The notes under the pieces were generated by a model. It had not been told where the DNA came from. It was given only the letters and a program-made list of their open reading frames with translations, and searched no databases. A DNA stretch of 38,353 bases from Candidatus Nanopelagicaceae bacterium (GTDB taxonomy: Bacteria > Actinomycetota > Actinomycetes > Nanopelagicales > Nanopelagicaceae): the NCBI GenBank assembly GCA_018882735.1, contig VERH01000009.1:1-38353 (forward strand), given 5' to 3'. This document shows, piece after piece, positions 1 through 38,353 of the stretch. How positions within the stretch are numbered: the first letter of the stretch is position 1; each line of letters begins with the position of its first letter. A program made the translations under genes and the position numbers.

Positions 1-680
1 ATGCTGCCCTTGCTAAGGCGAGAAAGAAAGTTTCGCTCGAAGATTTCTTGGAGAAGAGCAAAGTCACAACTTTGAATCTAATCCTCAAGGGCGATGTGAG
101 CGGTTCGGTAGAAGCGCTTGAAGATGCGCTAGTCCAACTCGATGTCGGAAGTGAAGTGGATCTTCGCGTTATTCACCGTGGCGTTGGTGCGATCACCAAG
201 AGCGATATCACTCTTGCATCGGCCTCTGGCGCAGTCGTTGTCGGTTTTAACGTCAAACCTGAACCACAGACTGCAACTTTTGCTGATGAAGAGGGAGTCG
301 AAGTTCGCTTCTACTCGGTTATCTATAAGGCGATCGAAGAGATTGAAGCTGCTCTCAAAGGCCTTCTCAAGCCTGAGTATGAAGAGGCGACTATTGGCTC
401 TGCTGAAGTTCGCGAAATCTTCAAGTCGAGCAAGTTCGGAACGATCTCTGGATCGCTCGTCTTGTCCGGAGTTATCCGTAGAAATGCAAAAGCCCGAGTT
501 CTTCGTGATGGCGTCGTAATCGGGGATAACCTAACTATCGATTCACTCCGTCGATTTAAAGATGATGCAACCGAAGTTCGCGAAGGTTTTGAGTGCGGTA
601 TCGGACTTGGTTCCTATAAAGATATCCAGGTTGGAGATGTCGTTGAAGTCTTCGAGATGCGCGAGAAGAAGCGTGCGTAA
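1..680 (+). CDS. infB: translation initiation factor IF-2, C-terminal part (cut by window start)
   Basis: The reading frame is open from the first bases (codons start at position 3) to TAA at 678-680, giving about 225 residues of the C-terminal end of IF-2. A short linker is followed by the domain III start ([19 protein letters not shown]) and then the C-terminal beta-barrel region ([19 protein letters not shown]), which in the family binds the formyl-Met end of initiator tRNA. The G domain lies outside the window. An internal TTG at 48 could be mistaken for a start, but the frame continues upstream and the family is much longer. The stop overlaps the rbfA start (TAATG), so the two are translationally coupled in a ribosome-assembly operon. 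Identity is secure; only the fragment is visible. Confidence 0.96.
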
Positions 681-1114
681 TGGGGAAGTCACACCGCGTC
701 GCTAAGGTCGCCGATCGAATTAAAGTTGTCGTTGCTCAAGCGCTGGAAAATCGGATAAAGGATCCACGGTTGGGTTTTGTAACGATTACCGATGTGCGAG
801 TCACCGGAGATCTCCAGCAAGCCTCGATCTTCTACACCGTTCTAGGCGATGATGAAGCGCGCGCGAATACCGCAAAGGCACTTGAGAGCGCCAAAGGAGT
901 TCTCAGAACTGAAGTCGGTAGAGAGTTAGGTACAAGAATTGTTCCCACACTCACTTTCTTTGTTGATGCGCTCTCAGAGACAGCGAAGAATTTTGAGGAT
1001 CTTCTAGATCAAGTTAAGAAACATGATGAAGAGATTGCTCATCTCCGTGATGTCGCTAAGCCAATCGGCGGAAGTGATCCATATAAGACACCTCGAGCTC
1101 GCGAAACGGAATGA
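680..1114 (+). CDS. rbfA: 30S ribosome-binding factor A
   Basis: RbfA is a small KH-like protein that binds the immature 30S subunit and helps mature the 5' end of 16S rRNA. The 144-residue product has the family core (DPRLGFVTITDVRVTGDLQ, residues about 29-47, then the IFYTV strand) and the late hydrophobic strand followed by an acidic helix (FEDLLDQVKKHDEE). The C-terminal tail is charged and probably disordered. Length is normal for Actinobacteria. It starts in the infB stop codon and ends in the ATGA overlap with truB, so it sits mid-operon. No separate promoter was seen. Confidence 0.95.
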   Translation: MGKSHRVAKVADRIKVVVAQALENRIKDPRLGFVTITDVRVTGDLQQASIFYTVLGDDEARANTAKALESAKGVLRTEVGRELGTRIVPTLTFFVDALSETAKNFEDLLDQVKKHDEEIAHLRDVAKPIGGSDPYKTPRARETE

Positions 1115-1968
1115 GTAAGGAACACGGCTTTCTAGTAATAGATAAGCCTGCGGGGATGACGAGTCATGATGTCGTAGCCCAGCTCCGAAAACGCCTCGGC
1201 ACAAAGCAAGTGGGCCACGCTGGAACTTTAGATCCGATGGCTACTGGCGTATTAGTAGTTGGAATCAATAACGCCACAAAGTTTCTTCAATACATAGTTA
1301 CCGGCAGGAAGCGGTATAACGCCATTATTCGGTTGGGAATCTCAACGGTCACAGACGATAGAGAAGGCGAAGTAATTGAAGTAAAAGATTGGCGAGATGT
1401 AACGGATTCAGAAATTGAAAGCTCGATAAATAAATTTCGTGGAACCTTCATGCAAGTACCTAGCTCAGTATCAGCGAAGAAGATTGCTGGTGAGCGAGCA
1501 TATGACTTGGTTAGAGAAGGTAAGGAAGTAGAGCTTGCCGCTAAAGAGGTAACAATTCACGATTTAAAAATTCTCGCTATCCATAGAAATAGTCACCTGG
1601 ATATTGATATCGATGTTGCTTGCTCGGCAGGTACCTACATACGGTCAATCGCCCGTGACTTAGGTGCGGCACTCGGTGTGGGGGGACACTTAATTGAACT
1701 TCGCAGGACAGAAGTTGCGCCATTTGAGCTTTTCGCGGCTGGTGAAATTGCGAGCGCTGAAGTCCTACCGCTTGCAAGCGCCATCGCCAAAGTTTTACCT
1801 ATTCGAAATCTGGGATTTGATGAGGTGGCTGAACTTAAGTTTGGACGAAGAATTGAAAAATCAAATCAAGAGGGCACCGTCGTTGGGATTGCTCCCGACG
1901 GTGAGGTAGCTGCGATTCTGGAAAATCGTGAGGGTCGCGCACAGCCGGTAAGTGTTTTCAACTCATGA
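1111..1968 (+). CDS. truB: tRNA pseudouridine(55) synthase
   Basis: TruB converts U55 of the tRNA T-loop to pseudouridine. The 285-residue product begins with the family signature FLVIDKPAGMTSHDVV. It carries GHAGTLDPMATG at residues 36-46, where Asp41 is the expected catalytic aspartate. Further conserved blocks are VPSSVSAKKIAGERAYDL and the CSAGTYIRSIARDLG motif. A C-terminal PUA-like extension follows. Start ATG at 1111 overlaps the rbfA stop by 4 nt. The gene belongs to the infB-rbfA-truB-ribF string. Confident call. Confidence 0.96.
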   Translation: MSKEHGFLVIDKPAGMTSHDVVAQLRKRLGTKQVGHAGTLDPMATGVLVVGINNATKFLQYIVTGRKRYNAIIRLGISTVTDDREGEVIEVKDWRDVTDSEIESSINKFRGTFMQVPSSVSAKKIAGERAYDLVREGKEVELAAKEVTIHDLKILAIHRNSHLDIDIDVACSAGTYIRSIARDLGAALGVGGHLIELRRTEVAPFELFAAGEIASAEVLPLASAIAKVLPIRNLGFDEVAELKFGRRIEKSNQEGTVVGIAPDGEVAAILENREGRAQPVSVFNS

Positions 1969-1981
1969 AAGAATTGAGCCA

Positions 1982-2899
1982 ATGAGTAAGAACTTCAAGA
2001 TTGAATGGCACGGTGCTTCGATAGCCGGGGCAACCGTGATCATCGGAATCTTTGATGGAGTTCACAAAGGCCACCAAGCGATCATCAAAAGAGCGCTTGA
2101 CCTCAACAATCCAGTCGTCGCGCTCACTTTTCATCCTCATCCATCCGCAATCGTCGCGAAAGATAAAGCCCCGACTGAATTACTGACGCTAAGTGAACGG
2201 GTTCACCAATTACTTACCCAAGGCGTGTCCAGCGTTGCTGTTATTGATTTCACCGAAGATTTCTCCAAGTTAACTCCTGATCAATTCATTGAAGATGTTT
2301 TAAAGAAAGAGTTAGCTGCAAAGGCGCTCGTTATTGGCTCTAACTTTCGCTTTGGGGCAAAAGCAAGCGGTGATGCGCAATACCTAAAGGAACGAGCTGG
2401 CGTTCCCGTTACAGCGCTAGATCTTGAGAGCGAACTTGGAAACTCTGTTTCATCAACACGAATTCGCGAGGCTATTGTGGGCGGAAACATTGAAATCGCT
2501 CGTGAGTTATTGACTAGGCCACACCAACTAGTTGGTCCGGTGATTCATGGCGAGAAACGTGGACGCCAGATTGGTTATCCAACGGCGAACGTTCAAGTCG
2601 GAGCAAATGCAACTATTCCATCTGATGGGGTATACGCAGGTTGGTTAACTGTTGGCACTCACCGTTGGCCAGCTGCAATTTCAATTGGAACTAATCCAAC
2701 ATTTGATGGAGTCCGTGGTCGACAGGTTGAAGCTTATGCACTTGATGAAAAAGACTTAGATTTGTATGACAAGGTTGCAAAAGTCGAATTCGGTTGGAGA
2801 TTGCGCGACACCATCAAATTCGCCGGCCTTGATCCACTCCTTGCTCAGATGAAGATTGATTGCGATAAAGCTCGGGAATTGACCCGATATCACGCGTAA
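1982..2899 (+). CDS. ribF: bifunctional riboflavin kinase / FAD synthetase
   Basis: RibF phosphorylates riboflavin to FMN and adenylates FMN to FAD. The N-terminal nucleotidyltransferase domain shows IGIFDGVHKGHQAI (residues 21-34) and the late SSTRIREAI motif. The C-terminal riboflavin kinase domain shows GEKRGRQIGYPTANV and GVYAGWL. I chose ATG 1982 (MSKNFKIEW, 305 residues). An in-frame GTG at 1952 would overlap truB by 17 nt and adds residues that do not look like family sequence. No strong Shine-Dalgarno is visible at 1982; the 13-nt gap after truB suggests translational coupling. The call is secure, the start less so. Confidence 0.95.
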   Translation: MSKNFKIEWHGASIAGATVIIGIFDGVHKGHQAIIKRALDLNNPVVALTFHPHPSAIVAKDKAPTELLTLSERVHQLLTQGVSSVAVIDFTEDFSKLTPDQFIEDVLKKELAAKALVIGSNFRFGAKASGDAQYLKERAGVPVTALDLESELGNSVSSTRIREAIVGGNIEIARELLTRPHQLVGPVIHGEKRGRQIGYPTANVQVGANATIPSDGVYAGWLTVGTHRWPAAISIGTNPTFDGVRGRQVEAYALDEKDLDLYDKVAKVEFGWRLRDTIKFAGLDPLLAQMKIDCDKARELTRYHA

Positions 2900-2911
2900 T
2901 TCCCACTCAAT

Positions 2912-2940
2912 TTCTCACATTCTGAGCGCGCTGGTAGATT
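2912..2940 (+). promoter_or_regulatory. putative rpsO promoter
   Basis: A -35-like TTCTCA (2912-2917) and a -10-like TAGATT (2935-2940) are separated by 17 nt in the ribF-rpsO gap. Transcription would start near 2947 and leave a leader of about 70 nt. The assignment is by eye only. Confidence 0.5.
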
Positions 2941-2946
2941 TCACCC

Positions 2947-3017
2947 CGCAAGCGAGAAATCGTGCGCTCGTGAATAAGACCGAGGGCCCTCGTGAAAGAT
3001 GTAAAGGAAGTTAGACA
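2947..3017 (+). promoter_or_regulatory. rpsO 5' leader, possible S15 autoregulatory RNA
   Basis: The region between the putative start of transcription and the rpsO ATG contains a perfect 12-bp palindrome CGAGGGCCCTCG (2981-2992) and an upstream CGAG/CTCG pairing (2952-2955 with 2967-2970). A Shine-Dalgarno AAGGAAG lies at 3004-3010. Ribosomal protein S15 represses its own mRNA through leader structures in several bacterial phyla. That this leader does so is inference. Confidence 0.4.
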
Positions 3018-3287
3018 ATGGCATTAACAGCTGCCGAAAAGAAAGAACTAATTAGCAAGTTTGGCGCCTCTGCATCGGACACAGGAAGCCCTGAGGCTCA
3101 GGTAGCGCTACTTTCAAAGCGCATCGAGCAAGTAACTGAGCACCTACAAACAAATAAGAACGATCACCACAATCGTCGTGGTCTGCTTCTTCTCGTAGGT
3201 CGCCGCCGCAGAATTCTGCAGTACCTTGCAAAGACCGATATCGCTCGTTACCGCGCGATCATCGACAAGCTCGGCATCCGCCGCTAG
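3018..3287 (+). CDS. rpsO: 30S ribosomal protein S15
   Basis: S15 is a primary binder of the central domain of 16S rRNA. The 89-residue length is exactly that of the family. Hallmarks are [21 protein letters not shown] (residues 22-42, the first helices), then [19 protein letters not shown] and the C-terminal [21 protein letters not shown]. Start ATG 3018 follows a strong Shine-Dalgarno AAGGAAG with 7-nt spacing. It sits between ribF and pnp, a near-universal bacterial arrangement, and probably has its own promoter in the preceding gap. Confidence 0.98.
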
Positions 3288-3423
3288 TTTGAAATAATTT
3301 AATAAATCTCGCCACGGGCCGGTTGACTGGTCCTCGGTGGTGGCTTACGGATGATTGCCGTGGGCTTCGATCGAAGATCCATTCTCTGGTGGCCGTGGTG
3401 GGAATAGAGAATAGGAGAGACCC
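3288..3423 (+). promoter_or_regulatory. rpsO-pnp intergenic leader with paired elements next to the pnp ribosome-binding site
   Basis: This 136-nt gap is rich in inverted repeats. CTTCGATCGAAG (3365-3376) is a perfect palindrome. ATTCTCT (3381-3387) is complementary to AGAGAAT (3406-3412), which lies directly against the pnp Shine-Dalgarno AGGAGAG (3413-3419). In other bacteria, pnp mRNA is self-controlled through processing of a leader stem. A similar control here is inference. No clear intrinsic terminator with a U-tract was seen after rpsO. Confidence 0.45.
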
Positions 3424-5616
3424 ATGGAGGGTCAAGACGTTAGTTATGCCGTTGCAAAAATAGATAACGGCAAATTTGGGAAACGAGAGATTCGTTTCGA
3501 AACCGGGCGCTTAGCGCGCCAAGCTGCAGGAACCGCAGTCGTTTATCTCGATGATGAAACGATGTTGCTATCTGCAACAACTGCATCAAAGAACCCGAAG
3601 GATCAATTCGATTTCTTCCCACTCACCGTAGATGTGGAAGAGCGTATGTATTCGGTTGGAAGAATCCCAGGTTCATTCTTCCGTCGCGAAGGCCGTCCAT
3701 CTGAGGATGCAATCCTCACTTGTCGCCTAATCGATCGCCCACTTCGACCATCCTTTATAAAAGGACTTCGTAACGAGGTACAGATCGTCGTAACTGTTAT
3801 GGCGTTAAATCCAGATCACATGTATGACGTTATTGCGATTAACGCTGCTTCGATGTCTACTCAACTTGCTGGACTTCCATTTTCTGGTCCGATTGGTGGA
3901 GTACGCGTTGCATTAATTGATGGCCAATGGGTCGCATTCCCTAACCACAGCGATCTAGAGCGGGCCGTATTCGATATGGTCGTAGCTGGACGAATTGCTG
4001 GCGATGACGTTGCGATCATGATGGTTGAAGCAGAAGCGACCACAAAGACGATTTCTCTCGTAGCTGGAGGCGCTGGTGCCCCAACTGAAGAAATTGTTGG
4101 AGCAGGCCTGGAAGCCTCAAAGCCATTCATTCGAATTTTATGTGAAGCACAAATGGATTTGGCAAAGGTAGCTGCAAAGCCAACCGCTGAATTTCCAGTC
4201 TTCCTTGATTATCAAGAAGATGCCTTCACCGCAGTTGAAAAAGCTGCGAAGGATCGCCTAGCGAAAGCGCTTACCATTTCTGGAAAGCAAGAGCGGGAAA
4301 CTGAACTTGATGCGATTTCCGAAGAAATAAAGGCGAAACTTGCCGAGCAGTTCGAAGGTCGCGAGAAGGAGATTTCTGCATCACTTCGTTCGCTCACTAA
4401 GAAGTTAGTACGTCAACGCGTACTTCGCGAGAAGATTCGAATCGATGGCCGCGGCTTGAAAGATATCCGTCCATTGACTGCCGAAGTCGAAGTGATTCCT
4501 CGAGTACATGGCTCTGCGATATTTGAACGCGGTGAGACCCAGATCCTTGGCGTTACAACTTTGAATATGCTCAAGATGGAGCAACAGCTCGATACCTTGA
4601 ATCCAGAAGATCACAAGCGTTATATGCATAACTACAACTTCCCGCCTTACTCAACAGGTGAGACTGGTCGAGTTGGTTCACCAAAGCGTCGCGAAATCGG
4701 TCATGGGGCTCTTGCAGAACGCGCTCTTCTTCCAGTTCTTCCAACTCGCGAAGAGTTTCCTTATGCGATTCGCCAAGTTTCTGAAGCTCTTGGTTCAAAT
4801 GGCTCCACCTCCATGGGATCTGTCTGCGCCTCAACGCTCTCACTCTTAAATGCAGGAGTTCCACTAAAGGCTCCGGTTGCTGGTATCGCTATGGGTCTTA
4901 TTTCTGATGAGGTAGATGGAAAGACTGAATACGTAGCGCTAACAGACATTCTTGGCGCTGAAGATGCTTTCGGCGATATGGATTTCAAAGTTGCCGGAAC
5001 TAAGGACTTTGTAACTGCGCTACAGCTTGATACCAAGCTCGACGGAATTCCAGCAAGTGTTCTTGCTAGCGCCTTGCTTCAAGCGAAGGAAGCTCGACTA
5101 GCGATTCTTAACGTCATGAACGAGGCAATCGATCGCCCAGATGATATGAATCCGCTTGCACCACGCATCATGAGTATCAAGATTCCAGTCGATCAAATCG
5201 GCGCAGTCATTGGCCCTAAGGGCAAAGTCATCAACCAGATTCAAGATGAAACTGGCGCGGAGATTACTATTGAAGATGATGGAACCATCTACATCGGTGC
5301 CACAAATGGCACCGCCGCAGATGCCGCTAAGGCCCAGATCATTGCGATAGCCGATCCGAAACTCCCTGAAGTTGGCGAGCGATACAACGGAACCGTTGTG
5401 AAACTTGCCGCCTTTGGTGCATTCGTAAATCTTCTTCCAGGTAAAGATGGCTTGCTTCATGTCTCGCAAATCCGAAAGATGCATGGCGGAAAGCGAATCG
5501 AGAATCTTGAAGATGTTATGAAAGTTGGAGATAAAGTCCACGTTGAGATCGGGGAAATCGATCCAAAGGGCAAGCTATCTCTCGTACCGGTACTCGAAGA
5601 GACCGCAAGCGAGTAG
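3424..5616 (+). CDS. pnp: polyribonucleotide nucleotidyltransferase (PNPase)
   Basis: PNPase degrades RNA 3' to 5' with phosphate, and in Actinobacteria can also add tails. The 730-residue product has two RNase PH-like halves separated by a helical region (about residues 250-330). The second half carries the active-site block [13 protein letters not shown] at about residue 517. A KH domain follows with the [11 protein letters not shown] loop, then an S1 domain ([19 protein letters not shown]) near the C-terminus. Length is normal. ATG 3424 has Shine-Dalgarno AGGAGAG with 4-nt spacing; the next downstream methionines lie inside conserved sequence. It is probably co-transcribed with or near rpsO. 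Confidence 0.97.
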
Positions 5617-5625
5617 TTAGAAACT

Positions 5626-6900
5626 ATGACAGTGCGCAAGACCGTTCATCCGAGCGGCTTGCGCATTGTTACTGAAGAAATCCCAAGTGTTCGAAGCGCT
5701 GCCTTCGGAATCTGGGTCAATGTCGGTTCCCGTGATGAATCCCCAAAAGTTGCTGGCGCATCACACTTTCTAGAGCACCTACTTTTTAAAGGCACTAAGA
5801 CTCGAACCGCACTTGAGATTTCATCTGCTATCGAGGCAGTAGGTGGCGAGATGAATGCATTCACTTCCAAGGAATACACCTGCTTTTATGCTCGAGTAAT
5901 CGATACTGATCTACCACTCGCAATTGATGTAATTGCTGATTTGATTACCTCATCACTTGGCAGACCAGAAGATGTTGAATCAGAACGTAAAGTTGTACTT
6001 GAAGAAATCTCAATGCGCGATGATGATCCATCTGATTTAGTACATGACTTATTCTCCGAGACCTTCTTTGGCGACACTCCTGTCGGTAGACCAATTCTCG
6101 GCACAGTTAAATCTATAAATGAGATGTCCCGGAATTCAGTTTTTAACTACTACAAGAAGAAGTACTTGCCACAGGACATAGTCGTTTCGGTAGCAGGAAA
6201 CATCAAGCACCAGAAAGTCATAGATCAAGTCATCAAAGCGATGTCGAAAGATGAATTCTTGGGTAGCGAAAAGAATCAAGCAAATATGCGCGCTTCTACT
6301 GCCATAAAAAGAAAAGGGGAGCGGGTCGGCCTTATTCATCGAAAAACCGAACAAGCTCATTTATTTCTTGGCGTTGATGGAGTAGCTCGTGATGATGAGC
6401 GACGTTTTGCGATGAGTGTTCTTTCGGCTGCGCTGGGTGGTGGAATGTCATCAAGACTTTTCCAAGAGGTGCGTGAAAAACGCGGCCTTGCGTATTCGGT
6501 TTACTCATATGCACAACAATTTGCTGGTACCGGAATGCTTGGGTTTTATGCCGGTTGCACACCCCAGAAAGCGACTGAGGTGATAAGAATTATCCGTGAG
6601 ATTCTCAACGATGTTGCTGTTAATGGCCTGACTCACGAAGAGTTGTTACGAGCGCAAGGAGCCGTAAAGGGAACCCTAGTTTTAAGCCAGGAAGATACCG
6701 GCTCTCGCATGAGTCGAATTGGCAAGAGTGAACTCGTCCATGGTGAAGTTCTCGGTTTTGATGAGATTCTTGGGGCGATTTCTTCGGTTACCTCGAGCGA
6801 CATTCGAGAACTCGCTAGCGAGTTCCTCACTAAGAGCCCTACCCTTGCCATAGTTGGCCCATTCAAGAAAGAGTCGGTTTTCGAGAAGGTGATGGCGTAA
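5626..6900 (+). CDS. M16 family zinc metallopeptidase (processing-peptidase-like)
   Basis: The 424-residue product is a single M16B-type unit. The inverted zinc motif HFLEH is at residues 47-51 (His47, Glu50, His51), and the third ligand glutamate is in the VVLEEISMRDDDP block about 76 residues later. The C-terminal half contains the conserved LFQEVREKRGLAYSVYS region. In Actinobacteria this gene (pepR in mycobacteria) follows pnp, as here, 9 nt after the pnp stop. No signal peptide is present, so it is cytosolic. Its substrate is not known from sequence. Catalytic residues are intact. Confidence 0.92.
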   Translation: MTVRKTVHPSGLRIVTEEIPSVRSAAFGIWVNVGSRDESPKVAGASHFLEHLLFKGTKTRTALEISSAIEAVGGEMNAFTSKEYTCFYARVIDTDLPLAIDVIADLITSSLGRPEDVESERKVVLEEISMRDDDPSDLVHDLFSETFFGDTPVGRPILGTVKSINEMSRNSVFNYYKKKYLPQDIVVSVAGNIKHQKVIDQVIKAMSKDEFLGSEKNQANMRASTAIKRKGERVGLIHRKTEQAHLFLGVDGVARDDERRFAMSVLSAALGGGMSSRLFQEVREKRGLAYSVYSYAQQFAGTGMLGFYAGCTPQKATEVIRIIREILNDVAVNGLTHEELLRAQGAVKGTLVLSQEDTGSRMSRIGKSELVHGEVLGFDEILGAISSVTSSDIRELASEFLTKSPTLAIVGPFKKESVFEKVMA

Positions 6901-7655
6901 TGGCTATAAAGGTAGGAGTACTTGGCGCACGTGGCCGCATGGGTCAAGAAGTCTGTCGCGCCATAAAAGCCAATAACGATCTTGAATTGGTTGCCGAAAT
7001 TGATCTAAATGACTCAATTGAAATCCTAAAAAGCTCAAAGGCCGAAGTCATAGTCGACTTCACAACTCCTGAAGTCGTTATGGGTAATCTTAAATTTGCC
7101 ATCGAAAATGGAATTCACGCGGTCGTCGGCACTACCGGATTTGATAACACAAGGCTCGATACCCTAAAGAAGCTCCTTACTGCTAATCCCAAAGTTGGCG
7201 TATTGATTGCTCCAAACTTTGGACTAGGCGCAGTATTGATGATGCAATTCGCAAAGAGCGCTGCTAAGTACTTTGAATCCGCGGAGATAATTGAACTTCA
7301 TCACCCGGAAAAGGTCGATGCCCCAAGTGGAACGGCTACGCGAACCGCCGAACTAATAAATGAGGCTAGGCGCGAGGCGAACCTAGGCAAGATGCCAGAT
7401 AAGACCGCTAAATCGATAGATGGTGCACGCGGTGCGAAAATCGGCGAAGTCCCAATTCATTCGGTCCGACTGCGCGGGCTAGTCGCACATCAAGAAGTCC
7501 TTTTTGGCGATAAAGGTGAACTTCTTACGATCCGCCATGACTCACTTGATAGATCTGGTTTTATGCCGGGCGTACTTGTTGGTATTAGAGAAGTAAGTTC
7601 AAATCCTGGCCTGACTGTAGGTTTAGAAAACTATTTGAAACTAGATAAGGAGTAA
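6900..7655 (+). CDS. dapB: 4-hydroxy-tetrahydrodipicolinate reductase
   Basis: DapB reduces hydroxy-tetrahydrodipicolinate with NAD(P)H in the diaminopimelate/lysine pathway. The nucleotide-binding loop is GARGRMGQE (residues 9-17). VDFTTPEVV and VVGTTGF are typical. The active-site block is ELHHPEKVDAPSGTA (about residues 132-146), with the paired His and the Lys that binds substrate. The 251-residue length is normal. Its ATG overlaps the protease stop (TAATG), so translation is coupled. dapA lies about 2 kb downstream and dapF about 17 kb downstream on the same strand. Confidence 0.96.
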   Translation: MAIKVGVLGARGRMGQEVCRAIKANNDLELVAEIDLNDSIEILKSSKAEVIVDFTTPEVVMGNLKFAIENGIHAVVGTTGFDNTRLDTLKKLLTANPKVGVLIAPNFGLGAVLMMQFAKSAAKYFESAEIIELHHPEKVDAPSGTATRTAELINEARREANLGKMPDKTAKSIDGARGAKIGEVPIHSVRLRGLVAHQEVLFGDKGELLTIRHDSLDRSGFMPGVLVGIREVSSNPGLTVGLENYLKLDKE

Positions 7656-7657
7656 AC

Positions 7658-7909
7658 ATGGCTGAGATAACTATGTATGGAGCTGAATGGTGTGGGGATT
7701 GCCGCCGTTCCAAGCGATTTCTTGATTCAAATAGCGTCGCATATAACTACATCGATGTGGAGGCCGATACCAGCGCCTCCGATAAAGTAATTGAAATAAA
7801 CGGTGGCATGCGCTCCATCCCGGTAATCGTCTTTCCCGATGGAACGCACCTCACCGAGCCTTCTGATAATGCGCTTAAGGAGAAGCTCGAGTCGCTCAAA
7901 ATTCTTTAA
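7658..7909 (+). CDS. mycoredoxin-like glutaredoxin
   Basis: An 83-residue thioredoxin-fold protein with redox motif WCGDC (Cys12, Cys15) and the cis-proline segment RSIPVIVFPDG (Pro at about residue 55). It ends in DGTHLTEPS, which resembles the DGSTLTNPS block of mycoredoxin-1. Mycoredoxins reduce mycothiol mixed disulfides, so a mycothiol-using actinobacterium is implied; that is inference from the family. NrdH-type glutaredoxin is the alternative, but the motif and tail fit mycoredoxin better. It starts 2 nt after dapB and ends 2 nt from the convergent azlD stop. Confidence 0.8.
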   Translation: MAEITMYGAEWCGDCRRSKRFLDSNSVAYNYIDVEADTSASDKVIEINGGMRSIPVIVFPDGTHLTEPSDNALKEKLESLKIL

Positions 7910-7911
7910 GC

Positions 7912-8220
7912 TCAGATGAAGTTATAAATTAAAGCAGAGGTCAGTGCTGCAAGAATCATCATAAGCGGGAAGGAAGCGCGCATTTTGAGCGCTATTGCTG
8001 CAACTGCAACGCCTGCAAGGCGATGATCGACGATAACTTGAGAGTCAATCGTTAGCGTTTGAACAGCGACCAAAGCGCTCAGTAGCACAATCGGAATGAA
8101 GGTATTTACTCGCTGAATTCGTGGGTTGTTTAACGTTGATTGAGGCAGCGAATACCCCAGGATTTTCAGTAGATAGCAAATCGCACTTGCGCCCAAAGTA
8201 GCAATCCAAAGTTCGCTCAT
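7912..8220 (-). CDS. azlD: AzlD-like branched-chain amino acid export subunit
   Basis: A 102-residue, very hydrophobic protein with three to four predicted membrane segments. Typical AzlD features are the short length, the LPQS-type stretch after the first helix, and a final hydrophobic helix ending at the C-terminus. With AzlC it forms the two-subunit LIV-E exporter for branched-chain amino acids (family knowledge). The frame is open further upstream, but ATG 8220 is preferred because it lies 2 nt after the azlC stop and begins the recognisable AzlD sequence (MSELWIATLG). Confidence rests mostly on pairing with azlC. Confidence 0.85.
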   Translation of the reverse strand: MSELWIATLGASAICYLLKILGYSLPQSTLNNPRIQRVNTFIPIVLLSALVAVQTLTIDSQVIVDHRLAGVAVAAIALKMRASFPLMMILAALTSALIYNFI

Positions 8221-8222
8221 TA

Positions 8223-8900
8223 TTACTTCCAGCCAATCACGAGGGCAATGAATACGGTTGCGATTATCGGAAGTCCAGCGCCAAGAAATGGGGTAAGCGA
8301 TAGCGCTAGTAGGACGGAAAGAAGCGCGGCTAATCGAGCCTTTGTGTTTACTAATCTTGGCCAAACCAAACCTAAGAAGGCGGCGGGGACTGCAGCATCA
8401 AGCCCCCAACTTGAGGGATCTCCGATGGAATTAGCGCCAAGCGCCCCAATAAAGGTAAATAGATTCCAGAAGACGAAGACACCAATTCCGGTAGCAAAGA
8501 ATCCATAGCGCATCGCAGCTTCGCCACGGTTTTCTTGGGAGAGCGCTACGCCAGTTGATTCATCTATTGTGATCTGTGCGCCAAAAAATCTTTGAATTCC
8601 GGTTAACTTCAAAATCGGCGCCATTCGCATTCCATATAAGCCATTTCGGATTCCCAGGAGTGCGCCAGTTGCAATAGAGCTCAAAGGCGTTCCGCCGCCG
8701 GCCATAACTCCAACTACTGCAAATTGGGAAGCACCAGAGAAGAGAAGTAGTGAGAGCGCGCAGGCTTGCAGAACCGAAAAACCACCTGCTACGGCAGCCG
8801 CGCCAAATGCCGCCCCATAGCTTCCAACTGGAATGGCCACGCTTAGTGAGTCGCGTAACACGGTGCGGCGTTCGAATGACACGCAACTATTTTGCCCCAT
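8223..8900 (-). CDS. azlC: AzlC family branched-chain amino acid exporter large subunit
   Basis: A 225-residue membrane protein with the AzlC signature FSGASQFAVVGVMAGGG, the GIRNGLYGMRMAPIL loop, and about six to seven hydrophobic segments. AzlC/AzlD pairs export branched-chain amino acids and analogues. Start ATG 8900 (MGQNSCVSF) is chosen because a longer reading to 8957 would run into the thyX coding region. The start faces thyX across a 42-bp gap. The pair points against the surrounding genes and looks like an insertion between the mycoredoxin gene and thyX. Specificity cannot be read from sequence. Confidence 0.9.
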   Translation of the reverse strand: MGQNSCVSFERRTVLRDSLSVAIPVGSYGAAFGAAAVAGGFSVLQACALSLLLFSGASQFAVVGVMAGGGTPLSSIATGALLGIRNGLYGMRMAPILKLTGIQRFFGAQITIDESTGVALSQENRGEAAMRYGFFATGIGVFVFWNLFTFIGALGANSIGDPSSWGLDAAVPAAFLGLVWPRLVNTKARLAALLSVLLALSLTPFLGAGLPIIATVFIALVIGWK

Positions 8901-8929
8901 CAATCGCCGGCCAAATACCGCGGCGCAGA

Positions 8930-8935
8930 TAGGGT
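8930..8935 (+). promoter_or_regulatory. putative leaderless -10 element of thyX
   Basis: TAGGGT at 8930-8935 is followed by 7 nt and then the GTG start at 8943. Transcription would begin at or next to the start codon. No good -35 was found. Confidence 0.5.
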
Positions 8936-8942
8936 CGCGCTC

Positions 8943-9677
8943 GTGAGTGAGAGCCAAAACTATCCCGATATCGTATTTCGAGATGATGTAACAGTAGAAC
9001 TAGTGAAGTCGAGCGCAAATGACGCGGATGTAATCTGGGCAGCACGAGTTTCAACAGCGGGCGAGCAATCACTTGAAGAGATAGATGAAGATCCGAGTAG
9101 GTCGGCTGGACTAATAAATTACCTAGCAAGAGAGCGCCACGGGTCTCCTTTTGAGCACACCTCAATGACTTTCTTTGTTAGCGCGCCAATATTTGTCTTT
9201 AGAGAATTCATGCGCCATCGCATCGCTTCATATAACGAAGAGAGCGGACGCTATCGGGAGTTGAAGCCGGTCTTTTATATCCCTAATAAGGATCGGAAAT
9301 TAGTTCAAACTGGAAAAACTGGCCACTATGTATTCGTTGATGGAACTGATGAACAATTTAAAACCACTGTTGAAGCGATGAAAGATACTTACATCCTTGC
9401 CTATCAAAATTACAAGAAGATGCTTGATGCTGGCGTTGCTCGCGAAGTTGCGCGTGCCGTACTCCCAGTCGCTCTCTACTCTTCGATGTATGTAACGATG
9501 AATGCGCGCGCTCTGATGAATTTCCTATCACTTCGCACTAGTCGCGAAGGGTCGCACTTCCCAAGTTATCCGCAGCGCGAGATTGAGATGGTCGCAGAGA
9601 AGATGGAAGCGCATTTTGCTCGCCTCATGCCCATCACTTACGCGGCATTTGAGAAGTCGGGGCGCGTAGCACCGTAG
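8943..9677 (+). CDS. thyX: flavin-dependent thymidylate synthase
   Basis: ThyX makes dTMP from dUMP using FAD, NADPH and methylenetetrahydrofolate. The diagnostic motif RHRxxSxNExSxRY is complete as RHRIASYNEESGRY (residues 91-104). The C-terminal LRTSREGSHFPSYPQREIEM block also matches. I start at GTG 8943 (VSESQNYPD, 244 residues), because the frame upstream of it overlaps the azlC start and shows no family sequence, and because a -10 element lies 7 nt before the GTG. The order thyX-dapA-RNase J matches mycobacteria. No thyA is visible in this window. Confidence 0.95.
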   Translation: MSESQNYPDIVFRDDVTVELVKSSANDADVIWAARVSTAGEQSLEEIDEDPSRSAGLINYLARERHGSPFEHTSMTFFVSAPIFVFREFMRHRIASYNEESGRYRELKPVFYIPNKDRKLVQTGKTGHYVFVDGTDEQFKTTVEAMKDTYILAYQNYKKMLDAGVAREVARAVLPVALYSSMYVTMNARALMNFLSLRTSREGSHFPSYPQREIEMVAEKMEAHFARLMPITYAAFEKSGRVAP

Positions 9678-9683
9678 TAGCCT
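9678..9683 (+). promoter_or_regulatory. putative leaderless -10 element of dapA
   Basis: TAGCCT begins right after the thyX stop codon and ends 6 nt before the dapA ATG (9690). The gap has no Shine-Dalgarno. A leaderless transcript is a plausible reading; read-through from thyX is the alternative. Confidence 0.45.
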
Positions 9684-9689
9684 TAGGCC

Positions 9690-10580
9690 ATGTCGCTACC
9701 GACGCCATTTGGTCGCCTACTTACGGCGATGGTCACTCCATTTAAAGATGACTTAACTATTGATTGGGCTGGCGTTGAGAAATTAGCAGCGCATCTCCAA
9801 AGCACGGGCCATGATGGAATCGTCGTAAATGGAACAACTGGTGAGGCCCCAACAACGAGTGATGAAGAGAAGTTAGAAATCATCAAGGTTGTGAAACGCG
9901 CTACAGGCGGAAAAGTAAAAGTCGTTGCCGGCGCCGGTAATAATGAAACTTCTCACTCAATCGAACAGGCACAAATGGCTGCGCAAGCCGGCGCCGATGG
10001 GTTACTTGTTGTCACTCCTTATTACAACAAACCACCCCAAGCTGGAATTGAAGCGCACTTTCGGGCGATGGCTGATGCCACCGATATACCGGTGATGATG
10101 TATGACATTCCGGGAAGAACTGGAGTTCCAATTGAACCGGACACGATCTGCCGCTTAGCGGAACATAAAAACATCGTTGCATTAAAAGATGCCAAGGGCG
10201 ATGTGGCTTCTACTTCTTGGGTAATTAAGCGCTCTGGAATCCCGGTTTACTCAGGTGATGACATTTTGAATCTTCCACTTCTCTCAGTTGGCGCGGTGGG
10301 ATTTGTTTCGGTTTGTGGCCATACTGTTGGTGCAAGGTTGCGCGAGATGCTAGATGCCTGGTTTAGTGGAAACTCTTCCCGTGCACTTGCGATTCATCAA
10401 GAACTTCTCCCGGTTTATACCGGAACATTCCGTACCCAGGGCGCAATCCTCACAAAGGCTGCGTTAAATTTAATGGGATTACCAGGCGGCAAAGTTAGAT
10501 TGCCGCTAGTCGATGCAACCCAAACACAGATCTCACAACTCCGTGAAGATTTAAAACAAGGTGGAGTGAAACTCAACTAA
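9690..10580 (+). CDS. dapA: 4-hydroxy-tetrahydrodipicolinate synthase
   Basis: DapA condenses pyruvate with aspartate semialdehyde at the entry to diaminopimelate/lysine synthesis. The 296-residue TIM barrel shows NGTTGEAPT (residues 47-55), YYNKPPQAG (111-119), MYDIPGRTG with Tyr138, and the Schiff-base lysine Lys166 in ALKDAKGD. All key residues are present. The stop overlaps the RNase J start (TAATG). The next DAP gene in the window is dapF; dapB lies upstream. Confidence 0.96.
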   Translation: MSLPTPFGRLLTAMVTPFKDDLTIDWAGVEKLAAHLQSTGHDGIVVNGTTGEAPTTSDEEKLEIIKVVKRATGGKVKVVAGAGNNETSHSIEQAQMAAQAGADGLLVVTPYYNKPPQAGIEAHFRAMADATDIPVMMYDIPGRTGVPIEPDTICRLAEHKNIVALKDAKGDVASTSWVIKRSGIPVYSGDDILNLPLLSVGAVGFVSVCGHTVGARLREMLDAWFSGNSSRALAIHQELLPVYTGTFRTQGAILTKAALNLMGLPGGKVRLPLVDATQTQISQLREDLKQGGVKLN

Positions 10581-12262
10581 TGAATCATCCGCACCCCGAT
10601 CTCGGGTTGCCCCCAAAGCTTTCCCCTAAGACACTAAGAATTGTTGCGCTAGGCGGATTAGCTGAAGTCGGCAGAAATATGACCGTCTTTGAATATGAAG
10701 GCGAGTTATTGATTGTTGATTGTGGCGTTCTTTTTCCAGAGGAGAATCAACCTGGGGTAGATCTGATCTTGCCTGATTTCTCCTACATTCGTGATCGCCT
10801 CCGTGATGTAAAAGCCGTATTCCTAACTCACGGACACGAGGATCACATAAGTGCGCTTGGGTACCTTCTTCGGGAGCGCGAAGACATTCCTGTGATTGGA
10901 TCACAACTAACCCTCGCCTTCTTAAAAGGAAAACTACGCGAACATCGGATTTCGCCAATCACAATTGAAGTCCGTGAAGGGCAACGACGAAAAGTTGGCG
11001 AATTTGAACTGGAGTTCATCGCCGTGAATCACTCGATACCGGATGCGCTAGCGGTTGCAATACGAACGCCGGCAGGAACGGTTTTGCATACAGGTGACTT
11101 CAAGATGGATCAACTGCCACTAGATGGACGAACCACAGATTTAGCGAGATTTGCTGAGTTGGGGCGTGAGGGAGTTGATCTATTTATGGTCGATTCCACC
11201 AACGCTGATATCCCGGGTTACACAACTTCGGAGCGTGAAATTATGCCGGTGCTAGACCGCGTCATTGCAAGCGCTAAGCGAAGAGTAATTGTGGCTTCAT
11301 TTGCATCCCATGTTCACCGGGTTCAGCAAGTCATAGATCTTTCATTTAGCCACAATAAAAAAGTCTCATTTATTGGGAGAAGCATGGTGCGAAATATGTC
11401 GCTCGCATCCGAACTCGGGTTTCTCCATATTCCACCAAACACTCTCATTAGCGAAGATGAGATTGATGATCATGGAGATGATGTCGTATTGATCTCCACC
11501 GGTTCACAAGGCGAACCACTCGCTGCTTTATCTCGCATGGCAAATGGTGACCATCGTATAAAGGTTGGCCCCGGCGATACTGTGATTTTTGCTTCATCTC
11601 TCATTCCAGGAAACGAGAATTCGGTTTATCGGGTAATAAATGAATTGACTCGCTTCGGAGCGCGAGTAGTACATAAAGGTAATGCGCTAGTGCATGTCTC
11701 TGGCCATGCCGCAGCTGGCGAACTTTTGTATTGCTACAACATCGTAAAACCGAAGAATGTAATGCCAGTTCATGGCGAGTGGCGCCACATGAAGGCAAAT
11801 GCTGACTTAGCAATATCCACCGGAGTTCGTAGAGAAAATGTAGTGATTGCCGAGAATGGAGTAGTGATTGACCTTGCTAATTCAAAGGCTGAAATCGTGG
11901 GCGCGGTCCCATGTGGCTTCGTCTACGTTGATGGCCAAAGCATCGGGGACATAACTGAGGATTCTCTAAAAGATCGTCGCATTCTTGGCGAAGAAGGTTT
12001 CATATCTGTGATTGTTGTGATTGATTCACAAACTGGAAAGATTGTTGCCGGACCTGATATTCACGCACGTGGTTTCGCTGAAGATTTAGAACTATTCGAT
12101 GAAGTCAAAGGTCGAATTGAGCAAGCCTTAGCTGGTGCAGTCAAGAGTGGAATCAATGGAACTCATCAGTTATCACAAGTAGTTAGAAGAACGGTTGGAA
12201 GTTGGGTTGGTGGCGAACATCGCCGTCGCCCAATGATTGTGCCGGTCGTCATCGAAGTATGA
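10580..12262 (+). CDS. rnj: ribonuclease J
   Basis: RNase J is a metallo-beta-lactamase/beta-CASP nuclease with 5'-3' exo- and endonuclease activity in mRNA decay and rRNA maturation. The zinc motif HGHEDH is at residues 84-89. HTGDFKMDQ and the beta-CASP blocks (SSLIPGNE, VHVSGHAAAGEL, MPVHGEWRHM) follow in order. The 560-residue length is normal. It starts inside the dapA stop codon. With pnp in the same window, two main actinobacterial RNA-decay enzymes are present. Confidence 0.95.
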   Translation: MNHPHPDLGLPPKLSPKTLRIVALGGLAEVGRNMTVFEYEGELLIVDCGVLFPEENQPGVDLILPDFSYIRDRLRDVKAVFLTHGHEDHISALGYLLREREDIPVIGSQLTLAFLKGKLREHRISPITIEVREGQRRKVGEFELEFIAVNHSIPDALAVAIRTPAGTVLHTGDFKMDQLPLDGRTTDLARFAELGREGVDLFMVDSTNADIPGYTTSEREIMPVLDRVIASAKRRVIVASFASHVHRVQQVIDLSFSHNKKVSFIGRSMVRNMSLASELGFLHIPPNTLISEDEIDDHGDDVVLISTGSQGEPLAALSRMANGDHRIKVGPGDTVIFASSLIPGNENSVYRVINELTRFGARVVHKGNALVHVSGHAAAGELLYCYNIVKPKNVMPVHGEWRHMKANADLAISTGVRRENVVIAENGVVIDLANSKAEIVGAVPCGFVYVDGQSIGDITEDSLKDRRILGEEGFISVIVVIDSQTGKIVAGPDIHARGFAEDLELFDEVKGRIEQALAGAVKSGINGTHQLSQVVRRTVGSWVGGEHRRRPMIVPVVIEV

Positions 12263-12297
12263 CGGCGCGCCTCACTCTCTAGTTTTTTCAATTGCCA

Positions 12298-12303
12298 TAC
12301 GCT
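12298..12303 (+). promoter_or_regulatory. putative -10 element of ftsK
   Basis: TACGCT lies 8 nt before the ATG at 12312, in the 49-nt gap after the RNase J gene. No Shine-Dalgarno is visible in front of the ATG, which fits a leaderless or near-leaderless start. Confidence 0.4.
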
Positions 12304-12311
12304 TTTTCGTT

Positions 12312-14657
12312 ATGGCGCGAAAGAGTGGAAAGAAAGCAAGTGGAGTTATTGGCGGACTTTCGCGCGCCCTTTCGGCTATCTGGAAGGGAATTGCAAAGGC
12401 GCTCGGCGCAACAATCCGAACAATCACAAAAGGTGCTCGTGATCTAGACCCTGAGCATCAGCGCGATGGAATTGGTCTACTTCTCTTAATAGTCGCTCTC
12501 ATTTCGGCTGCAACCTCATGGTGGCGTTTAGATAACTGGTTTGGAAATGTTGCGTACTCCTTTTTCTACGGTGGTTTTGGTCGACTTGCAATCCTGACCC
12601 CGATTCTCTTCGGTTACTTTGCTTTCCGTTTGTTCCGTGCCCCACAAGATAAAGCCGCAAATGGCCGGTTAATAATCGGTTCATTATTGCTTGTGCTCAG
12701 CTCTACTGGCCTTGTTCACATTATTAACCCAAGCTCCATAAATACTGGAGCGACTGCAATGCGCGAAGGCGGCGGCTGGATTGGTTATGGAACCTCAACG
12801 CCGTTAGTAGCTCTAGTCACCGATGTCCTTGCCATTCCAATTCTGGTTCTAGTATTTCTCTTCAGCATCTTGGTTATTACTGCAACGCCTTTTGCCACGG
12901 TTCTCTCTCTTGTTAGCGGTCTCTTTGGTGGCGCAAAAGAGAAAGTAACTGGCGTAATCGAAGAACGGAGAGAGCGCAGGATTGAGGAGTTTGAGATCTC
13001 CGAGACGCCACCTTTTGAGACCCCGCTAGTCCAAGAATTCGTTAAGCCGGGCGATGAAGAGATTGACGAAGAGATTGACGAAGAGATCGATGAAGAGAGT
13101 TTTGATGAGGAGTTCACAGTAGAAATTCCGAGGCCAAAGGAAGAGGTAAAGCCTGCTAAACCGCAGCGCCCGGTCCAGCTTGTACTTACATCTACCGATA
13201 ATTACGCGCTCCCTTCAATGGAGTTACTCCGCACAACTCCTCCTTCTAAGGGCAAGAGCAAGGCAAATGAATCCGTGGTTCAAGCCTTAACGGAACTCTT
13301 TAAGGAGTTCGATATTGATTGTGAAGTAACGGGCTTTATGCGGGGTCCGACGGTAACTAGGTATGAAGTCGAGCTCGGCTCCGGCGTTAAAGTGGAGGCG
13401 ATTACCGCGCTCTCAAAGAACATCGCCTATGCCGTTGCCAGCAGCGATGTGCGAATCCTTTCACCGATTCCCGGTAAGTCAGCCGTCGGTATAGAAATTC
13501 CGAACACTGATCGAGAGATAGTTTCACTTGGCGATGTGCTCCGTTCTAGCGTTGCAGGAAACGATCATCACCCGATGGTTATTGCTCTTGGTAAAGATGT
13601 AGAAGGAAATTTCATCTGCGCAAATCTCGCGAAAATGCCGCACCTGTTGGTGGCTGGTGCGACGGGCGCTGGTAAGTCTTCGATGATTAATTCACTCGTG
13701 ACATCAATCTTGATGCGTGCGACTCCAAACGATGTGCGCTTAGTTCTAATTGATCCAAAGCGAGTTGAGTTGAATGCATATGATGGAATCCCACATCTCA
13801 TCGCTCCGATTATCACAAATCCAAAGAAAGCAGCCGAGGCCCTTGCTTGGGTAGTACGCGAAATGGAGATGAGGTATGACGATCTCTCTACTTATGGATT
13901 CCGGCATGTAGATGATTTCAATAAAGCAGTCCGATCTGGAAAATTAACAGCCGCTCCTGATGCTGAACTACCGCTCGAACCTTACCCATATCTGCTTATT
14001 GTTGTTGATGAGTTAGCTGACTTAATGATGGTCGCAGCCCGCGAAGTTGAAGATAGCATCGTAAGGATTACTCAACTTGCAAGGGCCGCCGGAATTCATC
14101 TTGTTATCGCAACCCAACGTCCGAGCGTGGATATCGTGACTGGATTAATCAAAGCCAATGTTCCATCTCGATTATCTTTTGCAACTTCATCGCTAGCCGA
14201 TTCAAGAGTTATCTTGGATTCTCCGGGAGCTGAGAAGCTAGTTGGTCAAGGCGATGGATTATTCCTACCGATGGGCGCAAGTAAGCCGATTCGTATCCAA
14301 GGCGCATACGTCTCAGAGCGAGAGATTGAATCAGTTGTAACCCACGTAAAATCACAATTAAAGCCGGTATATCGTGAAGATATCCTCAAACCTGTTGCAG
14401 CAACACGATCAATTGATGACGAGATTGGCGATGACTTAGACCTTTTGATTCAGGCAGTTGAATTAGTTGTCTCCACCCAATTTGGCTCAACATCAATGCT
14501 CCAGCGAAAACTCAGGATTGGTTTTGCTAAAGCCGGACGCCTCATGGATTTAATGGAGAGCCGCGGAATCGTCGGACCATCTGAAGGATCTAAGGCGCGA
14601 ACGGTTCTTGTAAAACCTGAGGACCTAGCCTCCGTCCTTGAAGTGCTTCAGGGGTGA
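12312..14657 (+). CDS. ftsK: DNA translocase FtsK/SpoIIIE
   Basis: FtsK pumps chromosomal DNA through the closing septum. The 781-residue product has about four N-terminal membrane helices (roughly residues 50-210) and a short acidic linker with a DEEIDEEIDEEIDEE repeat. The motor follows, with Walker A GATGAGKSS (about residue 448) and Walker B YLLIVVDELADLMM (about residue 560). A C-terminal winged-helix gamma domain (STSMLQRKLRIGFAKAGRLMD) recognises orientation sequences in the family. Start ATG 12312 (MARKSGKK) is preferred; an upstream in-frame GTG at 12237 overlaps the RNase J gene. The linker is much shorter than in E. coli FtsK. Confidence 0.95.
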   Translation: MARKSGKKASGVIGGLSRALSAIWKGIAKALGATIRTITKGARDLDPEHQRDGIGLLLLIVALISAATSWWRLDNWFGNVAYSFFYGGFGRLAILTPILFGYFAFRLFRAPQDKAANGRLIIGSLLLVLSSTGLVHIINPSSINTGATAMREGGGWIGYGTSTPLVALVTDVLAIPILVLVFLFSILVITATPFATVLSLVSGLFGGAKEKVTGVIEERRERRIEEFEISETPPFETPLVQEFVKPGDEEIDEEIDEEIDEESFDEEFTVEIPRPKEEVKPAKPQRPVQLVLTSTDNYALPSMELLRTTPPSKGKSKANESVVQALTELFKEFDIDCEVTGFMRGPTVTRYEVELGSGVKVEAITALSKNIAYAVASSDVRILSPIPGKSAVGIEIPNTDREIVSLGDVLRSSVAGNDHHPMVIALGKDVEGNFICANLAKMPHLLVAGATGAGKSSMINSLVTSILMRATPNDVRLVLIDPKRVELNAYDGIPHLIAPIITNPKKAAEALAWVVREMEMRYDDLSTYGFRHVDDFNKAVRSGKLTAAPDAELPLEPYPYLLIVVDELADLMMVAAREVEDSIVRITQLARAAGIHLVIATQRPSVDIVTGLIKANVPSRLSFATSSLADSRVILDSPGAEKLVGQGDGLFLPMGASKPIRIQGAYVSEREIESVVTHVKSQLKPVYREDILKPVAATRSIDDEIGDDLDLLIQAVELVVSTQFGSTSMLQRKLRIGFAKAGRLMDLMESRGIVGPSEGSKARTVLVKPEDLASVLEVLQG
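13056..13091 (+). repeat. 12-bp tandem repeat inside ftsK linker
   Basis: Three tandem copies of GAAGAGATTGAC (13056-13067 and 13068-13079 identical; 13080-13091 with two changes) plus a degraded fourth unit. They encode an acidic EEID repeat between the membrane domain and the motor. Slippage-prone in-frame units could vary in copy number between strains. Confidence 0.85.
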
Positions 14658-14696
14658 AAAGAGAGGGTTAGTTCTCTCGTAAGGTTTAACTCGGGG

Positions 14697-14726
14697 TTGT
14701 CCACTGCTTGTGAGTGCGCGTAAAAT
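14697..14726 (+). promoter_or_regulatory. putative promoter of the RodZ-like gene
   Basis: TTGTCC (14697-14702), an 18-nt spacer and TAAAAT (14721-14726) form a reasonable sigma-70-type promoter. Unlike many genes here, this one has a leader with Shine-Dalgarno GAGGT at 14744-14748. Confidence 0.55.
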
Positions 14727-14752
14727 TCGCTCTCCCAATCTGTGAGGTTTAG

Positions 14753-15466
14753 ATGTCTGTCGGTACATCACTACGAGAAGTTCGCAAGACAGCAGCTCTG
14801 TCTACTAGCGAACTTTCGAAACGTACCCGCATCCCAGAAAGCGTCATCGAAGATTTAGAGCGAGATAACTTCAACACTTGTGGTGGTCCTGCTTATGCAC
14901 GCGGTCATATCCGCAATATTGCAAGAGTCTGTGGTGTCGATGCAGAGTTAATTCTTGCTCAATTTGAATCTCAAACTATTCCTCTTAATAAGTCAATCCG
15001 GGAACTTTTAAATGACACAAATGCAACAACTGCTAAGAAAGTTAGAAAACCAATCTCTTGGAAGGGTCTGACTGGCGTTGCAGCTGGCGTAGTTGCACTT
15101 CTAGTTTTTGGCGGCGCGCTTATTACAAGTGGTGGCGGCGAAGAGAATATTGCGACTCCACAAATGCAGATTGATGAGACAGGACCAGTCGCAAAGAAAT
15201 TTGATGGCGTCGAAGTAACTCTACGTGGAGTAAATGGACTTTCTTGGGTTGCCATTAGCGATAGTTCCGGCGCAACTCAGTACAGCGGAAGAATCCGCCA
15301 GGGCGAAGAGTTAACATTCAATGATGATCAATTGCTTTATCTAGTGATCGGCAATGCTGGCGCAATCCAATTAATAGTAAATGGTGAAGATTTGGGCGTT
15401 CCTGGGAAAGTTGGCGAAGTTCTACGCCTAGAGTTCGGCCCCCAGGCTCTCGCTAACCAGGGTTAG
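14753..15466 (+). CDS. RodZ-like helix-turn-helix membrane protein (HTH_25 / DUF4115)
   Basis: The 237-residue protein has an N-terminal Xre-type helix-turn-helix (residues 4-70; SLREVRKTAALSTSELSKRT). A basic segment and one transmembrane helix (about 106-127) follow. An extracytoplasmic DUF4115 domain (VEVTLRGVNGLSWVAISDS to VLRLEFGP) completes it. This is the RodZ architecture. In rods RodZ links MreB to the wall machinery; the actinobacterial versions are little studied, so the exact role is uncertain. It lies between ftsK and rimO. Start ATG 14753 is supported by GAGGT 4 nt upstream. Confidence 0.85.
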   Translation: MSVGTSLREVRKTAALSTSELSKRTRIPESVIEDLERDNFNTCGGPAYARGHIRNIARVCGVDAELILAQFESQTIPLNKSIRELLNDTNATTAKKVRKPISWKGLTGVAAGVVALLVFGGALITSGGGEENIATPQMQIDETGPVAKKFDGVEVTLRGVNGLSWVAISDSSGATQYSGRIRQGEELTFNDDQLLYLVIGNAGAIQLIVNGEDLGVPGKVGEVLRLEFGPQALANQG

Positions 15467-15480
15467 TTAACCGCGCCGGA

Positions 15481-15486
15481 TAGAAT
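15481..15486 (+). promoter_or_regulatory. putative leaderless -10 element of rimO
   Basis: TAGAAT ends 6 nt before the GTG start at 15493. It is close to the TATAAT consensus and there is no Shine-Dalgarno in the 26-nt gap. Confidence 0.6.
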
Positions 15487-15492
15487 CTGCGA

Positions 15493-16893
15493 GTGTCGGC
15501 TACTCGCGAAAACCTTAAAACCGTTGCGTTAGTTACTTTAGGTTGCGCGCGTAACGAAGTTGATTCAGAAGAACTAGCCGGACGCCTTGCCGAAGATGGT
15601 TGGCAACTAGTGAGCGATGTAGGTAGCGCTGACATCGCAGTCGTTAATACCTGTGGCTTTATTGAATCAGCCAAGAAGGATTCGGTAGATGCCCTGCTTG
15701 AAGCGCATTCGCTTAAAAGTGATGGAACCTTAAGGGCCGTAGTGGCAGTGGGATGCATGGCGGAGCGATATGGAAATGAGCTTGCTGAAGCGCTCCCAGA
15801 AGCCGATGCAATCTTGGGCTTTGATGATTACACCGATATCTCTAATCGACTTCGAACAATATTAGATGGCAAGAAAATCGAGACCCATAAACCCAAGGAT
15901 CGCCGTTCGCTTATCCCAATCTCGCCAGTCTCTCGACAACAAGAGCAGGAAGTAAAAAGCTCCATGGGACAAGGAAGCACCTTTTCGCGAAAGCGTCTTG
16001 GAAGCGCACCACTTGCCCCGCTAAAGATCGCATCAGGCTGTGATCGCCGGTGCACTTTCTGTGCCATCCCACAATTTCGTGGCGCCTTCGTTTCTAGGCG
16101 ACCTACCGAGATTCTTGATGAGGCGAAGTGGCTTGCTGAAAATGGTGTCACTGAAGTATTTCTTGTAAGCGAGAACACGACTTCATACGGAAAAGATTTT
16201 GGCGACTTAAAAGTCTTGGAACGGTTGCTCCCCGATATAGCGGAGATTGATGGGATAGAGAGAATTCGTCTCTCCTACCTACAACCCGCCGAAATACGTC
16301 CAACCCTCTTACAGGCAATGGTTTCTACCCCAAAAGTTGTACCTTATTTTGATATCTCATTTCAACATGCATCAGGCACCTTGTTACGAAGAATGCGTCG
16401 GTTTGGCGATGGCGAAAAATTCCTTCATCTGCTTACCCAAGTCCGTGCCTTAAATCCGGAATCAGGGATTAGATCCAACTTCATCGTTGGATTCCCCGGA
16501 GAAACTGAGAGCGAATATCAAGAACTTGTTGATTTCTTAAGCGAGGCCCGACTAGATGCAATTGGAATCTTTCCTTATTCCGATGAAGATAAAACTGAGG
16601 CCGCAACTCTCGATGGAAAGTTAGATGAATCGGTGATCACAGAGCGAACCGAATCGCTCCGCCGAATTGCCGAAGAGTTGAGTTATGAGCGCGCCCAAGA
16701 GCGAATTGGGGAGCGTGTCCGGGTTCTAGTTGAAGATAGCGAGACTGGGGAAGGGCGGGCCGAACATCAAGGCCCAGAAGTTGATTCCACAACTTTCTTA
16801 GATTCTCCGCGCACCAAGTTCAGAGTTGGCGAATATGTAGATGCCATAGTTAGCGATGTGGCTGGAGCAGATTTGGTGGCGCAACCACTATGA
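15493..16893 (+). CDS. rimO: ribosomal protein S12 methylthiotransferase
   Basis: RimO adds a methylthio group to an aspartate of ribosomal protein S12. The N-terminal UPF0004 domain begins [17 protein letters not shown], and the radical-SAM cluster motif is CDRRCTFC (Cys183, Cys187, Cys190). RimO rather than MiaB is indicated by the opening [11 protein letters not shown] (MiaB has [11 protein letters not shown]), and by a separate true miaB at 22105. A C-terminal TRAM domain follows. Length 466. Start GTG 15493 is positioned 6 nt after a TAGAAT element. The stop overlaps the pgsA ATG. Confidence 0.93.
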
Positions 16894-17417
16894 ACCTTCC
16901 CAATGCGCTCACTGTATTTAGAATCCTGGCGCTGCCATTTTGTGCCTGGGCGCTATTTCAAGAGGATGGAAAAGATCCAACCTGGCAGGTCATAGCTTGG
17001 ACGATGTTCTTCATAGTTGGAATGACTGATGTCTTTGATGGCCGGATAGCCCGTAAGCGAAATCAGATCTCTAACTTTGGAATCATCCTCGATCCAATCG
17101 CAGATAAGGCCTTTATCGCTACCGCCTTAATTGGTCTTTCGATACTTGGAAAGATGCCTTGGTGGATAACAGCCTTAATTCTTATCCGCGAGATTGGAGT
17201 GACGATACTGCGATTTGCAGTAATTAAGCGAGAGGTAATCTCAGCCAATCGAGGTGGAAAGATCAAATCACTACTACAGAATTTCTCGGTAGGTTTTTAT
17301 ATCCTGCCGCTTCCGGAATATCTCTATCTTCCCCGCGATATCTTGTTAGGAATTGCGGTGGTGCTAACTCTTTGGACTGGCTTTGAATATTTCCGTAGCG
17401 CATTGAAAAGAGTCTGA
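16890..17417 (+). CDS. pgsA: CDP-alcohol phosphatidyltransferase (PgsA-like)
   Basis: A 175-residue membrane enzyme with the full CDP-alcohol phosphatidyltransferase signature, seen as D47-x2-DG-x2-AR (residues 47-55) followed by G64-x3-D-x3-D (Asp68, Asp72). Several hydrophobic helices surround it. The likely product is phosphatidylglycerophosphate from CDP-diacylglycerol and glycerol-3-phosphate. Other head-group acceptors are possible within the family. It is coupled to rimO by a 4-nt overlap and followed 4 nt later by the cinA-type gene, the order pgsA-cinA-clgR common in Actinobacteria. Confidence 0.88.
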
Positions 17418-17421
17418 GTCG

Positions 17422-17886
17422 ATGAATCCCAATGAGAAAGTAATTGAACTTCTAGGCCGGCGCGGCGAAACAGTTTCAATCGCAGAATCGCTAACCGGCG
17501 GCTCGCTTGCTAAAGCGCTAACCGATATCGAAGGCGCATCACATGTCTTTCTTGGGGGAGTGATTGCATATTCCGTGGCGAGCAAACTTCATGATTTAGA
17601 TGTACCTCAAGAAACCATCGATAGCTCGGGCGTCTACTCCAAGGAGACCGCTTTAGCGATGGCAGAAGGCGCGAAGCGAAGATTTGGAAGTGATTGGGCG
17701 ATTGCTACCACCGGCGTTGCCGGCCCAGGCGAATCTCACGGGGTAGCTGCCGGCAACCTTTGGATCGCAATAGTTGGAGGCGAGGTGCGAAAAGTTGAGC
17801 ATCTTGCCCTCTCGGGAGGTCGAAGTGAGGTCCGTTCCGGCGCGGTAGCAAGCGCACTTTCAGCCTTCGCGCGTATCCTTTCCTAA
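17422..17886 (+). CDS. cinA: CinA C-terminal domain protein (NMN amidohydrolase type)
   Basis: A 154-residue stand-alone CinA C-domain. Signature blocks are [33 protein letters not shown] and [11 protein letters not shown]. Proteins of this type (PncC/YgaD) deamidate nicotinamide mononucleotide to nicotinate mononucleotide in pyridine-nucleotide recycling. The N-terminal MoaB-like half of full CinA is absent, which is normal for this stand-alone form. The stop overlaps the next ATG (TAATG), coupling it to clgR. Confidence 0.88.
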
Positions 17887-18158
17887 TGGAATTGATGCGT
17901 TCGCATATCGGTAGCGCCCTCCGCGCTGCCCGAACCTCTCAAGGTCGAACCCTTAGAGATGTTGCCCGTGAAGCACGCGTCTCACTTGGTTATCTATCCG
18001 AAGTAGAGCGAGGCCAGAAAGAAGCCTCCTCTGAGTTATTGAATTCAATCTGTCTAGCTTTGAATCTGACTCTCTCATCAGTACTCGTTGAAGTAGCGAC
18101 TCAAATAAAGCTTCACGAAACCCCAGTACTTACGGTCGTCGACACGAACGCCGCGTAA
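17886..18158 (+). CDS. clgR: ClgR-like Xre family transcriptional regulator
   Basis: A 90-residue single-domain helix-turn-helix protein (residues 6-62). The recognition segment [22 protein letters not shown] is almost a signature of ClgR, the activator of clp protease genes and stress genes in Actinobacteria. The position after pgsA and cinA also matches clgR. In mycobacteria a pspA homologue follows; here a TetR regulator does. No C-terminal degron is obvious, although it ends in NAA and Clp-dependent turnover of ClgR is known in relatives. Start ATG 17886 overlaps the preceding stop. Confidence 0.88.
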
Positions 18159-18161
18159 GGT
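18156..18161 (+). promoter_or_regulatory. putative leaderless -10 element of the TetR gene
   Basis: TAAGGT uses the clgR stop codon TAA as its first three bases and ends 6 nt before the GTG start at 18168. Confidence 0.45.
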
Positions 18162-18167
18162 TCGGCT

Positions 18168-18701
18168 GTGGTCGAGTCCAGCGCGCGTACTAGTTACCAG
18201 CACCAATCCACAGTTCATCGCCGCACCCGTGGCGCAATTATGAGCGCTGCAAAATCCCTTCTTGGCGAGAGTGGCATAAGCGCTACAAACATGATTGATA
18301 TTGCTGATCGTGCCCAAGTTTCACGCGCCTCTCTTTATAACCACTTCCGAGATAAACACGAAGTATTTGTTGCGCTAGTAGAAACGGAGATTGAACGAGT
18401 TGCAACTCTGGCACTTGTTGCCCAATCTCGCTCCGAAGCGCTCTACACAATCTCCCGCGAAATCTCCGAACATGATGGATTAAGAAGAGCGATTGAACGC
18501 GATGGTGATTTGATTGCTGCGGCGCTAACTGCTCGTGATCACAAAGTCTGGGTTGAGGTTTATGCGCAACTGGCAAAGATATTTGCAACTGATGTAGTTG
18601 GTGTTGGATTAGTTCTTCGTTGGTTGATGGGACAAGTCACTGCACCACTTTCAGCTGAACATTCTCGCGAACAAGCAAATCGCATCGCATCAATTCTCTA
18701 A
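18168..18701 (+). CDS. TetR/AcrR family transcriptional regulator
   Basis: A 177-residue regulator. The N-terminal TetR helix-turn-helix runs from about residue 17 to 64 (GISATNMIDIADRAQVSRASLYNHF in two parts, ending HFRDKHEVF). The C-terminal ligand/dimer domain is unassigned and rather short. It begins with GTG 9 nt after the clgR stop. Targets are unknown; the neighbouring P450 gene is a possible one by location only. DUF3046 follows on the same strand. Confidence 0.85.
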   Translation: MVESSARTSYQHQSTVHRRTRGAIMSAAKSLLGESGISATNMIDIADRAQVSRASLYNHFRDKHEVFVALVETEIERVATLALVAQSRSEALYTISREISEHDGLRRAIERDGDLIAAALTARDHKVWVEVYAQLAKIFATDVVGVGLVLRWLMGQVTAPLSAEHSREQANRIASIL

Positions 18702-18712
18702 TATTGTTTTAA

Positions 18713-18910
18713 ATGCGGATAACAGAACTTCGCCGCCGCTTAAACGAACACTTCGGAGCTGATTGGGCACCTTCTTATTCAAAAGACTTTGTACTTGCTG
18801 AATTGGGTGGTCAGACTATTGATCAAGCTTTAGCAATGGGGATGGAACCGGCCGATATCTGGCGCGCTGTGGTACGACACAACCCTGAGATTAAGAGCGA
18901 GCTGCGCTGA
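18713..18910 (+). CDS. DUF3046 family small protein
   Basis: A 65-residue protein beginning MRITELRRRLNEHFG and containing SKDFVLAELGGQTIDQAL and the DIWRAVV block. These features mark the DUF3046 family, which in Actinobacteria usually sits just before recA. Function is unknown. Here a minus-strand P450 gene separates it from recA, and its last 20 nt overlap the 3' end of that gene. A TAATAT element (18699-18704) lies 8 nt before the ATG. Confidence 0.85.
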   Translation: MRITELRRRLNEHFGADWAPSYSKDFVLAELGGQTIDQALAMGMEPADIWRAVVRHNPEIKSELR

Positions 18911-20297
18911 CCTTCATCGCAACGGCGCCCTTAGGTCGATAGGTCGCTCGAGGTTGGGCTTTGGGAAAGCCTGATTTGAGTTGGAGGCGGAAGCGGCGCG
19001 CAATCTCCAAGATGATTACCCGGCCTTCCAGAATCGCAAATTGATCCCCGAGGCATTTTCTCGTTCCAGCACCGAATGGGAAATAAGCGCCTTTTGGCAG
19101 GCTCTTTTCGAAGTCATTACTCCATCGCTCCGGTTTAAAAGAATCAGGATTTGGGAAGTAACGGGGATCGCGATGAGTTACGAATTGGCTTACGAGAACA
19201 TGAGCGCCTTTAGGCACGAATCTGCCACCTAGCTCAACATCTTCAAGCGCTCTACGTGGCGCCACCCAGACTGGTGGGCACAACCGCAACACCTCATTGA
19301 AAATCGCAGAACTTATTGGTGCCGAAAATAGCTTTAACGCAAAGTCCGCTTCGCCTCTATGGGAAAGCACTTGATCAGCCTCAGCAATTAAACCTTCCCA
19401 ATATTGGGGACTCTCACTCAAGTAAGAGAAGACCCAAGTAAGGACATTCGCAGTCGTTTCATGGCCACTCAAAATTAGAGTCAGAGTTTCATCAGAGATT
19501 TCTTCAGCGCTAAGCCTTTCACCATCTGGGGTTTGGGCCTCAAGCAAGATTCCCAACAAATCATCCCGCTTTATTCCTTGCTCGATGCGATTGCGAATAA
19601 TCTTCGTAGCCACTTCGTTTAAATCATCAGCAGCCGAATGAAACTTGCGGAAGTAGGGGATTGGCCAGCTATCCAATCGATCAAGTCCAGGCAACATAGT
19701 CCGCTCAATCCGATCAATCGCAATATGCATCGAACGCTGGACTCGCTCGGTATCCTCAGAAATATCAGCACCAAAGAGAATTTCGGCAACAATGTCGAAG
19801 GTGAGTGACATCATTTCTGGGCCGAGATTAACTTCGCTACCTGCTTGCCAATTTGAAATGTGTTTCTCAGTCAATCCCAGCATCGTCTCGGCATAAGAGG
19901 AGATCTTGCTGATGTGAAATGGCGATTGCATTAACCGGCGATGGCGAAGATGAATCGGCTCTTCATTTGTGAGAAGTCCAGTTCCGAGGACTTTGCGCAT
20001 CCGCTCAAAACCCACGCCCTTAATAAAGCTATGTTGCTTGCTAACCGTAACTTCATGGACCATCTCAGGTGCAAATGCTCCATAGAAGAGCTGGCCACCT
20101 AAGAAGAATGAAGGGAGGTCGCCAAATTGATCTCGTGCGCTCCGCAAAAATCCTGGGGTGTCTTTCTGGAATTGCAGAGTGAGGATTGGCGATCTTGGCC
20201 CTGGGGGAATCTCAGTTTTTACCGTCCGGCGCTTTAGCGGCTTGGGAATCGGCGCGTATTCAGCCGGCCGCGGAGCGGTAAAGGGGGTAGTGGCCAT
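18891..20297 (-). CDS. cytochrome P450
   Basis: A 468-residue soluble P450 with no membrane anchor. The I-helix oxygen-activation motif is SGHETTA (277-283), the K-helix ExxR is EVLR (335-338), and the heme loop is FGAGTRKCLGD with ligand Cys415. HETTA and the PERW segment resemble the broad CYP102/CYP110-like bacterial group more than typical actinobacterial class I P450s; this is pattern memory, not a search. No fused reductase or adjacent ferredoxin gene is present. Start ATG 20297 (MATTPFTAP) is preferred over an open frame reaching 20459, because that extension covers the LexA box and recA leader. It shares its upstream region with recA. Substrate unknown. Confidence 0.93.
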   Translation of the reverse strand: MATTPFTAPRPAEYAPIPKPLKRRTVKTEIPPGPRSPILTLQFQKDTPGFLRSARDQFGDLPSFFLGGQLFYGAFAPEMVHEVTVSKQHSFIKGVGFERMRKVLGTGLLTNEEPIHLRHRRLMQSPFHISKISSYAETMLGLTEKHISNWQAGSEVNLGPEMMSLTFDIVAEILFGADISEDTERVQRSMHIAIDRIERTMLPGLDRLDSWPIPYFRKFHSAADDLNEVATKIIRNRIEQGIKRDDLLGILLEAQTPDGERLSAEEISDETLTLILSGHETTANVLTWVFSYLSESPQYWEGLIAEADQVLSHRGEADFALKLFSAPISSAIFNEVLRLCPPVWVAPRRALEDVELGGRFVPKGAHVLVSQFVTHRDPRYFPNPDSFKPERWSNDFEKSLPKGAYFPFGAGTRKCLGDQFAILEGRVIILEIARRFRLQLKSGFPKAQPRATYRPKGAVAMKVSAARS

Positions 20298-20302
20298 AGG
20301 GA

Positions 20303-20332
20303 AAGGTAAGGGCGAGCGTGTCCTAAAGTCAT
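20303..20332 (-). promoter_or_regulatory. putative P450 promoter
   Basis: On the minus strand ATGACT (20332-20327), an 18-nt spacer and TACCTT (20308-20303) precede the ATG at 20297 with a 5-nt gap, suggesting a leaderless mRNA. The LexA box begins 2 bp upstream of the -35 hexamer. Confidence 0.45.
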
Positions 20333-20334
20333 TA

Positions 20335-20346
20335 GAACAAATGTTC
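20335..20346. promoter_or_regulatory. LexA operator (SOS box) between P450 and recA
   Basis: GAACAAATGTTC is a perfect match to the GAAC-N4-GTTC LexA box of Actinobacteria and Firmicutes. A TAAACT -10 candidate for recA starts 2 bp after it (20349-20354), and the P450 start is 37 bp away on the other side. LexA control of recA is established in relatives; control of the P450 is inference. Confidence 0.9.
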
Positions 20347-20348
20347 GG

Positions 20349-20486
20349 TAAACTATCCGTCAATAACAGCGTTGAGCTGTTAGGCCCAACCAGAGCGGTT
20401 CCACACTTCCGCCCGAGATCACTCGGGCCGTCGGTGGTAGTCCGTACCTTCTGGACCAACTAACGATAAAGAGAAAGGCAAGACAA
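20349..20486 (+). promoter_or_regulatory. recA promoter -10 and long 5' leader with hairpin
   Basis: After the TAAACT element the recA message would carry about 125 nt of leader. It contains a 7-bp perfect stem GCCCGAG/CTCGGGC (20411-20417 with 20422-20428, loop ATCA). There is no U-tract, so it is not a clear terminator. Shine-Dalgarno GAAAGG lies at 20473-20478. Confidence 0.5.
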
Positions 20487-21578
20487 GTGGCTAAACCCGC
20501 TAAAGATCCAACAGAAGAAAATAAAAATAACCCAGCCCCTGAGAAGCAGAAAGCCCTAGATACCGCGCTTGCCCAGATCGAGCGTCAGTTTGGTAAGGGC
20601 TCTGTTATGAAGATGAGCGAAAGAACCGCGCAACCAATTGAAGTCATCCCAACTGGATCGATTGCCCTTGATGTTGCCCTGGGAATTGGTGGAATTCCAC
20701 GCGGAAGAATCATTGAAATTTTTGGACCTGAATCCTCAGGTAAAACAACTCTCACTCTCCACGCGATCGCAAATGCCCAACGCGCTGGCGGAATCGCGGC
20801 ATTTATCGATGCAGAGCATGCCTTTGATGCTGAATATGCCAAGAAACTTGGCGTTGATATCGATGCGCTTCTCGTCTCTCAACCAGACACTGGTGAACAA
20901 GCGCTTGAGATTGCTGACATGTTGGTTCGCTCCGGCGCGCTTGATTTAATCGTCGTCGACTCAGTCGCAGCCCTAGTTCCACGCGCTGAAATTGAAGGCG
21001 AGATGGGCGATTCACATATGGGTCTACAGGCAAGACTTATGTCCCAAGCCCTCCGAAAGATCACTGGCGCACTTAGCCAATCAAAGACCACCGCAATCTT
21101 CATCAACCAGCTCCGCGACAAGATCGGTGTTTTCTTCGGCTCTCCTGAAACAACTACCGGTGGAAAGGCCCTCAAGTTCTACGCCTCTGTCCGTATGGAT
21201 ATCCGCCGAATTGAGACCTTGAAAGATGGCCAAGAAGCGGTTGGAAATAGAACTCGCGTCAAAGTTGTGAAGAACAAGATGGCGCCACCATTCAAGCAAG
21301 CAGAATTCGACATCCTCTACGGAGTCGGAATTTCACGCGAAGGCAGCTTGCTAGATCTAGGCGTTGATCTTGGAATCGTAAAGAAATCCGGCGCTTGGTT
21401 CACCTACGAAGGCGACCAACTCGGTCAAGGAAAAGAGAACTCACGTCAATTCCTTATCGATAATCCAGATCTCGCAAATGAGATCGAGTCAAAGATTCGC
21501 GCACATTACGCCGCCGTTGAAATCGATCCTGCGCTAGTTGCAGCAATCGATGAAGCAGCTGCTGATGTTGAGTTCTAG
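20487..21578 (+). CDS. recA: recombinase RecA
   Basis: RecA forms filaments on single-stranded DNA, drives strand exchange and triggers LexA self-cleavage. The 363-residue product has Walker [10 protein letters not shown] (residues 80-88), the [19 protein letters not shown] Walker B/L1 region and the [20 protein letters not shown]2 region. There is no intein, unlike M. tuberculosis RecA. Start is GTG 20487 after Shine-Dalgarno GAAAGG. recX follows after 2 nt. A perfect LexA box lies about 140 bp upstream. Confidence 0.98.
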
Positions 21579-21580
21579 AG

Positions 21581-22084
21581 TTGAGTAATAGCGAACTCCT
21601 TGAAGAAGAAATTGCGAGCGACCCCTACCAAGTAGGAACGACGATTGCGCTAACTGCGCTTGGTCGTCGGGCGAAAAGTAGGGGAGAGCTCTTTTCTCTT
21701 CTCAAGAAACGCGGAATTGCCGAAGAGGTCGCTAACGCGGTCCTCTTCCGCCTCCAAGAACAGGGCTTTGTAAATGATTACGAATTTGCCCGCTATTGGA
21801 GCGAATCACGTCAACGGACTAAGAAAGTCTCGCGCCGGATAATCATCGGCGAACTCCGTTCCAAAGGAGTAAGCGATGAGATCATCGAATGGATTACGAC
21901 CGATATCTCAGATGAAACTGAGTTCGAGAACGCAATGAAGTTTGCTGAGCGAAAGGCCCGGTCTTACGCAAAGCTTGAGAACGAGGTTGCCTACCGAAGG
22001 CTCCATGGGGCGCTTTCGCGCCGTGGCTTCTCTGGTCATATCGTCTCTCGCGTGATGCAAGAGTTGGGAATCTCAGCGAGATAA
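21581..22084 (+). CDS. recX: regulatory protein RecX
   Basis: RecX binds and restrains RecA filaments. The 167-residue helical protein shows [21 protein letters not shown] (as two overlapping blocks), [11 protein letters not shown] and the repeated RecX three-helix units. It uses a rare TTG start at 21581, 2 nt after the recA stop, implying translation at low level by coupling; the family is normally made in much smaller amounts than RecA. Length is usual for Actinobacteria. Confidence 0.93.
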
Positions 22085-22092
22085 GTGATAGG

Positions 22093-22098
22093 TACGAT
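22093..22098 (+). promoter_or_regulatory. putative leaderless -10 element of miaB
   Basis: TACGAT ends exactly 6 nt before the miaB ATG (22105), in the 20-nt gap after recX. No Shine-Dalgarno is present. It would separate miaB from SOS-driven recA-recX transcription. Confidence 0.5.
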
Positions 22099-22104
22099 TC
22101 GCTT

Positions 22105-23523
22105 ATGAGTCGTACCTATGTAATCCAAACTCTGGGTTGTCAGATGAATGTCCACGACTCTGAGCGCATCGCGGGCTCGCTAGATGCAGCCGGCTACATC
22201 CCCGCTACCGAAGGCCAAGATCCCGATTTAATCGTCTTTAATACCTGTGCGGTCCGCGAGAATGCTGATAACAAGCTCTATGGCCACTTAAGTTTTCTAG
22301 CCCCAACAAAGCGAGCCAATCCGAACTTACAAATCGCAATCGGTGGTTGCCTCGCTCAGAAGGATAAAGGGAGCATCATTAAGAAGGCCCCTTATGTCGA
22401 TGTGGTTTTTGGAACTCACAATGTTGGCTCACTTCCAGCGCTCTTGGAACGGGCGCGCATCGAAGCAAAATCCCAAGTTGAGATAAAGGAATCGCTCGAA
22501 CACTTTCCATCTACCCTTCCAGCGCGACGCCATTCGGCCTTCTCGGCCTGGGTATCCATCTCCGTTGGATGTAATAACACCTGCACTTTCTGCATCGTTC
22601 CACAATTGCGCGGGCGCGAGAAAGATCGCCCGAGTAGTGAAATCTTGAGTGAGATTCGAGCCCTTGTTAGCGAGGGCGTTACCGAAGTGACGCTCCTTGG
22701 CCAGAATGTAAATGCCTATGGTGTCGACTTTGGCGATCGAGAGGCCTTTGCAAAGTTGCTTCGTTCATGCGGAGAAGTCGAAGGGCTTGAGCGGGTGCGC
22801 TTCATGTCCCCACATCCAAGAGATTTCACTGATGATGTCATTGCGGCGATGGCCGAAACTCCAAACGTAATGCCACACCTTCATATGCCGCTCCAATCAG
22901 GTTCAGACAAAATTTTGCAAGCGATGCGCCGCTCATATCGAGTCGAGCGTTATCGCGGAATCATCGAGAAGGTTCGAAGCGCCATGCCCCATTCGACGAT
23001 TACCACCGATGTAATAGTCGGTTTTCCCGGTGAGAGTGAGCAAGATTTCCAGGAAACCTTGGATCTATGTGGCGAATTGCGTTTTCTAGCTGCTTATTCT
23101 TTTAAATATTCAAAGCGCCCCGGCACCCCCGCAGCCGATATGCCCGATCAGATTCCCGAAGAGATTGTCGCGGAGCGCTACGACCGACTACATAAGAAGT
23201 TAAATGAAGTCGCGCTCGCGGTTAATGAAGATGTGATTGGCCAAGAATCCGAAGTTCTAATCACCGATATCGATGGCGCGAGGGGCCAGGGAAAGAGTAG
23301 AGACTTTAGATTGGTTCATTTTGATCTAAACAAGGATGAAGCAAGGCCCGGGGATCTCGCTCGGGTGAAGATCTCAAGCGCGAAACCACATTTCATCTTT
23401 GGTGAAAAGTTAGAAGTTAAGCGGACTCGCGGCGGCGATGCATTTGAACTTCGAAAGCTTGAGGCGGAGAACAGCGGGGTATTTCTAGGCGTGCCCCAGC
23501 TCAAGAGCTCACTTGTTAAGTGA
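22105..23523 (+). CDS. miaB: tRNA-2-methylthio-N6-dimethylallyladenosine synthase
   Basis: MiaB is a radical-SAM enzyme that methylthiolates i6A37 of tRNAs. The 472-residue product begins [20 protein letters not shown]. It has three N-terminal cluster cysteines and the radical-SAM motif CNNTCTFC (Cys156, Cys160, Cys163), then a TRAM domain near the C-terminus. It precedes miaA, which makes its substrate i6A37, so the two act in series. The C-terminal tail after the TRAM domain is slightly extended. Confidence 0.96.
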
Positions 23524-23533
23524 TGCGAGTTCA

Positions 23534-24439
23534 ATGACCTTAATCTTTATCGTAGGAGCGACCGCTACTGGAAAAAGCGAACTCTCACTTCAGTTAGCAG
23601 AGCAACTAAGTGGCGAGATAGTTAATGCCGATTCCATGCAGTTATACCGGGGGATGGATATTGGAACTGCCAAACTCTCACCTCAGCAGCGGCGCGGAAT
23701 TCCGCATCACCTTATAGATGTATTAGATGTAACTCAGGATGCATCAGTAGCGGAGTACCAACTCTGGGCGCGGAGCAAAATTGATGAGTTACTTGGATTG
23801 GGTAAAGCAGTCATCGTGGTCGGAGGCACCGGTCTATATGTAAAAGCAATCTTGGATGAGTTGAACTTTCCAGACACTGACCCTGAAGTTAGGGCGCGGC
23901 TTAGTGAAGAGGCGGAACGAATTGGCGGTGAGGCGATGCATGAACGCCTCGGCAAATTAGATCCTGCTGCGGCAGCTGCGATTCCGAAAGAGAATGTGCG
24001 CAGAGTTGTTCGGGCTCTGGAAGTCATCGAGATTACTGGAAAGCCTTTCACTGCACACCTTCCTAGGGCTGGGGCAACTTATTACCCAGATGCCAAGCAA
24101 TTTGGCCTAGTTATGGATCGGGATGACTTGAAGGAGCGGATCGACAAGAGAGTTGATTTGATGTGGAGCGAAGGTTTTGTTGGGGAAGTGCGTGAACTTA
24201 TTGAAAAAGGGATTACTTCCGGCAAGACCGCAAAGGCTGCCCTCGGATACAACCAGATCATCAGCTTCCTAGAGGGGCGAATTAGCGAAGCGGAAGCGAA
24301 GGAAGAGACCAAGCGGGCAACGCGAGCCTATGCCCGGCGACAAGAAACTTGGTTTTCGCGCGATGCTCGAATCAAATGGCTTAAGGGCGGAACTAAAGAG
24401 CGGCTAGATTCAATCCTCTCATCTACGATTAGCAGATAA
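23534..24439 (+). CDS. miaA: tRNA dimethylallyltransferase
   Basis: MiaA transfers a dimethylallyl group to A37 of tRNAs reading UNN codons. The 301-residue product has P-loop GATATGKS (residues 8-15), the DSMQLYRGMDIGTAK block with the catalytic Asp, and GGTGLYVKAIL. Start ATG 23534 (MTLIFIVG) is chosen over an in-frame TTG at 23513 that would overlap miaB, because family proteins begin just before the P-loop. It is followed 2 nt later by dapF. Confidence 0.95.
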   Translation: MTLIFIVGATATGKSELSLQLAEQLSGEIVNADSMQLYRGMDIGTAKLSPQQRRGIPHHLIDVLDVTQDASVAEYQLWARSKIDELLGLGKAVIVVGGTGLYVKAILDELNFPDTDPEVRARLSEEAERIGGEAMHERLGKLDPAAAAAIPKENVRRVVRALEVIEITGKPFTAHLPRAGATYYPDAKQFGLVMDRDDLKERIDKRVDLMWSEGFVGEVRELIEKGITSGKTAKAALGYNQIISFLEGRISEAEAKEETKRATRAYARRQETWFSRDARIKWLKGGTKERLDSILSSTISR

Positions 24440-24441
24440 CG

Positions 24442-25245
24442 ATGAGCTCCTTAATCGGCACATACGGCCACGGCACTGAAAACGACTTTGTGCTCGTCTT
24501 TGATCCAACTGATTCCAACAATCTCTCGAGTCGAGTCTGTGCCGCAATTTGTAATCGCGAGACTGGAATTGGCGCTGATGGGCTAATTCGAATTGTGAAG
24601 CGGGACGGTAAGTGGTTTATGGATTATCGAAATGGCGATGGATCCTTAGCTGAGATGTGCGGAAATGGCATCCGGGTGATGGCTAGATACTTGGTAGATC
24701 GTGGCCACCAACCAGCTGGAATCTTCCCAGTTCTTACTAGGGATGGAACAAAATTTGTGAGCGTCCCAGAAACCGGCGACATCACAGTAAATATGGGAGC
24801 GGTTGCACATCAAGAGGGCGCAGTCACTGCGTTTTCAAATGGGAAGACTTGGAGCGGCTACAACATCAACGTTGGAAATCCCCATGCCGTTGTCTTCGTT
24901 GATGATTTGAGCGAGATCGGGGATCTCAAAAATGAGCCAGTCGTAAGGCCAAAAGAACTCTATCCAGATGGTGTGAATGTTGAGTTTGTGAAAGTGCTAG
25001 AAAATGGCGAATTAGCGATGCGAGTTCATGAACGTGGGGTGGGCGAGACCCGCTCTTGCGGTACCGGAACCTGTGCGGTGGCACTTGCCGCCTCAATTTT
25101 GAAAGGAAAATCGCTACCAATCAAGTGGGTAATTCATCCCCCCGGCGGACGCCTTGAAGTTGAGATAGATCCCCACTCAAATGCGATTCTCACTGGCCCT
25201 GCGGTCCTTATCAAGGATGTGGAATTGAGTAGCTATCTTGGCTAA
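24442..25245 (+). CDS. dapF: diaminopimelate epimerase
   Basis: DapF interconverts LL- and meso-diaminopimelate using two cysteines. Both are present: Cys73 in EMCGNGIRV and Cys206 in RSCGTGTCAVA. GNPHAVVFVDD is also typical. The 267-residue length is normal. With dapB and dapA in this window it covers three steps of the DAP pathway for peptidoglycan and lysine. The last 8 nt overlap hflX. Confidence 0.96.
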   Translation: MSSLIGTYGHGTENDFVLVFDPTDSNNLSSRVCAAICNRETGIGADGLIRIVKRDGKWFMDYRNGDGSLAEMCGNGIRVMARYLVDRGHQPAGIFPVLTRDGTKFVSVPETGDITVNMGAVAHQEGAVTAFSNGKTWSGYNINVGNPHAVVFVDDLSEIGDLKNEPVVRPKELYPDGVNVEFVKVLENGELAMRVHERGVGETRSCGTGTCAVALAASILKGKSLPIKWVIHPPGGRLEVEIDPHSNAILTGPAVLIKDVELSSYLG

Positions 25246-26692
25246 GCGGAATAGCGAAGAAGAGGTAGATCGCCTGCTTCAAGAGAGCGCGGATTTGGCT
25301 GCTGAGTTTGATTCGGGAATCTTCATCCCAGATTCTTTCGATTCAACTCAGCGCGATTTAAGTGATCGCCAGGCGCTTCGCCGAGTAGCTGGACTGTCCA
25401 CCGAGCTAACCGATATCTCTGAGGCTGAATACCGAAAGCTTCGTTTAGAGCGGGTTGTTCTAGTGGGAGTTTGGACCGAGGGAACTATTAAGGATGCCGA
25501 AAATTCAATGACGGAATTGGCGGCGTTGGCGGAGACGGCCGGATCTGAAGTCCTTGATGCCCTAATACAGAGAAGAGATAAGCCCGACCCTGCCACATTT
25601 ATTGGCTCTGGAAAAGTAAGTGAATTGAAGGGCGTTGTTAAATCTACTGGCGCAGATACTGTTATCTGTGATGGTGAGTTAAGCCCCGGTCAATTACGAA
25701 ACTTGGAAGATAAAGTAAAAGTCAAAGTTGTAGATCGCACCGCGTTGATTCTCGATATCTTCGCACAACATGCAAAGAGCAAAGAAGGTAAAGCCCAAGT
25801 CGAGCTCGCCCAGATGAGTTATATGTTGCCCCGTCTTCGTGGTTGGGGTGAATCCCTCTCAAGGCAAGCAGCTAGAGCCGGTGGTATCGGCGGGCGCGGA
25901 CCTGGTGAGACCAAGATCGAGATTGATCGCCGGCGAATCCGCGACAAGATGGCGAAGCTGCGCCGCGAGATTGGCGAGATGAAAGTTGCTCGCGATACTA
26001 AACGGCAAGAACGGAAGCGAAACTCCATTCCCTCAGTCGCTATCGCTGGTTACACAAATGCTGGAAAGTCCTCACTCTTAAATCGACTCACCAACGCAGG
26101 AGTTCTAGTACAGAACGCGCTCTTTGCGACCCTTGATCCCACTGTCCGAAAAGCAGAAAGTAGAGATGGTCGGGTCTATACCTTGAGCGACACAGTCGGA
26201 TTTGTTAAGCACCTTCCACACGAGCTAATAGATGCATTTAGGTCGACCTTAGAGGAGGTCTCCGGCTCTGACTTAATCGTCCATGTTGTAGATGGTTCTC
26301 ATGAGGATCCACTGGGACAGATCAAGGCGGTCCGAGAAGTGATTCGCGATATTGGGGGAGAGAAGACCCCCGAAATAATCGCTTTAAATAAGGCCGATAT
26401 CGCAGATCCCGAAATGATGCGATTAGTAATGCGGGAAGAGCCGGATGCCTATCCGATTTCTGTTCACACCGGAGCTGGAATTGAGGCGTTAATCAATGCG
26501 ATTGAGGCTTCACTTCCAAGGCCAAAGGTTGAGGTACGCACTTTGATTCCTTACAACCGAGGTGATCTAGTAAGCCGGATTCATGAAGAGGGCGAAATAT
26601 TGAGGGAAGAGCATTTAGCTGACGGAACTGCGCTACATGCAAGAGTTGACGGAGCGCTAGCTCATCTACTTGAAAAATATGTTCGGGCTTAG
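25238..26692 (+). CDS. hflX: ribosome-associated GTPase HflX
   Basis: HflX is a GTPase that splits stalled ribosomes, important in heat and antibiotic stress. The 484-residue protein has the N-terminal HflX domain ([18 protein letters not shown]), a glycine-rich linker with [11 protein letters not shown], and the G domain with G1 GYTNAGKSS (residues 271-279), DTVGF and NKAD. The TTG start at 25238 lies inside dapF, so it is translationally coupled. Its end overlaps lexA (minus strand) by 4 bp. Confidence 0.95.
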
Positions 26693-27354
26693 CGAACCGA
26701 ACGAAGAACCGCAGTTACCTTTCCAAGAATCTCGCAATTATCGCCATTTATCGGGGCGTAATTATCGTTCGCAGGAAGTAGCCAGATATGGCCATCTTTC
26801 TTAGAGAAGGTTTTAACAGTGGCTTCACCATCAATCATCGCAGCGACAATCTCGCCTTTATTGCAATCTTTCTGGGAGCGAATAACAACGTAATCGCCAT
26901 CGCAGATCGCAGCATCAACCATCGAGTCGCCAACAACTTTGAGCATAAACAATTCACCTTCGCCGACAAGGGTGGAGGGGAGTGGAAAGAGCTCTTCAAC
27001 ATTTTGTTCGGCAAGGATTGGACCACCCGCAGCAATTCGTCCTACAAGCGGGACGTTATAAGTTTTCTCGGGCTTAATATCCTCAAATCTCTCATCGCCA
27101 GGTGTTAATACTTCTAGCGCTCTACCTCTTGAGGGATCTCTTCGGATCCAACCCTTTGATTCGAGGGCCTCGAGTTGGTACTTAACGCTAGAGGGGGAGG
27201 CGAGCCCTGCGGCCTCGCCAATTTCACGCATTGAAGGTGGATAGCCCTTCTCTTCCATAGCGCTCTTGATGGCTTGAAGGATCTTAAGTTGGCGGGAGGT
27301 CAGGCCGTTCTCATCGACAGGGCCATCTGGGAGCTCAGAGATTTTGGGGGTCAT
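26689..27354 (-). CDS. lexA: SOS repressor LexA
   Basis: LexA represses DNA-damage genes and is cut when RecA filaments form. The 221-residue product has an N-terminal winged helix-turn-helix (residues 18-80, [14 protein letters not shown]). The cleavage site is Ala109-Gly110 in [11 protein letters not shown]. The protease residues are Ser144 (GDSMVDAAI) and Lys181 (ATVKTF). All are intact. ATG 27354 follows a good promoter with a 7-nt gap, so the mRNA may be leaderless. A near-perfect LexA box overlaps the -35, which indicates autoregulation. Confidence 0.97.
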
Positions 27355-27361
27355 AGCTGGA

Positions 27362-27390
27362 AGTTTAGAACAAATTTACGAGGATTTCAA
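27362..27390 (-). promoter_or_regulatory. putative lexA promoter (leaderless)
   Basis: On the minus strand TTGAAA (27390-27385), a 17-nt spacer and TAAACT (27367-27362) form a strong promoter. The ATG at 27354 begins 7 nt after the -10, at the expected transcription start. Confidence 0.65.
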
Positions 27391-27400
27391 ACAAATGTTC
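27389..27400. promoter_or_regulatory. LexA operator of lexA (one mismatch)
   Basis: AAACAAATGTTC differs from GAAC-N4-GTTC at one base and shares its core with the recA box. It overlaps the lexA -35 hexamer by 2 bp, an ideal place for autorepression. Confidence 0.75.
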
Positions 27401-27446
27401 TAAAAAAACTTGCCGATGTCAGTGGCGGGGTGTACCTTTTGCTTTA

Positions 27447-27458
27447 GAACAGACGTTC
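27447..27458. promoter_or_regulatory. LexA operator of the LysM gene
   Basis: GAACAGACGTTC is a perfect GAAC-N4-GTTC box, extended on one side by GA (TTCGA). It lies 61 bp upstream of the LysM gene start and 93 bp upstream of lexA on the opposite strand. Confidence 0.88.
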
Positions 27459-27518
27459 GAAGAGTATCCCCACTCTCAACGGTCGTTCTAGAGAAAAGGC
27501 TAGAAATAGCTGGAGAGA

Positions 27519-27869
27519 ATGATGACGATCGCTATCAATCCGTCCCCCTTAAATAGCCACGCCCAAGTCCGCCTCACCCCCCGAGGTCGAGCACTTGCCC
27601 GGCTTGCGGTTGTCTCATCTCTCTCCATCCTTCTACTTGCCGGTTTTTCACTATTTTCGGGCGCTACCGCCGGTTCTGCCGAGTCCGTTTCCACGACTCC
27701 TTATATGAAGATAACTGTGAAGCCTGGTGAGACCCTCTGGTCTATCGCCTCAAATCTGAGCGGCTCTGGGGACCGTCGCGATTTGGTAGATGAGCTAATC
27801 GAGGTAAACCGGTTGAAGAGCCCTGAGGTTGTGGCGGGCCAGAAGATTTATATTCCGACACGCGGCTAG
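27519..27869 (+). CDS. LysM-domain membrane protein, likely SOS cell-division inhibitor (YneA/DivS/ChiZ type)
   Basis: A 116-residue protein with a short cytoplasmic N-terminus, one transmembrane helix (about residues 27-47) and a C-terminal LysM domain (about 64-113: ITVKPGETLWSIASNL to VAGQKIYIP). LysM binds peptidoglycan. Divergent placement from lexA with a perfect LexA box, and nrdR downstream, match yneA of Bacillus, divS of Corynebacterium and Rv2719c (chiZ) of Mycobacterium, which block division after DNA damage. Function is inferred from place and architecture. Two starts compete, 27519 and 27522; GGAGAG (27512-27517) gives better spacing to 27522. Confidence 0.85.
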   Translation: MMTIAINPSPLNSHAQVRLTPRGRALARLAVVSSLSILLLAGFSLFSGATAGSAESVSTTPYMKITVKPGETLWSIASNLSGSGDRRDLVDELIEVNRLKSPEVVAGQKIYIPTRG

Positions 27870-27914
27870 CAACTTAGAGATGTATTGCGAACTCTAAACC
27901 CTTGCTTTACTCTT

Positions 27915-27932
27915 ACCCCTAGATATTGGGGT
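27915..27932. promoter_or_regulatory. NrdR box upstream of nrdR
   Basis: The imperfect palindrome ACCCCTAGATATTGGGGT fits the NrdR operator pattern CwAtATaTwG at its core. It lies 97 bp before the nrdR GTG. There is no following U-tract, which speaks against a terminator for the LysM gene. NrdR boxes often come in pairs; I could not find a clear second copy here or before nrdJ. Confidence 0.65.
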
Positions 27933-28028
27933 CAAATTGCGGTAGGCTTCCATAAGTAGTGGTTCGAAGCCGAATCTCTGATACACCCAATTTCTGGAAA
28001 TTCCCAGCATTGAAAGGAAAGACACGCC

Positions 28029-28526
28029 GTGAACTGTCCCTTCTGTCGGAACGAGGAGTCTCGAGTCGTTGACTCGCGCCCTGCCGATGAAGGAACTTCT
28101 ATCCGCCGGCGCCGCGAATGCACCACTTGCGGATCGCGCTTCTCCACCCAGGAAACGGCCGTTCTCTCCATCATTAAGCGAAGTGGCGCGACTGAACCCT
28201 TCAGCCGCGAGAAGGTCATCAATGGCGTCCGTAAGGCATGCCAGAACCGGCCAGTCTCCGATGATGATTTGGCTCTGCTCGCACAGCGAGTTGAGGAATC
28301 CCTCCGCTCAACCGGCCAGGCCGAGATCGAGGCCCAGGAAGTTGGTATGGCGATTCTCTCACCGCTACGCGAATTAGATGAAGTGGCTTACCTGCGATAT
28401 GCCTCGGTATACCGTAACTTTTCCTCCCTTGAAGATTTCGAAGGTGAGATCGCACTTCTCCGCGCTATACCTTCCGAAAAGATTTCAGAGTCGAAAAACC
28501 AAGTTTCTTCCCCGCAACTTAAGTGA
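28029..28526 (+). CDS. nrdR: transcriptional repressor NrdR
   Basis: NrdR represses ribonucleotide reductase genes when dATP is plentiful. The 165-residue product has an N-terminal zinc ribbon with paired cysteines (CPFC at residues 3-6 and CTTC at 31-34) and the [17 protein letters not shown] block. An ATP-cone domain (about 47-137) begins after [12 protein letters not shown] start 28029 has Shine-Dalgarno GAAAGGA at 28012-28018. It lies just before nrdJ, its expected target. The C-terminal tail is charged and probably disordered. Confidence 0.96.
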
Positions 28527-28624
28527 CGCGTCCGATAAGTAGTTAGAAGAGAACTGAATAAAGCAGTAAAAACTAAAAGTTATAAAAACAAAACTAAAGA
28601 TTTCTAGAGATGGAGAAAAAGAGA

Positions 28625-31456
28625 ATGTCGGACACGGTTATCAATCGCGCTGGTGGGAAGAGCAAGCTTGGAAAAGGGCTCCAAATGGAGCGAGTTTTCA
28701 GCTCTCCTGGAGTACATCCTTATGACCAGGTTAATTGGGAGCGTCGTGATGTAGTCCAATCAAATTGGAAAACCGGCGAGACCGTCTTCGAACAGAAAGG
28801 CGTCGAATTCCCTGACTTCTGGTCAGTAAACGCCTCCACCATCGTCACCACAAAATACTTCCGTGGCGCTGTCGGACATGAGAATCGTGAATGGTCGCTA
28901 AAGCAAGTCATTGATCGCGTTGTTCTTACATATACAAAAGCTGGAAAAGAATTTGGCTATTTCGCAACTCCACAAGATGCAGAAATCTTCGAGCACGAAC
29001 TTACCTACATGCTCCTTCACCAGATCTTCTCCTTCAACTCCCCAGTCTGGTTTAACGTCGGAACTACCGCGCCACAACAAGTCTCTGCCTGCTTCATCCT
29101 CTCTGTCGATGACACGATGGACTCGATTCTTAACTGGTATCGCGAAGAAGGAATGATCTTCAAAGGTGGCTCGGGCGCGGGACTAAACCTCTCGAGAATC
29201 CGCTCTTCAAAGGAGCTACTCCGCTCTGGCGGAACCGCTTCTGGCCCCGTCTCATTTATGCGCGGCGCTGATGCCTCCGCTGGCACCATCAAGTCAGGTG
29301 GCGCTACCCGCAGGGCTGCGAAGATGGTCGTTCTAGATGTCGATCACCCAGATGTCGAAGAGTTCATTGAAACTAAAGTCCGCGAAGAGGAGAAGATCCG
29401 CGTTCTTCGTGATGCTGGCTTTGATATGGATCTTGGCGGAAAAGATGTCATCTCTGTCCAATACCAGAACGCAAATAACTCAGTCCGCGTCAATGATGAA
29501 TTTATGCGCGCCTATGAGAACGGCGCAAAGTTCGGTCTACGTGCCCGTTCAACTGGCGAGGTTATTGAAGAGATCGATGCAAAGTCGCTCTTCCGTAAGA
29601 TGTCCGAAGCAGCTTGGGCTTGCGCCGATCCTGGCATCCAATACGACACAACCATTAATGATTGGCACACCAACCCAGAAACAGGTCGAATCAACGCTTC
29701 GAATCCATGCTCTGAATACATGTCGCTTGATAACTCATCATGCAACCTCGCATCATTGAACTTGATGAAGTTCCTAAAGAGCGATGGTTCATTTGATGTT
29801 AAGAATTTCGTTAAGTCAACTGAATTGATTATCACCGCTATGGATATCTCGATCTGCTTCGCTGATTTTCCAACAGAAGCAATCGGTGTAACCACGCGCG
29901 CATATCGCCAACTCGGAATTGGTTATGCAAACCTCGGTGCACTTTTGATGGCATCAGGCCTTGCATATGACTCCGAAGGTGGCCGGGCGCTCGCTGGCGC
30001 AATCACCTCGCTCATGACCGGAACTTCATATCGTCGCTCTGCTGAAATCGCTGGAATCGTCGGCGCTTATGATGGTTATGCCCGAAACGCTGCCGCGCAT
30101 ACCCGAGTAATGAAGAAGCACCAAGCCGCTTCGCTATCTGCAAAGCCACTCTCAACTCTCGATCGCGATGTCTGGACTGAAGCGAATAAGCAATGGGATA
30201 GCTGCCTATCAATCGGTGAGAAGAATGGCTGGCGTAACGCCCAGGCTTCCGTTCTTGCCCCAACCGGAACTATCGGTCTGATGATGGATTGCGATACCAC
30301 CGGTATCGAGCCTGATTTCTCACTTGTTAAGTTCAAAAAGTTGGTCGGCGGCGGATCCATGCAGATCGTCAATCAGACCGTCCCACTTGCACTTAAGAAG
30401 CTTGGCTACACAGATGAGACGATTGAAGCAATCGTTGAATACATCACCGCAAATGGCCATGTTGTTGATGCCCCTGGCCTAAAGCCAGAGCATTACGACG
30501 TCTTTGATTGCGCTCTCGGGATGCGTTCAATCGCCCCGATGGGCCACGTCCGAATGATGGCCGCTTGCCAGCCTTTCCTATCTGGCGCGATCTCCAAGAC
30601 CGTAAATCTTCCAGCGGATGCAACGATTGAAGATGTTGAAGAGGTTTATTACGAAGGTTGGAAGTTGGGCCTCAAGGCAATCGCTATCTATCGCGATAAC
30701 TGCAAGGTCGGACAGCCACTATCTGATGCAAAGGCAGCTAAGAGCGAAGCGAGCACCTCGGTAGCTGCTCCAGCTCCTGCTACACGTAAGCGCCTTCCAA
30801 AGTCACGCCCATCGCGCACCACTTCATTCTCAGTCGGTGGCGCTGAGGGCTACATGACTGCGGGAACTTATGAAGATGGCGAGTTGGGCGAGATCTTCCT
30901 AAAACTTGGAAAGCAAGGTTCAACACTTGCCGGAGTCATGGATGCATTCTCCATCGCAGTTTCAATCGGTATCCAATATGGAGTACCGCTAGAGACCTAC
31001 GTCCAGAAGTTCACTAATTCTCGCTTTGAACCAGCTGGCATGACCGATGATCCAGATATCCGTATGGCCCAATCCATGATGGATTACATCTTCCGTCGCC
31101 TTGCTCTTGATTACTTACCGCAAGATGTCCGCTCTGCCTATGGAATTTACTCCGCGGCTGAGCGCGCTAACGCTTTAGAAACTGGCGAATATGCCCAGGT
31201 TCAAGAGGTTGCAGCGCCATCTGCTGAGCCGGTAATTGAAGCTAAGGCAAAACCAGTTGAAGTGAAGATTGAACCTGCTCCAACCCAGACTTCAACTCAG
31301 TCTTCAACTCAGATCGGTTCTTCAACCGAACTACTTGAGAAGATCGCTGGCATAAAGTCCGATGCACCGCTCTGTGTAACTTGCGGAGTAAAGATGCGCG
31401 CATCCGGAGCTTGTTATGTCTGCGAGGGTTGTGGATCCACTTCTGGTTGCTCCTGA
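28625..31456 (+). CDS. nrdJ: vitamin B12-dependent (class II) ribonucleoside-diphosphate reductase
   Basis: NrdJ makes deoxyribonucleotides using adenosylcobalamin. The 943-residue product has the RNR barrel with GGSGAGLNLSRIRSS, NPCSEYMSLDNSSCNLASL (active-site Cys and Glu), and LAPTGTIGLMMDCDTTGIEP. A low-complexity Pro/Ala/Thr/Gln linker (TQTSTQSSTQIGSST) leads to a C-terminal Cys-rich zinc ribbon with CVTC and CEGC pairs and a final SGCS. I prefer ATG 28625 because GGAG lies 9 nt upstream (28612-28615); ATG 28610 adds five residues and has a weaker site. The 98-nt gap after nrdR is A-rich and holds no recognisable NrdR box. Confidence 0.95.
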   Translation: MSDTVINRAGGKSKLGKGLQMERVFSSPGVHPYDQVNWERRDVVQSNWKTGETVFEQKGVEFPDFWSVNASTIVTTKYFRGAVGHENREWSLKQVIDRVVLTYTKAGKEFGYFATPQDAEIFEHELTYMLLHQIFSFNSPVWFNVGTTAPQQVSACFILSVDDTMDSILNWYREEGMIFKGGSGAGLNLSRIRSSKELLRSGGTASGPVSFMRGADASAGTIKSGGATRRAAKMVVLDVDHPDVEEFIETKVREEEKIRVLRDAGFDMDLGGKDVISVQYQNANNSVRVNDEFMRAYENGAKFGLRARSTGEVIEEIDAKSLFRKMSEAAWACADPGIQYDTTINDWHTNPETGRINASNPCSEYMSLDNSSCNLASLNLMKFLKSDGSFDVKNFVKSTELIITAMDISICFADFPTEAIGVTTRAYRQLGIGYANLGALLMASGLAYDSEGGRALAGAITSLMTGTSYRRSAEIAGIVGAYDGYARNAAAHTRVMKKHQAASLSAKPLSTLDRDVWTEANKQWDSCLSIGEKNGWRNAQASVLAPTGTIGLMMDCDTTGIEPDFSLVKFKKLVGGGSMQIVNQTVPLALKKLGYTDETIEAIVEYITANGHVVDAPGLKPEHYDVFDCALGMRSIAPMGHVRMMAACQPFLSGAISKTVNLPADATIEDVEEVYYEGWKLGLKAIAIYRDNCKVGQPLSDAKAAKSEASTSVAAPAPATRKRLPKSRPSRTTSFSVGGAEGYMTAGTYEDGELGEIFLKLGKQGSTLAGVMDAFSIAVSIGIQYGVPLETYVQKFTNSRFEPAGMTDDPDIRMAQSMMDYIFRRLALDYLPQDVRSAYGIYSAAERANALETGEYAQVQEVAAPSAEPVIEAKAKPVEVKIEPAPTQTSTQSSTQIGSSTELLEKIAGIKSDAPLCVTCGVKMRASGACYVCEGCGSTSGCS

Positions 31457-31482
31457 TCAAGTAAAAGGTCATAGCTAACTCA

Positions 31483-31488
31483 TAAGGT
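31483..31488 (+). promoter_or_regulatory. putative leaderless -10 element of the DinG-like gene
   Basis: TAAGGT ends 6 nt before the ATG at 31495, in the 38-nt gap after nrdJ. It is the same hexamer, with the same following TC, as at the TetR gene. Confidence 0.5.
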
Positions 31489-31494
31489 TCAGCA

Positions 31495-33486
31495 ATGAGC
31501 CTTGAAAAGGTCCAAAAGGCCCTCGCTGCTGCGATTAATGCGATCGATGGCTCTCCTCGTGAGGGCCAGATCGCGATGGCCGAAGCGGTGGCCAATGCGC
31601 TCTCCGATCGCCACCATCTCTTAGTGCAAGCCGGGACTGGCACCGGAAAGTCTCTCGCTTATCTTGTACCTGCCTTGGTCCATGGAAAAAGAGTTCTTGT
31701 TGCCACCGCGACCTTGGCCCTCCAGCGCCAACTCGTAGAGCGCGACCTTCCGCGAGTGAAGGAAGCCCTTGAAAAAGAGCTATGCCGGGAAATCTCCTTT
31801 GCCGTTTACAAAGGTGTTGGAAATTATCTCTGTCTGCAGAAAATGAACTCGGACGAGAGTCATGACGGAGAAGTTCTTGTTGATGTTTCATCGCTTGAGC
31901 GCGATGCCCGCCGATTACGAGAGTGGGCCGCAAAACCTGGAATATCTGGTGATCGCGATGACGCTCCCGAGGTTGATCGAAGAGTCTGGCTTGCTAATTC
32001 CACCTCTGGAAGAGAGTGCGTCGGAGCTGATGAATGTAGATTTGGAAGCGAATGTTTTGCGGTAAACGCAAAGGCTAAAGCCCAAACCGCAGACATCGTC
32101 GTCACAAATCACACCTTGCTTGCCATTGAGATTGTTGATTCTCATCCAATTCTTCCCGAACGTGATGCAGTAATACTTGATGAAGCACATGAGTTCATGG
32201 ATCGGACCACCCAGGCTGTAACTGAAGAGTTGACAGCGGGACGAGTTTCTCGTGCTGCCGCAATGGCTAGAAAACATATGCCCGGAAAACTTGCTAACGC
32301 GCTTGATAAAGCAGCCGATGCATTTGCCAATGCCCTAGATGGCTATAGCCAGGATTATCGAACTCGAAGCGAGGAAGAGCGAAGGCTAGTTGAATTACCG
32401 GATGAGTTAGTCGCGCCAATTAGAAAAGTAAAGGAAGCAGCCGAAGCCGTCGTCGCAGCAATCAATGCAGATAGCGAGATTATCGATCCAGACACGATTG
32501 CCGAGCGAGCCCGCGTAAAGGGCGCGGTAAATGAGGTTAAGGCAACCGCCCAAAAACTATTGAAAAACAGCGACGGAAGCGTCCTATGGTTTGAGCCGAA
32601 CTTCTCGACTCTCTACCTCGCTCCGCTAGATGTCTCATCCGTCCTTCGCGAAAATTTGTTTACCCAAACCCCCGTCATTGCAACGAGCGCGACGCTCTCG
32701 GTCGGAAAGAGCTTTGATGCAATCGCTAGAAACCTTGGAATAAGTGGCGAATTTGAAGATGAGGAAGATAGTTCTGGGATTGATCCAAGCAATGTCCAGA
32801 TGTTAGACGTTGGCTCGCCCTTTGATTTTGCCGCTCAAGGAATGCTCTATCTTCCAAAACATCTTCCCGAACCGGGCCGTGATGGCCCAAGCATCGAGGC
32901 TTTGGTTGAGTTAGGTGAATTGATTGACGCGGCGGGTGGGCGAACGCTTGCGCTTTTTTCATCCTGGCGTGGAGTAGAGATGGCCGATGATCACCTCCGC
33001 CGGGTTCTGGCTGAACTTCCGATAAAGATCATCACCCAAAAACGCGGTGATAGCGTCGGCTCACTCGTAGATCGATTTGCTGAAGACCCAACATCAATTC
33101 TTCTTGGCACGATGAGCCTGTGGCAAGGCGTTGATGTTCCGGGCCCTGCTTGCACTTTGGTTGCAATAGATCGAATTCCATTTCCAAGACCAGATGATCC
33201 AGTCATGTCGGCGCGCGCCTCGAAAGCCGATGCATCCGGCGGTTCGGGATTTATGCAGGTCTCTCTTCCGCGCGCTGCGCTCTTACTTGCTCAAGGCACG
33301 GGAAGACTAATTCGCTCAATAGAAGATCGGGGAGTAGTTGCAATTCTGGATTCTCGAATCGTAAATAAGCGCTACGGCTCAGTATTACTAAATTCAATGC
33401 CACCACTTTGGCGCACCGGAGAGGGCGCTGTGGTTAAGGATTCACTCCGCCGGCTCCACCAACAATTCCAAGAAGCTGGGCGCTAA
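31495..33486 (+). CDS. DinG/XPD-type ATP-dependent DNA helicase
   Basis: A 663-residue superfamily 2 helicase. Walker A is AGTGTGKS (residues 46-53) and the DEAH box is at 229-232. Four cysteines between them (Cys113, 175, 181, 187) match the iron-sulfur cluster of XPD/DinG helicases. C-terminal motifs include the SLWQGVDVPG and QGTGRLIRS blocks. Such enzymes unwind 5' to 3', including at R-loops and G-quadruplexes. Despite the name DinG, no LexA box is visible upstream. The last 53 nt overlap the convergent NUDIX gene. Confidence 0.92.
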   Translation: MSLEKVQKALAAAINAIDGSPREGQIAMAEAVANALSDRHHLLVQAGTGTGKSLAYLVPALVHGKRVLVATATLALQRQLVERDLPRVKEALEKELCREISFAVYKGVGNYLCLQKMNSDESHDGEVLVDVSSLERDARRLREWAAKPGISGDRDDAPEVDRRVWLANSTSGRECVGADECRFGSECFAVNAKAKAQTADIVVTNHTLLAIEIVDSHPILPERDAVILDEAHEFMDRTTQAVTEELTAGRVSRAAAMARKHMPGKLANALDKAADAFANALDGYSQDYRTRSEEERRLVELPDELVAPIRKVKEAAEAVVAAINADSEIIDPDTIAERARVKGAVNEVKATAQKLLKNSDGSVLWFEPNFSTLYLAPLDVSSVLRENLFTQTPVIATSATLSVGKSFDAIARNLGISGEFEDEEDSSGIDPSNVQMLDVGSPFDFAAQGMLYLPKHLPEPGRDGPSIEALVELGELIDAAGGRTLALFSSWRGVEMADDHLRRVLAELPIKIITQKRGDSVGSLVDRFAEDPTSILLGTMSLWQGVDVPGPACTLVAIDRIPFPRPDDPVMSARASKADASGGSGFMQVSLPRAALLLAQGTGRLIRSIEDRGVVAILDSRIVNKRYGSVLLNSMPPLWRTGEGAVVKDSLRRLHQQFQEAGR

Positions 33487-33952
33487 TAGTCGGCCAACTC
33501 CGTGCAAAACTTGGATGAAGATTCACCGCACTAACTTTTTCGATTGAAAACCAGCGTAAATCAATAGTTTCGTGGTTATTCTCAAAGACCATTCCAGCTG
33601 GCTCAATCTCGGCCACAATAGTCTCGTAACTCCAATCGCCATGATCATCGAGATGAGTAAAGCGAGCTGTTACATGCATGGCCTCAATGCCGATCTCTTC
33701 ATTGCTCTCGCGTAGGGCGGCTTCAAGAGCGCTTTCATGTGAATCTCTCGCCCCTCCGGGAATTCCCCACGTATCACCATTGTGCACCCAGGGCGCGCGA
33801 TGTTGGAGCAAAATCTCATCGGCGCGATATAGAAGAAGTCCAGCAGCGCCATTTAAGCCCCAATGTTTTGAACCGCATTGGCAATTCACCCAACCATCTC
33901 CATCGCGGACCGCCATGGAAGATAGTTTTCCACAGCTATTAGGTATCGGCAC
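33434..33952 (-). CDS. NUDIX hydrolase
   Basis: A 172-residue protein with a complete Nudix box G-x5-E-x7-REUxEExGU at residues 67-89 (REsnEEIGI end visible). It is preceded by a short WVNCQCGSKHWGLNG segment common in actinobacterial Nudix proteins of this type. The substrate, a nucleoside diphosphate derivative, cannot be named. The start at 33952 has GAAAGG 3 nt upstream on the minus strand. An internal ATG at 33916 is the alternative and would remove only residues with no conserved motif. Its 3' end overlaps the helicase gene by 53 bp. Confidence 0.88.
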   Translation of the reverse strand: MPIPNSCGKLSSMAVRDGDGWVNCQCGSKHWGLNGAAGLLLYRADEILLQHRAPWVHNGDTWGIPGGARDSHESALEAALRESNEEIGIEAMHVTARFTHLDDHGDWSYETIVAEIEPAGMVFENNHETIDLRWFSIEKVSAVNLHPSFARSWPTISAQLLGIVGGAGGVNP

Positions 33953-33972
33953 ATTTACCTTTCAATTACTTC

Positions 33973-33978
33973 TAACTT
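33973..33978 (+). promoter_or_regulatory. putative leaderless -10 element of the PKD-protein gene
   Basis: TAACTT ends 6 nt before the ATG at 33985. It lies in the 32-bp gap shared with the divergent NUDIX gene. The run GGGGCG in the spacer is not positioned as a Shine-Dalgarno. Confidence 0.4.
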
Positions 33979-33984
33979 GGGGCG

Positions 33985-34722
33985 ATGCCGCGCTTACTTC
34001 TACTCACTCTCGTTGCTGCCCTTATTTTTCCGACTGGGGCAATTGCTGAGGAGTGCGATGGCGATACCTGTATTGAAGTGAGCGCCGATGATGACAATCA
34101 TCTCGTTATCAAAGTAAAAAAAGGCAAACCCGGTTCTACAACAACTTCTTCACCCTCGTCTAACTCAACTTCCACTTCGTCAAGCTCAACTATTAGAAAG
34201 CAACCATGGATTCCCTGGCTACCAAAACCAGTTGCAACCCCGAGACCTAAAAGCACAAAGATCACAAAGCCACGTGTGAGAAAACCAAGAGTAAAGAAGA
34301 TCAGCGCTATTCAATTAGCAGACCAAGTAAAACGGATGCTCCCTAGCGGCGTAATTCTCACCCAACCAACTAGTGCGGCGTTGCTGCGCGAACCAGTTAA
34401 TTTCATGACCACAGTGCCTTCTTCATTTCAAACCGTGATTGTCGTTTTAGAGGTTCCAATTCTGATCACTCTAAAGGCCACATATAGCTGGGATTTCGGA
34501 GATGGTAATTCCCATACCTCGCATCATCCGGGCGCTCCTTATCCAGCATCGATCATCACCAACAGATACCAACAAGCCGGTGAGTACCAAGTTGAACTGA
34601 AAGTTACGTGGAGCGGGAGTTGGAGGGCTGGAACTATCTCCGGCCCGATTAAGGGGAGTATCACCCAAGTCTTTGAACGCGACTTGAGCATTCACGGAGC
34701 GGATACCACTTTCACCCGATAG
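33985..34722 (+). CDS. secreted PKD-domain-like protein
   Basis: A 245-residue protein of unknown role. It begins with a signal peptide (residues 1-21, likely cut after AIA). A short acidic segment with two cysteines (Cys24, Cys29) follows, then a Ser/Thr-rich linker (about 50-70) and a basic Pro-rich stretch. The C-terminal domain has the PKD hallmark WDFGDG (169-174) and late beta strands (AGEYQVELKVTW). PKD folds usually mediate extracellular or surface contacts. No sortase motif or lipobox was seen, so it is probably secreted or loosely wall-bound. Low-complexity linker codons differ somewhat from neighbours. Confidence 0.8.
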   Translation: MPRLLLLTLVAALIFPTGAIAEECDGDTCIEVSADDDNHLVIKVKKGKPGSTTTSSPSSNSTSTSSSSTIRKQPWIPWLPKPVATPRPKSTKITKPRVRKPRVKKISAIQLADQVKRMLPSGVILTQPTSAALLREPVNFMTTVPSSFQTVIVVLEVPILITLKATYSWDFGDGNSHTSHHPGAPYPASIITNRYQQAGEYQVELKVTWSGSWRAGTISGPIKGSITQVFERDLSIHGADTTFTR

Positions 34723-34780
34723 ATATCCACAATTTAGAAGTTTTCTCCCGCTAGCTAGCGCTGGCAAAGATGCTTCGCCC

Positions 34781-35770
34781 ATGACAACTGTTACGACTCC
34801 AAATGATTTATTGGCCGCAGTCCCCTTTCTAATTGGCTACCAACCAAGTGATTCCATCGTATTGATCTCACTTAAAGATGAATCCATAAATATGGCGATT
34901 CGAATCGATTTCCCCGATGCGATAAGTAAGAGAGAAGCGAGCGCGCTCGTTGAGAAATTTAGGGGTAGCGATGGCGCGCTCCTTGTCTCTTATATTCCGG
35001 ATGATTGTCTTGATGCCGAGAGCGTGATTCGCCCGTTAATTGAAGCCCTTGATTTTGCCGAGATTCCACTCCGTGAATCCATCATCATCGTTGGTGATCG
35101 ATGGCGCTCTCTGATTTGCAGTGACTCCGATTGCTGTCCCTTAGAAGGCTCGCCCTTGCCAGATCTCTCTGATTCAAGAATTGCGGTGGAGGAGATTGCC
35201 CAAGGCAAGTTAATGCCCTTTAAGAATCTAATTGAGATGGCAAATTCGCTAGATTCCGAGATTGATCAAGTCATCATCGAGATGATGGGAAGAATTGAGC
35301 CGATTGATTATGAAAGCGATCCGATCCCAGCACAACGCGATGGCGCAAATGCAATTTTGGACTTCTTACACGACTTTGAAGTGGATCGAATCTGTCGAGA
35401 TAAGCGGCTGGTCGCAAAAGTCTTAGTGAGACTAAGAGATCTCCAAGTACGCGACTTCGCGCTCGGAAGCATGAATTGTGAGAGCGATCTTTACTTCGAT
35501 GCCTGGAAGTGGCTTCTAAAGAAGGCACCGGAAGGCTTTATCGCAGCCCCCGCAACGCTCTTTGCGGTCGCGTCTTATGAACGAGGAGATGGCGCAATGG
35601 CTAATCTCGCATTAGAGAAGGCTGAGTCTGATCAACCAAATTATTCAATGGTGAGTTTGCTTCGCCAACTATTCCGAAGCGGAAAGCCGCCGACGATTTT
35701 CACTGAGCTTCGGGCCGAACTTCATCCCAAGGTTTGCGCTGCTTTATTCTCGGGTAGCATTTCGGCGTGA
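34781..35770 (+). CDS. DUF4192 family protein
   Basis: A 329-residue cytosolic protein with the DUF4192 opening (TTPNDLLAAVPFLIGYQPSDS, seen as residues 6-26). A helical C-terminal half ends in the ASYERGDGAMANLALEKA region, typical of the family. Function is unknown; the family is almost confined to Actinobacteria. It shares no obvious operon partner, and its GTGA end overlaps the ald start. ATG 34781 has no strong Shine-Dalgarno. Confidence 0.85.
   Translation: MTTVTTPNDLLAAVPFLIGYQPSDSIVLISLKDESINMAIRIDFPDAISKREASALVEKFRGSDGALLVSYIPDDCLDAESVIRPLIEALDFAEIPLRESIIIVGDRWRSLICSDSDCCPLEGSPLPDLSDSRIAVEEIAQGKLMPFKNLIEMANSLDSEIDQVIIEMMGRIEPIDYESDPIPAQRDGANAILDFLHDFEVDRICRDKRLVAKVLVRLRDLQVRDFALGSMNCESDLYFDAWKWLLKKAPEGFIAAPATLFAVASYERGDGAMANLALEKAESDQPNYSMVSLLRQLFRSGKPPTIFTELRAELHPKVCAALFSGSISA
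35755..35760 (+). promoter_or_regulatory. putative leaderless -10 element of ald
   Basis: TAGCAT lies inside the last codons of the DUF4192 gene and ends 6 nt before the GTG start at 35767. Confidence 0.5.
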
Positions 35771-36870
35771 ACATTGGCGTTCCCAAAGAGATAAAAAACA
35801 ATGAATTTCGCGTCGCGATTACTCCGGCCGGTGTAAGAGAGTTTGTAAGCCATGGCCACTCCGTATTTATCGAAACCGGCGCTGGACTTGGATCGGCGAT
35901 ATCTGATGATGACTATAAGAAAGTCGGAGCCACAATCCTTGGTAGCGCTGATGAGGTTTGGAGTAAGGCTGAATTAGTTTTAAAGGTTAAAGAGCCGATT
36001 GCCGCTGAGTACAAACGGATGCGAAAGGGCCAAGCCCTCTTTACCTACCTCCATCTTGCCGCTTCAAAAGAATGTACCGATGCGCTAATCGAAAGCGGCA
36101 TAACTGCAATTGCATATGAAACTGTTGAAGTAAATGGCGCGCTCCCGCTACTTGCACCGATGAGTGAAGTTGCTGGACGAATGGCCGCTCAAGTCGGCGC
36201 TGCCGCCTTGCAACGAAGTAACGGTGGTCGCGGAGTTCTCCTTGGTGGAGTACCTGGAGTGAGACCTGGACGGGTCTTAGTTCTTGGGGGAGGCATTGCT
36301 GGACTTGCCGCCGCCACTATCGCTCACGGCATGCGCGCTGATGTAACGGTTGTAGATCTAAACCAGAAGCGGCTTGGCGAGATTGACCAGATTTTCAACG
36401 GCACCGTAAAGACTCTTATGTCTAGCGCTCATGCGATTGAAGAAGAGGCCCTACAAGCCGATCTTGTAATTGGTGCGGTACTAATTCATGGCGCAAAAGC
36501 CCCGAAGTTGATTAAGAATGAATTGGTTAAGCGGATGAAAGCCGGCTCTGTTCTAGTGGATATCGCAATCGACCAGGGCGGCTGTTTCGAAGATTCTCGC
36601 CCGACTACCCATGCCGAACCGACCTTCAAGGTCCACGATTCCATCTTCTACTGCGTAGCAAATATGCCAGGCGCCGTCCCATTTACATCTACCTATGCGC
36701 TATCTAATGCAACATTGAAATACGCCCTCGCCTTAGCAAATCTCGGTTGGCGAGAGGCGCTCCGGCAGGATTCCGGATTGGCCCTTGGTTTAAATGTCCA
36801 CGAAGGAAAGATCTATTACCAAGCCGTCGCCGACGCGCACGGTCTATCGGGACATAAGTGGACTTTTTGA
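35767..36870 (+). CDS. ald: alanine dehydrogenase
   Basis: Ald interconverts alanine and pyruvate plus ammonia with NAD. The 367-residue product begins NIGVPKEIKNNEFRVAITP. It has substrate/catalytic residues Lys75 (KVKEP) and His96 (TYLHLAAS), the APMSEVAGRMAAQVGA block, and a Rossmann loop GGGIAGLAAA near residue 174. Key residues are present and length is normal. GTG 35767 overlaps the DUF4192 stop. The promoter of the following riboswitch lies in its last codons. Confidence 0.96.
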   Translation: MNIGVPKEIKNNEFRVAITPAGVREFVSHGHSVFIETGAGLGSAISDDDYKKVGATILGSADEVWSKAELVLKVKEPIAAEYKRMRKGQALFTYLHLAASKECTDALIESGITAIAYETVEVNGALPLLAPMSEVAGRMAAQVGAAALQRSNGGRGVLLGGVPGVRPGRVLVLGGGIAGLAAATIAHGMRADVTVVDLNQKRLGEIDQIFNGTVKTLMSSAHAIEEEALQADLVIGAVLIHGAKAPKLIKNELVKRMKAGSVLVDIAIDQGGCFEDSRPTTHAEPTFKVHDSIFYCVANMPGAVPFTSTYALSNATLKYALALANLGWREALRQDSGLALGLNVHEGKIYYQAVADAHGLSGHKWTF

Positions 36871-36887
36871 TTCGCATTTCCTAGAGT
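36859..36887 (+). promoter_or_regulatory. promoter of the SAM-IV riboswitch transcript
   Basis: TGGACT (36859-36864), a 17-nt spacer and TAGAGT (36882-36887) fit a housekeeping promoter. The riboswitch sequence starts 6 nt after the -10, so the RNA would begin with the aptamer. The -35 lies inside the ald coding region. Confidence 0.65.
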
Positions 36888-36893
36888 CCGCCT

Positions 36894-37002
36894 AGGTCAC
36901 GAGTTCCAGCTTCAAGCCCCGGCTAACTGGACGGCAACCCTCCACCGCGGTGGGGTGCTCCGGGTGAGGACCAGGTCGAGAATTTCGACAAGCGCGGGTC
37001 TG
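36894..37002 (+). promoter_or_regulatory. SAM-IV riboswitch
   Basis: The sequence matches the actinobacterial SAM-IV class as I know it. An opening GGUC (36895-36898) can pair with GACC (36969-36972). The UCCAG/CUGGA stem (36905-36909 with 36927-36931) and the GGCAACCCUCC core follow. The CCACCGCGGUGG hairpin is at 36942-36953. A last stem GUCGA/UCGAC (36975-36979 with 36985-36989) precedes GCGCGGGUC. Downstream, a GTCCA/TGGAC stem (37017-37021 with 37029-37033) ends 6 nt before the Shine-Dalgarno GAAAGG (37040-37045). SAM binding would lower expression of the transporter genes. A covariance-model search would settle boundaries. Confidence 0.9.
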
Positions 37003-37050
37003 CAAGAAATTGTCAGGTCCAGCGTTATTGGACATCTATGAAAGGCAATA

Positions 37051-37905
37051 ATGAAGAAGCTACTAAAACTAACTCCATTCATTCTCGCTGCTCTAGTCCT
37101 TTCCGCATGCTCATCATCAGATGAGGGCGGATCAGCTAGCGGCGATACAACTACTTGCTCTCCAGATTCACTACAAACAGTTGAAGCTGGCGTACTAACA
37201 ATCGCAACCGGCGAACCTGCTTATGAACCATGGGTCTTAAATGACGCTCCTGAGTCAGGCGAGGGCTTTGAAGCTGCAGTCGCATACGCTGTCGCAGCAC
37301 AACTTGGATATGACCAAGCTGCAGTCAAATGGGTACGCACCACATTTGATGGGGCCATCGCTCCAGGACCAAAGAACTTTGATTTCAATATCCAGCAATA
37401 TTCCATAACGGAAGAGCGCGCGAAGGTCGTTGACTTCTCAAGCGCTTACTACAAGTCCAATCAATCAATCGTTTCATTTAAGGGAAGCAAGATTGAGGGC
37501 GTAACGAGCATCGCCGATCTCCAAGCCAAGAATCCGAAGTTGGGTGCGGCTGTAGCTTCGACTTCGCTGGATGCCATTGAGAATCAACTCGGACTTAAGG
37601 CACAAGTATTCAACGATAATGCCGCAGCAGTTGCTGCATTAAAGAATGGCCAGATCGATGGTCTCGTCGTTGATCTACCAACCGCTTTCTATCTCTCCGC
37701 AGTTGAAGTTCCAAAGGGAATAATTGTTGGCCAGCTTGAGAACTCTGCTGCAAATGATGCCGGCGCAGGACTCTTGCTCGCGAAAGATAGCCCGATCACT
37801 TCATGCGTCACCCAAGCGGTTGATGCAATCCGTGATAACGGCACCCTTGCTGCAATCACCGAGAAGTGGCTAGCGGCTTCGGCTGGCGCGCCTTTCTTGA
37901 AGTAA
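37051..37905 (+). CDS. amino-acid ABC transporter substrate-binding lipoprotein (family 3)
   Basis: A 284-residue lipoprotein with lipobox LSAC (lipidated Cys20). A family-3 periplasmic binding fold follows (GEGFEAAVAYAVAAQLGY; FDFNIQQYSITEERAKVVDFSSAYY; IDGLVVDLPTAFY). Two further cysteines (the one in TTTCSPDS and the one in PITSCVTQ) might form a disulfide. Family-3 proteins bind polar amino acids. The SAM-IV riboswitch in front implies methionine, cystine or another sulfur compound as ligand (inference). It is not a MetQ/NlpA-type protein. ATG 37051 has Shine-Dalgarno GAAAGG with 5-nt spacing. Confidence 0.9.
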   Translation: MKKLLKLTPFILAALVLSACSSSDEGGSASGDTTTCSPDSLQTVEAGVLTIATGEPAYEPWVLNDAPESGEGFEAAVAYAVAAQLGYDQAAVKWVRTTFDGAIAPGPKNFDFNIQQYSITEERAKVVDFSSAYYKSNQSIVSFKGSKIEGVTSIADLQAKNPKLGAAVASTSLDAIENQLGLKAQVFNDNAAAVAALKNGQIDGLVVDLPTAFYLSAVEVPKGIIVGQLENSAANDAGAGLLLAKDSPITSCVTQAVDAIRDNGTLAAITEKWLAASAGAPFLK

Positions 37906-37935
37906 TTGCGAAGATAATTAACGACTAGCTATAAC
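37906..37935 (+). promoter_or_regulatory. putative second promoter before the permease gene
   Basis: TTGCGA (37906-37911), an 18-nt spacer and TATAAC (37930-37935) lie in the 38-bp gap after the binding-protein gene. The permease ATG (37944) is 8 nt after the -10, so a leaderless mRNA independent of the riboswitch is possible. Confidence 0.5.
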
Positions 37936-37943
37936 GTTCGAAC

Positions 37944-38353
37944 ATGGGGCGTAACTCAGGAGAAAGTTCCGGAGTTACGCCCTATGACTTTGGTGGTAAG
38001 TGGGAACCAAGTGCCCACGAGTTATCTAGAAGGGCTGCTCGCAAGAAGCGGAATCGCAAAAATGCCCTCATAGCCAGCGTTTCAAGCATTTTAGTTCTGG
38101 GAACTTTAGCCATATTGGTAGTGACATCTCCAGGTTGGAAATTACTCTCCGAAACGTTCTTTGCTTGGGCATATGGAGTGGAAGTCCTGCCAAAGATAAT
38201 CCTTGGCTTTGGCACAAATGTTGTTCTCACATTGATTGCTGGAACATCTGTAGCGATTTTGGGCTTGTCCTTGGCTCTGATAAGAACATCAAAGTCTCCA
38301 GCCCTCACTCCATTTAGATTGTTAGCGACTGCTTATGTGGACCTCTTCCGTGG
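37944..38353 (+). CDS. amino-acid ABC transporter permease (N-terminal part, cut by window end)
   Basis: The frame is open from ATG 37944 to the end of the window (136 codons). A hydrophilic N-terminus is followed by a basic cluster (RRAARKKRNRKN) and a first membrane helix (about residues 44-62). The start of the HisM/GltK-like permease domain comes next (GFGTNVVLTLIAGTSVAIL). It would pair with the binding protein upstream; the ATPase and any second permease lie outside. No alternative start exists before the first helix. There is no Shine-Dalgarno. Confidence 0.88.
   Translation, partial: MGRNSGESSGVTPYDFGGKWEPSAHELSRRAARKKRNRKNALIASVSSILVLGTLAILVVTSPGWKLLSETFFAWAYGVEVLPKIILGFGTNVVLTLIAGTSVAILGLSLALIRTSKSPALTPFRLLATAYVDLFR
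37947..37982 (+). repeat. 11-bp perfect inverted repeat at the start of the permease gene
   Basis: GGGCGTAACTC (37947-37957) is perfectly complementary to GAGTTACGCCC (37972-37982), with a 14-nt loop. It begins 3 nt after the permease start codon begins and lies within coding sequence. In RNA it would be a stable hairpin. There is no U-tract after it. Confidence 0.9.

Follow-up and report, generated by a model that had tools for sequence, protein, structure and literature searches.

Why should a strong RNA hairpin cover the first codons of an ABC transporter permease? The question is raised by the end of a 38,353-nt stretch of DNA from a Candidatus Nanopelagicaceae bacterium (the whole stretch analysed, hereafter the window), where a SAM-IV riboswitch (36895-37000, plus strand; Rfam RF00634, 101.8 bits) is followed on the same strand by an open reading frame for a substrate-binding lipoprotein (SBP) of the SBP_bac_3 family (37051-37905; Pfam PF00497, E 6e-23), and then by the start of an ABC permease gene that runs off the contig end (37944-38353). 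The 136-aa permease fragment in the window has no Pfam match of its own, and the assignment comes from its reading frame and from PF00528 matches in the orthologues G015:C18:57182 and G000:C40:1271. ATG 37944 is the sole usable start seen in the permease frame, which agrees with the preliminary description in finding no other in-frame start before the first helix. The riboswitch ahead of the SBP gene hints that methionine, or some compound related to it, is taken up, and sequence resembling the riboswitch region precedes the SBP gene in several relatives.

The hairpin lies at 37943-37986 on the plus strand, with its 5' end 37 nt past the SBP stop codon; it spans permease codons 1-15 and holds the ATG inside its stem. 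A perfect 11-bp hairpin at the first permease codons had been described before and is exactly where it was placed, with GGGCGTAACTC (37947-37957) pairing with GAGTTACGCCC (37972-37982), but the real stem is longer: 19 bp between arms 37943-37961 and 37968-37986, which are 89% complementary. The best window over the hairpin folds at -32.2 kcal/mol, and the hairpin ranks second in stability among all 60-nt windows on both strands of the 38-kb stretch, and a 105-nt region containing it has a folding z of -4.3, with 0 of 200 shuffles equally low. A covariance search of the hairpin region against Rfam returned no family at its gathering score, the only hit being RF03945 on the minus strand, whose 20.5 bits fall short of the cut-off of 100.

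Part of this locus was met twice in the same assembly. Positions 37039-37163 (125 nt) recur letter for letter where a different contig of this genome begins (G000:C40, L002) and the two diverge beyond, with 75% identity over the SBP and permease genes; C40 is 92% like genome G012, and the window upstream of the branch is 88% like it. The shared segment is probably an assembly branch between two strains, or else a second copy, and the final 1.2 kb of the window may come from another strain. The hairpin is present on both branches.

The hairpin is a real, selected RNA element, neither a chance structure nor a by-product of coding. When the first 28 permease codons were recoded synonymously, 0 of 300 recodings were as stable as the native sequence (-28.4, where the recodings averaged -13.2 with sd 2.5; z -6.2), and at most 3 of 300 were as stable in 41 of the 62 loci given the same treatment; in most of the other 21 the 5' arm lies wholly or in part ahead of the ATG, so that recoding sees just part of the stem. 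Over 16 distinct sequences from the genus, pairing holds in 96.4% of cells, a score that 0 of 500 shuffles reach, while structures slid along the same sequences pair in at most 53.6%. Six of the 12 stem pairs examined in these relatives have changed on both sides and four are invariant. With these double changes the encoded residues differ in both arms, GRNS..GVTP in the window becoming GRGS..GATP in relative L009. Conservation of both arms as pairs beyond what the protein needs had been proposed as a check on the hairpin, and the double changes together with the recodings bear it out.

Across more distant relatives the hairpin is conserved by position, not by arm sequence. A DNA match to the locus was found in 16 of 24 same-genus genomes (its own genome counted), and an SBP at E 1e-40 or better in 59 of 101 genomes of the family Candidatus Nanopelagicaceae, six partial matches from that search being left out. 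After duplicates and over-short loci were removed, 77 family loci gave 64 distinct junctions, and in 59 of these no 60-nt window of the locus is more stable than the one at the SBP–permease junction, even though the arm sequences are unrelated between genera. A second set, the best 80 of 559 named records, gave 77 scorable loci (3 of 110 loci were too short) and is not independent of the first, some of its records belonging to the same species as genomes in the family set. Within it the junction is the lowest window in 49 of 49 loci with G+C of 0.60 or less, as against just 15 of 28 with G+C above 0.60 (high-GC Actinomycetota). In operons of the window's type a median of 33.5 nt separates the SBP stop from the start of the stem. 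Measured from the permease ATG, the stem's position ranges from -27 to +31; at 34 of the 64 junctions the ATG precedes the stem and at 28 it is within the hairpin, with no ATG found at two.

These positions point to the SBP stop and not the permease ATG as the anchor, and a survey of other transporters gives the same answer. All other PF00528 and PF02653 operons in the genome that the window comes from, and in one complete relative, were scored (33 loci). Junctions at or below -25 kcal/mol follow 26 of 28 SBP genes but just 1 of 73 other genes, whether permeases, ATPases or others (Mann-Whitney p 2e-12, two genomes); two of the genes counted as SBPs, upstream in L078 and L099, have no Pfam match and were so classed by signal peptide and position, and the permease start of L102 was probably called too early. 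The SBPs come from many Pfam families, including SBP_bac_1, 5, 6 and 8, Peripla_BP_4 and 6, and Bmp. At 60 nt the two SBP junctions lacking such a hairpin are L086 and L100; with 64-nt windows 27 of 28 reach -25, L086 then passing on account of a stem deep within the following gene. Where an ATPase rather than a permease comes next, the hairpin still directly follows the SBP gene (L081, L089, L090, L107-L109). Stems after these other SBPs start a median 27 nt past the stop, and at 21 of 27 junctions they end before the next gene starts, by at least 14 nt. In L105 an SBP hairpin (1614-1673, about -26 to -28 kcal/mol) lies inside the next gene, an ABC ATPase. The hairpin thus belongs to the SBP gene, with the SBP stop codon and not the permease start as its fixed point, and its overlap with the permease start is a consequence of a short intergenic gap.

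Judged from sequence, the hairpin is probably a 3' boundary element of the SBP message within a single operon of riboswitch, SBP and permease. Transcripts that are cut or that end within the permease gene would be trimmed by 3'-5' exonucleases until the stem is reached, and polynucleotide phosphorylase (PNPase), which is encoded in the same window, is a candidate for the trimming enzyme. An SBP-only mRNA would persist while the permease part decays, and lipoprotein would then be made in excess over permease, whatever operon output the riboswitch sets. Lying as it does in an unconstrained N-terminal tail of the permease, the stem may also slow initiation there. The stem, its conservation as pairs and its link to SBP genes were computed here; the exonuclease block, the nuclease responsible and the resulting ratio are what we infer from them. 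That the hairpin shields the binding-protein message at its 3' end, with lipoprotein outnumbering permease as the result, had been one of the options in the preliminary description, and it is now the best supported of them, by the 26 of 28 against 1 of 73 junctions and by the pairs that have been kept; to that proposal the survey adds the association of hairpins with SBP genes of many families in two genomes.

The single most stable 60-nt window in the 38 kb lies elsewhere, at 5613-5672, where the PNPase gene (3424-5616) meets a gene for an M16 peptidase whose first codons the hairpin covers. This junction hairpin occurs in 24 of 24 same-genus genomes at -22 to -33 kcal/mol, with the letters of its arms changed. 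PNPase is the kind of exonuclease that such a stem would block. An Actino-pnp RNA (RF01688) lies upstream of the PNPase gene at 3326-3382.

An SBP-only mRNA could also arise by termination instead of decay if the stem were a partial intrinsic terminator at which RNA polymerase stops in a fraction of transcripts. This is the strongest of the alternatives, though on balance an unlikely one. Stem-loops after SBP genes in Clostridia are internal terminators, many with few U residues (PMC9045158), and 10 of 26 other SBP hairpins have at least five T in the eight bases past the last G-C pair. Canonical terminators are moreover not enriched in the window (34 found against 42 expected, from two overlapping scans), so that terminators of this genome may not as a rule carry a U-tract. 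The window stem itself has the GC-rich stem of an intrinsic (Rho-independent) terminator but lacks the U-rich tail, with four T in the eight bases after it and no site found there by a terminator scan. Nor is there a directional U excess: T downstream of the stem shows no surplus over A upstream, either for the other SBP stems (3.88 vs 3.54, n=26, p 0.37) or for stems of the window's type (2.98 vs 3.16, n=64). Partial termination keeps some of its probability because the stem flanks are A/T-rich on both sides. An apparent U-tail excess after SBP stems was set aside when the opposite side, taken as a control, gave the same excess of A.

Stems within coding regions may activate translation, and a stem that buries a start codon could damp it. 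Damping of permease translation, which the preliminary description had also offered, would suit the window, where the ATG is inside the stem, as well as the 28 of 64 orthologous junctions with the start codon in the hairpin. The remaining junctions argue otherwise: the ATG is upstream of the stem in 34 of 64, and the hairpin does not go with permeases whose preceding gene encodes an ATPase or a further permease. Because 21 of 27 other SBP stems end before the next gene, damping cannot be the function that these hairpins share; it may be a side effect in the window, and as the selected function it is improbable.

A third proposal set the hairpin at the 5' end of a leaderless permease mRNA made from a second promoter. 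The hexamers are as written, TTGCGA (37906-37911) and TATAAC (37930-37935) separated by 18 nt on the plus strand, and a -10 of the TANNNT type, TAACGT (37932-37937), stands six bases before the ATG, a spacing that we take to fit a leaderless actinobacterial start. No Shine-Dalgarno sequence was seen in the window, and leaderless mRNAs are common in some Actinomycetota (PMC3774663). What had been called a good promoter is nevertheless weak: a sigma-70 scan of 36800-38353 gave 0 sites against 1.5 expected by chance, a scan that misses this site because TATAAC lacks the final T. In the closest relative, L005, the corresponding ATG is preceded by AGGAG and no promoter-like motif was seen, while in most other same-genus relatives the ATG stands 4-16 nt upstream of the stem. 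The relatives thus lend no support to a leaderless message, which for this genome we regard as very improbable. Least credible of all is that the hairpin arose by chance or by encoding the GRNS..GVTP tail, for although that tail is rich in Gly and Ser and the letters of the lower stem do not vary among same-genus relatives, both the recoding results, in the window and across loci, and the unrelated arms that still pair in other genera speak against it.

There is some reason to think, though we put it forward tentatively and at less than even weight, that in the Nanopelagicaceae, with their streamlined genomes, a 3' hairpin of its own marks nearly every SBP gene of a genome. In the present amino-acid operon the stem would have been pushed into the permease start, with RNA pairing shaping the N-terminal tail and the arms replaced wholesale between genera, such that one stem both ends the SBP message and hides the permease start. 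If the preferred reading of a 3' boundary element is true, these freshwater bacteria, abundant and reduced in genome, need no additional promoters to hold their binding proteins in large excess, and an RNA element dictates the N-terminal residues of a membrane protein. It would also furnish a prediction from sequence for metatranscriptomes, namely a step in coverage at each hairpin. SBP transcripts of the Nanopelagicaceae (acI) reach 1.7-411 times the median for some transporters, figures that do not compare SBP with permease within one operon (PMC5574706). Such high expression is in keeping with either protection or termination.

The mechanism would be an ordinary one, known in kind, with the novelty lying in the lineage and in an unusual, rule-like regularity. 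A literature search for Nanopelagicales with riboswitch or stem-loop found no papers, and one for actinobacteria with differential mRNA decay and SBP found nothing on point. Programmed differential operon decay stabilises the SBP segment of five ABC operons in E. coli, malEFG among them, and of 26 protective hairpins there, 17 are located within the following gene (PMC5927463). The likeness is close: a hairpin after the SBP gene, without a U-tract, often in the next coding sequence, and conserved in relatives (PMC5927463). At the window junction, too, there is a stable hairpin directly 3' of the SBP gene, presumably the over-expressed one, with no U tract and a conserved structure. The systems differ in that decay was measured in E. 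coli (PMC5927463), while the present case is read from its DNA. The host is a member of the Actinomycetota and not a gammaproteobacterium, and hairpins after SBP genes are near-universal in the two genomes surveyed. Position differs as well, the hairpin covering codons 1-15 here and lying on average 107 nt into the gene in E. coli (PMC5927463). The internal terminators of cellulolytic Clostridia, which are proposed to set SBP:translocator stoichiometry (PMC9045158), share the long GC-rich stems of low U content after SBP genes, but there the intergenic regions are long and termination was measured, whereas here the stem lies inside the permease gene and has no U-tract. Protection and partial termination would give the same outcome, an SBP-only message.
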